In this document: positions 1-52,066 of the stretch, piece by piece
How positions within the stretch are numbered: the first letter of the stretch is position 1
Layout: every line of letters begins with the position of its first letter
Assembly: GCA_031292215.1 (NCBI GenBank)
Contig: JARLHO010000129.1
Span: forward strand, 1-52,066
Length of the DNA stretch: 52,066 nt
Source of the DNA: Syntrophobacteraceae bacterium
Lineage (GTDB): Bacteria > Desulfobacterota > Syntrophobacteria > Syntrophobacterales > Syntrophobacteraceae
Direction of reading: 5' to 3'
The notes under the pieces: model-generated
Seen by the model: only the letters and a program-made list of their open reading frames with translations
What the model was told of the DNA's origin: nothing
The model's database searches: none
Translations under genes and position numbers: made by a program

Positions 1-452
1 ATATTGTTTGGCCGAGCTTCATTGGCGTCTCCCGTGGCTAGTGTTGTTTTCGTCGACCGCACTTTACCACAAGATCGTTGATGGAGCTCTTTTTTCAAAC
101 CTTAATCACTGCCTCGGACGGACTTTTGCAAGAGGCTCAATATTAAATAAATTGCTTTGATTCTCAGAAATCGCCAGGGGACCAAACAAATTCATTCCGA
201 TTCAGAAATTCATTCCGAGCAGAGGGCAGGGCCAGAGGGAAAATTATCTGCATTAGTGAATCTGATTTAAAGGGGGAATGGTCGGTATGGTGCAGGTTTT
301 GTTTTTTGCGAAAAGGTCGATTTTAAGAAACAATTGATTCTGAGGCGCAAATCTAATTGTACCAAGAAAATATGGAACCCAAGTTAGCAATCAGTTAACA
401 ACAAGCTAACCCATTACTAAAAATTACCACCTAAGCCATTGTTTTTATTGAG
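1..452. other. AT-rich non-coding stretch next to tRNA-Arg
   Basis: No convincing coding frame is seen on either strand. The stretch is visibly richer in A and T than the rest of the window. It holds a 13-bp direct repeat (AAATTCATTCCGA at 188-200 and 206-218). It lies just beyond the 3' end of the tRNA-Arg gene, the usual side for integrase-mediated insertions. That fits an integration scar, but no second copy of the tRNA 3' end (att site) is visible. Confidence 0.4.
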
Positions 453-525
453 AGGGCGACGCGGGGGTCGAACCCGCGACCTTTGGTTCCGGAGACCAAC
501 GCTCTATCCACTGAGCTAGTCGCCC
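453..525 (-). tRNA. tRNA-Arg (anticodon CCG)
   Basis: A full cloverleaf can be folded on the minus strand. The acceptor stem GGGCGAC pairs with GTCGCCC, the D arm is GCTC/GAGC, the anticodon stem is TTGGT/ACCAA with loop CTCCGGA, and the T arm is GCGGG-TTCGAAC-CCCGC. The loop gives anticodon CCG, which reads the arginine codon CGG. The base in the discriminator position is T and no CCA is encoded, so CCA would be added after transcription. The neighbouring region carries phage-like remnants, which fits a tRNA used as an integration target. Confidence 0.95.
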
Positions 526-678
526 ACGATTTGCGTAGCGCGCTTTTTCGGGAGAATTGCGCCCGTTTTTGCGTCCACAACCGTTTTAAGATACTCTTCC
601 TGCCGGGCCGCCGCAAGTCTTAAGTCGTCCTCGCTCGCGATATTATAACTGCTCCAGGACCTCTCGCGTGAGAGCCAT
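516..678 (-). pseudogene. Frameshifted small gene (about 53 aa) running into the tRNA
   Basis: An ATG at 678, preceded by a GGAAGG ribosome site about 8 bases upstream, opens MALTREVLEQL and then meets a TAA. Removing one A from the TTATAATATC stretch joins this to a frame reading about 40 further residues (IASEDDLRLAAARQEEYLK and on), which ends ILPKKRATQIVGD. The stop TAG is formed by the first bases of the tRNA gene. The joined protein is polar and looks genuine in composition. I do not recognise the family. Either a one-base indel killed a small phage-type gene or the assembly has an error. The overlap with the tRNA 5' end suggests that foreign DNA abuts the tRNA. Confidence 0.45.
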
Positions 679-792
679 TGCGAGAGCCTTCCCGATTACC
701 CGACCGGATTAATGTTGCGGACCCCTCTGTACGCCGGCGGCCGTAAGATGTGGTCAGCATGTAGGGCTTTCCTTCAGGGTCTACGTCTTAAT

Positions 793-1009
793 CCTGACAA
801 TTACCCACACATGCGCCCACTTATCTCCTTTTGCAAAGTTGCAAATAAGGAGGGCGAGCGAGCCCAGCCGGTCCATGCGCGTCATTGCAAGCGGCTGGAG
901 AGTAAATCCCCCCAACCCTTTTGCAAAAAAGGGGGGCGATCAGGCCAAGCCCCTTTCTTGGGAGTCTCCGCTAAGGGGTAAGTGGGCGCATGTGCGGGTA
1001 ATTGTCAGG
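793..1009. mobile_element. MITE-like element with 31-bp inverted ends and 7-bp target duplication
   Basis: The ends 793-823 and 979-1009 are inverted copies matching at 30 of 31 positions, starting CCTGACAATTACCC. Both outer sides carry TCTTAAT (786-792 and 1010-1016), which reads as a 7-bp target-site duplication. The 155-bp interior has no credible protein. It holds further palindromes, including a C6/G6 hairpin at 908-936 with a TTTTGCAAAA centre. The length of 217 bp, the terminal repeats and the lack of a transposase fit a miniature inverted-repeat element mobilised in trans. The parent transposase family cannot be assigned from this window. Confidence 0.75.
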
Positions 1010-1084
1010 TCTTAATCGGGGGGGGGCGGCGGTAAGCGCCTCATCCCCATTCTTAGCGCCGGGACCTCATCATGGGGGGCACCC

Positions 1085-1342
1085 TTATGCACACTGCGGA
1101 CCGGGTCCGCCCATCATCGGATACAAGCGGTTAAGCATTGCGTCGGATGTCTCGTCACTCGGGACTCCTTCATGAGTATGATGCTGTCCATGGACTTCGC
1201 CGGGTGCGGGCGCCGACTCGTTTTCGTGGGCATGCGGAGGGGTGAGGACTTCGCCGTTATCGTGAGTGTGGGTGACCTGGTGGCGGTGGACTTTGCCGCC
1301 GTCGTGGGTATGGACAAGGGGGTGTGCGTGGGTGATTGTCAT
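1085..1342 (-). CDS. His-rich small protein, 85 aa
   Basis: The frame starts at ATG 1342 with a clear AAAGGA ribosome site about 8 bases upstream. The first 58 residues hold 14 histidines, mostly as repeated HTHD, HAH and HRH pairs, after which the tail (DAMLNRLYPMMGGPGPQCA) has none. There is no signal peptide or membrane segment. Such His-X-His clusters bind nickel, zinc or copper in other proteins, so metal binding or buffering is a reasonable guess and no more. The gene lies downstream of the lysozyme and small-ORF remnants on the same strand, so it may belong to the same decayed prophage. I do not recognise a named family. Confidence 0.6.
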   Translation of the reverse strand: MTITHAHPLVHTHDGGKVHRHQVTHTHDNGEVLTPPHAHENESAPAPGEVHGQHHTHEGVPSDETSDAMLNRLYPMMGGPGPQCA

Positions 1343-1410
1343 GGTTTAATCCTTTCTTTTTTTGCGTTTGAGTCCTGGAGACAAACGGTTGCCGGTACGG
1401 GCGTGGCGCC

Positions 1411-1662
1411 CTATTGCGCGCCCCGTCCCGGCTTATGCTCCACGATGTCTGCGGGCTTAATTTGCGTAAGATTATCGAATAGAGACACCTTCGCACCTCG
1501 ATACGCCGCGCTCCGTGGACATTCTTTTGCCTTCGCCGATGTCTGGAAGCTTCCTTCATACCAAGTTGCTTCCATGATTAATCCGGTGGGTTGCGCTTTG
1601 CTCCAGCCACCCTGCGACTCGGCCGGCGCCTTTGCCTTTACCGTTTCGCAGGCAGGGCAAAA
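1411..1662 (-). other. Open extension behind an in-frame TGA (possible 3' part of a broken gene)
   Basis: Directly after the TGA that ends the 57-aa gene at 1663, the same frame stays open for 83 codons to a TAG at 1411-1413. It begins FCPACETVKAKAPAES and ends VEHKPGRGAQ. The CPxC pair next to the TGA invites thoughts of a redox or metal site. Possible readings are a nonsense mutation in a phage gene, UGA recoding (no SECIS element could be shown) or chance. The 320-bp gap between the 57-aa gene and the His-rich gene holds nothing else I can support. Confidence 0.25.
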
Positions 1663-1709
1663 TCATTTTTTGGCAGGTCTTTGGGTGCCTTGGCGGGCAG
1701 TTTGGACAT
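1638..1709 (-). CDS. Tiny ORF (23 aa) resembling the start of a phage DFALP-type small protein
   Basis: The ORF starts at ATG 1709 with a GAGGAA ribosome site 7-8 bases upstream and encodes 23 residues beginning MSKLPAKAPKDLPKNDFAL. It overlaps the 3' part of the 57-aa gene in another frame. From memory, small phage proteins often begin with a similar lysine/proline-rich run followed by DFALP, then continue with a charged helix that is absent here. It may be the truncated head of such a gene. The ribosome site is the best evidence that it is or was translated. Confidence 0.3.
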   Translation of the reverse strand: MSKLPAKAPKDLPKNDFALPAKR

Positions 1710-1836
1710 CACTTATTTCCTCCTCGATTCTGTTTTTCATGGAGCTAAAAAGTTCGATGGGCCTCATGCTGTAGGCATCGGCATTTTTCACCGCTATTTC
1801 CATAATGTAGATAAGCTGGTCAGGTGTTAGTTTCAT
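1663..1836 (-). CDS. Small unknown protein, 57 aa
   Basis: ATG 1836 (MKLTPDQLIYIMEIAVKNAD) is chosen over a longer in-frame start because an AAAGGAG ribosome site sits about 9 bases before it. The product is a short, mostly helical, charged protein ending in a basic tail (GTQRPAKK). It begins 38 bases after the lysozyme gene on the same strand, so the two were probably co-transcribed. The stop is TGA and the frame continues open beyond it. I do not recognise the family; a prophage origin is likely from context. Confidence 0.45.
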   Translation of the reverse strand: MKLTPDQLIYIMEIAVKNADAYSMRPIELFSSMKNRIEEEISDVQTARQGTQRPAKK

Positions 1837-1874
1837 ACTCCATGCTCCTTTGCCGCTGGGCTTGTGGGCGACAA

Positions 1875-2339
1875 TCATCGGATCGCGTCCATTCTATCCG
1901 CCAGGCGCCTGCAACGTTTGGGCGCCTGCTTTGCATATCGACTTGACCGAATCGACTGAGCGGCCTTTTGCCAGTCGCGCTCGGCGACAGCCGCTCTTAG
2001 CCGCAGCCAGTCCCGCAGCTCGTAGCCGAGAGCGAAGGCCATGTTTACTAGCACTCGCTGCACTCCATCGGGCAGGCTGTCGAATTCATGGAAAACCTGG
2101 CTGCAGCAAAGAACGGCGTCATCTAGCTCCTCACAAAACCGCTCGCTGCCCGTGTAGTCGGGGATACCGGGTTTTAGCCACGTGGCAATCCCTGGCGCAA
2201 GCCCATGCGCCCCCTGGTTGTGCCCCATTCCACAGGCCCCATGTCTTTTTAAATCCTTGCAGGGATTTGACAGGGTTCCCTCGTCCTGCGCAATCCGGGT
2301 GCGCGGAGCTGTATCTGCTTTGAGTGCGATGGTGTTCAT
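1875..2339 (-). CDS. T4-type phage lysozyme (endolysin) homologue
   Basis: Enzymes of this family (GH24) cut the glycan strands of peptidoglycan during phage lysis. The 154-aa product aligns with T4 lysozyme over its length. IAQDEG holds the catalytic Glu (E20), CKD the Asp (D29), GMGH gives H40 at the same 11-residue spacing from the Asp as in T4, and the C-terminal part RVLVNMAFALG...DWQKAAQSIRSSRYAKQAPKR matches the conserved helices. The third active-site residue, Thr26 in T4, is Ala here (A35), so activity is doubtful or altered. ATG 2339 is used rather than the TTG one codon earlier; AAGGGGG precedes it. No holin or structural phage genes are next to it, so this is a prophage remnant. 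Confidence 0.72.
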   Translation of the reverse strand: MNTIALKADTAPRTRIAQDEGTLSNPCKDLKRHGACGMGHNQGAHGLAPGIATWLKPGIPDYTGSERFCEELDDAVLCCSQVFHEFDSLPDGVQRVLVNMAFALGYELRDWLRLRAAVAERDWQKAAQSIRSSRYAKQAPKRCRRLADRMDAIR

Positions 2340-2706
2340 CAACTGTTCCCCCTTACCTTGTCGCCGAAAAAATTGGTTTATGGGAACCGTCGGGTGCGGC
2401 CAAATTTTTACGCACCGCTCGATCGATTTGACCGCCGGGCGACGATCGCCGAAATTTGTGGCGAGTTGGGGGGTATTGTAGCCAGAGATAGCGATCCGAC
2501 CAAACGGCAGATAGAAGCGGCAACTAATGCGGCAAATAGACGCGGCAACCAGAAGCGGAAAAAATCAGGGTGGGCCAAAAAGTGGGGAAATTATTGGGGG
2601 GGGTGACGCACGGAAAGAGGGGATAAACCAGCGAAGGCTACAGGCCTTGAGCCCGGGCAGCGAGGTACCCCGGGAGGCGTTTTTTATAAAAACCGGCCAG
2701 GATCAT
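2340..2706. other. Intergenic stretch without supported gene
   Basis: This 367-bp gap separates the lysozyme remnant from the SlyD-type gene. A plus-strand frame of about 80 codons can be drawn (basic, from a TTG at 2358), but it has no ribosome site and no recognisable motif, so I do not call it. No repeat or strong hairpin with a T run was found. Confidence 0.4.
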
Positions 2707-3186
2707 TTAAAAGATTTCGGGCGTTTTCGCGCAGGTGGGCCTCATTTCCTCTTTTGTCGCAGGCCGCACCTCTTGGATCAAAATGTCGAACTCAGCCCGC
2801 GTTCCAGCCCTCGGGTCGTTAAAGTCGGCAACTATCGCATCTTCTCGGAGCTCTTTTACCATAAACTGCACGAGGCACCCGCGCTTTCTCTCGCGGTACA
2901 TCCTGCCGGCTTCGAGCCGCTCCTGCTTATAGTCGGACCGTGGCAGCTCGCGAACAAGATCGGGGTCGACCACGCCAAAGATCTCTTCAGGCGGGACAGT
3001 GACCGTGACGCGATCGCCCGCCTTTTTATTCATAAGCGCGGTTTCAACGGAGCGATACTGCACATCGACTCCCATTACGAAGCTGCACATCTGAGAGCCC
3101 GTAACGAGCCCGGTCCCATCTGCGGGCATGATCTTCATCCCGCATTCGATCGTAACCTTCGAGCATTCTTTGACCAGTTCTTCCAT
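2707..3186 (-). CDS. slyD: FKBP-type peptidyl-prolyl cis-trans isomerase, SlyD-like
   Basis: The product is predicted to catalyse proline isomerisation and act as a folding helper in the cytosol. Of 159 residues, the N-terminal FKBP half carries GTGLVTG and the VETALMNKKAGDRVTVTVPPEE segment. The pattern EIFGVVDPDLVRELPR (about 69-83) is typical of SlyD. DFNDPRAG (121-128) matches the SlyD element that closes the inserted chaperone flap. The His/Cys-rich metal-binding tail of E. coli SlyD is missing; only a short tail PTCAKTPEIF follows. The gene stands alone, divergent from pgeF. Its start ATG 3186 is preceded by a GCGGGGAGG-type site. Confidence 0.85.
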   Translation of the reverse strand: MEELVKECSKVTIECGMKIMPADGTGLVTGSQMCSFVMGVDVQYRSVETALMNKKAGDRVTVTVPPEEIFGVVDPDLVRELPRSDYKQERLEAGRMYRERKRGCLVQFMVKELREDAIVADFNDPRAGTRAEFDILIQEVRPATKEEMRPTCAKTPEIF

Positions 3187-3380
3187 AGCCTCCCCGCTCC
3201 ACTGTTTTGTTTACAATCCATTTATTGTAACAGCGGATCGCAAAAAAGGGGATATTTTCTGTTTACTGTGCGGCCCATTCTGATTAAAAGCTATGAGTAA
3301 ATGAGATACTGTGAAAATACAAATCGAGGGTCCGGACATCTTTTCCGTTTCCCTTTAGACCTTGATTCAGGCTGGATTTG

Positions 3381-4166
3381 ATGGAGCACGTTATTTCGAG
3401 CAAAAACCCGCCGCGGATCACTTTCCAGAATTTGTCCCGTGTGGCCGGGCTTTTTCACGGAGTCTTCACGAGGCGAGGAGGAGTGAGCGCGCCGCCATAC
3501 GAGAGTCTGAATGTCGCGGCAAATAATGGCGACTCAATCGAGGCGGTGGGCGAAAACCTCGCGCGGGTAAAAGAGACCGCAGGGGTCGAGTGGCTGGTTT
3601 CAAGCAACCAGGTTCACGGGGACGGGCTAAATTTTATAGATGCCAAGGCCGCTAAAAAACTCGAAGTCCGAGCGCCAATGCTTATTTCTCCCCCCGGGGA
3701 CGCTCTTTCGACCAACATGACAGACCTTGGTCTTCTGATAAAGATCGCCGACTGCCAGTCGATTTTGCTGGTCGACCCGGATAGCCGCGTAATCGCCAAC
3801 ATTCACAGCGGATGGCGGGGAAGCGTCTTGGACATTGCAGGCAAAACCGTGCGCAGCCTTAAGAGATTGGGGCTAAACCCCGCGAAAACGCTTGCGGCCG
3901 TATCGCCCTCCCTGGGCCCTTGCTGCGCGGAATTTATAAATTACAAAAGGGAGATTCCCGAAAAGTTCTGGCCCTTCCGGGTCGGCCCCCTTCACTTCGA
4001 TTTTTGGGCGCTTACCCGGTCGCAGTTAACGGCCGCGGGCCTAAGGGAAGAAAACATCGAAATTGCGGCAAAGTGCACCGTGTGCGGAAAAGCGGATTTT
4101 TTTTCCTACCGCGGCGAGGGTGAAACCGGGCGCATGGCGTCGATAATCGGCTGGAAGCGGCCGTAG
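3381..4166 (+). CDS. pgeF: PgeF/YfiH family polyphenol oxidase-like protein
   Basis: This family was annotated as laccase. Characterised members act on purine nucleosides or edit cell-wall precursors (removing misplaced L-Ser). The 261-aa product has the three conserved metal-site residues: H79 in SNQVHG, C125 in ADCQSILL and H142 in HSGWRG. It has the usual FTRRGGVS start and a late CTVCG element. ATG 3381 is preferred over the TTG immediately before it; the ribosome site is weak. It leads the pgeF-pyrK-pyrD group with an 18-base gap to pyrK, so it is probably co-transcribed with pyrimidine synthesis genes. Confidence 0.88.
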   Translation: MEHVISSKNPPRITFQNLSRVAGLFHGVFTRRGGVSAPPYESLNVAANNGDSIEAVGENLARVKETAGVEWLVSSNQVHGDGLNFIDAKAAKKLEVRAPMLISPPGDALSTNMTDLGLLIKIADCQSILLVDPDSRVIANIHSGWRGSVLDIAGKTVRSLKRLGLNPAKTLAAVSPSLGPCCAEFINYKREIPEKFWPFRVGPLHFDFWALTRSQLTAAGLREENIEIAAKCTVCGKADFFSYRGEGETGRMASIIGWKRP

Positions 4167-4184
4167 AGCTTTCGGGAGCCCGTT

Positions 4185-5054
4185 TTGGATAAAATCATCG
4201 AAGAGGCCCGCATAGTTTACCAGGAAAGGGTTTTGGGGCAGACATTCCGGCTCGGGCTCCATTCGCCGGAAATCGTCTCCGCGGCCCGCCCGGGCCAGTT
4301 TGTGATGGTTCGAGTTCGTGAAGGGATGGATCCTTTGCTGCGCCGCCCCTTTTCGTTTAGCCGGATATACCCGGAACGGGGGGATTTCGAAATCCTCTAC
4401 AGGGTCGTTGGCCGGGGCAGCTTGCTGCTGTCCCGGCTGGCGCCGGGGGAGGGCTTAAATCTTGTCGGGCCACTGGGTAACGGGTTCGAACTCCCGGGAA
4501 AGGAGTCGGCGCCCCTGGCCTTTATCGCCGGAGGTATCGGGATAGCGCCTCTTTTGGAACTGATCGCCCGGATCACATCCGAGCGCGGCAAAAAGGGCGC
4601 GGAAGGGCTGCGTCTTTTCTACGGCGCGCGGTGCGCCGATGAGCTTTTGCCGGAAGATGCGCTGCGCATGCCGGGCCTTCGGGTGCACTTTTCAACCGAT
4701 GACGGCAGCTCCGGCTACAAAGGCCGGATAACCCGGATGTTTGAAGAGGTTTTGGCGGAGGGTGAGTTTCGGCCCTGCGGGATTTATTCATGCGGACCGC
4801 TCGCGATGCAGCATAGCGTTGCAAAATGGGCGCTTTCAACCGATACGCTCGCACAGCTTTCCATGGAGTCGCTCATGGCGTGTGGCATCGGGGCCTGCCT
4901 TGGGTGCGCTCTACCGGCCTCAACGCCCGAAGACCCCGGCGCCGAGCGTTTCGTTCACGTGTGCGAAGACGGTCCGATTTTTTTAGCGGGATCTATCAAA
5001 TGGAAAAACATTCCGGCACAACAAACCGCGCCCCCGACCTGGCCGTTCAATTAG
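4185..5054 (+). CDS. pyrK: Dihydroorotate dehydrogenase B, electron-transfer subunit PyrK
   Basis: PyrK passes electrons from PyrD (FMN) through FAD and a [2Fe-2S] cluster to NAD+ in the fourth step of pyrimidine synthesis. The FAD motif RRPFSFS is at 53-59 and the nucleotide-binding IAGGIGIAPLLEL follows at 114-126. The four cluster cysteines C233, C238, C241 and C260 have the family spacing C-x4-C-x2-C-x18-C. The start is TTG 4185 after a GGGAG site. The C-terminal 55 bp overlap the pyrD start, which implies coupled translation of the two subunits. Confidence 0.95.
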   Translation: MDKIIEEARIVYQERVLGQTFRLGLHSPEIVSAARPGQFVMVRVREGMDPLLRRPFSFSRIYPERGDFEILYRVVGRGSLLLSRLAPGEGLNLVGPLGNGFELPGKESAPLAFIAGGIGIAPLLELIARITSERGKKGAEGLRLFYGARCADELLPEDALRMPGLRVHFSTDDGSSGYKGRITRMFEEVLAEGEFRPCGIYSCGPLAMQHSVAKWALSTDTLAQLSMESLMACGIGACLGCALPASTPEDPGAERFVHVCEDGPIFLAGSIKWKNIPAQQTAPPTWPFN

Positions 5055-5998
5055 GGCCGCTACGGCTTAAAAACCCGGTCATGAGCGCTTCGGGCACCTT
5101 CGGCTACGGCAAGGAATATGCGAGTTTCCTCGATCTAAGGCGTCTTGGAGCGGTCGTTGTCAAGGGCATATCCCTTGAGCCCCGCGCCGGAAACCCGCCT
5201 CCCCGGATCGTTGAAACACCGGGGGGCATGATGAACGCCATAGGCCTTGAAAACGTCGGAGTCGAAAAGTTTTTGTCGATAAAGCTCCCCTTTTTGCGGG
5301 AACTGGGCGTGCCGGTCATCGTAAATATCTTCGGCAATACGGTCGATCAATACGCGGAGATTTCCGCCCGCCTGGACGGGGCGCCGGGGATAGCAGCCCT
5401 CGAGATAAACGTCAGTTGCCCGAACGTAAAAGAGGGCGGCATGGTCTTCGGGACCGATCCGGCGATGACTGAAGCAGTTGTTCGCGCGGTAAGGGGTGCG
5501 ACTTCTCTTCCCATAATCACCAAACTCACCCCCAATGTCACAAGTATTTCGGAAACCGCCAAAGCGGCCGAGGGGGCCGGAAGCGACATAATTTCCTGCA
5601 TAAACACGCTTGCCGCCATGGCCGTTGATGTTTTTTCCAGAAGGCCGCGGCTGGCAAACGTTTACGGGGGACTTTCCGGACCCGCTGTAAAGCCGGTGGC
5701 TCTTCGGTGCGTCTTTGAGGTGTGTCGGGCGGTTAAGTGCCCGGTAATCGGGATCGGAGGCATCACGAGTGCTACGGACGCACTCGAATTTTTGCTCGTC
5801 GGCGCGCGGGCCGTGCAGGTCGGGACCGCCAATTTCACCAATCCCGCCGTAATGGTGGAAATGATCGAAGGAATCAGCCGATTTCTTGAAGTCGAGGGAA
5901 TGGGCGACCTTAATAGCTTTATTGGAAGCCTCGATACGAGCTGCCTTTTCCCGTTTGCCGAAGACTCCTGCGCTCTCGTCCAATCGGAGATGTCGTAG
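5000..5998 (+). CDS. pyrD: Dihydroorotate dehydrogenase B, catalytic subunit (class 1B)
   Basis: The enzyme oxidises dihydroorotate to orotate with FMN, using the PyrK partner to reach NAD+. The 332-aa product shows SASGTFGYG (29-37), VVVKGIS with a flavin-contacting lysine (K55), and NVSCPNVKEGG with the catalytic cysteine C140, the mark of class 1. IGIGGI near the C-terminus binds FMN phosphate. ATG 5000 is chosen because upstream sequence in this frame only shadows pyrK and the family normally starts just before the LGPLRLKNPV segment. It overlaps pyrK by 55 bp. Confidence 0.95.
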   Translation: MEKHSGTTNRAPDLAVQLGPLRLKNPVMSASGTFGYGKEYASFLDLRRLGAVVVKGISLEPRAGNPPPRIVETPGGMMNAIGLENVGVEKFLSIKLPFLRELGVPVIVNIFGNTVDQYAEISARLDGAPGIAALEINVSCPNVKEGGMVFGTDPAMTEAVVRAVRGATSLPIITKLTPNVTSISETAKAAEGAGSDIISCINTLAAMAVDVFSRRPRLANVYGGLSGPAVKPVALRCVFEVCRAVKCPVIGIGGITSATDALEFLLVGARAVQVGTANFTNPAVMVEMIEGISRFLEVEGMGDLNSFIGSLDTSCLFPFAEDSCALVQSEMS

Positions 5999-6208
5999 AC
6001 AAAAATTTGCCGGAGCAAAAGGTCGGTCGTAGTGGATATTGGCTTTTCATTTCTTACGCCACGCGCCGAGCCCTGCCTCTGCTCCCTTTAAGCCCGCCAA
6101 ATACAGCATAAGCCCTATTGTCTCCATTTGCTCCCGGACTAAAATTTGCCAAGATGAATTGAGGGCGCCTAAAGCCCGTAATCCACCTCTTAGAAGGACG
6201 GCCAGCAT

Positions 6209-7186
6209 ATGAAGAACACGATCATTTCGGCTACCGCCAGCTATTTGCCCGAAAACGAGGTCCTAAACGAACAGTTGACACAGTTTCCGGCCGATTCCAG
6301 GCCGCGCATAGCCGAAAAGACAGGGGTGCTCGCAAGGAGGATCGCCCCCGAGCATTCGTGCACGAGCGATCTGGCGATCGAAGCCGGTCTCAAATGTCTT
6401 GAGAAAGCGAAGTTTCCCCCCGAAAAGGTCCAGGGCGTGGTCCTTTCCACCTCGTCTCCGGATTGCGTGCAGCCCCCTACAGCGGCCCGGGCGCAGGCCG
6501 GCCTGGGCGTTCCCCAGGCATTTGCCTTCGACATTAATTCGGTCTGCTCGGGCAGCACTTTCGGCATCTGCATGGCCGACGCCCTCATAAGGTCCGGAAG
6601 GTTTGAAAACATATTGTTCATTGCCGCGGAAATGTATTCCAAGATTCTTAATCCCAACGATTTCGGCACCACTCCCTACTTTGGCGACGGCGCGGGAGCC
6701 ATACTGTTTGAAGCGGGCGTAGGCGAAAAAGGCGTCCTTCACTCATGCCTTGGGACCGATGGCCACATGAGCGAAGAAGTGGGCGTTTTCGGGGGCGGCA
6801 CGCTAAACCCGTATAGAAGGCTTCCCAATCCGAATTCGATTTACCTCAAGATGAACGGGCGGGCGATAAAAGAATTCGCCCTGAAAAGAGGTTGCGAAAT
6901 CATAAGAAGGCTTGCGGGCGAGACCGGGATAGATTTAAGTGATGTCGACTGCTTTATCTGCCACCAGGCAAACGTCAATATTTTAAAGGAATTGGCGGCC
7001 GGCCTTAACGTTTCCTTTGAAAAGTTTTTCGTAAATCTTGACCGGTACGGAAACACCGCCAGCGCATCGGTGGTGATAGCGCTAGACGAAGCCATCGAGG
7101 CCGGTATGATTGGCGAAGGAAGCCTTGTTGCAACCGTTGCGTTTGGCGGGGGGTTAAGCTACGGGGCGAATTTGATCAGGTTTTAG
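6209..7186 (+). CDS. fabH: 3-oxoacyl-ACP synthase III (FabH-type)
   Basis: The product condenses a short acyl-CoA with malonyl-ACP, normally the start of fatty acid synthesis. Of 325 residues, the catalytic triad is visible as C113 (SVCSGSTFG), H252 (CHQAN) and N282 (GNTASAS). The closing FGGGLSYGANLIRF element is typical. Length and motifs fit FabH, but it stands alone rather than in a fab cluster. A role in a secondary acyl pathway (alkyl-quinolone or olefin types use relatives) cannot be excluded. The ribosome site AGAAGGA precedes ATG 6209 by about 11 bases. It converges on the ROK kinase gene. Confidence 0.88.
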   Translation: MKNTIISATASYLPENEVLNEQLTQFPADSRPRIAEKTGVLARRIAPEHSCTSDLAIEAGLKCLEKAKFPPEKVQGVVLSTSSPDCVQPPTAARAQAGLGVPQAFAFDINSVCSGSTFGICMADALIRSGRFENILFIAAEMYSKILNPNDFGTTPYFGDGAGAILFEAGVGEKGVLHSCLGTDGHMSEEVGVFGGGTLNPYRRLPNPNSIYLKMNGRAIKEFALKRGCEIIRRLAGETGIDLSDVDCFICHQANVNILKELAAGLNVSFEKFFVNLDRYGNTASASVVIALDEAIEAGMIGEGSLVATVAFGGGLSYGANLIRF

Positions 7187-7194
7187 ACCATTTT

Positions 7195-8163
7195 TTAGCG
7201 CGCCTTGAATCCAAGGCGCGCCGCCCCTATAAGGGCCGCGGAGTCTCCAAGAAAGCTCCTGCGAACGATTGCCGCTTCAGGTTTAAGCATCGAGCAGTTT
7301 CGGGCAAGAGTTTTTTCGAGCGGACCGATGAATTGGTCCCATGCCCCGCTTACTCCGCCCCCAATCACAGCGCTCCTTATGCCCAGAGCCGAAAACAGGT
7401 TGGAGAGAGCTATTCCAAGAGCCCAGCCCATTTTGTCAAATAGCGCAAGGGCCGCCGGGTCTCCTCTTTTTGCGCACTCATAGATCGCTTCTGCGCTAAG
7501 ACTTCCCGAAAAGGAGCCGAGCGGCCCCGCGTTTACTCCTGGAGAAAGCAGCGCCCTTTTTGCCCCGGAAACGAGCGCCCGCGCCGAGGCAAAGGCCTCC
7601 AGGCACCCGTTCGAGCCGCACGGGCAGATAGGCCCTCCCGGCTCTACCATCATGTGGCCGATCTCGCCCGAAAACCCCAGCCGGTCTCCCTCCCACAGCT
7701 TCCCGTTAAAGAACAGGCACCCACCCGTACCGGTTCCAAGAACTATCCCGACCCAGTTGCCCAGTCCTCTTGCGGCACCCGCCAGGCTTTCGCCAAGGCC
7801 AAAGACGTTTGCATCGTTTTCCATGTACACCGGGATCCCCAGATTCTTTTCGAGATCTCTCCCGAGCGGGTACCCGTTAAGCAGGGGAAGGTTTGGGGAA
7901 AAAACCACAAGGCCCCCGGATGGATCGATTTTTCCGGCCACCCCGAGCCCTGCTGCAACCGTTTTAAGACCCTGCGCCTCGCCACGTCGCATAAGGTCCA
8001 GGCACTGGTTGGCAAGATCTTTTGCAAGCGATTCGGCGCCTTGTCCGGCAGATTTTGCAACGCGCATCTCCAGGATTTTTCCGCTCCGGCTAACCAGGGC
8101 GGCCCGAAGATTTGTTCCTCCAAGGTCGATTCCAATGCAGGCTATCTTTTTTTGATTTTCCAT
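7195..8163 (-). CDS. ROK-family sugar kinase (glucokinase-like)
   Basis: It is predicted to phosphorylate glucose or a related hexose with ATP in the cytosol. Of 322 residues, the N-terminal phosphate loop is GIDLGGTN (11-18) and the catalytic Asp is D117 in ENDAN. The zinc site comprises H170 (EIGHMMV) and the cysteines C180, C182 and C187 of CPCGSNGC, followed by the ROK signature LEAFAS. No helix-turn-helix precedes the kinase, so it is an enzyme and not a ROK repressor. It lies 27 bp after the unknown gene of the mreB operon. Substrate cannot be read from sequence; glucokinase is the most common role. Confidence 0.88.
   Translation of the reverse strand: MENQKKIACIGIDLGGTNLRAALVSRSGKILEMRVAKSAGQGAESLAKDLANQCLDLMRRGEAQGLKTVAAGLGVAGKIDPSGGLVVFSPNLPLLNGYPLGRDLEKNLGIPVYMENDANVFGLGESLAGAARGLGNWVGIVLGTGTGGCLFFNGKLWEGDRLGFSGEIGHMMVEPGGPICPCGSNGCLEAFASARALVSGAKRALLSPGVNAGPLGSFSGSLSAEAIYECAKRGDPAALALFDKMGWALGIALSNLFSALGIRSAVIGGGVSGAWDQFIGPLEKTLARNCSMLKPEAAIVRRSFLGDSAALIGAARLGFKAR
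7198..7221. repeat. Perfect 10-bp hairpin at the fabH/ROK junction
   Basis: GCGCGCCTTG pairs with CAAGGCGCGC around a 4-base loop, inside the last codons of the ROK gene. A run of six T lies before it on the plus strand, and neither strand has T residues after it. It is therefore not a canonical Rho-independent terminator, though it could still pause or stabilise the converging transcripts. Confidence 0.6.
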
Positions 8164-8190
8164 GGGTCTTTTTTTATCGGGACGGGGGCT

Positions 8191-8787
8191 CTAACGGGCA
8201 AGGAAGGCTTCGGGCACATAGAACACATAATGTGCCGCAAGAAGATCGAACTGGGCGTTCGTTTCCCTTTCTATCCCGGATAAAAGCTCTTTTAGAGACG
8301 CAGCGCCGACAATGGTATCGAGGAAGACGGCCGGGTTGTAATGGTCGATTCGAAGCGGCAGCAAAAAGCTCCGGACATTTCCCTTCCAGGAAACGCCAAG
8401 TTTTTCGCGCTCTTCGTTTACGATCTTAAAAAACCTTCTTACCAGATCGGTCCGTAAAACCGGAGACGGGGCGCGGGTAACACACTCCATTAGTCCCGCC
8501 AGCCGGTAGAGCCGTCGCATGCGCAATTCATCATCTCGCAACCGGAAAAGCCCAAGGCTCGTATAGTGATACCCCCCGTCCAGGGTGCGATGATCGGGCA
8601 CAAGCGTCATAAGGGGTCTATCGGGTGTCGATTTCTTACGCTGGGATTCCAGTTTTTCCGATTCTTCCCGCGTGCACAAAATCGCGCTCCCCGACAACCA
8701 CTCGCCCTTGCGGAACTCGAGCGGAGTTACCGAAATAAGGTTTCTCCCCGGCGCCAGTCTTGAGGATAAATCGATTATGTCCGCCAT
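8191..8787 (-). CDS. Unknown protein in the mreB operon, 198 aa
   Basis: The ATG at 8787 follows directly on the mreB TGA, so translation is probably coupled to mreB. The 198-aa product is soluble, with no signal peptide or membrane segment. It begins MADIIDLSSRLAPGRNLI and is rich in Arg, Leu and Glu, with a basic middle (LRDDELRMRRLYRLAG). I recognise no enzyme motif. Position between a cell-shape protein and a sugar kinase suggests an envelope-linked or regulatory role, but that rests on context alone. Confidence 0.8.
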   Translation of the reverse strand: MADIIDLSSRLAPGRNLISVTPLEFRKGEWLSGSAILCTREESEKLESQRKKSTPDRPLMTLVPDHRTLDGGYHYTSLGLFRLRDDELRMRRLYRLAGLMECVTRAPSPVLRTDLVRRFFKIVNEEREKLGVSWKGNVRSFLLPLRIDHYNPAVFLDTIVGAASLKELLSGIERETNAQFDLLAAHYVFYVPEAFLAR

Positions 8788-9810
8788 TCAGTTTATAAAG
8801 ACACTCCTGTAGAAGTCGACGTGCTCGATAACCGAACCCGCTCCTCTGACTATTGCGGTAAGGGGGTCTTCGGCGATATTGACCTTTAGCCTGGTGTGCT
8901 GGGACAGAAGTTTGTCGAGCCCTTTTAGTAGCGCTCCGCCCCCGGCGAGCCAAAAACCGGAGTCATGGATATCTGCTGCAAGATCGGGCGGGGTTTTCTC
9001 CAGAGCGCGCTTTACCGCTTCAACGATAGCGTCGATGGGCTCCTTTATCGCCACGCGGATCTCTTCATCGGTAATCGTAAATGTCTTGGGAATGCCGGAA
9101 AGGATCTCTTTTCCCGTTATTTCGATCGATTCGGGCCGCTCGAGCGGGACGGCTGAGCCTATCCGCATCTTGACCGATTCGGCGAGCACCTCGCTTATAA
9201 TCATTTGACGCTCCCGCTGAATGTAGCGCAGGACCGCCTCGTTTGCCTCATCTCCTGCCACCCGCACCGACTCGCTGTACGCCACGGCAAACATCGAGAT
9301 CACCGCGACCTCCGTCGTCCCGCCTCCGATATCGACCACCATGTTTCCACGCGGCTGCTCGATGGGAAGACCGGCCCCGATGGCCGCGGCCATCGGCTCT
9401 TCGATCAGGTGTATGTACCTCGCCCCGGCCTGCTCGGCGGCCTCGATCACCGCCCGTTTCTCCACCGAAGTGATCCCTGTGGGGACCGCCACGACCAGTC
9501 GGGGTCGAAAGATCTGGCGTCTGCTGAGAATCTTCGACAAAAAATATTTGATCATCACCGCCGTTACTTCGAAATCGGCAATGACGCCGTCTTTTAGCGG
9601 ACGAATGGTAACGATCCGGTGGCCGTGTCTGCCGATCATGTTCCTGGCTTCCTGCCCCACCGCTATGACCTGGTTGGTGTCCTGGTTTATGGCCACAACC
9701 GAGGGCTCATTTAACACGATCCCCTTGCCTCGCATATAAATGAGGGTGTTGGCGGTCCCGAGGTCCATGGCCAGGTCTTGAGAAAAATACGACAGAAGCC
9801 ATCCGAGCAT
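8788..9810 (-). CDS. mreB: Rod shape-determining protein MreB
   Basis: MreB is the bacterial actin that guides cell-wall elongation under the inner membrane. The 340-aa product has the actin ATPase signatures: phosphate-1 DLGTANT (16-22), phosphate-2 DIGGGTTEVAV (160-170) and the adenosine motif LAGGGALLKGL near the C-terminus. The short amphipathic N-terminus (MLGWLLSYFS) fits the membrane-binding helix. No mreC or mreD follow; instead an unknown gene and a ROK kinase do. This hints that the usual mreBCD cluster lies elsewhere and that this may be one of several MreB copies. Confidence 0.96.
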   Translation of the reverse strand: MLGWLLSYFSQDLAMDLGTANTLIYMRGKGIVLNEPSVVAINQDTNQVIAVGQEARNMIGRHGHRIVTIRPLKDGVIADFEVTAVMIKYFLSKILSRRQIFRPRLVVAVPTGITSVEKRAVIEAAEQAGARYIHLIEEPMAAAIGAGLPIEQPRGNMVVDIGGGTTEVAVISMFAVAYSESVRVAGDEANEAVLRYIQRERQMIISEVLAESVKMRIGSAVPLERPESIEITGKEILSGIPKTFTITDEEIRVAIKEPIDAIVEAVKRALEKTPPDLAADIHDSGFWLAGGGALLKGLDKLLSQHTRLKVNIAEDPLTAIVRGAGSVIEHVDFYRSVFIN

Positions 9811-9940
9811 ACATGACCCCTTCCATTATAACTTTGGACAACTATTACGTTTCAGGAACGACCCGGTCGGGCGCCCTGTTCCCTAACATTACTTTACAGT
9901 CCTTAAGAGTCTATAGACAATGAATCGGCGGGTCAACTGT

Positions 9941-11386
9941 TTATGAGACGGCTTTTTCAGGCCGCAGGCCAAAGGCGGCAAAGAGCCTCCGGCTGACAAG
10001 GGGCCAAAGCTCCTCCATTTTCGCCACGTCCTGCGGAAACCCTGCCGAAGAAATGTAGGGGTGAAGCTTTACCCCCTTAATTCCCTTGAGGGCGATCTTT
10101 CCGTAGCCGGCGAGCTCCGAGAGCTGGCTGTCGGCCTCATGCACTGACGTTTCGGCAAAAAGGAGGCCGAACCGGTTTTGACTCATCTGCCCGACCAGAA
10201 CCCCCGGGGGCAGGGCCTCGCACAAAGAGGCGGCAAGCTCTCGTTGGAGCTGCCTGATCCTCTGGGGCTGGGCCTTGGCGGTAAGTATCTGCCAGGGCTC
10301 AAACTGAATGAGGCCAAGGGAAAAGGGGGCGTTGGACTTCATCGATGCGTGGAATATCCCCTCCACTCTTGATTCGAAGGCGGGGGCGTTAAATAGCCCC
10401 GTGCTGATGTCGTAGGACTGCAGGGCCTCGTTTTCCTCCTTGCAGTAAAACTGTTCGAGCAAAAGAAGAAGAAAGTGGAAGGCATGGGCCACGGCCCGTT
10501 CGGAGTCGGTGTTCCATTCCACCGGCTGGCGGGAAAGAAAAACTATGGCCAGCTCATATCCCAGCGAGGTTTGCCCGCGCATGCCCCAAACGGTTCCCTG
10601 GTGGGGCAGGTTTTCGCCGCGGGAAAAGAGATAGTGGTCGGTTGTAGCAGGGTTTAGGCGCATGATAAGAAGGTTTTTCGGATTTTGAAGGACCCAGCCG
10701 ATAAGCCCCTGGGTGGCGGAAAACCCCTGGGTGACCAGCCCCCTGGGCGTATTGGTCGTAGCCCCTATCACTCTATAATTTTTTGCGCCGGGTTCCTTTA
10801 AGACCAAAAATCCGTAGTCCATGTCCAGAAGCCCTGCCCACTCGGTGGTAAAGAGCCCGCAGTAATTGTCTAGTTCGCGGCCTTTGAAGGCGATATCATC
10901 CAGGCGGTGCACGACTTCGAACACCCGGGCGTAGTTCTCGTTTCGCCCTTCAGCCTGGCAGGTCGCAAGGACTCCCCCCAAAAGGTCGGCAAACTCCCTT
11001 ATCCACTTTTGCTGCTTGTCGCTAAAGCCCCAGCCGTACTTGGTATCGACGTAGAGTATGCCCGCGCCCCCTGCGACCGGCGCCGCATATAGCCCCTTTA
11101 TGTGGGATTCCCCCTCCCTGTAGAAGGGAAGTGTAAGAGAGATCGAGGAGGTCGCTTCGTGGAGCTTATCGAGGTGAATGGTCTGCCCCACCTTTTGCAC
11201 CTGGGACAAAATGCCGCTGCCTTCCAGGGGAAGAGACACCTGGGGCGGAATGAATTTACTAAGGCTTTGAATAGCTACGAGGTGGAGCCTGCGGCTTTTT
11301 TCGTCGAAAATAAAAAAAGCCGTGGTATAGGCTTCCAAAACGTTTGAGAGCAGATTTACCAGCGGCTGATAGGGATTGGAATCCAT
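9941..11386 (-). CDS. GAF-domain protein with degenerate GGDEF domain
   Basis: The 481-aa product appears to hold two GAF-like sensory regions (about 15-145 and 150-305) and a C-terminal GGDEF-like fold (about 325-470). The start of the last region, DISTGLFNAPAFESRV, matches the usual D-x-LTGLxNRRxF pattern. The catalytic GGDEF loop is replaced by SQNRF, so diguanylate cyclase activity is very unlikely. It may serve as a GTP or c-di-GMP-independent signalling or scaffold protein. No transmembrane segment or signal peptide is seen. It is a single gene between mreB and mutL, transcribed away from mutL. Confidence 0.7.
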   Translation of the reverse strand: MDSNPYQPLVNLLSNVLEAYTTAFFIFDEKSRRLHLVAIQSLSKFIPPQVSLPLEGSGILSQVQKVGQTIHLDKLHEATSSISLTLPFYREGESHIKGLYAAPVAGGAGILYVDTKYGWGFSDKQQKWIREFADLLGGVLATCQAEGRNENYARVFEVVHRLDDIAFKGRELDNYCGLFTTEWAGLLDMDYGFLVLKEPGAKNYRVIGATTNTPRGLVTQGFSATQGLIGWVLQNPKNLLIMRLNPATTDHYLFSRGENLPHQGTVWGMRGQTSLGYELAIVFLSRQPVEWNTDSERAVAHAFHFLLLLLEQFYCKEENEALQSYDISTGLFNAPAFESRVEGIFHASMKSNAPFSLGLIQFEPWQILTAKAQPQRIRQLQRELAASLCEALPPGVLVGQMSQNRFGLLFAETSVHEADSQLSELAGYGKIALKGIKGVKLHPYISSAGFPQDVAKMEELWPLVSRRLFAAFGLRPEKAVS

Positions 11387-11573
11387 TTAGCTTTCTCGAC
11401 TTTGGCGATGAGTTGGGGAACATGTCCCCTGCCGCGTAAAGGACGGCATGGTAAAAAACAGTCCCCGAATTAGGCCGGAAGAACTTCGATCTATGATATA
11501 ATTGCGCCTTAGAGGATTTAACTATCCGATAGAGGGTTTTCTGTCAATAGTGTTGCGCCTGGCGGAGGGAGTG

Positions 11574-13382
11574 GTGGGCAAGATAGCGATTTTACCCGAT
11601 ATTCTTTGCAATCAAATCGCTGCCGGCGAAGTCGTCGAAAGGCCTTCAGCGGTTGTAAAGGAACTGGTCGAAAACAGCATCGACGCCCGCAGCACAAAGA
11701 TATCGGTAAGCCTCCTAGATGGTGGACGCCGTGAGATAAGTGTGGTGGATAACGGTTGCGGGATGAGTCCGGAAGACTCGCTTTTGTCCCTGGAACGACA
11801 TGCCACCAGTAAGATTCGGTCCATCGAGGATTTAGACGCGATATCCTCGCTTGGGTTTCGCGGGGAAGCGCTTCCTTCGATAGCTGCCGTTAGCCGCTTC
11901 GAACTAAATACCTGCGAGCACGGAGCGCTCTTTGGAACGTCGATTCGAGTCGAGGGGGGCGTAATAAAAGATGTGCGCGAAAAGGGGCTGCCTCCCGGCG
12001 CCCGGGTGCTGGTGCGAGATCTTTTCTTTTGCCTTCCGGCGAGGCGAAAATTCCTTCGAAAGGCCGAAACCGAGCTGGCCTACATTACCGACCAGTTTTT
12101 GCGGGTTTCTCTCGCCAACCCCCACATACACCTGCAGCTAAAAAGCCAGGAAAAGATGGTCTACGACTACCCCGGGTGCGAAGGACTTCTGCCCAGGGCA
12201 TCTCGGGTGCTGGGCGCCGAGGTGGCGGCATCTTTATCCCCGGTCGATTTTGAAGCTTCCGGCATCGCCGTATCCGGCCTTATCGCTTCCCCCGATATTC
12301 AAAGAACCAACAGCCAGGGCCTTTTCCTTTTCGTAAACGGACGAGCGGTCTACGACCGGCTCCTTCAACGAGCGGTGCTCACTGCTTACGAAGCCCTCAT
12401 TACCCGCGGCAAATACCCGGTCGCCGTGCTCTTTGTGGCCGTTCCCCCCGAGCGGGTGGACGTAAACGTTCATCCCGCCAAACGAGAGGTCCGGTTTCGC
12501 CACCCGGGGGATGTGATCTCGACCGTTCGAACCGCGCTCTTTGAGGCGCTCTCAAAGATTCGGCCAAAATTTGGCGGGGTTTCGCACCGGCAGCCCGAAA
12601 TTTTTTCGCGCCAAACCCAGGCGCCTTTTCCCCGAACGACTTTCCCCCGAACAGATAACGGCAATGTCGCAGATTGCCCGCGCCAAACCCTCGGGTTTAG
12701 TAAACCGGCTGCTCCAGCGCCGGCTCTAGCGCCGGCTCCCTGGACAGCTCCTGCCGGCGAGCCCGAGGAAAACCCTCCCGCCCCCGCAGGAGATACCTCC
12801 TGCGCCGAGATTTCTTTCTCCAAACTAAACCTTATCGGCCAGCTCGCAAATTCGTTCATACTTCTTGAATCCATCGAAGGGCTCGTTCTAATCGACCAGC
12901 ACGCGGCCCACGAAAGGATCGTTTTTAGCGGCCTTGCCGGGAAAAAAACAGGGGAGGGCCAGCTTCTGACAACTGCTGCCATCGTGGACCTTCTGCCAAA
13001 AGAAGGGGAGCTCCTAAAAAGTTTGCTCCCCTCGCTCGCAGCTCTGGGCTTTGAAATCGAGCCCTTCGGGGGGGGAAGCTTTGCGATCCATGCGGCGCCG
13101 GCAAGTCTTTCCCGGTTTAGCCCCGAGGAAATACTACGAGATTATCTGCGCTACGCCGAAGAAGAGTACCCGGCAAACGAGGGAGACATCCTGCTGGGCC
13201 TGGCTAGGACCGCCTCCTGTCACGGATCCGTTCGCGCCGGGCAAAAGCTGAAAGTCGAAGAAATAAAACAGTTACTCGAAACGCTCGATTCCATCGATAC
13301 CCCTTTTACCTGCCCCCACGGCCGGCCGCTTTCCTTTACTTTGCCCTATGACCAGATCTATCGATTCTTTAAAAGGAGCTAA
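11574..13382 (+). CDS. mutL: DNA mismatch repair protein MutL
   Basis: MutL couples mismatch recognition by MutS to strand removal. GTG 11574 is chosen because GGAGG lies 5 bases upstream and the protein then begins GKIAILPDILCNQIAAGEVVERP as in the family; the upstream open frame is discarded. Of 602 residues, the GHKL ATPase motifs are E30/N34 (KELVEN), DNGCGM (59-64) and GFRGEAL. The C-terminal half has DQHAAHER (441-448), SCHGS and CPHGRP, the metal-binding elements of MutL endonucleases. The second Glu of the full DQHAx2Ex4E motif is Ser here. A proline/alanine-rich linker (about 375-410) joins the halves. Confidence 0.95.
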   Translation: MGKIAILPDILCNQIAAGEVVERPSAVVKELVENSIDARSTKISVSLLDGGRREISVVDNGCGMSPEDSLLSLERHATSKIRSIEDLDAISSLGFRGEALPSIAAVSRFELNTCEHGALFGTSIRVEGGVIKDVREKGLPPGARVLVRDLFFCLPARRKFLRKAETELAYITDQFLRVSLANPHIHLQLKSQEKMVYDYPGCEGLLPRASRVLGAEVAASLSPVDFEASGIAVSGLIASPDIQRTNSQGLFLFVNGRAVYDRLLQRAVLTAYEALITRGKYPVAVLFVAVPPERVDVNVHPAKREVRFRHPGDVISTVRTALFEALSKIRPKFGGVSHRQPEIFSRQTQAPFPRTTFPRTDNGNVADCPRQTLGFSKPAAPAPALAPAPWTAPAGEPEENPPAPAGDTSCAEISFSKLNLIGQLANSFILLESIEGLVLIDQHAAHERIVFSGLAGKKTGEGQLLTTAAIVDLLPKEGELLKSLLPSLAALGFEIEPFGGGSFAIHAAPASLSRFSPEEILRDYLRYAEEEYPANEGDILLGLARTASCHGSVRAGQKLKVEEIKQLLETLDSIDTPFTCPHGRPLSFTLPYDQIYRFFKRS

Positions 13383-14349
13383 GCGGCCCGTGGCCCTCCC
13401 GGTAGTTCTTCTGGCCGGTCCGACCGCATCGGGCAAGACATCTCTTGCAATTAAGCTTTGCCGGGCGCTTAGCAGCGGGTTTACCGCCGAGATAGTTAAT
13501 GCCGATTCCATGCAGATCTACCGATTCATGGACATCGGGACGGCCAAACCAACCCTTGAGGAACGCCTCAATGTCTCGCATCATCTGTTAGACATTGCCG
13601 ACCCCGACGACCCCTTCGACGCGGCAAGATATCTTGAGGCCGCCCGCCCGCTGGTAGAAGATTTGCGAGCGCGCTTTATACTCCCCCTGGTCGTTGGAGG
13701 AACGGGGCTGTATATGAGGGTCCTTACCCGGGGCCTTTGCTCGGGGCCGCCATCGGACCCCGAGGTAAAAGAGCGCCTGGTTTCCCTGGAAAGCTCCCTT
13801 GGCCTTGCGAGCCTCTACCGGGATCTTCTTTTGGTCGACCCCCAATCGGCGGCAAGAATTCACCCAAACGACCGACAGCGGATTATCCGGGCGCTCGAAG
13901 TCTTCCATATCGCAGGAACCCCCCTCTCCTTCCTTCAAAAAAGCCACGGGTTTACAAGCGAGCTTTTCCCGACGGTTAAAATATTTATCACCCGGGAGCG
14001 TGACGCGCTCTATGAGCGGATAGACCAAAGGGTCGAGCAGATGATCGATGCGGGGTTAAAAGCCGAAGTCGAAGGGCTCATTTCCAAGGGTTTTGGCCCG
14101 GAGCTAAAACCCATGCAGTCCATCGGCTATAAGCAGATGGCAGCCCACCTCGCGGACCGGCTTTCACTAGATGAAGCCCGCTTCGAGATAAAGCGGGAAA
14201 CCCGGCGCTACGCCAAAAGACAGATCACCTGGTTTCGAGGAGAGAGCGAGTTTCGCAGCTTTCACGCTGAGGACTTCGAGGGGATATATCTCCACATCGT
14301 GCAAAGCATCGAAAACCTGCCGGATCAAAAACCCCGAATCCACCGGTAG
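13348..14349 (+). CDS. miaA: tRNA dimethylallyltransferase MiaA
   Basis: MiaA transfers a dimethylallyl group to A37 of tRNAs that read UNN codons. Of 333 residues, the P-loop GPTASGKT is at 24-31. NADSMQIYR and DIGTAKPT follow, then the VVGGTGLYM element. The late RRYAKRQITWFR segment contacts tRNA. The gene overlaps the end of mutL by 35 bp, the classical mutL-miaA pairing, and its start ATG 13348 lies inside mutL. About 15 residues precede the usual start of the family, so a slightly later initiation is possible. Confidence 0.95.
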   Translation: MTRSIDSLKGAKRPVALPVVLLAGPTASGKTSLAIKLCRALSSGFTAEIVNADSMQIYRFMDIGTAKPTLEERLNVSHHLLDIADPDDPFDAARYLEAARPLVEDLRARFILPLVVGGTGLYMRVLTRGLCSGPPSDPEVKERLVSLESSLGLASLYRDLLLVDPQSAARIHPNDRQRIIRALEVFHIAGTPLSFLQKSHGFTSELFPTVKIFITRERDALYERIDQRVEQMIDAGLKAEVEGLISKGFGPELKPMQSIGYKQMAAHLADRLSLDEARFEIKRETRRYAKRQITWFRGESEFRSFHAEDFEGIYLHIVQSIENLPDQKPRIHR

Positions 14350-14617
14350 AGTCGCAAAGGCTGCGGAGGCCGCAGAGAAAAGCGACTGGAAAGGAAAGGG
14401 CAAACCGACATAAATCGGTCCCGAGTTCTTAGCGCTTGTGGTGAAATTCAACGGGTTGACCGCAGAGAAGGATAAGAACGCTAAGAACGATTGCTAAGGA
14501 CATCATTAATTACCGAACATGGATGGGGCATGAAAATGCCCTGACATCGCGGCGAGATCAAAATCTCAATGGAGGCGATTTTTCCTGTCAGTTGCCGTTC
14601 TCTCCGCGTGGACGCCT

Positions 14618-14698
14618 GCCCTGAAAGGGCAAAATACCCCAGCCCGGGGCAAGGCCCCGGGACTAGAACCACCAGTGCGAGCGGCGCCCTGTAAGGGC
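14618..14698. repeat. Cluster of short palindromes (GCCCTGAAAGGGC type)
   Basis: Two near-identical palindromes, GCCCTGAAAGGGC (14618-14630) and GCCCTGTAAGGGC (14686-14698), flank a strong hairpin AGCCCGGGGCAAGGCCCCGGGAC. The arrangement resembles dispersed REP-like intergenic palindromes seen in many genomes. It sits in a 650-bp gene-poor gap (14350-15006) that otherwise holds only a recombinase fragment. Other copies elsewhere in the genome would be expected. Confidence 0.55.
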
Positions 14699-14738
14699 GA
14701 TATATCCTCCCCTGCGAGAAACGTTCTACGACGCTCCG

Positions 14739-14993
14739 ATGTTCGCTAATCGATGTAACTCTCGCCGCCGCGCTTGCCGAACGCGGCGGGTTTGCGTGAT
14801 CTACGGTTATCCATTTCCAAAGCGGTTAGGTGTTTCCGCTCGTCGGGGTGCGGATGGACCGCAAGCGACTGCTGCCACGCAACGGGCCGAGTATGGGCTA
14901 AAGCTGATGGAGCAGGGGGAAGGCCCTAACAAAGTAGCGAAATCGCTCAACGCCTCGCGGCGAACGCTTTACAGGGCTTTAGCCGCGCCCTGA
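14739..14993 (+). pseudogene. C-terminal remnant of a serine recombinase
   Basis: Only the last 40 or so codons (from about 14870) look like protein: QRAEYGLKLMEQGEGPNKVAKS followed by LNASRRTLYRALAAP, which is the helix-turn-helix DNA-binding end of resolvase/invertase proteins. The first half of the open frame is arginine-rich nonsense. The catalytic N-terminal domain is absent. It is the scar of a mobile element beside a toxin-antitoxin pair. Confidence 0.6.
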
Positions 14994-15006
14994 CTTATCG
15001 GACACG

Positions 15007-15513
15007 TCAGCGTTTTTGCAACATAGCCCGGAAGTCTTTTACCAATCGGTAGAGCACAAGGGGTTCATCCGAAAAAGGTTCAAATCCGAGGTGTATGTAG
15101 AAACTGCGGGCCGCGTCATCCCCGGCATGAACAAGCAAGGCGCGAACACCGGCGATATCAGCCACCTGAAGCGTCCGACGCATGGCATCGACGACAAGAG
15201 CTGCACCCAGCCCTTTGCCCTGCCAAGGGCAATCAACCGCAAGGCGGGCAAGAAGCAACATCGGGATAGGGTAGCGCGGCAGACCCTTTGCCAGGCGTTC
15301 CGGCGCATCCCCGCAAACGACATCGCCAACAACCAACGTATGATAGCCAACGATTTCCACGCCTTGGACGGCAACATACGTCTGCGAGATATTGGCCCTT
15401 TGCCCCGCGAGCGCGTGGAGGCGAATGAAGCGGTTTAACTCCTCGGAATCGCAATCAAAATCTGTCGGATCATGGGTGATCGCGAGTTTCGAAATAGCCA
15501 GCGCCGCATTCAT
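15007..15513 (-). CDS. GNAT acetyltransferase toxin, TacT-like
   Basis: Toxins of this type acetylate aminoacyl-tRNAs and stop translation. The 168-aa product has the acetyl-CoA loop QGKGLG (98-103) after LLLARLAVD. A tyrosine, Y139, lies in ARSFYIHLGF at the place of the catalytic Tyr of TacT. The length and the DUF1778-type partner immediately upstream, overlapping by 4 bp, are diagnostic of the class. The frame looks intact. Its targets cannot be predicted from sequence. Confidence 0.9.
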   Translation of the reverse strand: MNAALAISKLAITHDPTDFDCDSEELNRFIRLHALAGQRANISQTYVAVQGVEIVGYHTLVVGDVVCGDAPERLAKGLPRYPIPMLLLARLAVDCPWQGKGLGAALVVDAMRRTLQVADIAGVRALLVHAGDDAARSFYIHLGFEPFSDEPLVLYRLVKDFRAMLQKR

Positions 15514-15794
15514 TGGGGATCAAGGATCGTGGGCTCATTCAAAAGGCGCTCCATACGCGGGTGACTCTTCGGCGGCGCGTCAAGAGCGGCCATGAAAGCC
15601 GTCCATTGCTCGGCGTTCAACGCAAGGCGTGACCGTTCGGCAAGAACGGCGTTCGCCGAACGAAGGGCGCTTTCGAGCACAAATTGACTGATGGTTGTAT
15701 GGCGCTCTCGCGCCGCTTGTTGCAAAAGCCGCCGGGCCGCCGGTGTGATGCGGATATCAAGGCGCTCGGTTTTAACTCCAGGTTCTGTTTTCAT
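15510..15794 (-). CDS. DUF1778 ribbon-helix-helix antitoxin, TacA-like
   Basis: The 94-aa protein pairs with the GNAT toxin, binding it with its C-terminus and DNA with its N-terminus. The N-terminal part, TERLDIRITPAARRLLQQAA, is the ribbon-helix-helix region. QFVLESALRSANAVL is the next helix typical of DUF1778, and the C-terminal tail NEPTILDPQ is the likely toxin-contacting piece. ATG 15794 has an AAGGAGA ribosome site. The gene precedes and overlaps the toxin gene, the standard order. A palindrome in its promoter is the likely target for autorepression. Confidence 0.9.
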   Translation of the reverse strand: MKTEPGVKTERLDIRITPAARRLLQQAARERHTTISQFVLESALRSANAVLAERSRLALNAEQWTAFMAALDAPPKSHPRMERLLNEPTILDPQ

Positions 15795-15822
15795 GGTGAT
15801 GTCTCCTTATCGTACTCGAAAC

Positions 15823-15845
15823 ATTATAGCACGGACAATGTCCGT
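15823..15845 (-). promoter_or_regulatory. Promoter with operator for the TacAT-type operon
   Basis: On the minus strand a perfect -10 box TATAAT (15828-15823) lies about 30 bases before the antitoxin start. Just upstream, ACGGACATTGTCCGT (15845-15831) is a perfect palindrome filling the spacer between the -10 and a weak -35 (TTGTTG or TTGTAC). Ribbon-helix-helix antitoxins bind such short palindromes, so this is the likely autorepression site. Confidence 0.7.
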
Positions 15846-16172
15846 ACAACAAGACTTTTGCCGACCGGAAAAAAAACGCCTCCAACGCTTTCTTTTCCGG
15901 CTACCACGCCATTTTGTCCAATGTTTGCCCATGCGAACGCCCGGTAAACCCTTGCTGCGCGAATACCACGCCACCCAAATACTTTTCTTACCCTCTGCGG
16001 GCTCTCCCGTTTCGCATCAAAAGAAAATATCCTCTGATAAAGCCGCCAGGACTTCCGGGGAACTCAACGTGCGCTCTTTTTATGAGCACAAAAAAAGAGT
16101 ATTATTGGAGGCTCGATTTGCTTATCGCCGATCCGGCGTTCAATTTTTAGGAAACGAGGTCGAGGGGCAGCT
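15846..16172. other. Intergenic stretch before the S1-domain gene
   Basis: The 327-bp gap separates the toxin-antitoxin promoter from the S1-domain gene. Short frames with many prolines and cysteines exist but have no ribosome site. A 22-codon frame ends at 16150 just before the S1 gene (from ATG 16082), without supporting signals. The promoter of the S1 gene is expected here but was not identified with confidence. Confidence 0.4.
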
Positions 16173-17372
16173 ATGAACGAAGACGAAGAATCCAGGGATG
16201 AAATGGTCGAAGAGGAAAGTTTTGCCGACCTTTTTCGCCAAAGCGAGGTAAAGCCCGTGCGGTTTCACCCGGGGCAGAAGGTAAAGGCCAAAGTCGTTAA
16301 TATTTCCTCCGAGTGGGTCTTCATTGATCTGGGCGCAAAGAGCGAGGGCTATCTTGAGGCAAAGGAATTCCTGGATAGCGAGGGAAATCTTTCGGTCGCG
16401 GAAGGCGAACTCGTTGAAGCCTACTTCCTTTCGGCAGACGAAAACCAGATGCGTTTTACAACCAGGATTTCCGGTGGCGATGCCGGGAGATTCTACCTCG
16501 AAGAGGCCTGGCGAAACGGCATCCCCGTTGAAGGTCTGGTTGAAAAAGAGATAAAGGGCGGCTTTGAAATAAAGATTGCCGGGGGGCTTCGCGGTTTTTG
16601 CCCGTTTTCGCAAATGGGGCTGCAAAGGGAAAACGCCAGCGATATAATCGGGAGCCATCTCGACTTTCGCATCACTTTATACGGGGAAAACGGACGAAAC
16701 GTGGTGCTCTCCAACCGGGCGGTCCTGGAAGAGGAGCGCAGCAGGCAAAGGGAGGAGCAAAGGGGCCTTCTGCTCGAAGGAGCCAGGGTAAAAGGGACAA
16801 TCGGCTCGATCCATAATTTCGGCGCATTCGTTAAAATCGGCGCAGTCGATGGGCTTATCCCGATTTCGGAAATCGGCTGGGCCCGAACCGAAGACGTAAA
16901 TGAAGCGCTAAAGGTTGGCCAGGAAGTCGAGGTAGTAGCCATAAAGCTCGACTGGGAAAACAATCGTCTTACCTTTAGCTTGAAGCGCGCGCTGCCAGAC
17001 CCCTGGGATAGCATAGAGGAAAATTTTCCGCCCGGATCGAGCCATACCGGAACGGTTGTCCGGTTGACCACTTTTGGCGCATTCGTCTCCCTTGCCCCCG
17101 GAGTCGACGGTCTGCTGCACATCTCCAAGCTCGGCGCCGGAAAAAGGATAAAGCACCCGCATGAGGCGGTTAGCAAGGACCAGGTCATTGAAGTAAAGAT
17201 CGATTCGATCGACAGGGAAAACAAGCGCATATCGCTATCGACCGCAGGGAGCGAGCAGGCCGAAGATCAGGGCGGCGAAGATTATTCGCAGTTTCTTAAA
17301 AAAGGGCCCCCTGCCATGGGAACGCTTGCTGACCTTATGAACGTAAAACTTCAGGAAAAAAAGAGAAAATAG
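16173..17372 (+). CDS. S1 RNA-binding domain protein (ribosomal protein S1-like)
   Basis: The product binds RNA and may help mRNA reach the ribosome. Of 399 residues, four S1 folds can be placed at about 33-99, 116-183, 203-271 and 289-357. The third and fourth are the most typical (GTIGSIHNFGAFVKI..GLIPISEI and GTVVRLTTFGAFVSL..GLLHISKL). An acidic N-terminus and a lysine-rich C-terminus (KLQEKKRK) flank them. Full-length S1 has six domains, so this is a four-domain version, as found as a second S1-like protein in Desulfobacterota. A GAGGGG site precedes ATG 16173. It stands alone and converges on higA. Confidence 0.85.
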   Translation: MNEDEESRDEMVEEESFADLFRQSEVKPVRFHPGQKVKAKVVNISSEWVFIDLGAKSEGYLEAKEFLDSEGNLSVAEGELVEAYFLSADENQMRFTTRISGGDAGRFYLEEAWRNGIPVEGLVEKEIKGGFEIKIAGGLRGFCPFSQMGLQRENASDIIGSHLDFRITLYGENGRNVVLSNRAVLEEERSRQREEQRGLLLEGARVKGTIGSIHNFGAFVKIGAVDGLIPISEIGWARTEDVNEALKVGQEVEVVAIKLDWENNRLTFSLKRALPDPWDSIEENFPPGSSHTGTVVRLTTFGAFVSLAPGVDGLLHISKLGAGKRIKHPHEAVSKDQVIEVKIDSIDRENKRISLSTAGSEQAEDQGGEDYSQFLKKGPPAMGTLADLMNVKLQEKKRK

Positions 17373-17382
17373 TCCGAATTTC

Positions 17383-17682
17383 TTACCTGGCGCACAGAAG
17401 TATCTCGCCCTTTAAACTGTCGCCCAGCCTGTTTCGGGCCATGTGGACGTCGTAGTCCATCTGAAGCCCCAGCCAGAATTGGGGGGAGGTGCTAAAGTAT
17501 CGCCCGAGGCGAAGGGCGGTATCGGCGCTGATCCTGCGCTTTCCCAGCACGATGTCGTTTATGCGGCGCGGTGGAACGTTTAGGAAAAGCGCAAGGCTAG
17601 CCTGAGTTATCCCCAGGGGCTTGATGAAATCTTTTAGCAGGATTTTGCCGGGATGAACCGGCCTGAATTTTTTTTCATTCAT
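17383..17682 (-). CDS. higA: HigA-family antitoxin (VapI-like HTH), orphan
   Basis: The 99-aa product shows the HigA opening VHPGKILLKDFIKPLGITQ and an XRE-type helix-turn-helix (LALFLNVPPRRINDIVLGKRR), ending with RYFSTSPQFWLGLQMDYD as in the family. Such proteins neutralise HigB mRNA interferases and repress their operon. No HigB gene is found upstream (17683-18009) or downstream, so it is an orphan regulator or what remains of a pair. The ribosome site is weak. Confidence 0.88.
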   Translation of the reverse strand: MNEKKFRPVHPGKILLKDFIKPLGITQASLALFLNVPPRRINDIVLGKRRISADTALRLGRYFSTSPQFWLGLQMDYDVHMARNRLGDSLKGEILLCAR

Positions 17683-17797
17683 TGTCCGAACCCTTCCGAA
17701 AGCAGACCTTGCCTCCGCTTTGGTTAAGCATTAACCATGCCAGTGGACGACTGTCTTAAAGAAGGGTCGCGCGACTTTCGGAGAGTTGAAAATGTAG

Positions 17798-17824
17798 GTT
17801 GGGCTAAGCGCAGCGCAGCCCAAC
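17798..17824. repeat. Hairpin repeat GTTGGGCT...AGCCCAAC
   Basis: An 8-bp perfect stem (GTTGGGCT / AGCCCAAC) with an 11-base GC-rich loop lies in the 327-bp gap between higA and cydB. The form TAGGTTGGGCT-AGCG-AGCGCAGCCCAAC is a widespread intergenic palindrome in bacterial genomes. No T run follows, so it is not a terminator. Nothing else is seen in this gap. Confidence 0.55.
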
Positions 17825-18009
17825 AAATTAATCGCAATAGGAAACTTCAGCGGCGTGTCGCCGCAGACGGGTCGCCAACCCCCGACTGGCTGCGCCGGCG
17901 GCAGCTCGGACGGCAGTCCGCACCGCCTGCCGGGTGATTCACCGAAGTTTCATCTCGTTCAAACCGCATCCCAGGAGGCGGCGGCCCCGCTTGAACGCCC
18001 CGCTTGGTC

Positions 18010-19008
18010 TCAGTAATACCCCCCCTGCGATACCTTGCCTCTAAAAACGTAGTAGCAGTAAGCGACATAGGCCAGGATCAGCGGCAAGACGAATAGGGTG
18101 CCAGCCAGCAGGAAGGCCTGCGAGGAAGGGGCGGCCGCTGCCTGCCGGAAAGTGACGGCAAACGGGACAAGCCAGGGCCAAAGGCTTATTCCCCACCCGA
18201 TATAGCCCAAAAGAAAAACCCCAAGGCTCATCAAAAAGGGGCTTATCTGGGCGCCCCTGCCGAGTTGGCGCCAGATCGAGACGATGAGGACCGCCGACGC
18301 GAGAGGCATGGGAAGGAGGTAGAAAAAATCGGGAAAGCTAAACCACAGTTGCCTTATGGCCGAATTCATCGTCGGCACGGAGATGGAAACGATCACCAGG
18401 AAAAGCGCGACATAGGCCAGGACGTAGGAGGCGCACTTTCTGGCCCAGTTCTGGGTTAGGGCTTCTGTTTTCATCACCAGCCAGGTGGACCCCAAAAGGG
18501 CGTAGCCAAATATAAGCGCCACCCCGGTCATGAAGCTGTAGGCGCTTACCCAGTCGAAAGGCCCGCCCGCAAAGCTTCGCCCGGCAACCTGCACCCCCCC
18601 CACGTAGGAGCCAAGGATCATCCCCTGCATGAAGGCGGCGAGCACCGAGCCGAAATGGAAGGCGTAATCCCAGACGCGGCGGGCTCTTACCGCTTTAAAG
18701 CGAAACTCGAACGCCACGCCGCGGAATATTAGCCCCAAGAGCATCAGGATCACCGGCATGTAGAAGGCAGGCATAAGTATCGCGTAGGCGAGCGGAAAGG
18801 CCGCAAGAAGCCCCCCGCCGCTTAGCACCAGCCAGGTTTCGTTGCCGTCCCAAAAAGGGGCGATGGAATTCATCATCAAATCTCTTGATTCATCCGAGGG
18901 CGCAAAGGGAAACAGTATGCCCACCCCCAGGTCGAAGCCGTCTAGAAGAACGTAGAGAAACAGCGCGAGTATCAGCAGGCAATACCAAATCAGCGGGATT
19001 TGAGACAT
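18010..19008 (-). CDS. cydB: Cytochrome bd-type quinol oxidase subunit II
   Basis: Subunit II is the membrane partner of CydA in the bd oxidase, which reduces oxygen to water with electrons from quinol. The 332-aa product has eight or nine hydrophobic segments. The N-terminal IPLIWYCLLILALFLYVLLDG and the GFDLGVGILFPF motif are standard, as is the GNETWLV segment (about 55-61). The start lies 4 bases after cydA, so the two form one operon. No cydX-like small subunit or cydCD assembly transporter is seen nearby. Confidence 0.95.
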   Translation of the reverse strand: MSQIPLIWYCLLILALFLYVLLDGFDLGVGILFPFAPSDESRDLMMNSIAPFWDGNETWLVLSGGGLLAAFPLAYAILMPAFYMPVILMLLGLIFRGVAFEFRFKAVRARRVWDYAFHFGSVLAAFMQGMILGSYVGGVQVAGRSFAGGPFDWVSAYSFMTGVALIFGYALLGSTWLVMKTEALTQNWARKCASYVLAYVALFLVIVSISVPTMNSAIRQLWFSFPDFFYLLPMPLASAVLIVSIWRQLGRGAQISPFLMSLGVFLLGYIGWGISLWPWLVPFAVTFRQAAAAPSSQAFLLAGTLFVLPLILAYVAYCYYVFRGKVSQGGYY

Positions 19009-19012
19009 TTTA

Positions 19013-20404
19013 TCAGTCCTTTTTAGAAGCGGGGTCCGTGATGAGGGGCGGTTGGCTCAAACCGTGCGAACCATAGATTTCTCCGGGCGCTTCGGGACCC
19101 TTCTTTATCAGCTTGACTATGTAGTGGACCCCTGCCCCGAAAACGACCCCATAGGTCAGGACAAAAGCGCAAAAAGACAATGCGACCGAAAATCCTTTCA
19201 CCGGCGATACCGCCTGGGAGGTGCGCATGATGCCTTCGATAACCCAGGGCTGCCTTCCGGTTTCCGATATGCACCACCCGGCCAGCACCGCCAGAAATCC
19301 CGCGGGACTCATGGCCACGCACCAGCGCAAAAACCACCGCGTATCGAATAGATGCTTTCTAAAGAAAAGAACGAGAGCGGTTAAACCGGTAAGAATCATC
19401 AAAACGCCCAGTACGACCATCGCTCGAAATGCGAAGAACACCAGCGGGACCGGCGGGCGATCTTCTTTGGGCCATTCCTTTAGCCCCCTCACCATGCCGT
19501 CGAGCTTATGGGTTAGTATGAGGCTCGATAGCTTTGGTATTTCAATTGCGTATTTGGTAACTTCATCTTTTTGATCCGGCCATCCGAAAAGAATGGAGGG
19601 GGCGCCGCGCTGAGTTTCCCACAGCCCTTCCATCGCCGCTACCTTCTCGGGCTGATACTCAAAAGTGTTGCGGCCGTGCGCATCGCCAAAAAGCAGTTGG
19701 AGCGGAGAAACAAATATCGCCATTATCATGGCCATGCCGAACATAATGCGAGCCTGCCGGGTATGGCGGCTCTGCAAAAGATACCAGGCGCCGACCCCTC
19801 CTGCGACAAAGGCCGTAGTCAGATAGGCGGCGGTAACCATATGCACGAATCTAAAGGGAAACGAGGGGTTAAAAATTATCTGCTTCCAGTCGGCGGGATA
19901 AATCAAGCCGTTTGCGGCTATCGTATAGCCCCGGGGAGTTTGCATCCAACTGTTTGCGGCAAGGATCCAGAAGGCCGAGAGCAATGTGCCGAGAGCCACG
20001 ATGATGTTGGCTGCAAAATAGGTCTTCGGTCCGACCCGGTTTTTTCCGAAAAGCATCACTCCCAGAAACGAGGCTTCCAGGAAAAATGCGGTGAGCACTT
20101 CGTAGCCAAGTAGCGGGCCGAGTATGTTTCCGGCCCTGTCCGCAAACGCCGCCCAGTTTGTCCCGAACTGGAACGACATGACAACGCCCGATACGACGCC
20201 CATGCCGAAGACGACCGCAAAAATTTTTATCCACATGTGGTATACGTCCCCGTATACCGGGTTTCCCGTTCTAAGCCATCGCCACTGGAGAACGGCCAGC
20301 CAGCTTGCAAGGCCGATTGTAAAAGAGGGGAAAAGGATGTGAAACGCTATGATAAACGCAAACTGCATGCGTGAAAGCAGCACCGGGTCTAGATGTGCCA
20401 ACAT
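19013..20404 (-). CDS. cydA: Cytochrome bd-type quinol oxidase subunit I, cyanide-insensitive (CioA) type
   Basis: Subunit I carries the three hemes and the quinol site. Of 463 residues, the heme ligands are visible as H22 (IAFHILFP), H188 (FRFVHMV) and M329 (FRAMVVLG), with channel acids E102 and E110 (GYEVLTAFFLEASF). The Q loop is short, GRNTFEYQPEKVAAMEG with K254 and E259, and the total is about 60 residues below E. coli CydA. Together these point to the CioA branch. In a presumed anaerobe its likely job is oxygen removal. ATG 20404 has an AGGAGA site. Confidence 0.93.
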   Translation of the reverse strand: MLAHLDPVLLSRMQFAFIIAFHILFPSFTIGLASWLAVLQWRWLRTGNPVYGDVYHMWIKIFAVVFGMGVVSGVVMSFQFGTNWAAFADRAGNILGPLLGYEVLTAFFLEASFLGVMLFGKNRVGPKTYFAANIIVALGTLLSAFWILAANSWMQTPRGYTIAANGLIYPADWKQIIFNPSFPFRFVHMVTAAYLTTAFVAGGVGAWYLLQSRHTRQARIMFGMAMIMAIFVSPLQLLFGDAHGRNTFEYQPEKVAAMEGLWETQRGAPSILFGWPDQKDEVTKYAIEIPKLSSLILTHKLDGMVRGLKEWPKEDRPPVPLVFFAFRAMVVLGVLMILTGLTALVLFFRKHLFDTRWFLRWCVAMSPAGFLAVLAGWCISETGRQPWVIEGIMRTSQAVSPVKGFSVALSFCAFVLTYGVVFGAGVHYIVKLIKKGPEAPGEIYGSHGLSQPPLITDPASKKD

Positions 20405-20608
20405 AGGCCGGATCTCCTGGCTCAGTTTTGGAAAGAAACTTCCAGTCGGGGTTTTAAGTCCTGCGCCACAACGCGTTACAGGGAACCCGCCGGAAAACTT
20501 TTCGAGGCCCTTCGCCTCTGCGCAATTGGTGTATTACCATATCGGAGATGATGCGCATTAGAATAAGACATTTCAAGTTGTTCAACAAATCCATGGATAT
20601 GAGCAATC

Positions 20609-21376
20609 GTGGCAAAACTCAAGATTTATTTCGGAGGGCCGGCCGAGCGCGCGCCGCTTTGCAGCTCGGATAAAGCTCCTGAGAAATGGGGCGTCTACCC
20701 CCAACCCCGCGTCTTTTTGTGCGGGGATACGGGCGTTAGCGTCGAGTTCGGAGACGAGATAGATCCGGAAATAAACCGGCTGGTGCGCCGGCTGTACAAA
20801 AGGCTTAGCACCGGCGCCTTTTCCGGCATTATCGATATGGGTCCGGCTTACTGCTCGCTTTTCATCCGGTATGATCCCGGGGTTTGCTCTTTGGAAAGGC
20901 TTTTGTGCATAATAGAGGAAAACCTGGAAACCGCAGGAGGCGCGGGCGAAGGTTTTGAGCGAATCGTCGAAGTCCCGGTTTGCTATGGGGGCGAATTTGG
21001 CCCTGACATAGGCGAGGTGGCCAATTTCCACGGGATTGACGAGGGCGAGGTGGCGGCATTTCATGCGGCCCCCCTCTACCAGGTGTACATGATCGGGTTT
21101 ATCCTGGGGTTTCCATATCTTGGGGGGCTGGACAGCAGGTTGTATACTCCCAGAAAAAAAGAGCCTGGAAATGCCCCGGCTGGAAGTATCGGGATCGCCG
21201 ACCGCCAGAGCGGCATTTATCCGGTCGCAAGTCCTGCCGGCTGGTGGATCGTTGGAATGACGCCTCTTAAAGTATTCGATCTTTTGCGAGAAAAACCCTT
21301 TCTTTTTGAAGCAGGCGATACGGTGCGGTTTAGGCAGATAACGAGAGAGGAATTTGAGAGCTATAAAAATCATTGA
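20609..21376 (+). CDS. pxpB: 5-oxoprolinase subunit PxpB
   Basis: With PxpC and PxpA it cleaves 5-oxoproline to glutamate using ATP; KipI is the B. subtilis relative. The 255-aa product carries the family signatures: GDTGVSVEFGDEI, an LYQVYMIGFILGFPYLGGL block (about 152-170) and SPAGWWIVGMTPL near the end. About 35 extra N-terminal residues precede the usual start. GTG 20609 has a poor ribosome site, so a start closer to GDTGVSV is possible. The stop overlaps the pxpC start by 23 bp, and the three genes form one operon. Confidence 0.9.
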   Translation: MAKLKIYFGGPAERAPLCSSDKAPEKWGVYPQPRVFLCGDTGVSVEFGDEIDPEINRLVRRLYKRLSTGAFSGIIDMGPAYCSLFIRYDPGVCSLERLLCIIEENLETAGGAGEGFERIVEVPVCYGGEFGPDIGEVANFHGIDEGEVAAFHAAPLYQVYMIGFILGFPYLGGLDSRLYTPRKKEPGNAPAGSIGIADRQSGIYPVASPAGWWIVGMTPLKVFDLLREKPFLFEAGDTVRFRQITREEFESYKNH

Positions 21377-22331
21377 GCCCGGGCCCCTTGCCACGGTGCA
21401 GGACCGGGGACGTTTTGGCTTTCGCGACAAAGGCGTTCCGGTGTGCGGGGCGGTGGACCAGCAGGCGTATCGGCTGGGAAATCTTTTGGCGGGAAATTTA
21501 TTCGATGCGGCCTCCATCGAGATCACCCTGGGGGGATTTGTGGCCCAATTTCTGGGGGAGGCGTATTTCGCCCTTACCGGGGCGCAAACGGAGGCAAGGC
21601 TAAACGGCCGGCCTCTTTCGACGTGGAAGCGCCACTTCGGGCGAATTGGGGAAGTTATCGAAACGGGACCTCCTGTTTCGGGGCTAAGAACCTATCTGGC
21701 CGTAGACGGCGGCATAGACGTTTCACCCGTTATGGGCAGCCGGTCCACTTTCCTTCGGGGCGGCCTTGGCGGACTGGAAGGAAGAGCTCTTAGAAAAAAA
21801 GACCTTCTTTTTTTCGGCGATGCGCCCCGTGAGGATGTAACCGGCAAGATCTTTGAGATCCCCGCCGAACTGGTCCCCGCATATGGGGCGAGCGCGGTCC
21901 TAAGGGTCATCCCCGGCCCGCAGATCGGCCGCATCTCCCCGCGCGGGATCGACACCTTCTTTTCCTCGGAATTCGTTGTCTCCAATCGAACCGACAGGAT
22001 GGGTTCGATCCTCTGCGGACCGGCGATAGCTCTTGCGTGCGGAGCAGACATTATTTCCGGGAGCGCTTTTCCGGGAGCTGTCCAGATACCGGGAAACGGG
22101 CAGCCGGTGGTCCTTGGAAACGACTGCCAGACAACCGGAGGATACGTCCTGGCGGCAAGCGTAATTGATGTGGACTTATCTTTTGCCGCGCAGCTTTTTC
22201 CCGGAGCAACCGTTCGGTTTGCCGAAGCAAGCCTTGACGAGGCGCGCCTTGCCTTCCTTAAAAACGAGTACAGGCTAAAAACTCTGCGTGAAAAGCTAAA
22301 AGCCGGAGGCCGCAAATGCGAATGGACATAA
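21354..22331 (+). CDS. pxpC: 5-oxoprolinase subunit PxpC
   Basis: PxpC is the biotin-independent carboxylase-like subunit of the PxpABC enzyme (KipA relative). The 325-aa product opens with the standard IIEPGPLATVQDRGRFGFR, has the GAVDQQAYRLGN element and YLAVDGGIDVSPVMGS, and later GNGQPVVLGNDCQTTGGY. The start is TTG 21354 with GAGAGG just before it, overlapping pxpB by 23 bp. Its end overlaps pxpA by 16 bp, which implies tight translational coupling of all three subunits. Confidence 0.93.
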   Translation: MRAIKIIEPGPLATVQDRGRFGFRDKGVPVCGAVDQQAYRLGNLLAGNLFDAASIEITLGGFVAQFLGEAYFALTGAQTEARLNGRPLSTWKRHFGRIGEVIETGPPVSGLRTYLAVDGGIDVSPVMGSRSTFLRGGLGGLEGRALRKKDLLFFGDAPREDVTGKIFEIPAELVPAYGASAVLRVIPGPQIGRISPRGIDTFFSSEFVVSNRTDRMGSILCGPAIALACGADIISGSAFPGAVQIPGNGQPVVLGNDCQTTGGYVLAASVIDVDLSFAAQLFPGATVRFAEASLDEARLAFLKNEYRLKTLREKLKAGGRKCEWT

Positions 22332-23080
22332 ACTGCGATATGGGAGAAAGCTTTGGCGCCTACCGTATGGGCGAAGACGAATTGATTATGCCCTTTGTAA
22401 CCTCAATAAATATCGCCTGCGGCTGGCACGCGGGAGACCCGGGGGTCATGGCCAAAACCGTGCGGCTGGCTGCCCGATACGGCGTCGCGGTGGGCGCCCA
22501 CCCCGGATATCCCGATCTATTGGGCTTTGGCAGGCGCACTATGGAAACCCTTCCGGGCGAGATTAAAAACTACGTCATTTACCAGATAGGCGCTCTTTGC
22601 GGTTTTTTGCGCGAATACGGAATGCGGCTCCAGCATGTCAAGCCGCACGGAGCTCTCTACAATTTGGCGGCAAGAGACGAAAGGACCGCAGGCGAAATTA
22701 TTTCCGGGGTAAAGGCTTATGATCCCGACCTTATTTTGGTTGCTCCCGCCGGCTCTTTTTGCGCCGAGATGGGGGTTTTAGCAGGACTTACCGTGGTCCG
22801 GGAGGCGTTTTGCGACCGCGCCTATCTTGGCAACGGCCACCTTGCCCCACGCACTGTTAAGGGCGCGGTTATTCATGATCCCGAAAAAGTCCGCCAAAGA
22901 GTCCTTTCCCTTGCCAGGTCGGGCCGACTCCCCACCCTGGAGGGCGGACAAATCGATCTCGCAGCCGGTACCCTTTGCATCCACGGCGATACGGCCGGAG
23001 CATCGCGCCTTGCCCAAACCGTGCGACAGGCCCTGGAAGAAGCAGGGGTGGAAGTGGCGCCGATGGGAAAACGGAGTTAA
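22316..23080 (+). CDS. pxpA: 5-oxoprolinase subunit PxpA (LamB/YcsF family)
   Basis: PxpA is the subunit that hydrolyses activated 5-oxoproline, allowing glutamate recovery from damaged glutamine or pyroglutamyl peptides. The 254-aa product opens with DINCDMGESFGAY and continues with SINIACGWHAGDP and GAHPGYPD. HVKPHGALYN follows, then EAFCDRAYLGNGHLAPR; the histidines and aspartates of these motifs line the active site. The length is normal for the family. It is the last gene of the pxpBCA operon and converges on mscL. Confidence 0.95.
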   Translation: MRMDINCDMGESFGAYRMGEDELIMPFVTSINIACGWHAGDPGVMAKTVRLAARYGVAVGAHPGYPDLLGFGRRTMETLPGEIKNYVIYQIGALCGFLREYGMRLQHVKPHGALYNLAARDERTAGEIISGVKAYDPDLILVAPAGSFCAEMGVLAGLTVVREAFCDRAYLGNGHLAPRTVKGAVIHDPEKVRQRVLSLARSGRLPTLEGGQIDLAAGTLCIHGDTAGASRLAQTVRQALEEAGVEVAPMGKRS

Positions 23081-23268
23081 ATCCGTTTGGAAGTATACAA
23101 GCTTCCACCTGAAAACCGGTTTCGCCAGGCCATCTTTTCCGGGAATAAAAAAGCAAGAGCCGAACCATTCCAGGAAATAGAAATCGACCCGTAGAACCTT
23201 TGGGGCCCACGGGGGTCGTAAAGAGGCAGCGAGGGTCGAAGCGCTATCCGGAGCGTAGCCCCCTTCAT

Positions 23269-23733
23269 TTAACTAGCGGCCCCCGGTTCCAACTGCGAGG
23301 TACACTGAGGGCAGCGTCTTGCCTGCATGGCGATAGTGGTAAAGCAGAAAGGGCATTCCCTGGTGTTGGCCGCCGCCGGTGCGGCCTCCCTTCGTTTCAT
23401 GCTGTTTGCCCCCTTTACCACCAAAAAAACGGCGAAGGCGATGATGAGAAAGCTTATGACGGTATTAATGAAGAAGCCGTAGTTGAGGGTTACGGCCCCT
23501 GCGGCTTTTGCTGCCGCAAGGGAGGGGTAGGGACCGGCGGCTTTTGCCCCGCTTTTGAGGGTAACAAAGAAGGTTGAAAAATCCACATTCCCCAGGACCA
23601 TTCCCAGGGGGGGCATGAGAACATCATCTACGAAAGACTTTACAACGGCGCCAAAAGCCGCGCCGATGACGATGCCAACAGCCATGTCCAACACGTTGCC
23701 ACGCATGGCGAATTCTTTGAATTCCTTAAACAT
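23269..23733 (-). CDS. mscL: Large-conductance mechanosensitive channel MscL with C-terminal zinc ribbon
   Basis: MscL opens under membrane tension to release solutes after osmotic downshock. ATG 23733 is used because GGAG lies 8 bases upstream and the protein then starts [20 protein letters not shown]. Of 154 residues, TM1 is about 16-44 and TM2 about 85-107. The cytoplasmic tail carries four cysteines, C127, C130, C141 and C144 (CPFC/CPQC), a zinc-ribbon pair absent from the well-studied E. coli and Mycobacterium channels. The tail could sense metal or redox state or stabilise the cytoplasmic bundle. Monocistronic. Confidence 0.94.
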
Positions 23734-24198
23734 GGTTCGTACTCCAGACTGTATTTGCGGTTGCCGGTAAGCTGCGAACCTCACGGATAACGTGAGAAAC
23801 AGTAAACACCCCCAAGGGTTGAGTCAAACAAATGGTCTAATAATTTTAATTTGATAGAGTTCTATCAATCATTTTTATGCATCTTGGACGCAACTTCGTA
23901 TAAGAAGGTTTGGGCGCAGCGAAATCCGGGGGTTCCAACGCCCCTCCCCCCCGCCACAGACCTTACGAGCATCCTTCCCGGTCGCGCCCCAACAAGCTTG
24001 GGACCGCTCATTTTTTCCCGGTCCATCTGCAGACCATCTGCAAACCGCCTGAAATTCATTGTGTGGCAAAAGTCCTTATGTTAGATTGAGTCTCTAAAAT
24101 CACACGGTACGATAGACAATACACCCTGGGACAAACGGTAAGTCTTCTACCATCTGTTGAAGGTTTTCACCCAACATACGCGCGCAAAGGAGTCACCA
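23734..24198. other. Intergenic stretch between mscL and a small exported protein
   Basis: This 465-bp divergent gap is partly AT-rich. I found no credible gene, repeat or terminator. It presumably holds the promoters of mscL (minus) and of the small exported protein (plus), but no boxes stand out. Confidence 0.35.
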
Positions 24199-24543
24199 GT
24201 GAAAAAAACAGGTGCAATTTCGGTGCTGTTCGTGGTTTGCATGACGATGCTCTGGGCAAATATCGCTTTTGCCCAAAGAGGGCGAATCGATGACCGGATC
24301 AGGGAACAATGGCATCATATCGATCGTGCGCTAAGTCACGGAAGAATTACCGAGCGGCAAGCAGACTACCTTCACGATAATCTGCGCCATATTCGGCATG
24401 AATTTGAAATGGAGAGAAACAGCGGGACGCTGAATTTTGACAAAATCAGATGGCTCAACAGGGAATTGAATCACAATGAAATGAAACTGGAAAGGATGAA
24501 AGAGGGCGGATCCAGTGGCCCTCACCATAGATATTATCACTAA
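24199..24543 (+). CDS. Small exported helical protein, unknown
   Basis: GTG 24199 is chosen because AAAGGAG lies 8 bases upstream and a signal peptide follows at once (KKTGAISVLFVVCMTMLWANIAFA, cleavage likely before QRG). The mature part of about 88 residues is charged and helical (RIREQWHHIDRALSHGRITE, then repeated arginine, glutamate and histidine) and ends GPHHRYYH. The composition recalls small periplasmic stress proteins of the Spy/CpxP kind, without their LTxxQ motifs. I cannot assign a family. It sits next to a large sensor kinase transcribed toward it. Confidence 0.7.
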   Translation: MKKTGAISVLFVVCMTMLWANIAFAQRGRIDDRIREQWHHIDRALSHGRITERQADYLHDNLRHIRHEFEMERNSGTLNFDKIRWLNRELNHNEMKLERMKEGGSSGPHHRYYH

Positions 24544-24645
24544 GCGACAATGGGGCCTTTTTCCACCCATCCTGCGGTTGATCGCCTCGGGCGGCGACTG
24601 CAGGATGGATAAAACGGGTCAACTTATCGCCATGCAGGAAAAGAT

Positions 24646-27600
24646 TCAGACCGGCTCTTGGCCCTTTGTGTCGAGCACCTTGCGCACCAGGTCGGCAAGC
24701 TCCTTTAATTGAACCGGCTTCATCAAAAACCCTCGAATTCCCAGGACCTTTGCCTTTTCGGCATCGATTTTTTCACTGAAGCCGGTACATAATATGATGG
24801 GCTGATCAGGCCAAAGGTTTAAAATCTTTCCGGCAAGTTCGGCCCCCGTCATACGGGGCATCGTCATATCCGTAATCACCAGATCGAAAGGCTTGTCTTC
24901 AGTCCGCAAGGCCGGCAACGCCTCTTTTCCACTCTCCCGCACCGCAACCGTATAGCCCAGACTTTCGAGCATCCTGCGCATGGCCCCGGCCAAAGCCGGT
25001 TCATCGTCAACGACCAGAATGCGCTCCCTCCCCCCGGGCAGCGGGAAAGACTCATCACGAGGGGCCGCCGGGTCCATCTCCAGCGCCGGGAGAAAAACGT
25101 GAAACCTCGTCCCCCGACCGATTTGGCTCTCTACATCGACACATCCGCCAAGGCTTTGCGCAATGCCATGGACAACGGCCAGCCCAAGACCTGTGCCGCC
25201 CCCCTGCCCCTTAGTCGTAAAGAAAGGATCAAAGATTCGATCCATTATGGAAGGGTCTATCCCGTGGCCTGTGTCGCCGATGGACAGTTTGACATAGGGG
25301 CCCGGCTCCAACCTCGAATGACTTCGAATCGATTCCGGCTCAAGGACCAGGTCGGCAAGGCTAACATCGAGAACCCCGCCGGCCTCGAACATGGCGTGAG
25401 CTCCATTGGTGCAAAGGTTCATCAACACTTGATGGATCTGAGTGGGATCGGCGGACACCACAGCCCGGGAATTGATAGCGTGTTTGATCTCGATTGTGGC
25501 CGGAAGGGACGCTCGAAGCATCTTCAGCACCTCTTTTACGATTAAGCCCACTTGCACAGGCCTTTTTTCCTGCCCGCTTTGCCTGCTGAACGCCAGGATC
25601 TGTTTTACCAGATCCCTGGCCCTGCCGCTTGCCATGAGCACTTCGCGCAGATTTTCCAAAATGTTGTCTTGATTCTGCGCATCCAGCATGGTCAGTTCGG
25701 TAAAACCCGAAATCACACCAAGGATATTATTGAAATCATGGGCGATACCTCCGGCCAAAGTGCCGAGCGCCTCCATCTTTTGCGCCTGGCGCAATTGGGC
25801 TTCTATGCGGGCCCGCTCTTGTTCGGAACGTTTGCGCTCGGTGATGTCCATAACGGTTACCGTTACGCCCGAGGCATGGTTGGCGGGATCAATGGGGGTG
25901 GAACTAAGCACCACATCTATAATTCGGCCGTCTTTTCGCCTGAAGCGCGTTTCGACCGTGCCCGTCCTCCCCTCTCCCTCGATCTGCCCGTATTTTCTCC
26001 CGCCGACGCATTCGTATTCTTTGTCATCCGGGCATAAGAATCCGGACTCCCGGCCTATTAGCTCATCCCGCGAATACCCGACGATAGCACACAGTTGATC
26101 GTTTGCATCCAGAAAGACCCGGTCGGAGGTCAACCCTATGCCAATGGGCGCGGCCCGGAAGATGGACTTCATCCTGGCTTCGCTTTCCCGGAGGGCATCC
26201 CGGACCCGCTTTTGACTGGTTATATCGCGGGAAACGCTCGATGCGCCGACTATATTTCCCAAACCATCCAGGATCGGCGAAACGGTAAGCGAAACCTCTA
26301 TGTTACGACCATCCTTTCGCCTCCGCACGGTCTCGTAATGTTCGACCAGCTCACCGGAGTTCACCTTTTCGAGGTTGGCGCAAACCTCCCCCCAAAGGCC
26401 CTCGGGGGCCAGGAGCTTTACGGACCGACCGATCGCCTCCCGGGGCAAATATTGATAGATGTTCTGAGCCCCCCTGTTCCACGATATTATTGTCCCCTCC
26501 AGTGTATTTCCGATTATGGCGTCCGCGGAGAACTCAACGATTGCCGCCAGCCTGGATTTTTCCTCCTCGGCCTTTTTTCGCTCCGTGATGTCGCGGATAG
26601 CCGCAATGAAAACAAAACGGTTCCGCCATTGGAAAGAGCGACCGGTGATCTCCGCGGGAAAAACCATCCCGTCCTTTCTGCGAAGATGACGGAGCGGGAC
26701 AGTGATGACCCGGCCTAAGACGGCCTTTGCTCCCCGGGTCCTTGCCCGGGTCGCCTCCGGTTCAGCCGACAACTCCCAGTTTCTTTTGGTAAGCAGTTCC
26801 TCCCGGCTATAGCCAAACAAGACCGAAGCAGAGCTGTTGGCATCGAGGATCATTTCCGTGTCGTTATCGATAAAAATAATCGCATCGGATCCGGCCTCGA
26901 AAAGTTCCCGGTATCTTTGCTCGGATTCGCCCAACTCCTCCTTGGCCAGGAATTTGGCCAGCGCCACTGCGAGGTAATTGCAAAGCCGCTCCCGGGATTC
27001 AATAGTCCGGAGCGTAAAGCGGCCTTTTCGCCCATCGTTTAACTGGAGTAGTCCAATTCTTTCAGCACCAACGCGCAGGGCGATCAAGGCGACAGACTCA
27101 TAGCCTTCGCCATTGCAGCGGTTGCGCATGCGGGCCCTGCGATCGGCTTCGGCGGTCTTGGCTAGAAGTTCGGTTGTGCTGTTGGTCCAAAAGCTTCCGT
27201 TTGCGGTAAAGAAGGGTTGTAAGGGGTCAAATCTTCCGCAGATGACATTTGCGCACATGCACTCCAATACCGGGTCGCCGGCGGTGTCTAGAACCCGTTG
27301 ACCGTCCCGGTCGCGAGTGCAGAGGCTGTTTTCGAGCCGGACAAACTCGGAGGAAAACCCCCTGGTCTCATAGTAGGGGTAGTCATCCTCCAGCCTCAGT
27401 CTAATCCCCGCCGCCTCGCACCCGGAACTTTTCTGAAAGAAGGCCGTCGCCTTACGCACCAGTTCACGGGTACTCCCGCTCTCATTGACAAGCCGGAGAA
27501 ACTCGACCACCAATTCACGCTCTTCTTCGGCCTGCTTACGTTCGGTTATGTCGCTACCCACACACAGGATCTCTTTACTACGCCCGCTCTCATCCCAAAG

Positions 27601-28161
27601 AGGCGTGTTGGTCCAGGCGATCCAGACTCTTTCCCCATTGCGGCGGATATTTTCATTACTGTTTTGAGCGTAGCGATCCGGGGAAGTCCCGATATCCTCT
27701 ATCATCCTTTGGAGATCGCGGCCCCCCGTTTCAACGGGCGGGACAATGGTTCCGACCACGTTCTTTCCGACCAACTCCTCTTGCGCATAGCCGAAAAAAC
27801 GCTGTGCGAAGTCGTTTATAAAAGTGACGTTGCCAAGATTGTCCATTCTGAGGATGATGCTGTTGGCGCTTTCGACAAGCGTTCGATATTTCGCTTCGCT
27901 CGCCCTCACCTCTTCCTGAGACCCCTCCAGTCTCAATGTCCAGCGGCTAATCATCACATAGAGGATCACTGCGGTTACCGATACGAAGCCCCACCCCTTG
28001 ATTATGGAAACGGTGGTCACCAAGGACGGATCAAGTGAAAACAAACTGAGGGTTTTGTCGGAAAACAGTATCCAGAAAGCCCCGATCAGAAAGTAGGTAA
28101 CTGCGATCCTAAGCGAAACCGAACCCGCCCCCGCAGGTTTTTTCTTCGAAAAAGAGTTCAT
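24646..28161 (-). CDS. Membrane hybrid histidine kinase with four PAS, one GAF and a receiver domain
   Basis: The 1171-aa protein has two membrane segments at the start (about 17-38 and 48-72) with little periplasmic sequence. A PAS domain (91-210), a GAF domain (218-405), and three PAS domains (417-530, 540-655, 665-780) follow, each ending in a DITERK-type linker. The HisKA phospho-acceptor is H808 in GGIAHDFNN. The ATPase lies at about 900-1025 (NGAHAM, GDTGHGID, GGGTGLGLAVV). The C-terminal receiver has D1052/D1053, D1098 and K1148. The many cysteines in the GAF region (C294-C349 range) could bind a cofactor. No cognate regulator is adjacent, so it is an orphan with an unknown stimulus. 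Confidence 0.92.
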   Translation of the reverse strand: MNSFSKKKPAGAGSVSLRIAVTYFLIGAFWILFSDKTLSLFSLDPSLVTTVSIIKGWGFVSVTAVILYVMISRWTLRLEGSQEEVRASEAKYRTLVESANSIILRMDNLGNVTFINDFAQRFFGYAQEELVGKNVVGTIVPPVETGGRDLQRMIEDIGTSPDRYAQNSNENIRRNGERVWIAWTNTPLWDESGRSKEILCVGSDITERKQAEEERELVVEFLRLVNESGSTRELVRKATAFFQKSSGCEAAGIRLRLEDDYPYYETRGFSSEFVRLENSLCTRDRDGQRVLDTAGDPVLECMCANVICGRFDPLQPFFTANGSFWTNSTTELLAKTAEADRRARMRNRCNGEGYESVALIALRVGAERIGLLQLNDGRKGRFTLRTIESRERLCNYLAVALAKFLAKEELGESEQRYRELFEAGSDAIIFIDNDTEMILDANSSASVLFGYSREELLTKRNWELSAEPEATRARTRGAKAVLGRVITVPLRHLRRKDGMVFPAEITGRSFQWRNRFVFIAAIRDITERKKAEEEKSRLAAIVEFSADAIIGNTLEGTIISWNRGAQNIYQYLPREAIGRSVKLLAPEGLWGEVCANLEKVNSGELVEHYETVRRRKDGRNIEVSLTVSPILDGLGNIVGASSVSRDITSQKRVRDALRESEARMKSIFRAAPIGIGLTSDRVFLDANDQLCAIVGYSRDELIGRESGFLCPDDKEYECVGGRKYGQIEGEGRTGTVETRFRRKDGRIIDVVLSSTPIDPANHASGVTVTVMDITERKRSEQERARIEAQLRQAQKMEALGTLAGGIAHDFNNILGVISGFTELTMLDAQNQDNILENLREVLMASGRARDLVKQILAFSRQSGQEKRPVQVGLIVKEVLKMLRASLPATIEIKHAINSRAVVSADPTQIHQVLMNLCTNGAHAMFEAGGVLDVSLADLVLEPESIRSHSRLEPGPYVKLSIGDTGHGIDPSIMDRIFDPFFTTKGQGGGTGLGLAVVHGIAQSLGGCVDVESQIGRGTRFHVFLPALEMDPAAPRDESFPLPGGRERILVVDDEPALAGAMRRMLESLGYTVAVRESGKEALPALRTEDKPFDLVITDMTMPRMTGAELAGKILNLWPDQPIILCTGFSEKIDAEKAKVLGIRGFLMKPVQLKELADLVRKVLDTKGQEPV

Positions 28162-28406
28162 GCCCTCTTATCGCCTCCACAGCAAGGGTGTGCGGCAGCC
28201 AGGCTTATTTGCCGGTCCCGATATTTTTTTCCGAAGGAGCTCATTCCCCGGTGAGTTCCTTACACCTAATCGGCATCTTAACGGGATTTGCCGAGAAATT
28301 TATCAGACGTCACCTGGAATGCGAGAAGCCATAACGCCGGGATTATTCCGACTCATAGAGTTTGGGGTTTCACCTCCCGGACCTCACATGCTCCGGTTTT
28401 GGGAAC

Positions 28407-29060
28407 CTATACCAGCCGGGCGCCGACTGCGGCCTCAAGCTTTGCGATTTCTTCCTCCGTCATGGCCGAAGGGGCCTTGCGCTCTTCGAGCATCGAGGCG
28501 TAGAAAAGAATCTTTGCGCTGTGTTCGAGCTTTTCCATCCGCATGCAGGCCTGCGAGAGATCCCGGCCAAAGGTCACCGCCCCGTGTCTTTTTAGGAGTA
28601 TCGCCCGGCTCTTGGCGACATAGGGCTCGATAGACCGGGCCACTTCATCGGTTGCCGGGGTCGCATACGGCGCCAGCGGCACTTTTCCGAGCATAAGCCA
28701 CACCTCGGGCAAAACCTTGGAGTTGAATGGAAACCCGGCGATCGTAAAAGCGGTCGAAAGAGGCGGATGAGCATGAACAATCGCCGAAACGTCCGGTCTC
28801 ATCTGGTAGACGAGCAGGTGCATTCGTATTTCACTGGAAGGCTTTAGCGGACCTTCCAGGAGCGCTCCGTCCATATCGGTCTTTGCAATATCTTCTGACT
28901 CGATGTCCCCCTTTGGAACACCGCCGGGAGTTATCAGGACGCAGTCCGGACCCATTCTGCAGCTCACATTGCCATCGCTTGCCGCTATTAGCCCCCCCCT
29001 TTCCAGCTTTTGGCAGACCTTAACGATTCCAAGCCGCAAATTCATCTCTTGACTATCCAT
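28407..29060 (-). CDS. Class II aldolase (fuculose-phosphate aldolase-like)
   Basis: Family members are zinc enzymes that split or form sugar phosphates; relatives include L-fuculose-1-phosphate aldolase and ribulose-phosphate epimerase. The 217-aa product has ASDGNVSCR (27-35), a phosphate-binding ITPGGVPKGDI, and PSSEIRMHL with the catalytic E77. The zinc ligands are H96 and H98 (HAHPP) and H159 (KRHGAV). The substrate cannot be read from sequence. ATG 29060 has GGAGG 8 bases upstream. The gene stands alone, divergent from ftsY. Confidence 0.85.
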   Translation of the reverse strand: MDSQEMNLRLGIVKVCQKLERGGLIAASDGNVSCRMGPDCVLITPGGVPKGDIESEDIAKTDMDGALLEGPLKPSSEIRMHLLVYQMRPDVSAIVHAHPPLSTAFTIAGFPFNSKVLPEVWLMLGKVPLAPYATPATDEVARSIEPYVAKSRAILLKRHGAVTFGRDLSQACMRMEKLEHSAKILFYASMLEERKAPSAMTEEEIAKLEAAVGARLV

Positions 29061-29182
29061 CCCGCGCCCTCCAAAATCCTGTTGTTTTGACCGGCTCGAC
29101 CGGTTCTTTTATGGATACGGCCATTCTCACGCTACAATCTATAGTTTAGACCGAACGGGACCTTCGAAGGAGAAGAAAAGAT

Positions 29183-30676
29183 ATGATCAGGTGGTTCAAG
29201 CGGAAGAAAGAAAAAGGGGCGCAAGGTTTAGATGACACTCCGGCCGGTAAGGCAGGTGAGGCGCAAGAGCCCGTGGAGCAGGAGACTTCGATAGCCCCCC
29301 CGGCCCCGCCGGTCGAAGAGATTTCCCCCGAAGAGGGAAAAAGCCCCGACGATTTGCCGCTGGACGAGCAGGAGGGGCTCGAAGAAAAGACAGCAGATGT
29401 AGTGGAAGAAGAAAACGAGGAGGAGCTGGAAGAAACCGCTCCCCGCAAAGGTTTTTTTAAGCGCTTTCGAAGCCGTCTAAAGGGGCAGGAAGAAGAAGAG
29501 AGCTCTTTTACCGAAGAACCGGACAAGGCCGAAGGGTCCCCGGAGCTAAAGACTTGGGCCGAAGCACCGCCCTCACCTGTCGAAGAGATTGCCCCGGAGG
29601 CCCAAACGGGACCGACGCCGGGCGCCGAAGAACTCGAGTCCCTGGTCCCCGGATATCACGAGCCCCCCGAGGAGTTGCCGCCGGGCGAACGGGAGGCGCC
29701 CGAAGAATATAGCCTGGAGCAGGAAGAGGAGGAAGATGGGGATCATCCGGGAGAAACCGTTCCCCGCAAGAGCTTTTTCAAACGTCTTCGCAGTCGTCTT
29801 AAAGGAACGCGGGAAAAATTTGCTCACCGCATAGACCGGCTGGTTCTTGGCCGGAAGGTAATAGACGACGACCTGCTCGATGAACTCGAAGAGATCCTTA
29901 TTACTTCCGATCTGGGAGTAAAAACAACCACGATGCTCCTGGGCAAGGTCGCCGACAAGGTGAAAAGAAAAGAGTTAAGCGACCCGGCAAGGCTAAGGGA
30001 ACAGATACGGGAGGAAATCCGGTCCACCCTGGCAATCGATGCCCCTCCCCTCGACTACCGCGCGCACAAGCCGCTGGTCATCCTGATCGTTGGAGTAAAC
30101 GGCACGGGAAAGACGACCACGACGGGAAAACTGGCCAGCCAGTTGAAAAAACAGGGGCTAAAACCGATGCTGGTTGCCTGCGACACATTTCGGGCCGCCG
30201 CGGTCGAACAGTTGTCGATATGGGGAGAGCGTACGGGAGTTCCGGTGGTAAAGCAAAAGAGCGGGTCGGACCCTTCGGCGGTCGCCTTCGATGCGCTCGA
30301 TGCCGCAGTTTCGCGCGACATAGACGTCGTACTGATGGACACCGCCGGCCGGATGCACACCAAGGTCAATCTGATGGAGGAACTAAAAAAAATCCACCGG
30401 GTTATCGACAAAAAAATGGCGGGCGCCCCTCACGAGATTTTTCTTGTCCTGGATGCCTCCACTGGCCAAAACGCCCTGTCGCAGGCAAAGCTTTTCAAGG
30501 AGGGCATAGGTCTTACGGGGCTCATTGTGACCAAGCTCGACGGTACGGCCAAGGGCGGAATTATCGCGGCCATCTGCGAGGAGCTCCAGGTGCCCGTCCG
30601 CTATATCGGGATCGGAGAAAGCATAGAGGATCTGCGAGCCTTCGACGCCGAGGAGTTTACGAATGCGTTGTTTTGA
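29183..30676 (+). CDS. ftsY: Signal recognition particle receptor FtsY with duplicated A-domain element
   Basis: FtsY receives SRP-ribosome complexes at the inner membrane and passes them to the translocon. Of 497 residues, the GTPase NG part fills about 209-497, with G1 [12 protein letters not shown] (304-315), [12 protein letters not shown] and DTAGR. The first 208 residues are the acidic A domain. Within it [18 protein letters not shown] (84-101) is repeated as [18 protein letters not shown] (191-208), 15 of 18 identical, each with a preceding PVEEI block (43-47, 132-136). The second copy is the normal membrane-targeting helix; the first is a duplicate. AAGGAGA precedes ATG 29183. Confidence 0.96.
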
Positions 30677-30807
30677 TACTCTGGATTAACCGGGAAATGA
30701 GCGACCGGGGCTGAATCGATCCCCCCGAATCCAGCGCCTGATTTCGTCGAAGCAAATGGTTTTTTAACCGCTCTCACGAATTGATTTTTTGGGAGGAATT
30801 CTTAGAG

Positions 30808-31026
30808 TATGTTTGTCATGTTTCCGATCGAATTCCCGCGCGGTCCCCGAAAGAGGGGAGTCCGTTTGTCGGGGAAAGCGCCGCGCACCTGAGTCAGGGT
30901 GTGGCGGCGAACATTTGGCGGGAGCGTGAGTTAGTGATAACTCTTATCAAGAGGTGAAGATTGGCGCCACCAAAGCCAGACCCCTCTGATGCGGTTACAA
31001 TGCGCATCAGAGGGGTTTTCCTTTTT
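30808..31026 (+). ncRNA. Candidate structured RNA or leader downstream of ftsY
   Basis: No standard gene fits this stretch, yet it folds well. GCGCGG (30838-30843) pairs with CCGCGC (30881-30886) with TCCCC/GGGGA inside it. GTGGCG (30901-30906) pairs with CGCCAC (30965-30970), enclosing GAGTTA-GTGA-TAACTC (30928-30943). A very strong terminator closes it at 30981-31026. A 27-codon ORF (MFVMFPIEFPRGPRKRG and on, ATG 30808 to TGA 30891, GGGAGG site 12 bases upstream) overlaps the first hairpin. It does not match 6S, tmRNA, RNase P or SRP RNA as I know them. It could be an sRNA, a small-ORF mRNA, or only the long 3' end of ftsY. Confidence 0.35.
30981..31026 (+). terminator. Strong Rho-independent terminator
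   Basis: CCCCTCTGATGCG (30981-30993) pairs perfectly with CGCATCAGAGGGG (31003-31015) around a 9-base loop, followed by TTTTCCTTTTT. It is the strongest terminator seen in the window and acts on plus-strand transcripts from ftsY or the region after it. Confidence 0.92.
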
Positions 31027-31052
31027 AAAAGGTCCCGGACGAGTCCGGAACC
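31023..31052 (-). terminator. Terminator of the zinc-ribbon gene
   Basis: On the minus strand, GGTTCCGGAC pairs with GTCCGGGACC (31052-31031, one G-T pair) around a two-base turn, so the tip must open by a pair or more. TTTTAAAAAGG follows. It lies 9 bases after the zinc-ribbon gene stop and faces the ftsY-side terminator, so the two transcripts end back to back. Confidence 0.75.
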
Positions 31053-31060
31053 CTTAAAAA

Positions 31061-31264
31061 TTAACGGGGAGCGGAGGCTGAGCCGGTCGCTTCCAGTTTG
31101 CATTTCGTAAAATCGATCTCTTTGCCGCATTTTCCGCAGACTTGCTTCTTGTTGAATTCGTCCGAGAAAATTTCTTTCTCCTGGCCACACTCCGGACAAA
31201 AACAGGAAAAGGACTGGAGGTTTTTCAGTTGCTCGAATCCCGGACAGTGTTGCGGTGTCGTCAT
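31061..31264 (-). CDS. Small zinc-ribbon protein, 67 aa
   Basis: ATG 31264 is selected because AGAGGAG precedes it by 7-9 bases; an upstream start would add an unlikely basic stretch. The product begins MTTPQHCPGFEQLKNLQSF, then has CFCPECGQE and VCGKCGKEIDFTKC, two paired-cysteine knuckles of a zinc ribbon. Similar short proteins occur in sulphate-reducing and syntrophic Desulfobacterota by my recollection; their role is unknown. The C-terminus (EATGSASAPR) is disordered. It forms a single-gene unit with its own terminator. Confidence 0.75.
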   Translation of the reverse strand: MTTPQHCPGFEQLKNLQSFSCFCPECGQEKEIFSDEFNKKQVCGKCGKEIDFTKCKLEATGSASAPR

Positions 31265-31394
31265 TTGTCGGCTCCTCTTTTGGGTGAGTGTTTTTTTCCA
31301 CAAGCGCGCAAGCAGCGCGCGATTAAAGACCGATAAGTCTTCACCCCCGTTCCGGGGTCCCTGGACCCTTTGCCGGAGTGTTCGAGTCGGCGCC

Positions 31395-31613
31395 TTACGA
31401 CAGACCGTATCGCATGGAGCCCAGGTTTTTTAGAGCGAGCCTGGCATCGGTAACCGTCGCCCCAAGCTTCCATGGCTCCATGAATCCGCAGAGCATAAGC
31501 TTCCAGCCGTCCTCGTCATAGAAAATGTCGGCATCGTCTTCACACGCCATGCCGCACCCCTCTTCGCCCAATATGTCATACAGGGTTTCCCTGATCTGCT
31601 GTTCACCTTCCAT
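31395..31613 (-). CDS. Small acidic protein, 72 aa, unknown
   Basis: ATG 31613 (MEGEQQIRETLYDILGEEGC) is chosen because GGAGG lies 8 bases upstream; earlier in-frame ATGs have no site. The product is acidic with three cysteines (GEEGCGMACEDD and LMLCGF) and ends with an aliphatic stretch (DARLALKNLGSMRYGLS). The sequence WKLMLCGFMEPWKLG gives it two tryptophans around a buried core. I recognise no family. It lies between the zinc-ribbon gene and uvrA on the same strand. Confidence 0.6.
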   Translation of the reverse strand: MEGEQQIRETLYDILGEEGCGMACEDDADIFYDEDGWKLMLCGFMEPWKLGATVTDARLALKNLGSMRYGLS

Positions 31614-31708
31614 AATAGCAACCTCCATTATCCAAATCATGGCGATATTTTCAACCGCCTTATCGCAATTTCTCTAATATCTATTTACCAGCATGGCAAT
31701 GGGTGGCT

Positions 31709-34303
31709 TTACAGCTCCATCCCGAGCGCCTCCCTCAGGTAGGGCGAAATAGCAGAATCCTCGCGGAGGGCAATCTCTTCGGGGGTTCCGGCCGCTACTA
31801 TCCGGCCTCCCCCCTCCCCCCCCCCGGGACCGAGATCTATTACGTAGTCCGCAGACTTTATGACGTCGGTATGATGCTCGATCACGATTACGGTGTTTTG
31901 CTGCTCCACGAGCTTTCGAAGGACGAGCAGGAGTTTGCCGATATCTTCGAAATGAAGGCCGGTCGTGGGTTCATCCAGGATGTAGAGAGCTTTCCCCTGG
32001 CCTCGACGGCTCAGCTCGGAAGCAAGCTTTACCCGTTGCGCCTCTCCTCCGGAAAGAGTCGTGGCGGGCTGCCCCAGCCGTATGTATCCCATTCCGACTC
32101 CGATCAGGCTGTCGAGTTTAGCGCAAATGGCGCGAAAGTTGGCGAAAAAAGCCGCCGCTTCATATACTGTCATATCCAGTACCGAAGCTATCGAGCAGCC
32201 TTTATAGGTAATATCGAGGGTCTCCCGGTTAAATCTGGTTCCCCCGCAAACCGGGCAGGTGACGTAGATGTCCGGCAAAAAATACATCTCTATCCGTTGG
32301 AGTCCCTCCCCGCGGCAATGTTCGCACCGTCCCCCCTTGGCATTAAATGAAAAGCGGGCGGGCGAATACCCTCGGGCGCGGGCTTCCGGGGCCCGTGAAA
32401 ACAATTGCCGGATAAGTTCGAACACCCCGGTGTAGGTCGCGGGGATCGATCGCGGGGTCCTGCCGATAGGCGATTGATCGACCAGGATGACCTTTTGGAG
32501 CCGCTCGGCGTTTTCCAGGGTTGCAAACGGGGCGGGATAAGTTTGGGCCTTGTTTATGATTTTGGCGAGCGCACGGTAGAGCGTATCGAGTACGAGCGTA
32601 CTTTTTCCCGAACCCGAAACCCCCGTGACACAGGTCAGAAGACCGTAGGGAAAATCTGCGGAAATCGACTGGAGATTATTTCCCGAAGCCCCGGTCAGCC
32701 GAAAATAGCTCGTGGCTTTCCGCCTGCTCCCGGGAATTTCTATCCTCTTTTTACCCGATAGATAAAGACCGGTAAGCGAGGCGTGACAGGTAAAGATTTG
32801 TTCCGGGGGCCCGGAGAACACCACCTCGCCCCCCTGGGTTCCAGCGCCCGGCCCCATGTCGACGACATGGTCGGCCCGCAGGATCGTCTCCTTGTCGTGT
32901 TCGACGGTGACAAGGCTGTTTCCGGCATCGCGAAGCCGCATCAAAAGACCGAGCAGCCTGCTGTGGTCGCGCGGATGGAGGCCTACACTCGGTTCATCCA
33001 AAACATAGAGGACCCCCGTAAGGTTAGCTCCCAACTGGTGAGCCAGTCGCACCCGCTGGGCCTCCCCGCCCGAGAGGGTGTTGGAGGCGCGATCGAGTGT
33101 CAGGTAGGAAAGGCCGAGTTCGATGAGGCTGTTTAGCCGGCTTACGATCTCCTTTCGGGGGCGACTTAGAATATCTCGAAGCGAGTGGTCCAAATCGAGT
33201 CCTTCAAGCCACCTGGCCGCGCCGCTTGGGTTCATCGCCGAGACGCGATCGATTGTAATCCCCCCGAGCCGCACCGACCGGGCGGCAACGTTTAGCCTTG
33301 TGCCATTGCACGCCCGGCATCGGGGAAGTTCGGGGGCGCCAAGGGCCCAAAGAGCCTCTTCTTCTTCAACCGCGTCTTGCGCCCCCTTCGAGCGACGGCG
33401 CTCACCTCCCGGCCCCTGGAGCGCTCCGGACGGGCCATCGTCTCCGGTATATCCCAACCCCCGGCAGGCAGGACACATGCCTTGCGGGTGGTGGAAGGAA
33501 AAAAGGGCCGGGGCGAGTTCCGGCCCCGCGTACCCGCAGGATGCGCAACGCGCCGCTTCGGAGTAGACCCTCTCCCAGCCATCGGGGGTTGCGACCGCGG
33601 CATGTCCTTGTGAAGCCTTCGCGGCAAGTTCCAGGGAATCGATCAGCCGCCTTTGCTTATCTTCGTCCAAAACGAGTCGGTCGATCACGATCTGGAGCTC
33701 GTGGGAAGGCCTTCGGGGAAGCGAGGGAAGCGGGTCGAGTTCATAGACCGCGCCCTGCGCGCGGACCCTTCCAAATCCGTCACGCCGCAACTTTCTTAGC
33801 AGGTCGGGCAGTTCCTTTTCCGGGACCTCGCCAAGGGGCGCAAGGACCAATATGCGGCTTTTGGGAGCAAGACCGGCAAAAAGGTCGGCCACTATCTCGC
33901 CGACCGACCAGGATCTCACCGGCAAATTGCAGGTCGGGCAAAAAATCGTGCCCAGTTTGGCGAAAAGAAGCCTCAAATAATCGTAGACTTCGGTCAGGGT
34001 GCCCACGGTAGAGCGGGGATTATTTGGCAAACCCTTTTGTTCTATCGCAATGGCCGGGCTCAGCCCGTCGATTGTATCGACAAGGGGTGCGTTTAGCCTT
34101 CCGGCGGCCTGGCGCGCGTAGGTGGAAAGCGCCTCCAGGTAGCGCCTCTGCCCCTCGGCAAAAAGAGTGTCGAAGGCAAGCGAGGATTTACCCGACCCGC
34201 TCACCCCGGTGATTACGACAAAACTGTTTCGCGGGAGGTCGAGATCGATATTTTTAAGGTTATTCTGTCTTGCTCCGCGAATCGAGATGGATTTTTCCGC
34301 CAT
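31709..34303 (-). CDS. uvrA: Excinuclease ABC subunit A with shortened insertion domain
   Basis: UvrA finds DNA damage and loads UvrB in nucleotide excision repair. The 864-aa product has both ABC ATPase cassettes: Walker A GVSGSGKS at 33-40 and 561-568, and two LSGGEAQR signatures. The UvrB-binding part (about 120-255) is kept. Zinc pairs are seen at C253/C256, C276/C279, C329/C332 and later CEHC/CPVC. Between CPACRGLG (276-283) and CRACNGT (329-335) only about 45 residues remain, where E. coli UvrA has about 120. The insertion domain that contacts DNA is therefore mostly replaced by a low-complexity linker. Confidence 0.92.
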   Translation of the reverse strand: MAEKSISIRGARQNNLKNIDLDLPRNSFVVITGVSGSGKSSLAFDTLFAEGQRRYLEALSTYARQAAGRLNAPLVDTIDGLSPAIAIEQKGLPNNPRSTVGTLTEVYDYLRLLFAKLGTIFCPTCNLPVRSWSVGEIVADLFAGLAPKSRILVLAPLGEVPEKELPDLLRKLRRDGFGRVRAQGAVYELDPLPSLPRRPSHELQIVIDRLVLDEDKQRRLIDSLELAAKASQGHAAVATPDGWERVYSEAARCASCGYAGPELAPALFSFHHPQGMCPACRGLGYTGDDGPSGALQGPGGERRRSKGAQDAVEEEEALWALGAPELPRCRACNGTRLNVAARSVRLGGITIDRVSAMNPSGAARWLEGLDLDHSLRDILSRPRKEIVSRLNSLIELGLSYLTLDRASNTLSGGEAQRVRLAHQLGANLTGVLYVLDEPSVGLHPRDHSRLLGLLMRLRDAGNSLVTVEHDKETILRADHVVDMGPGAGTQGGEVVFSGPPEQIFTCHASLTGLYLSGKKRIEIPGSRRKATSYFRLTGASGNNLQSISADFPYGLLTCVTGVSGSGKSTLVLDTLYRALAKIINKAQTYPAPFATLENAERLQKVILVDQSPIGRTPRSIPATYTGVFELIRQLFSRAPEARARGYSPARFSFNAKGGRCEHCRGEGLQRIEMYFLPDIYVTCPVCGGTRFNRETLDITYKGCSIASVLDMTVYEAAAFFANFRAICAKLDSLIGVGMGYIRLGQPATTLSGGEAQRVKLASELSRRGQGKALYILDEPTTGLHFEDIGKLLLVLRKLVEQQNTVIVIEHHTDVIKSADYVIDLGPGGGEGGGRIVAAGTPEEIALREDSAISPYLREALGMEL

Positions 34304-34374
34304 CTGGGCCAGGTCCTTTTACCCGCTCTTCCCGCGTATGCGCGGAGGCGCAGGATAGTGATCGACTCCCCCCC

Positions 34375-34424
34375 GGGATCGGGTGGCGCAGGGGGGGGGA
34401 AGTTGCCCTGCGCCACCCGATCCC
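34375..34424. repeat. Perfect 19-bp inverted repeat
   Basis: GGGATCGGGTGGCGCAGGG (34375-34393) pairs exactly with the copy at 34406-34424 around a 12-base loop. It lies 72 bp upstream of the uvrA start, in a gene-free 286-bp gap. No T run flanks it on either strand, so termination is unlikely; a REP-like or element-end palindrome fits better. Confidence 0.75.
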
Positions 34425-34493
34425 CCTAAAAGCGCTAAACTCAAACATTTTGCGTTCTTTTACCTGATGGAGCAATAACTAACGCTAGTTTCT

Positions 34494-34521
34494 CCCTACA
34501 AATTCTACAGAATTTGTAGGG
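34494..34521. repeat. Perfect 12-bp hairpin before the recombinase remnant
   Basis: CCCTACAAATTC pairs exactly with GAATTTGTAGGG around the loop TACA. It is AT-richer than its surroundings and lies about 70 bp before the recombinase pseudogene. It could be a recombination site, an operator or the end of the lost element. Confidence 0.65.
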
Positions 34522-34589
34522 ATTGTAATTAACAAATGGCCGAGATTGCGCCAAAGGAGGTTTGAAAATCCAACTTTGAAGGCAAAATC

Positions 34590-35050
34590 TTGAAAGCCTA
34601 TGGGTGCCGGAGGATCAGCGGCAAAAGGCAGGTAGACGGTGACGGGCCGATCCGTCAGAAGCAGGCCATAAGTGATTATGCGGAAGCTCACGACATCGAG
34701 GTCGCAACGATCTTCCGCGAGGAAGGAGTTTCCGGAACGAAGGAAAACCGGGTTGCCCTGGCCGCGATGTTGTTATCCCTTGAGCAAATGGTCACGACGT
34801 CGACACGGTGATCATCGAAAAGCTTGATCGTCTGTCGCGGGCTCTGATGGTGCAGGAGAGCATCATCCGAGACTTTATGTCCCACGGTTTCAACCTTATC
34901 AGCGCCCTCGATGGTCCCGATCTTCTTTCCGGCGATCCCACCCGCAAGTTTATCCGCCACATGTTCGGCGCCATCGCCCATCCACTCTGCATGGCGCTCA
35001 ATTTCTTGAATAACGAGTCGGACGATTCCCGGATCGTAGCGCTTGAATGA
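34590..35050 (+). pseudogene. Broken serine recombinase (resolvase catalytic domain)
   Basis: The first frame (TTG 34590) reads MKAYGCRRISGKRQVDGDGP with the catalytic serine S10 in RISGK, then IFREEGVSGTKENR. A one-base loss near GAGCAAATGG (about 34780) moves the frame. The second frame reads DTVIIEKLDRLSRALMVQES, DGPDLLSGDPTRKFIRH and MFGAIA, as in recombinases. After MFGAIA the homology stops and the DNA-binding end is missing. It is non-functional. A matching C-terminal fragment occurs near 14.9 kb, possibly from another copy of the same family. Confidence 0.85.
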
Positions 35051-35189
35051 ATGAAATCCGTGTTTACCAGACAGCAGCGACTCTCGCAACGACCGCTTCG
35101 CCGAATGTCCGGGAGGGACTGTGCCCCGGCGCTTAGGGCCCTATCTGCTGGTGCTCGATGCGGACTGAACCCAGAATGAATACATCGGT

Positions 35190-35376
35190 TCAGGCATCTC
35201 CCGGCATCTCCTGATTGACGCCATATCCTTCCAGCTGTATCCTAAAATGGTGTATATTATGCCTGCGAATCGACGCAGTTCGGGCCGGGGCCCGTTTATC
35301 GACCGGTGCCAGGAAGTCGTGGAGTCGCGCCGAAGATCGATCCGGAAATGGCCTTAGTCGTCCATTTCACCTCCAT
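35190..35376 (-). pseudogene. Broken ParE-type toxin
   Basis: ATG 35376 opens MEVKWTTKA, the standard ParE start, overlapping the end of the antitoxin remnant by 10 bp. The frame then shifts; another frame reads ARLHDFLAPVDKRAPARTAS, matching the next conserved helix. The C-terminal two thirds are absent; the shifted frame runs to a TGA at 35190 through unrelated sequence. The toxin is dead. Confidence 0.65.
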
Positions 35377-35623
35377 TTCCGGGGCGCCGGCAGCGGGACG
35401 TCGGTGCCAAGACTCTTGGCCCGGGTCTGCTGGTCGATGACATAGCCGGCATCGGCCAATGCTTCCAATGTCAGCCTGCGGCGCTCTTCTTCCTGCGCCA
35501 CCCGGGCAGACAAAGCCTGTTTAACGATCCATCCGTGCACGAGCGCTCCAGGCGAGCGGCCAATTGGTCGACTTTTTCGGCCAAGGATAAGGGAACATGC
35601 GCAGTCAGCACTTTCGTATCCAC
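35367..35623 (-). pseudogene. Broken ParD/CopG-type antitoxin
   Basis: GTG 35623, with AAAGGAGAG before it, opens DTKVLTAHVPLSLAEKVDQL, the ribbon-helix-helix region. Near TCGTGCACGGATGG the frame shifts, and a second frame continues WIVKQALSARVAQEEERRRL and LGTDVPLPAPRKWR to a TGA at 35367. Both halves together give a normal antitoxin of about 85 residues. The indel means no full-length product. A short N-terminal DNA-binding piece might still be made. Confidence 0.7.
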
Positions 35624-35697
35624 TTAAAACTCTCCTTTCCCTGACATACTGTAAATCAAATCGTAACGATTAGTTCAAAACCGCTTGGGCAGCATAA

Positions 35698-36774
35698 TTA
35701 TCCCGGGGACCGGAGGCGTCCCTGGCGCCTGTTTCGCGCTATGGAGGCCGCAAGGTTAACCGCGGCGATAAGGCTCCCGGGATCCGCCACGCCTTTTCCC
35801 GCGATATCGTAAGCTGTCCCATGGTCTACCGAGGTGCGAACGATCGGAAGTCCCAGGCTCACGTTAACGGCTTCGTTGAAATGGGCGAGCTTTACCGGGA
35901 TGAGCCCCTGGTCGTGGTAGAGGGCGACTATCGCGTCAAAGTCCCCCGACATGGCGCGGTTAAACACAGTATCGGCCGGCCACGGCCCGCTGATGCGGGG
36001 GGCGAGGTCCTCTCCGGGGAGGCCGCCTGCCTGGAATTCCTCTATAACCGGCCCGATCGTTTCCATTTCCTCATTTCCAAATTTTCCCGCTTCGCCGCAG
36101 TGGGGATTGAGGCCGCAAACGGCAACGCGGGGCGAGCGCACACCAAAATCGCCGCGCATCGACTCAGCAGTTATCCCGATCACCTGCCGTAGAAGCTCTT
36201 TGGTGATAAGGCCGGGGATTTGGGCCAAGGGGACGTGAATGGTTGCAAGCGCCACCTTGAGGACCGGCCCGGCAAGCATCATGACCACGTTTTGCGATCC
36301 CGTAAGATCCTGGAAAAATTCGGTATGTCCCGGAAAGGCAAAGCCCTGCGCGTGAAGTCGTTCCTTGTTTATCGGGCAGGTGCAAACGGCATCGACAAAT
36401 CCGGCGGAGGCAAAAGAGGCGGCAGCGCGGATCCAGGAGACCACCGCTTCGCACGCGGCCGGCGTCGGGTTCCCCGGTTCGATATCGGCCGGCGTAAGCG
36501 GCCCCTGGTGACTTTGACTCCAAAGCGGGATCGCGCCCCCGGCCGCCGAAGCAGCGCGGGCAAGAGATGAGCGCAGCTCTTTTTGCGGCCCGAAAAGCTC
36601 CACCACCTTCGCCGAAGAGCCCATACGCTTTATCGCCCGCTCCAGCGGCAGCCTGTCTCCGATTACCAGAGAGACCCCTTTGTCTAAAAACCCCGAAGAA
36701 TCAAAGGCCTTGACGATTACTTCCGGCCCGACCCCGCACGGGTCTCCCATCGTTATCGCAATTACCGGCGCCAT
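35698..36774 (-). CDS. pdxA: 4-hydroxythreonine-4-phosphate dehydrogenase PdxA
   Basis: PdxA oxidises 4-phosphohydroxy-threonine in DXP-dependent vitamin B6 synthesis. The 358-aa product opens with the family IAITMGDPCGVGPEVI and has CPINKERLHAQGFAFPGHTEF (about 151-171) with a metal-binding His. The later GLNPHCGEAGKFGNEE and ALYHDQGLIPVK motifs are present, and the end RTSVDHGTAYDIAGKG carries the substrate-binding residues. ATG 36774 has AAGGAGG upstream. Monocistronic; no pdxJ is adjacent. Confidence 0.96.
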   Translation of the reverse strand: MAPVIAITMGDPCGVGPEVIVKAFDSSGFLDKGVSLVIGDRLPLERAIKRMGSSAKVVELFGPQKELRSSLARAASAAGGAIPLWSQSHQGPLTPADIEPGNPTPAACEAVVSWIRAAASFASAGFVDAVCTCPINKERLHAQGFAFPGHTEFFQDLTGSQNVVMMLAGPVLKVALATIHVPLAQIPGLITKELLRQVIGITAESMRGDFGVRSPRVAVCGLNPHCGEAGKFGNEEMETIGPVIEEFQAGGLPGEDLAPRISGPWPADTVFNRAMSGDFDAIVALYHDQGLIPVKLAHFNEAVNVSLGLPIVRTSVDHGTAYDIAGKGVADPGSLIAAVNLAASIARNRRQGRLRSPG

Positions 36775-36911
36775 TGGCTGAATCCTCCTTAATTTTCATT
36801 TTACCATGGCGCAGCCAAGCAAAAGCAAAAAATCCGGTGGATGTAAAGAGACTCTGAAAATGGTTAAACATTTATTAGAAACGTTGTAGAGTCAAAGAAA
36901 AGGAGGCTCCC

Positions 36912-37610
36912 ATGAACTGCGAATCTAAAAATTCAAAAAGACAGACCCCGCCGGCCATCTATTGCTTTATGGACGTTGTGGCCGGGGAGGCCGAAAGATA
37001 CGCAAGGGATCACACCTCGCCCCTGTCCGGACTGCTCGAAGAAATAGAGTGCTTCACTCTTAGCGAGACCCCCTATCCGAGCATGCTCACCGGGCGCGTG
37101 GAGGGGCGTTTCTTGCAATTTGTCGTCCAACTGTGTGGCGCGCGTCGCATCGTGGATATCGGCGCCTTTACCGGTTACTCCGCCCTTGCCATGGCGGAGG
37201 CTCTGAGCGATGGCGGCCAAATAATTTCCATCGAGCGCGATCCCCATTTTGCGAAAATCGCACAGGGTTTTTTCGACAGGAGTCCCGCGGGGGGAAAAAT
37301 TGCCCTGAAAACGGGCGAGGCGCTTGAAATTCTCCAATCGCTTCCGGACGGGGAAACGGACCTCGTTTTTATAGATGCCGACAAGGGGCAATATGGGGCG
37401 TATTTCCGGGAATCGATGAGAATCCTTCGAACCGGCGGCCTGGTGCTGGCGGACAATGCGCTGTGGTACGGCAGGATTTTTCATCCAACAGATGATGACA
37501 GCCGGGCGGTTGCCGATTTCAATGAGTTGGTAAATGGAGACAGCAGGGCCGAAAAGCTGTTTCTTACCATCCGCGACGGCATCTATCTCATCAGGAAACG
37601 GTCGAAGTGA
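36912..37610 (+). CDS. SAM-dependent O-methyltransferase (CCoAOMT/COMT-like)
   Basis: Members transfer methyl groups to catechol-type hydroxyls with a divalent metal. The 232-aa product has the SAM-binding loop VDIGAFTGYSALAMA (about 77-91), ISIERD for the adenosine ribose, and FIDADKGQY, with the metal-binding Asp and Lys typical of this family. The late ADNALWYGRI segment closes the site. AAAGGAGG precedes ATG 36912. The substrate is unknown. The DHA2 transporter follows 37 bp later on the same strand, so the two may form an operon for making and exporting a methylated compound. Confidence 0.88.
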   Translation: MNCESKNSKRQTPPAIYCFMDVVAGEAERYARDHTSPLSGLLEEIECFTLSETPYPSMLTGRVEGRFLQFVVQLCGARRIVDIGAFTGYSALAMAEALSDGGQIISIERDPHFAKIAQGFFDRSPAGGKIALKTGEALEILQSLPDGETDLVFIDADKGQYGAYFRESMRILRTGGLVLADNALWYGRIFHPTDDDSRAVADFNELVNGDSRAEKLFLTIRDGIYLIRKRSK

Positions 37611-37647
37611 GCGTCTGGGCGCCGATTTCGCCCGGGGATTTTTTGCG

Positions 37648-39204
37648 ATGACAGATGCCAACGGGATTCCCTGGCGCTCCGAGACCAATCCCTGGCTCAT
37701 TGCCGCCGCGATGATACTTCCGACCTTCATGGTCGCTCTCGATACGTCGGTCGCCAATGTCTCGCTTCCCTACATAGCCGGCAGTCTATCGTCGAGCCTC
37801 GACCAAGCCACCTGGGTTTTGACCAGCTATCTGGTCGCAAACGCCATCATCTTGCCCGTTTCGGGCTGGATTTCGCAGGTTCTGGGCCGCAAGCGCTTTC
37901 TCACTGTAAGCATGGTCGTTTTCACTGTCGCATCCTTTCTTAGCGGGGCGGCTCTTAGCCTGAACATGCTCATAGTCGCCCGTGTAATCCAGGGCGCAAG
38001 CGGCGGGGCGCTGCTCCCGATTTCACAGGCCGTACTCCTTGAGAGTTTTCCGCCGGAAAAAAGAAGCGAGGCGATGGCAGTCTATGCCTTCGGGGTCATC
38101 GTGGCCCCGGTTGTCGGCCCCACATTGGGCGGCTGGATTACCGACACCTACTCGTGGCGCTGGGTTTTCTACATCAACTTGCCGGTCTGCCTGCTGGCCA
38201 TCGAGCTGACAAGGCTACTTATCGAAGACCCTCCACATTTGCGTGGCGAGACCCCAAAATCTGTCGATTACCTCGGATTTGGACTCATGGCTTTGGGGCT
38301 GGGAGCGCTGCAGGTGGTGCTGGACAGGGGAGAAAGAGCCGATTGGTTTGCCTCCAACTGGGTGTGGCTGGGGACGCTCTTTTCCGCAGCCTGCCTTGCA
38401 GGGTTCGTAATCCGGGAATTGGACGCAAAAGAACCGATAGTGGAGCTTCGGGTTCTAACCGATCGCAACTTCGCCGTGGGCTTCGTTCTGGCGACAGTTT
38501 ACGGATTCATCTTGTACGGAACGCTTGTGATGCTGCCCCTTTTTCTTGAAAACCTCATGGGCTACACCGCGTTGAATACCGGATTGGCGATTACGCCCCG
38601 AGGCATGGGCGCCCTTGTCTCGGTGACCCTTGCAGGCCGCTATTTAAAAAGAATCGACAGCCGCATCGTGCTCGTCGTCGGCCTTACCCTGCTAGCCACG
38701 GCACTCTTTATTCTTAGCGGAATCGACCAGGAAATCTCCATTTTCAACGTCGTCTGGCCCAACGTGCTCATGGGATTTGCCATCGGGATGGTTTTCGTTG
38801 TTTTGACGACCCTGGCGGTATCCACGCTGCCAAATGAGATGATGGGGACAGCTACCGGCCTGTATAATCTCATGCGGGGGATGGGCGGAAGCATCGGAAT
38901 AGCGGCGATCACCACTTTTCAGTCCCGAAACGCACAGTTTCACCAGTCGGTGATGGTCGCGCATCTCACCCCGTATACGCCCGCGTTCCAGATGGCATAC
39001 CACAGGCTTACGCAACTCTTTCGACTCACGGGAGATTGCGCCGGGGCAAAAGCTAAGGCCTACCAGGCCATTACCTCCACGCTGGCAGCCCAGAGCAGCG
39101 TGTGCGCCTTTCTCGATAACTGGAGGATGCTGGGATTTCTCGCTCTTTCAAGCATCCCCGTGGCGCTGCTGTTTAAAAAGGCGGGGCCGAAAAAAAACCG
39201 TTAA
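37648..39204 (+). CDS. DHA2-family MFS drug:proton antiporter (EmrB/QacA type)
   Basis: The product is predicted to export toxic compounds across the inner membrane using the proton gradient. ATG 37648 is used because the upstream frame shadows the methyltransferase. Of 518 residues, about 14 hydrophobic segments are visible. The N-terminal FMVALDTSVANVSLPYIAG holds the D1 motif of the family and GGWITDTYSWRWVFYINLPV the conserved motif C region. EmrA-type adaptors are absent nearby, so it may act alone or with distant partners. Confidence 0.92.
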   Translation: MTDANGIPWRSETNPWLIAAAMILPTFMVALDTSVANVSLPYIAGSLSSSLDQATWVLTSYLVANAIILPVSGWISQVLGRKRFLTVSMVVFTVASFLSGAALSLNMLIVARVIQGASGGALLPISQAVLLESFPPEKRSEAMAVYAFGVIVAPVVGPTLGGWITDTYSWRWVFYINLPVCLLAIELTRLLIEDPPHLRGETPKSVDYLGFGLMALGLGALQVVLDRGERADWFASNWVWLGTLFSAACLAGFVIRELDAKEPIVELRVLTDRNFAVGFVLATVYGFILYGTLVMLPLFLENLMGYTALNTGLAITPRGMGALVSVTLAGRYLKRIDSRIVLVVGLTLLATALFILSGIDQEISIFNVVWPNVLMGFAIGMVFVVLTTLAVSTLPNEMMGTATGLYNLMRGMGGSIGIAAITTFQSRNAQFHQSVMVAHLTPYTPAFQMAYHRLTQLFRLTGDCAGAKAKAYQAITSTLAAQSSVCAFLDNWRMLGFLALSSIPVALLFKKAGPKKNR

Positions 39205-39410
39205 GGCTTAAGAGCGTCAGACACCGGGAGTGGGCGGATCGATCGGGTCCGCTAAGTATTTTATGCAGAACTAAATGGGCCAAAACGCCGGCGACCAGGG
39301 GCACTGCCGGCGGGGAAAAAGTAGTCACGGCAAATAAGAGATTGTATGGTGGTTATAGTGTTCAAGGGAGCGGCGCCGCGTTTCCAGGCGCTTTAGAAAG
39401 GAGACACAAA

Positions 39411-39896
39411 ATGGAATGGCGTGAAGTGGTTGAGCACCCAAGCCTAAGAGACCTCCCTTTCAAGATCGAAACGAATGCGGAAGGCTATATTATGATGGTC
39501 GCGGCCAAGAATAAACATAGGGAATATCAGGCGCGCATAAGTGAATGGTTCGTACTCTTTGCAAAAAGGGGTAGGGCGGTTTCCGAATGTAACATCGAGA
39601 CTTCCGATGGAACCAGGATTGCCGATGTCGCATGGAGAAGCGCCGAGTTTCTTAAAAGAAACAAGTATGACGATCCGTACCAGGAATCCCCCGAAGTCGT
39701 TGTCGAAGTGATATCGCCTTCCAACAGCGAAAAGGCAATGAAAGTTAAAATGTCATTGTATTTTGAGAGGGGCGCCAAAGAGGCTTGGTTCTGCGACGAT
39801 GATGGCAACATGCGCTTTTTCAATCCTCAAGGGGAATTGGAAAGAAGCGAGCTTTTCAGGGAATTTCCAGGACACATCGACATTAATATTGAGTGA
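39411..39896 (+). CDS. Uma2-family (DUF820) nuclease-fold protein
   Basis: The family has a PD-(D/E)XK nuclease fold; cellular roles are poorly known. ATG 39411 has AAAGGAG 8 bases upstream. Of 161 residues, the core shows RIADVAWRSAEFL with the likely catalytic Asp, then SPEVVVEVISPSNS with the acidic residue before the family's SPS motif. KAMKVKMSLYFERGAKEAWF completes the pattern, with the conserved Lys and aromatic end. It is a lone gene between the transporter and lolA. Such genes are typical of mobile gene cassettes, but base composition here is ordinary. Confidence 0.82.
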   Translation: MEWREVVEHPSLRDLPFKIETNAEGYIMMVAAKNKHREYQARISEWFVLFAKRGRAVSECNIETSDGTRIADVAWRSAEFLKRNKYDDPYQESPEVVVEVISPSNSEKAMKVKMSLYFERGAKEAWFCDDDGNMRFFNPQGELERSELFREFPGHIDINIE

Positions 39897-40074
39897 GCCT
39901 TGAAAATGGGCAGGGATCGCGGCAAGGGATGAGGGGATTTTCCCATCCATTTCCAGAACACACCAGCCCATTATCTTCTCTAGTGTCGCATCCCCGGCAA
40001 ACCACTACGGCGAACCTTGTCATATATCGAATCAACAGCCTACGGCATTTACGATTCCCCACCCACCGCGAATT

Positions 40075-40845
40075 TTATTTGCCCGAGGAAATTTCGGATT
40101 GCAACTGCTCGATCTGCGCGGTTGTGAGCATGCGGCCATTGGAGTCAAAAACTTTCACCGTCGGGGGGACCTGCAACCGAAAAAGCCCCGGGTCCAGGCT
40201 CGAGCGAGGGGTGAAGGAATTTATCGTGATCTCGTTTGTGTTTCCCATAAGGTCCTGAGTTTGTACGCGCGAGATCTGGTAGGTTCGCAGATCTATCCAC
40301 AGGTAGGCGAGCTTGATGCTTGGGTCCCGGTGAAGGGGCGCAAGCCGCAAAACGGCGGTGGCCGGTGTTGACAGTGTCGGATCGAGGGTAACGTTGAAAT
40401 TGTCCCTCAGCCGTAGCGCTCCGCCAAAGAAGATGCTCGCCAGAGGCGAGGCGAAAAGCTTCTGAGCTTCGAAGAGGGTGATCCGCCTTTCGTCTTTGGT
40501 ATAGAGCCAGGCAAGCTTGTTGTTGGCGACAAACTCCTGTTTTTCGGGTTTGTCATACTCCCACAGCATCTGGTGGGGCTTGGCGTAATAGAGCTTCCCG
40601 CCGGCCTTTTCCGCGCCCAGAGTCGTTGCGGCGGAAGAAACGGACTTCTGGCTGAAAATCGCCGTGAAGGCATGAATGGTCCGGTAATTGCCCTCCGTTT
40701 TGGAAAGTATCTCCCCGATCGACCGGGCCGAACCGGCGGCCCGCGCCTGAGCGGAACACAAAAACACAAGAACGGCAAAAAGACAGAAAAATGAAAGCCG
40801 CAAGAAGACTTCCGCAACAGCAACGCGATTCTTATTTTGCACCAT
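40075..40845 (-). CDS. lolA: Outer-membrane lipoprotein carrier protein LolA
   Basis: LolA carries lipoproteins across the periplasm to the outer membrane. ATG 40845 with AAAGGAA upstream is chosen over the TTG at 40863. Of 256 residues, the N-terminal signal peptide (LRLSFFCLFAVLVFLCSAQARA) is clear. The mature part has the family pattern FTAIFSQKSVSSAAT, GGKLYYAKPHQMLWEYDKPEKQ and later ALRLRDNFNVTLD. The long signal and C-terminal extension are unusual but minor. It follows ftsK after 45 bp and is the last gene of the plsC-rnj-ftsK group. Confidence 0.93.
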   Translation of the reverse strand: MVQNKNRVAVAEVFLRLSFFCLFAVLVFLCSAQARAAGSARSIGEILSKTEGNYRTIHAFTAIFSQKSVSSAATTLGAEKAGGKLYYAKPHQMLWEYDKPEKQEFVANNKLAWLYTKDERRITLFEAQKLFASPLASIFFGGALRLRDNFNVTLDPTLSTPATAVLRLAPLHRDPSIKLAYLWIDLRTYQISRVQTQDLMGNTNEITINSFTPRSSLDPGLFRLQVPPTVKVFDSNGRMLTTAQIEQLQSEISSGK

Positions 40846-40890
40846 GGAATTTCCTTTTGCCAAAGTCCCGATCCGTCCCTTTTTAAGGAC

Positions 40891-43071
40891 TTATCGTCTG
40901 CCGAGCACCTCCCTCGGCTTTATCCCGTCAGAAGGGGACACTATCCCCTGCTGCTCCATCACCTCTATCATTCGCGCGGCGCGATTGTAGCCCACCCGCA
41001 GCCTTCTTTGCAGCATGGATATCGAGGCCTGCCTGGTTTCGGTAACCATCCGGACCGCTTCCTCATACTTTTCGTCGAGCTCTTCTTCGGCGACCTCAGC
41101 GCCGCCGCCCTCCTCGCGAAGATCGATCCTGCCGCTCAGCGGGTCATCGAGGAGCTTTTGGGCTTTCCAGTGCTCGGTGAGCCTCTCGATTTCGGCATCG
41201 GAGACAAAGGCCCCGTGAATACGCTGGAGCTTCGCGGTTCCCGGGGGCAGAAACAACATGTCTCCGGCGCCCAGAAGGGCCTCGGCCCCCGACCCGTCCA
41301 GGATGGTCCTCGAATCGATTTTCGAGGAGACCTGAAAGGATATGCGAGTGGGGATGTTGGCCTTGATTATTCCCGTTAGAACGTCCACAGAAGGCCTCTG
41401 AGTGGCCAGGATGAGATGGATGCCGGCCGCTCGCGCCATCTGCGCGACCCTGGTTATGGATTCTTCGACATCGCGCGAGGCGACCATCATAAGGTCGGCG
41501 AGCTCATCGATTATTATAACCACGTAGGGCAACCGGTAGTGGTGAAGACCCGTATCGGAAGCCTCCGACCCGTTCTCCCCGTCTTTATCCTTTGGTGGTT
41601 TTTCCCGGGCGAGCACCCGGTTGTAGCCCTCGATATTTCGAACGTTTTTGTCGGCCAAAAGCTTATAGCGAAGCTCCATTTCCTCCACCGCCCAGCGCAG
41701 CGCCCTTGTGGCCATCTTGGCGTCGGTCACAACCGGGTGTATCAAATGGGGTATGCCTTCGTAGCTGCTGAGCTCGATTCTTTTGGGATCGATAAGAAGC
41801 AGACGCAGCTCATCGGGCGTGTTTTTAAAGAGCAGGCTGCTCAAAAGGGTATTGATGCAGACGCTCTTCCCGGTCCCCGTCGCCCCGGCAATGAGCAGGT
41901 GAGGCATCCTGGATAGATTTGCCACAACGGGTTTGCCGGAAATGTCTTGCCCGAGGGCGATCGAAAGAGTCCCGCCCGAACCCGCGAATATCTCCGTTTC
42001 AAGTACCGCCCGCAAAGACACCAGCTCCCGTTTCAGGTTGGGGATTTCGATTCCCACCGCGGCTTTACCCGGAATGGGGGCCACCACCCGTATGCTGGTC
42101 GCCCGCAGGGCCATCGACAGGTCATCGGCCAGGTTTACGATCCGACTGATCTTTATGCCGGCAGCGGGGGCATATTCGTACATCGTTATGACCGGCCCGG
42201 GATTTATGCCCACCACTTTGCCCTGAACGCCGAAATCGGCCAGCTTTTCTTCCAGCACCGCACCGTTTTGTTCGAGCTTTTTCCAGTCGTGTTTTACCGT
42301 TTCGGTCTCATACATATCGAGCAGCGCGAGTTCGGGAACCACATACTGCCCCGGGGCCACATCGAGTGGGGAAAGCGATTCCGACTCCCTGCGGGCCTTT
42401 TTTTTGCCAAGCGGCTCCGCCCGGGCCACGGGAGAAAAGAGCGTCTCTATTTTCTTTACTCGTTTGGCGCCGCCCACCGGTCCGAGCAAGACCTCTTCCC
42501 CCTCGTCTTCCACCCTTGCCTCTGCCGCCAGCCATCGGTAGGCGGAGGCCGCAATTATCGCCATCCGCCTCATTACGGCCTTGATCGTAAGAGGAGTTGC
42601 AAGCAGAAGGGCTATTACAAGGGTCCCCAGCAAAAGTATATGGGAACCCACATCGGAGAGCCGCGCATCGAGAAATCCGGCGAGCACGCGGCCGATCCAT
42701 CCGCCCGTTTGGAACCCCTGGCTGCCCAGTGGGAACCCGGGCCAGTGCAGGGCGCCAAGCGTCATGATGCTGAGGATAAGCAGGCCGATTCCCGAGAGGC
42801 GAAGCCAAAACCCTTCGAGCGTTGGGTCTGTAAAAAGACGCCAGCTCGCCCATAGGCCCGTAAAGGCCAACCCGTAGGCCCCGATCCCGAGAATGGCGAT
42901 GAGCGGCCAGGCGATATTTGCGCCGAAGCGGCCCACAAGGTTTGCCGTGTAGTGATTGTGCGGAGTAAAAAAGGTAGGGTCTTCGGGGCTGTAGGACATA
43001 ATGCCGCAAAGGACCAGAAGCGAGACCGTCAAAACGATCAAGGCCCATATTTCGTGCTTTTTCTCACTCAT
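40891..43071 (-). CDS. ftsK: DNA translocase FtsK
   Basis: FtsK pumps chromosome ends through the closing septum and activates dif recombination. Of 726 residues, four or five membrane segments fill the first 165, and a short linker (170-245) follows instead of the very long E. coli one. The motor has Walker A GATGTGKS (396-403), Walker B VVIIIDELADLM and PKRIELSSYEG. The C-terminal gamma winged helix (SMLQRRLRVGYNRAARMIE) reads KOPS-like signals. The operon is plsC-rnj-orf-ftsK-lolA on the minus strand. Confidence 0.96.
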   Translation of the reverse strand: MSEKKHEIWALIVLTVSLLVLCGIMSYSPEDPTFFTPHNHYTANLVGRFGANIAWPLIAILGIGAYGLAFTGLWASWRLFTDPTLEGFWLRLSGIGLLILSIMTLGALHWPGFPLGSQGFQTGGWIGRVLAGFLDARLSDVGSHILLLGTLVIALLLATPLTIKAVMRRMAIIAASAYRWLAAEARVEDEGEEVLLGPVGGAKRVKKIETLFSPVARAEPLGKKKARRESESLSPLDVAPGQYVVPELALLDMYETETVKHDWKKLEQNGAVLEEKLADFGVQGKVVGINPGPVITMYEYAPAAGIKISRIVNLADDLSMALRATSIRVVAPIPGKAAVGIEIPNLKRELVSLRAVLETEIFAGSGGTLSIALGQDISGKPVVANLSRMPHLLIAGATGTGKSVCINTLLSSLLFKNTPDELRLLLIDPKRIELSSYEGIPHLIHPVVTDAKMATRALRWAVEEMELRYKLLADKNVRNIEGYNRVLAREKPPKDKDGENGSEASDTGLHHYRLPYVVIIIDELADLMMVASRDVEESITRVAQMARAAGIHLILATQRPSVDVLTGIIKANIPTRISFQVSSKIDSRTILDGSGAEALLGAGDMLFLPPGTAKLQRIHGAFVSDAEIERLTEHWKAQKLLDDPLSGRIDLREEGGGAEVAEEELDEKYEEAVRMVTETRQASISMLQRRLRVGYNRAARMIEVMEQQGIVSPSDGIKPREVLGRR

Positions 43072-43101
43072 GGCCCCCGCCCCTTGGAACTCTCATGTGA
43101 A

Positions 43102-43332
43102 TCACGCGCATCTGCGGGCCGGCAATTGTGTCTGCAAATGCATGAGTGAAGCGCGGTAACCGGTCGACTGACCGCCCAAGTGATCATAGATCTCCGTACA
43201 AGGCCTGTCTTTCACCATCCAGGTCCGCAGGTTGTAGCCTTCCTTGAAATGGAGCTCAAATCTATTTTCTTTCAGGAGTTCGAATTCTTCGATGAGGCTC
43301 TCCATATCCTCGCCCACTCCCAACACCCTCAC
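43102..43332 (-). CDS. Small unknown protein between rnj and ftsK
   Basis: The frame of up to 76 residues, reading VGEDMESLIEEFELLKENRF and LHFKEGYNLRTWMVK, lies in the 280-bp gap between rnj and ftsK and fits the operon spacing. It begins with an acidic helix and continues charged with a few aromatics. Start choice is uncertain (GTG 43332, an internal GTG, or ATG about 43305), and no ideal ribosome site is seen. I do not recognise it. Confidence 0.5.
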   Translation of the reverse strand: MRVLGVGEDMESLIEEFELLKENRFELHFKEGYNLRTWMVKDRPCTEIYDHLGGQSTGYRASLMHLQTQLPARRCA

Positions 43333-43352
43333 CCATCGAACATCATCACGGC

Positions 43353-45029
43353 CTAAATTTCCACCACTATCGGATAGATAACAGGCCGTCTGTCCAGGAT
43401 CCGAATGAAAAAGCGCTTGAGGTCGCGCCGGATTTGCTCCTGGAGAAGCGCGCAGTCGAGCTCGCGGGTTTCGGCCAGTTGCCTGTCAATGTTTTCAAAT
43501 ATTATGCACTGGCCCTCGTAGAGAATCTCGGGTTTTGCTTCCTCATGAATGAACCCCCTGCTGAAGATGTCGGGGCCGCTAAGGATTTCGTGGGTCGCCT
43601 TGTCCACCACAAGGGAAGCGATCACCAGGCCGTCTTCCGACAAATGCCTTCTATCCCGCAGGACCAGGCCGCCTACGTCCCCGACACCTTTTCCGTCCAC
43701 AAAGACCCGGCCGGTCTCGATCTTGCCTTTTACGCCGGCCGAGTCCCCGGTAAAGCACAACACGGCGCCGTTTTCGATCAACAAACAGTTGGCCGGGGCT
43801 ATTCCGACGGACATCGCCAGTTTTCTGTGCTTTACCAGGTGGCGGTATTCGCCGTGAACCGGAATGAAAAAGCGAGGCTGGACGACGTTTATCATCATCT
43901 TCAGCTCTTCCTGATAGGCGTGGCCGGAGACGTGGATGTCCTTTACCTGTTCGTGTATGACCTCGGCGCCGTTTCGGCACAGATGGTTTATGATGTTTTG
44001 AATGGTGCGCTCGTTTCCGGGGATGAACCTGGAGGAAAGGATTATCGTATCCCCCTCCCGGACCTTGAGCTTTTTGTGATCGTTAAAGGCCATCCGGCTA
44101 AGAGCGCTCATCGGCTCGCCCTGGGTCCCGGTAGTTAGCATCAGCACCTGGGAGTCGGGCAGGTAGGGCAGATCCTGGATCGATATCTCATCTTCTTTGG
44201 TAAAGTCGAGATAGCCCAGTTCGCGGGCGATCCGAACGTTTGTCATCATCGATTTGCCGTTTAGAAGCACCTTGCGGCCAAACTCGCGGGCAATATGGAT
44301 AAGCTGCTGAATCCGATGGAGATTACTAGCAAATACCGCCACCATGACCCTTCCCCGCTTTTCCTGGATCACATTGCGAAGCGTTACTCCGACTTCCTTT
44401 TCGGAAACCGTGTATCCCTCGCGCTCCACATTGGTCGAGTCGGAAAAAAGAGCCAGAACGCCTTCTTCCCCGTAGGAGCCAAGCCTTGCGATATCAAATC
44501 TTTGGCCGTCTATGGGCGTGTTGTCAATCTTGAAATCTCCCGTGTGAACGATAACGCCAACAGGGGTGCGGATCGCCAGTCCAACGCCATCGGGGATGCT
44601 GTGGCAGACCCTTATAAATTCGAAGCTAAACGGACCGATCTCTGCGGCCTCGCGGGGCGCGATCTGCATGAGTTCGACTCGATCGAGCAAATTATGCTCC
44701 CGGAGTTTTTCCCTTATGAGAGCAAGAGTGAGGGCCGTTCCATAAATGGGGAGGGAGAATTCGCGCACCAGGAAGGGAATGGCGCCTATGTGGTCCTCAT
44801 GGCCATGGGTTACAACCAGTGCGGCGACCTTTTCTTTATTCCTCAGAAGATAGCTGAAATCGGGAATAACTATGTCTATGCCCAGCATTTCTTCTTCGGG
44901 AAACATCAGGCCGCAATCGACGATTACGATGGTATCCTCGTATTCGAAGAGCATCATGTTGAGGCCGATTTCGCCAAGTCCGCCAAGGGGCAGGACCTTT
45001 AGGGTTGGACAATCAGTTTTTTCAGACAT
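43353..45029 (-). CDS. rnj: Ribonuclease J
   Basis: RNase J has 5'-exo and endoribonuclease activity and matures or degrades RNA. ATG 45029 (MSEKTDCPTLKVLPLGGLGE) is used because upstream sequence overlaps plsC; the start lies 4 bases after the plsC stop. Of 558 residues, the metallo-beta-lactamase motif is THGHEDHIG with H75, H77, D79 and H80. LFSDSTN belongs to the beta-CASP domain and HVSGHAYQEELK is a later metal motif. The C-terminal domain (LRDRRHLSEDG onward) is typical. Confidence 0.95.
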   Translation of the reverse strand: MSEKTDCPTLKVLPLGGLGEIGLNMMLFEYEDTIVIVDCGLMFPEEEMLGIDIVIPDFSYLLRNKEKVAALVVTHGHEDHIGAIPFLVREFSLPIYGTALTLALIREKLREHNLLDRVELMQIAPREAAEIGPFSFEFIRVCHSIPDGVGLAIRTPVGVIVHTGDFKIDNTPIDGQRFDIARLGSYGEEGVLALFSDSTNVEREGYTVSEKEVGVTLRNVIQEKRGRVMVAVFASNLHRIQQLIHIAREFGRKVLLNGKSMMTNVRIARELGYLDFTKEDEISIQDLPYLPDSQVLMLTTGTQGEPMSALSRMAFNDHKKLKVREGDTIILSSRFIPGNERTIQNIINHLCRNGAEVIHEQVKDIHVSGHAYQEELKMMINVVQPRFFIPVHGEYRHLVKHRKLAMSVGIAPANCLLIENGAVLCFTGDSAGVKGKIETGRVFVDGKGVGDVGGLVLRDRRHLSEDGLVIASLVVDKATHEILSGPDIFSRGFIHEEAKPEILYEGQCIIFENIDRQLAETRELDCALLQEQIRRDLKRFFIRILDRRPVIYPIVVEI

Positions 45030-45033
45030 CGTC

Positions 45034-45804
45034 TCAGATGTTACCCCCGTTTTGAGAAAGGACCCCGGCGGTTTCCCCGCTCGCTTTGCGCTCGCCGCCC
45101 GCTTCTTCGGTTGTAAGATTTGCCCGGATCGCCTCGCGGACCTCCTGGAGCAAGGTTTCGCGGCTTTTGGCATCGGCGCCCGTACTCATAATCGGCTTTC
45201 CGATGGTAAAGCGGATCACGCCCGGATGGATCATCCAAGAGTCTTTGGGAAGGATGCGATAGGAGCCGCTGATGCTTATGGGAACAATAGGCTGTTCGGA
45301 TTTTACGGCCAGAGCGAACACGCCTTTTTTGAAATCTTTTATCACCCCGTCGGCGGATCTTGTGCCCTCGGGGAAAACAAATACCGAGGTCCCCTGCCGG
45401 ACGACTTCGGCGACCTGGTTCATGCTGGCAAACGCCTTCCTGCGGTCCCCTCGGTCAATCGGAATATAGCCTGCCCGGGCCATGGCCTGGCCAAGGACGG
45501 GAACCTTAAAAAGCTCCACCTTCGCGAGCCAGCTAAATTTTATCGGCAGCTTGCCAAGGGCCGCGAAAATATCGAACCACCCCTGGTGATTGCTAGCCAA
45601 TATGTAGGGGCCCCCCTCGAGGTTTTGCGTACCCGAAAGGATAACCGTTACTCCAGCGGCCCAAAGATTTACATTGCCCCAGACCCCGGCCATCCATGCC
45701 GCCCACGCGCTGCTCACAAAAGAGCCTATGACGGCCAAAGATCCAATAATTATGGTGGATACAAAAAAAACCAGGTAAAAAAAGACAGACCGCACCAATC
45801 GCAT
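45034..45804 (-). CDS. plsC: 1-acyl-sn-glycerol-3-phosphate acyltransferase PlsC
   Basis: PlsC makes phosphatidic acid, the base of membrane lipids. Of 256 residues, a hydrophobic N-terminus (FFYLVFFVSTIIIGSLAVIG) anchors it. The acyltransferase block I is NHQGWFD (H73, D78: the Hx4D catalytic pair) and block III FPEGTRS (144-150). The C-terminal 30 residues (EEAGGERKASGETAGVLSQ) are a low-complexity tail. It heads the plsC-rnj-orf-ftsK-lolA operon, with rnj starting 4 bp after its stop. Confidence 0.93.
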   Translation of the reverse strand: MRLVRSVFFYLVFFVSTIIIGSLAVIGSFVSSAWAAWMAGVWGNVNLWAAGVTVILSGTQNLEGGPYILASNHQGWFDIFAALGKLPIKFSWLAKVELFKVPVLGQAMARAGYIPIDRGDRRKAFASMNQVAEVVRQGTSVFVFPEGTRSADGVIKDFKKGVFALAVKSEQPIVPISISGSYRILPKDSWMIHPGVIRFTIGKPIMSTGADAKSRETLLQEVREAIRANLTTEEAGGERKASGETAGVLSQNGGNI

Positions 45805-45995
45805 TTTTCACCACATCCAAGGCGGGTTGGAAGAAAAAAAGAAATAAGCTTTTTTGATTAATAACAAATTCTTAGTCTAAACCCTTTTCAATCTCCAGTC
45901 AATTGTGGAAGAAGGCCGGCAAGGCCCCACGGGGCTGCGCCGTTTCGATTCGAAGCTCATCGGCCGCCCGCTCACTCTCGCATGGATTGCAGGCA

Positions 45996-46035
45996 GTTTT
46001 TCCCCTCGTTTTTCCCCTCGTTTTTCCCCTCGTTT
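45996..46035. repeat. Three tandem 12-bp repeats
   Basis: GTTTTTCCCCTC is repeated at 45996-46007, 46008-46019 and 46020-46031, followed by GTTT. It lies in the 440-bp gap between plsC and the efflux operon. The opposite strand could encode GKTR- or GKNE-type repeats, but no gene with a ribosome site covers it. Confidence 0.85.
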
Positions 46036-46151
46036 GACGCTCCGGCGGCGGCAATATCCGGGAATGCTGCGCCGCCGCCGCCCGGGATGCGGTTTGCACG
46101 ATATTTATAGGTGTATAGGCGCAGGAAGCGGGGGCGAGCGCTTTTTACTGA

Positions 46152-46221
46152 AAACCGGGACAGTTTGCTGTATTGTTCCCGGTTTAGAGATGTGAGTTGC
46201 AACGGGACGAAAACTGCAACT
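46152..46221 (+). promoter_or_regulatory. Inverted repeats upstream of the RND efflux operon
   Basis: AAACCGGGA (46152-46160) and TCCCGGTTT (46177-46185) form a 9-bp inverted repeat with a 16-base gap. AGTTGCA (46195-46201) and TGCAACT (46215-46221) form a second one just before the ribosome site of the first efflux gene. Either could bind a regulator or fold in the leader. No regulator gene is next to the operon and promoter boxes are not clear. Confidence 0.45.
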
Positions 46222-46244
46222 TGTCCAATCAAGAAGGACAATCT

Positions 46245-47678
46245 GTGAAAAAAAATTACAAGCCCTATTGCAGCATCGGGAAATTCATCCCTTTTGCAAT
46301 ATGTGCCGCTATCTTGGCCGGGTGCGCCACTTTTCACCCCCAACCAATCTCCCCGCAGGTCAATGCTTCCGCTCTCGAAGGCCGTACCCTGGACAATCCG
46401 AGCCTAAAAAAATTCATGGAGGAAAACCTTCACAGGAGAATTCATCCCTGGCCGCTCCCTTCATGGGATTTTTCCATGCTCACCCTGGCGGCCTTCTATT
46501 ATTCTCCCGACCTTGACATGGCCCGCGCCAGGTGGCAAGTGGCCCAAGCCGGAAAGATCACCGCGGGCGAACGCCCTAACCCGAGTATCTCCGTGCGGCC
46601 CGGGGCCATTTCGAACCCGTCGGCCAGCCCCCTGCTTTTCGGGGTAGCACCGAATATTCCCATCGAGACCGGGGGAAAACGCGGCTACCGGCTGTCTTTG
46701 GCCGGCCATCTTGCCAGGGCGGCCTACCTGGACATCAAGACGGCCGCCTGGCAGGTGAGAAGCCGACTTCGCGCGCGCCTCCTCGACCTGTACTTTAGCA
46801 TTCAAACCTCGGCTGTTTTAAAGCGGCAGGTTGAAGTGCAAAGGAAACTCGCGCACCTGCTGTCGGTACTTCTTAAAAATGGTGAAATTCCAAGGCCGGA
46901 GTTCACCCGGGCACAGATTTCCCTGGACAGCAGTCGCCTGAAATGGGTGGATGTCCAAAGGCGGATTGGCGATAACCGGGCGCGATTGGCCGCGGCGCTC
47001 GGCGTGCCGGTGAGCGCTCTTCGGCAGGTGAAGATTTCGTATGGTTTTCCGAACCGTTTCCCTAAGGCGCCTGCCTTAGGCGCACTCAAACAAAAAGCCC
47101 TTTTGCACCGGTCCGATATCCTGTCCGCTCTGGCGAACTATCAAGCCGCGCAAAGCTCGCTGCAGCTTGAGATTGCCAAACAATATCCGGATGTGAACCT
47201 GGGACCGGGGTACAGTTTCGACGATTCTGAAAATAAATGGACTTTTGGAGTCTCCTTGACTCTTCCCCTGCTAAACCGGAACCAAGGTCCAATCGCCCGG
47301 GCAAAGGCGCGCCGCAAGGAGGCCGCCTCCGCCTTCACCTGCCTTCAGGCCAGGGTTATCGAGGAACTGGATCGAGGTGAGGCCGGTTACGGGGAGATGT
47401 TTCTAAAATTAAAGACCGCTGAAGCTCTCGAGGTGGCGGCTAAGGTCCAAATGGATTCCGCGAGGCGCGCTTTTATGGAAGGCGAGACAAGCCGGCTTGC
47501 GCTTCTAAGCGCCCGACTGGTCTTTTATGCCGACCTTTTGCAGCGCGTTCAGGCTTCCTACCAGGCCCAACAGGCCCTCGGCCTGCTCGAGGATGCCCTG
47601 CAATCTCCCCTGTCGGCATCCGCCCGCAGGCTTCAAGCGATCCAAATTAATCCCGGAGAGGGAGATAATCATCCATGA
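46245..47678 (+). CDS. Outer-membrane efflux lipoprotein (TolC/CusC family)
   Basis: It forms the exit duct of a tripartite efflux pump. GTG 46245 is used because AAGGACA precedes it and the signal sequence follows at once. Of 477 residues, the lipobox is LAGC (AAILAGCATF), so the mature protein is lipidated. Two long helical repeats of the TolC fold are visible (TLAAFYYSPDLDMARARWQ and SDILSALANYQAAQSSLQLE), with PSISVRPG- and YPDVNLGPGYS-type strand segments between. The stop overlaps the adaptor gene by 4 bp. Confidence 0.9.
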   Translation: MKKNYKPYCSIGKFIPFAICAAILAGCATFHPQPISPQVNASALEGRTLDNPSLKKFMEENLHRRIHPWPLPSWDFSMLTLAAFYYSPDLDMARARWQVAQAGKITAGERPNPSISVRPGAISNPSASPLLFGVAPNIPIETGGKRGYRLSLAGHLARAAYLDIKTAAWQVRSRLRARLLDLYFSIQTSAVLKRQVEVQRKLAHLLSVLLKNGEIPRPEFTRAQISLDSSRLKWVDVQRRIGDNRARLAAALGVPVSALRQVKISYGFPNRFPKAPALGALKQKALLHRSDILSALANYQAAQSSLQLEIAKQYPDVNLGPGYSFDDSENKWTFGVSLTLPLLNRNQGPIARAKARRKEAASAFTCLQARVIEELDRGEAGYGEMFLKLKTAEALEVAAKVQMDSARRAFMEGETSRLALLSARLVFYADLLQRVQASYQAQQALGLLEDALQSPLSASARRLQAIQINPGEGDNHP

Positions 47679-48727
47679 AGGGTCTTCGGTTCATTCACCC
47701 GGCTTCCACCCCCTTGCTTTTGATTGCCGTCATTGCCACGGGAACCTGGCTCCTTCACTCCACACAAGCGTGGAGTGAAGGGGCCGCAAAGACGCAGCCT
47801 CCCGGTATGGCTTACCCACTTTCAGTCGCTCTGAAAAAATCCGAGCAGAAAAGGGCCGGCATCGTCACCGCTCCGCTTTCCCATGTATCTCACGTACGGG
47901 AAATTGAGGCCTATGGCACGGTGCTTTCGCTTCAGGGGCTTGCCGGCCTGGGAAAGAGCCATGCCCGGGCCAGTGCGCAGGTCGAAAACGCAAAAACCAG
48001 GCTCGAGCTTTCGCGGGTTGAATATGCTCGCCGGAAGGCGCTTTACACACATAATCAAATCAGTTCGCTTAAAAACCTTCAGCTTGCCGAAAGCGCCTGG
48101 AACCAGGACAAGGTGAACCTGCGCACGGCCAGGGCAGGGCGGCAGTCCCTGACCGGCATCGCTTTGCAACAGTGGGGAGAGGTGATTTCAGGCTGGGTTT
48201 TTCATGACGCCCCGATCTATGCGAAGTTGATCGATCAGCAGGAATTGCTGGTTCAGGTGACTCTGCCAATCGGCGAAAAGATCGCAGCGATGCCACGGGT
48301 GATAACAATCCAGACTGCTGGCCGGAGCCGCTTGAAAGCCGACTTCGTCTCGCCGGCGCCGCGTACCGATCCGCAAATCCAGGGGGTAAGCTATTTCTAC
48401 ATGGTTTCGAGTCGAGCCGGGCAGGTTCAGTCCGGGATGAATGTCACAGCCTTCCTGCCGGCAGGCCCCCCGATCGAGGGCTTCATCGTCCCCACAGCGG
48501 CTGTTGTCTGGCAGGCCGGGCAACCGCTTGTCTTTGTGCAAACCGATGGCCAACATTTTGCGGCCCGACCGGTCGCTACAACCATCCCGCTTTGGGGCGG
48601 ATATTTGGTCACAAGCGGTATTGCCCCCGGAGAGGGCGTGGTGGTTGACGGGGCGCAGACACTGTTGTCCGAAGCCTTGCTCTCGGGCGGTAAGGCTGCC
48701 GTGGGCGGTGGAGGGGACGACGATTGA
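47675..48727 (+). CDS. RND periplasmic adaptor (membrane-fusion protein)
   Basis: It links the inner-membrane pump to the outer-membrane duct. Of 350 residues, an N-terminal signal or anchor (LLLIAVIATGTWLLHSTQAWS) is followed by a helical hairpin (about 90-150), a lipoyl/barrel part and the barrel end SGMNVTAFLPAGPP. The C-terminal membrane-proximal part reads VPTAAVVWQAGQPLVFVQ. No Met- or His-rich metal site of the CusB or CzcB kind is seen, though the acidic end GGGGDDD is unusual. It overlaps both its neighbours by 1-4 bp. Confidence 0.9.
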   Translation: MKGLRFIHPASTPLLLIAVIATGTWLLHSTQAWSEGAAKTQPPGMAYPLSVALKKSEQKRAGIVTAPLSHVSHVREIEAYGTVLSLQGLAGLGKSHARASAQVENAKTRLELSRVEYARRKALYTHNQISSLKNLQLAESAWNQDKVNLRTARAGRQSLTGIALQQWGEVISGWVFHDAPIYAKLIDQQELLVQVTLPIGEKIAAMPRVITIQTAGRSRLKADFVSPAPRTDPQIQGVSYFYMVSSRAGQVQSGMNVTAFLPAGPPIEGFIVPTAAVVWQAGQPLVFVQTDGQHFAARPVATTIPLWGGYLVTSGIAPGEGVVVDGAQTLLSEALLSGGKAAVGGGGDDD

Positions 48728-51700
48728 TGAAAGGCGATGTGGAACCGGCTAAATCCGGACTACTCCATGCAATTATTCATTTCGCCCTGCAACGGCGCGG
48801 CGCCGTCATCGCCCTGGCTATGATAACCCTGGCCTATGGACTCTATACAATCAGCGGGACCAGTTATGACGTATTTCCGGAGTTTGCCTCCCCGCAGGTA
48901 GCGGTGCGCACGGAAGCTCCAGGGCTCTCCCCCCGGCAGGTAGAGGCTCTTGTCACCCGGCCGATTGAAAGTGCGGTCATCGGCGCCCCCGGCATCACTT
49001 CGGAACTCTCGACTTCCATCCAGGGGCTTTCGGCCATCAAAATAACTTTTTCTCCGAAAACAAATGTTTACCTTGCTCGGCAATTAATAGCCGAGCGCCT
49101 GGTGTCGCTCCAGGGGCGACTTCCTCAGGAGGCCCACCCCCCGGCCTTGACTCCGCTCACGTCGTCCACCGGTGTGGTGATGACGCTGGGGCTCACCTCG
49201 ACGAGTCGCTCTCTTATGGATGTGCGCACCATTGCTCGCTGGGTGGTAAAGCCAACCCTTCTGGCGGTACCTGGCGTCGCCGGTGTGCTGAGCTTTGCCG
49301 AAGGGGTTAAGCAGTTCCAGATCCAGGTGGAGCCGAATCGGCTTCTGAGATACCGCCTCGGTTTAAACCAGGTGCTGGCCGCCGCGCGCCTGGCGACAGG
49401 CGTTCGGGGGGCCGGTTTCTTTGAGACCCCGAATCAGCGCATGGCGCTCCAGCCGGAAGGCCAGCCGGCCACATCGGTCCAACTGGGCAATGTCGTCCTG
49501 GTTCACCGGGAGGGGGCAAGCGTGAGGTTGGCAGATGTGGCGAAGGTTGCGACCGCCCAGGAGCCTCCCATCGGTGCGGGCCTTATAGACGGCCGGCCGG
49601 GCGTGGTCATGGTGGTTAGTTCCCAATACGGGGCAAACACCCTGGAGGTCACAAGCCGCGTGGAGCGGGCGCTCCGCGCTCTAAAGCCCACCCTTGCCCG
49701 CGAAGGCATAGTTTTTCACAGCATCTTCCGCCCGGCGCGCTTTATTCACACGGCCGTTCACAACGTCTTGTCCGCACTGGCAATCGGGGCTGTGCTGGTC
49801 ATTATCGTACTCTTCCTGTTTCTGCTCAATTTCCGCACAGCCGCGATTTCTTGCACGGCCATCCCGCTTTCACTTATGGCCGGCATCATCGTCATGGAAC
49901 GTCTGGGTTTGAGTTTGAACACCATGACGCTCGGCGGGTTCGCCATAGCCATTGGTGAAATCGTGGACGATGCGGTAATCGATGTGGAAAACATCTATCG
50001 CCGCCTCCGGGAGAACCGTGCTCTGTCAAAGCCCCGGCCCGTCCTGCGAGTCATCCTCGATGCCTCGCTGGAAGTGCGGGCCGCCGTGGTGTTCGCCACT
50101 TTTGCCGTGATCCTGGTTTTTTTCCCCATTTTGACTATGTCCGGGGTGGCGGGTCGGCTGTTCTCGCCTCTTGGCGTCGCTTACATCCTGTCGGTGCTCG
50201 CCTCGCTTTTGGCGGCTCTAACCGTCACTCCGGCCCTGTGTATGCTCCTTTTGACTCATGGTGAACTGCGCTCGGAGGAGCCGCCGGTTACGCGAGGGCT
50301 AAAGAAAGGATATGTTCGACTTCTGGGCCGGGTTGAACGCCATCCAGGCTGGGTGATCCCGGGGGTCTTGATGCTCATGGCCGGCACACTGGTTGCCGTG
50401 CCTTTTCTAAAAAGCAGTTTTCTGCCCAAGTTCGAAGAAGGACATTTCCTGGTCCACATGGTCCTGGCGCCGGGTTCTTCGCTTGAGGAATCTTTGCGCC
50501 TTGGCAGACAAGTGAGCCGGGAACTGCTCAAACTCCCCTATGTGGGCGCGGTGGCCCAGAAGGCCGGCAGGGCGGAGGCCGGCGGCGAGCCCCGTGGACC
50601 CAATGCCAGCGAGATTGAGGTGAACCTCAAACGTGGCCGGCAGCCACTCTCGGCGGAATCCCGAATCCGTCGACTAGTACACGGCATTCCGGGGGCATCC
50701 TTTAGCATCAATACTTTCCTTGCGGAACGCATCGAGGAGACCATTTCCGGTTATAAGGCTTCACTGGCTGTAAATATTTTCGGCAATAGCCTGGACGCTC
50801 TGGATAGCGAAGGACAAAAAGTTGCAGCGGTGTTGAAACAAATTCCCGGAGTCGCAGACATTCAGGTGCTCTCCCGGGGCGGGGCGCCCCAAATCGCGAT
50901 TCGCCTCCACAAGGCTGCGCTTCTGCGGTGGGGGATAGAGCCGGTGAGTGTTTTGGATACGATGGAGACTGCTTATCAAGGGACAACGGTTGGTCAAATT
51001 TACCAGGGGGAGCGAGTCTTCGACGTTACGGCGATGATTGCGCCCAAGGACCGTCGGATCGCCGCCATCGGGAACCTGCCGGTTCGAACGGCCGGCGGAG
51101 TTTATCTGCCGCTCAAAAAGTTAGCCGCAATCCAAGTCACCTCGGGCCGCTTTGCCGTCCTGCACCAGGGAGGGCGACGGGTCCAAACCATTACCTGCAA
51201 CATCACAGGCCGAAACAGCGGGGCCATAGCGGCTGAGGTCGAGCACCGTATTCGCTCCGAGGTCTCCCTGCCCGCCGGCGGCTATATTCAGTATGCAGGC
51301 ACTGCCGCCGCCCGGGCCAAGGCCGTTGGGGACTTGATTTTCCATGCTCTCCTGGCGGCAACAGGAATCGTGCTCCTGGTGTCGGTGGTAGCCGGCCATT
51401 GGCGCAATACTTTGCTGCTCCTGGCGAACCTGCCCTTTGCCCTTGCCGGCGGCGTGGTTGCGGTCCTCATAACCGGACAAACGATGTCCATTGGTTCTCT
51501 GGTCGGCTTTGTCACAGTCTTTGGCATCACGCTTCGCAATTCCATAATGCTGCTTTCGCACTATCAGCACCTGGTGAGCGTGGAAGGGATGAACTGGGGG
51601 GCAGAAGCTGCTCTCAGAGGAGCTTGCGAGCGGTTATCGCCGATTCTCATGACTGCTTTGGTTACCGCGCTGGGGCTCTTGCCCCTGGCGCTTGGCGTCC

Positions 51701-51855
51701 GCACGCAAGGTCAGGAGATTGTGGGGGCGCTGGCCATCGTGGCGCTGGGAGGAATCCTTTCTTCGACGGCGCTAAATCTCCTGGTGCTGCCGGCCATGGC
51801 GCTTCGATTTGGAAGGTTCGGGATGCCGTCGATTCCAACGGAAGGGGACAAATAA
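48727..51855 (+). CDS. Heavy-metal-efflux-type RND pump (CusA/CzcA family)
   Basis: The inner-membrane pump uses the proton gradient to export substrates. ATG 48727 overlaps the adaptor stop by one base. Of 1042 residues, the first membrane segment is at about 26-44, with large periplasmic loops after TM1 and TM7. The TM4 signature GEIVDDAVIDVENIYRR (about 411-427) holds the proton-relay acids and follows the HME subfamily. Substrate-determining Met residues of CusA are not obvious, so metal versus organic substrate stays open. It is the last gene of the three-gene operon. Confidence 0.92.
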   Translation: MKGDVEPAKSGLLHAIIHFALQRRGAVIALAMITLAYGLYTISGTSYDVFPEFASPQVAVRTEAPGLSPRQVEALVTRPIESAVIGAPGITSELSTSIQGLSAIKITFSPKTNVYLARQLIAERLVSLQGRLPQEAHPPALTPLTSSTGVVMTLGLTSTSRSLMDVRTIARWVVKPTLLAVPGVAGVLSFAEGVKQFQIQVEPNRLLRYRLGLNQVLAAARLATGVRGAGFFETPNQRMALQPEGQPATSVQLGNVVLVHREGASVRLADVAKVATAQEPPIGAGLIDGRPGVVMVVSSQYGANTLEVTSRVERALRALKPTLAREGIVFHSIFRPARFIHTAVHNVLSALAIGAVLVIIVLFLFLLNFRTAAISCTAIPLSLMAGIIVMERLGLSLNTMTLGGFAIAIGEIVDDAVIDVENIYRRLRENRALSKPRPVLRVILDASLEVRAAVVFATFAVILVFFPILTMSGVAGRLFSPLGVAYILSVLASLLAALTVTPALCMLLLTHGELRSEEPPVTRGLKKGYVRLLGRVERHPGWVIPGVLMLMAGTLVAVPFLKSSFLPKFEEGHFLVHMVLAPGSSLEESLRLGRQVSRELLKLPYVGAVAQKAGRAEAGGEPRGPNASEIEVNLKRGRQPLSAESRIRRLVHGIPGASFSINTFLAERIEETISGYKASLAVNIFGNSLDALDSEGQKVAAVLKQIPGVADIQVLSRGGAPQIAIRLHKAALLRWGIEPVSVLDTMETAYQGTTVGQIYQGERVFDVTAMIAPKDRRIAAIGNLPVRTAGGVYLPLKKLAAIQVTSGRFAVLHQGGRRVQTITCNITGRNSGAIAAEVEHRIRSEVSLPAGGYIQYAGTAAARAKAVGDLIFHALLAATGIVLLVSVVAGHWRNTLLLLANLPFALAGGVVAVLITGQTMSIGSLVGFVTVFGITLRNSIMLLSHYQHLVSVEGMNWGAEAALRGACERLSPILMTALVTALGLLPLALGVRTQGQEIVGALAIVALGGILSSTALNLLVLPAMALRFGRFGMPSIPTEGDK

Positions 51856-51925
51856 GGGTGGTTCCAAAAACGACCGGCTTTCGTTTCCGATGCCATCTCG
51901 GGGCGGCCCCGAACAGATTTAAAAA

Positions 51926-52066
51926 CAGGGCAATCGCATGAAATTTCATACGAGATTGAGCAGATGCAGAAGGTAGTCATTGTCCCAACCTGCCGCTTTT
52001 CTGCTGGCCTTGACGCCTATTTTCCGCGATGGATCGCGCTTGATCAGGGTGAGCGCAAAGCGTCGG
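51926..52066 (-). mobile_element. Insertion sequence of the ISAs1 family, cut by the window edge
   Basis: The element continues beyond the window. Its near end is probably at about 51926, where CAGGGCAATCGCATG could be the terminal inverted repeat; ISAs1 elements usually begin with CAGGG-like ends. Only the transposase 3' end is inside. It lies 70 bp after the efflux operon. Confidence 0.6.
51946..52066 (-). CDS. ISAs1-family transposase, C-terminal end (partial)
   Basis: The frame is open from the window edge to a TGA at 51946-51948. Its 39 residues read RRFALTLIKRDPSRKIGVKA then SRKAAGWDNDYLLHLLNLV. The pattern of IKRD, KxGxKxxRxxAGWD and YLLHLL is the usual C-terminus of ISAs1-type DDE transposases, which move the element by cut and paste. 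Whether the rest is intact cannot be seen. Confidence 0.8.
   Translation of the reverse strand, partial: RRFALTLIKRDPSRKIGVKASRKAAGWDNDYLLHLLNLV

Follow-up and report, generated by a model that had tools for sequence, protein, structure and literature searches.

The locus downstream of ftsY

The window considered here, a stretch of 52,066 nucleotides from a Syntrophobacteraceae bacterium, contains the gene ftsY at positions 29183-30676, the product of which carries an SRP54-type GTPase domain, and, directly 3' of ftsY, the RNA region that is the subject of this analysis. Past this region, the minus strand harbors an 80-aa zinc-ribbon-like ORF at 31061-31303 (with a Pfam match below the cut-off), an 81-aa ORF, and uvrA. 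As judged by eye, the acidic N-terminal region of FtsY contains a duplicated basic motif, PRK(G/S)FFKR(F/L)RSRLKG (29440-29490 and 29760-29806, plus strand), possibly representing two membrane-binding segments. Farther downstream, between uvrA and an ORF that, by eye, we take to be pdxA-like, a resolvase N-terminal domain (PF00239) is split into two halves in different frames at 34590-35050 of the plus strand, the remnant of a serine recombinase.

An initial annotation, made by inspection of the sequence, had described several stems and a perfect terminator behind ftsY, within 30677-31026. These are indeed present, and this entire region folds with a z-score of -3.78 relative to 100 shuffled sequences, none of which folds as well. 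The boundaries, in contrast, hold only in part: the unit lies inside them, whereas the first ~100 bases after ftsY (30677-30780) are not conserved, and the conserved RNA proper spans about 30814-31026. The folding signal is stronger for the presumed transcript (30812-31026; z = -5.84) and persists upon removal of the terminator (30812-30966; z = -4.49), with none of the 200 shuffled sequences folding as well in either case. In order, the unit comprises promoter-like elements, the helices P1, P2 and P3 forming a three-way junction, then a linker and finally an intrinsic terminator; the 5' end of the RNA, at ~30814, is placed by the promoter spacing and by the point where conservation begins. 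Specifically, the following features, all on the plus strand, can be delineated:

30781..30786, plus strand: putative -35 element TTGATT; all 10 members have an aligned TTGA
30803..30808, plus strand: putative -10 element TAGAGT, spacer of 16; pattern at an identical distance in 9 of 10 members
30814..31026, plus strand: predicted noncoding RNA of ~212 nt; covariance model match at 30814-30965 plus the terminator
30816..30833, plus strand: 5' strand of the closing helix P1; coordinates derived from the alignment
30834..30874, plus strand: P2 arm, a bulged hairpin GCGGUCCCC N6 GGGG NN UCCG with the inner helix at 30839-30868; near-invariant
30879..30909, plus strand: P3 arm; from the alignment and consensus fold
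30913..30929, plus strand: 3' strand of P1; from the alignment and consensus fold
30951..30964, plus strand: linker element GAGGTGAAGATTGG, resembling a Shine-Dalgarno site; AGGT unchanged in all 10 members
30980..31026, plus strand: intrinsic terminator, stem 30980-30993/31003-31016, with a T-rich tail; from the sequence and pair changes

Distribution of the RNA

A DNA search of 59 related genomes yielded seven matches at E<1e-10 (the genome of the window included), all within the genus. The matches in the six other genomes start at query position 104-154 and reach 339-350 (the one in G003 is partial, to 213), and hence the first ~100 bases after ftsY lie outside the RNA. The seven aligned members share the promoter-like pattern TTGA..(16-17)..TAnnnT, from which G005 departs at the last base, the RNA body, and the terminator. 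The covariance model R1, built from these seven sequences, covered the RNA body and contained neither the promoter nor the terminator. With this model, three further members of the genus were retrieved (G004, G006 and G008; E-values of 2.1e-7, 1.4e-6 and 1.1e-5), all three with promoter elements at the identical distance and with a terminator. Altogether, a covariance model of the orthologous regions, the check that had been proposed in the initial annotation, gives matches in 10 of the 11 genomes of the genus, one match each, and no match at E<=1 in 15 family genomes outside the genus. The sole genus genome without a detectable copy is G002, where ftsY is present, 1.6 kb from a contig end; loss of the RNA or an assembly gap may account for this.

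A second model, R2, was built from all ten sequences and fits the ten members by construction. Among 40 relatives, it returned these members at E<=2.5e-22, again by construction, and, besides them, 22 weak matches with E-values of 0.08-4.2; in 395 genomes of the phylum, searched with stricter filters, it returned the copy in the window and two matches with E-values of 0.034 and 0.049. Of these 24 weak matches, 22 were inspected: the P2 core is missing from all of them, as is the promoter pattern, and open frames of 146 or more codons enclose 18 of the 22; the three members inspected as positive controls all show both the P2 core and the promoter pattern. A pattern search of genome contigs for P2 yielded 90 stretches, all of which were scored with R2. 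Eight of these are real (E<=1.1e-23) and add no independent evidence, their assemblies being those of eight genus genomes; the best of the remaining 82 scores 25.4 bits, over the pattern-selected P2 stretch alone. Members with a differing P2, for instance G005, are missed by this pattern. Thus far, the RNA has been found in one genus-level deltaproteobacterial group, and the wider searches returned no other convincing member.

Genomic neighborhood

Among the seven close members, each 3-kb locus contains the 81-aa ORF as well as the zinc-ribbon ORF, the latter always running convergently toward the RNA; six of these loci contain ftsY and five contain uvrA. In G003, ftsY is located on a different contig from the RNA. 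The 3-kb loci of the three divergent members (G004, G006 and G008) contain no ftsY, zinc-ribbon ORF or uvrA. The copy in G004 adjoins a convergent gene for a TPP enzyme, and the copy in G006 is located between an unnamed ORF and a same-strand Lon-like gene that starts ~430 bases past the terminator. Since the promoter, the body and the terminator are kept together at unrelated loci, the unit is most simply viewed as a gene, and with three divergent copies at other loci, the RNA does not appear to be merely the 3' end of ftsY. The initial annotation had staked its case on conservation and on a transcript distinct from the ftsY 3' end; conservation was found and, as far as the sequence tells, the unit stands apart from ftsY.

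Promoter, terminator, and the 27-aa ORF

In 9 of the 10 members, the pattern TTGA.. N15-18 TAnnnT occurs with an exactly constant distance between its -10 element and the RNA, compared to a rate of 1.6-5.8% per upstream sequence upon shuffling; the exception is G005, with TACTTA at the -10 position. Wherever the -10 element fits, the spacer between the two elements is 16 or 17 bases. The fit to the sigma70 consensus in the window is moderate (8 of 12 positions), and this promoter is absent from the list produced by a stricter sigma70 scan. Judging from the -35 and -10 positions, transcription would start at about 30814. By sequence, then, the RNA carries promoter-like elements of its own.

At its other end, the RNA has its own intrinsic terminator, a perfect stem of 30980-30993 with 31003-31016 that is followed by TTTCCTTTTT. 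An automated terminator scan reported no sites because its loop limit is 8, compared to the loop of 9 bases here. Across the ten members, the 12-pair terminator helix is formed in 92.5% of the cells, and 5 of the 12 counted pairs are changed on both sides; in G007, G010 and G009, one arm of the terminator has turned into CCCCCC, and this change is compensated inside the terminator. An antiterminator pairing of GAGG in the linker with CCUC in the terminator was considered and rejected, the pairing not being kept as judged by eye in the ten-member alignment. On the minus strand, at 31052-31027, a second terminator-like hairpin with a T run can be seen by eye, belonging to the zinc-ribbon ORF, so that the RNA and the zinc-ribbon ORF seem to be two convergent units with separate terminators.

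The initial annotation had also pointed to a possible small-protein gene, a 27-aa ORF at 30809-30892 with a GGGAGG site at 30791. Both exist as strings. However, we reject this ORF as a gene: its ATG at 30809 is located directly behind the -10 element, that is, before the inferred transcription start, in promoter DNA; GGGAGG sits in the spacer between the -35 and -10 elements; and the codon aligned with this ATG is AAA, ATT, ATA or TTA in the nine relatives and ATG in none. An inner ATG (codon 4, at 30818), ~4 bases into the inferred transcript, is found in 5 of the 10 members, with products of 24, 67, 44, 2 and 63 residues (the window, G007, G001, G009 and G003, respectively) in frames that disagree, which likewise counts against this ORF.

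Secondary structure and covariation

Folding of the seven aligned sequences with RNAalifold gave the closing helix P1, the arms P2 and P3, and the terminator. For the ten-member covariation analysis, a plain MAFFT alignment was combined with the P1-P3 structure of the seven-sequence set and with terminator pairs from a fold of all ten. Pairing is formed in 86.0% of the cells, compared to 82.1% for shuffled alignments and 39-57% for slid controls. Changes on both sides are seen in 17 of the 51 pairs (10.5 in the shuffles, sd 2.2; 5-11 in the slid controls), nine of these pairs belonging to P1 and five to the terminator, and in 27 cells (14.4 in the shuffles, sd 3.1; 6-13 in the slid controls); the covariation score is 0.246 as compared to 0.180 for the shuffles, a control that ignores relatedness, in a sample of few (ten), related sequences. 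Further pair types are no more numerous than in the shuffles, 148 of 500 of which reach as high a count. Compensatory changes in the stems, which the initial annotation had named as support for an RNA, are thus present in a conserved structure.

The individual parts of this structure differ in firmness. The pairs of P1 are formed in only 75.6% of the cells, and P3 has a small inner helix that is weak. When G004, G006 and G008 are folded singly over P1-P3, the same junction results, with z-scores of -1.57, -1.46 and -1.10; among the six members folded in this way, these three values and that of G005 (-0.55) are weak, and the other two are -2.56 and -3.04. When the members are folded at full length, a form other than the consensus P2 hairpin has the lowest energy in the window, G009 and G005, and the folds of G008 and G010 differ from the consensus in parts other than P2. 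The lowest-energy form in the window and G009, and, as a variant, in G005, is an alternative P2 pairing, UCCCCGA/UCGGGGA; by eye, G010 breaks this alternative and G004 lacks it, and it was rejected.

Covariation gives no test of P2, which hardly varies: within its inner helix, 7 of the 10 pairs are invariant across the 10 members, while the mean column identity is 68%. The hexanucleotide loop is variable and the stem GCGGUCCC/GGG-NN-UCCG is constant. Since the sequence of the bulged stem is conserved beyond what pairing demands, this pattern suggests that the stem itself is recognized.

The linker element

Between P1 and the terminator, the tetranucleotide AGGU is invariant in all ten members; in the window it is part of GAGGUGAAGAUUGG (30951-30964). 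Behind AGG, at a distance of 6-10 bases, TTG or ATG is found in all ten members (the spacings in G009 and G004 were read from the alignment). The form of the linker in the G010 RNA, the 14-mer GAGGTGAAGTTTGG, is one change away from the linker in the window. In five genomes of the genus, this 14-mer also forms the rpsC start region, with a TTG start, so that there the element takes the form of a genuine start site. Specifically, the rpsC genes of L180, L181, L182, L193 and L200 have a TTG start behind GGAGGTGAAG, 14 bases in common with the G010 linker; their identity as S3 genes is confirmed by Pfam for L181 and follows from equal flanking sequence for the other four.

The reading frame behind the linker TTG is not maintained: single-base indels located just behind it shift the frame among close members, the ORF has no stop before the end of the RNA in two of the ten (the window and, for the TTG frame as read by eye, G009), and the other eight encode differing peptides of 5-12 residues. 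The linker fits the anti-Shine-Dalgarno sequence no better than shuffles do (fraction 0.105-0.74); as for accessibility, five of the ten members have this site largely paired and two have it open.

In 11 genomes searched for stretches complementary to the linker 14-mer, allowing one mismatch, there were 23 matches and no recurrent target. Six of the 23 are the RNA itself, five are the rpsC start, which is on the same strand as the linker and therefore is a look-alike, not a complement, and 12 are others, compared to 8 for a reversed control pattern; two of the 12 resemble, by eye, one coding stretch of the enoyl-CoA-hydratase type. Of all 23, 14 were read in their context, including all of the 12 others except L183, L192 and L199.

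Known RNA families and partner proteins

At gathering scores, a scan of the whole window with Rfam finds only a tRNA at 453-525, so that this check, too, which the initial annotation had called for, assigns the RNA to no family. With permissive settings, the stretch 30640-31100 gave six matches below threshold that look like chance, none of them credible, the best being a microRNA model on the terminator hairpin (24.8 bits, with a cut-off of 75). In permissive Rfam 15 scans of the other nine copies with their flanks, nothing was found on the RNA, and two weak matches fell outside it. The impression that the RNA is unlike the common housekeeping RNAs is borne out, as 6S RNA, SRP RNA and tmRNA are located elsewhere in the genome: the SRP RNA model (RF00169) and the tmRNA model (RF00023) have no match at the RNA, the real ones being on contigs C29 and C51, respectively; the 6S model (RF00013) has no match there at E<=5, the real 6S RNA of this genome being on contig C61; and the RNase P models have no match there in the permissive scan. 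Among the literature matches listed, there is nothing on this RNA.

Hfq is the usual partner of small RNAs in E. coli. A search with the Hfq model (PF17209), which detects the protein in 5 of 14 controls and would miss a very divergent Hfq, found it in none of the 11 genus genomes, so that a host with Hfq, as expected for an Hfq-dependent small RNA, was not seen. CsrA, in contrast, is found in 10 of these 11 genomes (not in G005). The motif GGA occurs 3-7 times per member, compared to shuffle means of 5.2-6.7, and ANGGA 0-2 times.

A probable stand-alone gene for a structured RNA

Taken together, the promoter-like elements, the compensatory changes, the terminator, the matches at unrelated loci and the lack of an Rfam match favor the new small RNA that the initial annotation had offered as one of its two readings. 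We consider it very probable that ~30814-31026 is a stand-alone gene for a structured, trans-acting noncoding RNA of ~212 nt. RNA polymerase would start at ~30814 and stop at the terminator, and the transcript would fold and work as RNA, not as a message. Given that Hfq is undetected in the genomes of the genus, the RNA would act without it, and is probably Hfq-independent, with the near-invariant bulged hairpin P2 as the candidate docking site. That P2 docks a protein is a tentative proposal, possible although short of probable; a pairing of the conserved linker with a target RNA or with the 30S subunit can be envisaged with slightly less confidence still.

The linker invites a different reading, namely, that the RNA is a short mRNA, with a tiny ORF (TTG at 30961; ATG in distant members) translated from the Shine-Dalgarno-like GAGGUG. 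The invariance of AGGU, the TTG or ATG 6-10 bases behind AGG in every member, and the identity of the G010 form of the linker to the rpsC start region would all fit such a message. Against it stand the indels that alter the frame between close relatives, the missing stop in two members and the disparate short peptides of the other eight, along with an anti-Shine-Dalgarno fit that is no better than in shuffles and a site that is largely paired in half of the members, and we regard it as improbable. The same features could be accommodated by a new class of ribosome-directed RNA, in which the linker would mimic a translation start and P2 would bind a ribosomal or other protein, titrating the 30S subunit or a translational regulator; this is a long shot and, if true, such an RNA would act in a lineage without detected Hfq. 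With no conserved peptide, a Shine-Dalgarno fit at the level of shuffles and a site largely paired in half of the members, both the short mRNA and the ribosome-directed RNA are kept as minor readings.

The association with ftsY raises the possibility of a cis-acting element, which would either serve ftsY as its 3' UTR or terminator structure or act on a downstream gene as a riboswitch or attenuator. The RNA follows ftsY in six of the seven close members, no ftsY terminator can be seen by eye ahead of it, and transcription of ftsY may enter it. However, the RNA has promoter-like elements of its own, three members reside at other loci, and ftsY of G003 is on another contig. A downstream target fares no better, since the next gene is convergent in all seven close loci and in that of G004; in the G006 locus, a same-strand gene begins ~430 bases past the terminator. 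A cis-acting role accordingly appears quite unlikely. The presence of CsrA in nearly all genomes of a genus with no detected Hfq could point to an RNA of the CsrB/RsmZ type that titrates CsrA, but a CsrA sponge was rejected as GGA is enriched in none of the 10 members and ANGGA is scarce, which leaves this option with a negligible probability.

The stand-alone RNA gene, if correctly identified, adds a structured RNA family without an Rfam 15 match, with boundaries, promoter elements and a consensus fold that are defined and make the family directly testable. Its host group, with CsrA in 10 of 11 genomes and Hfq detected in none, raises the question of how small RNAs work there. The case also illustrates that a signal of structure plus terminator, seen by eye, can mark what is very likely a real gene, while the apparent small ORF in the same place starts in promoter DNA.

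Comparison with known systems

With 6S RNA (RF00013), the RNA described here shares a similar length, a single copy per genome, and a structured, stand-alone character; it differs in being a three-way junction, and a separate 6S RNA scoring above the cut-off is present in all 11 genus genomes. The RNAs of the CsrB/RsmZ type are similar in that they, too, are stand-alone structured RNAs, a likeness that extends to the CsrA-bearing genus without detected Hfq, but their enrichment in GGA is missing here. The general trans-acting small RNAs of bacteria differ in having simple hairpins, as compared to the large three-way junction and the undetected Hfq in the present case. Nevertheless, it is the intergenic trans-acting small RNAs that the RNA resembles in its promoter-like elements, compact fold, intrinsic terminator, intergenic site and narrow range, so that, strong as an RNA gene and with a candidate function only, it would represent a new family of a familiar kind.
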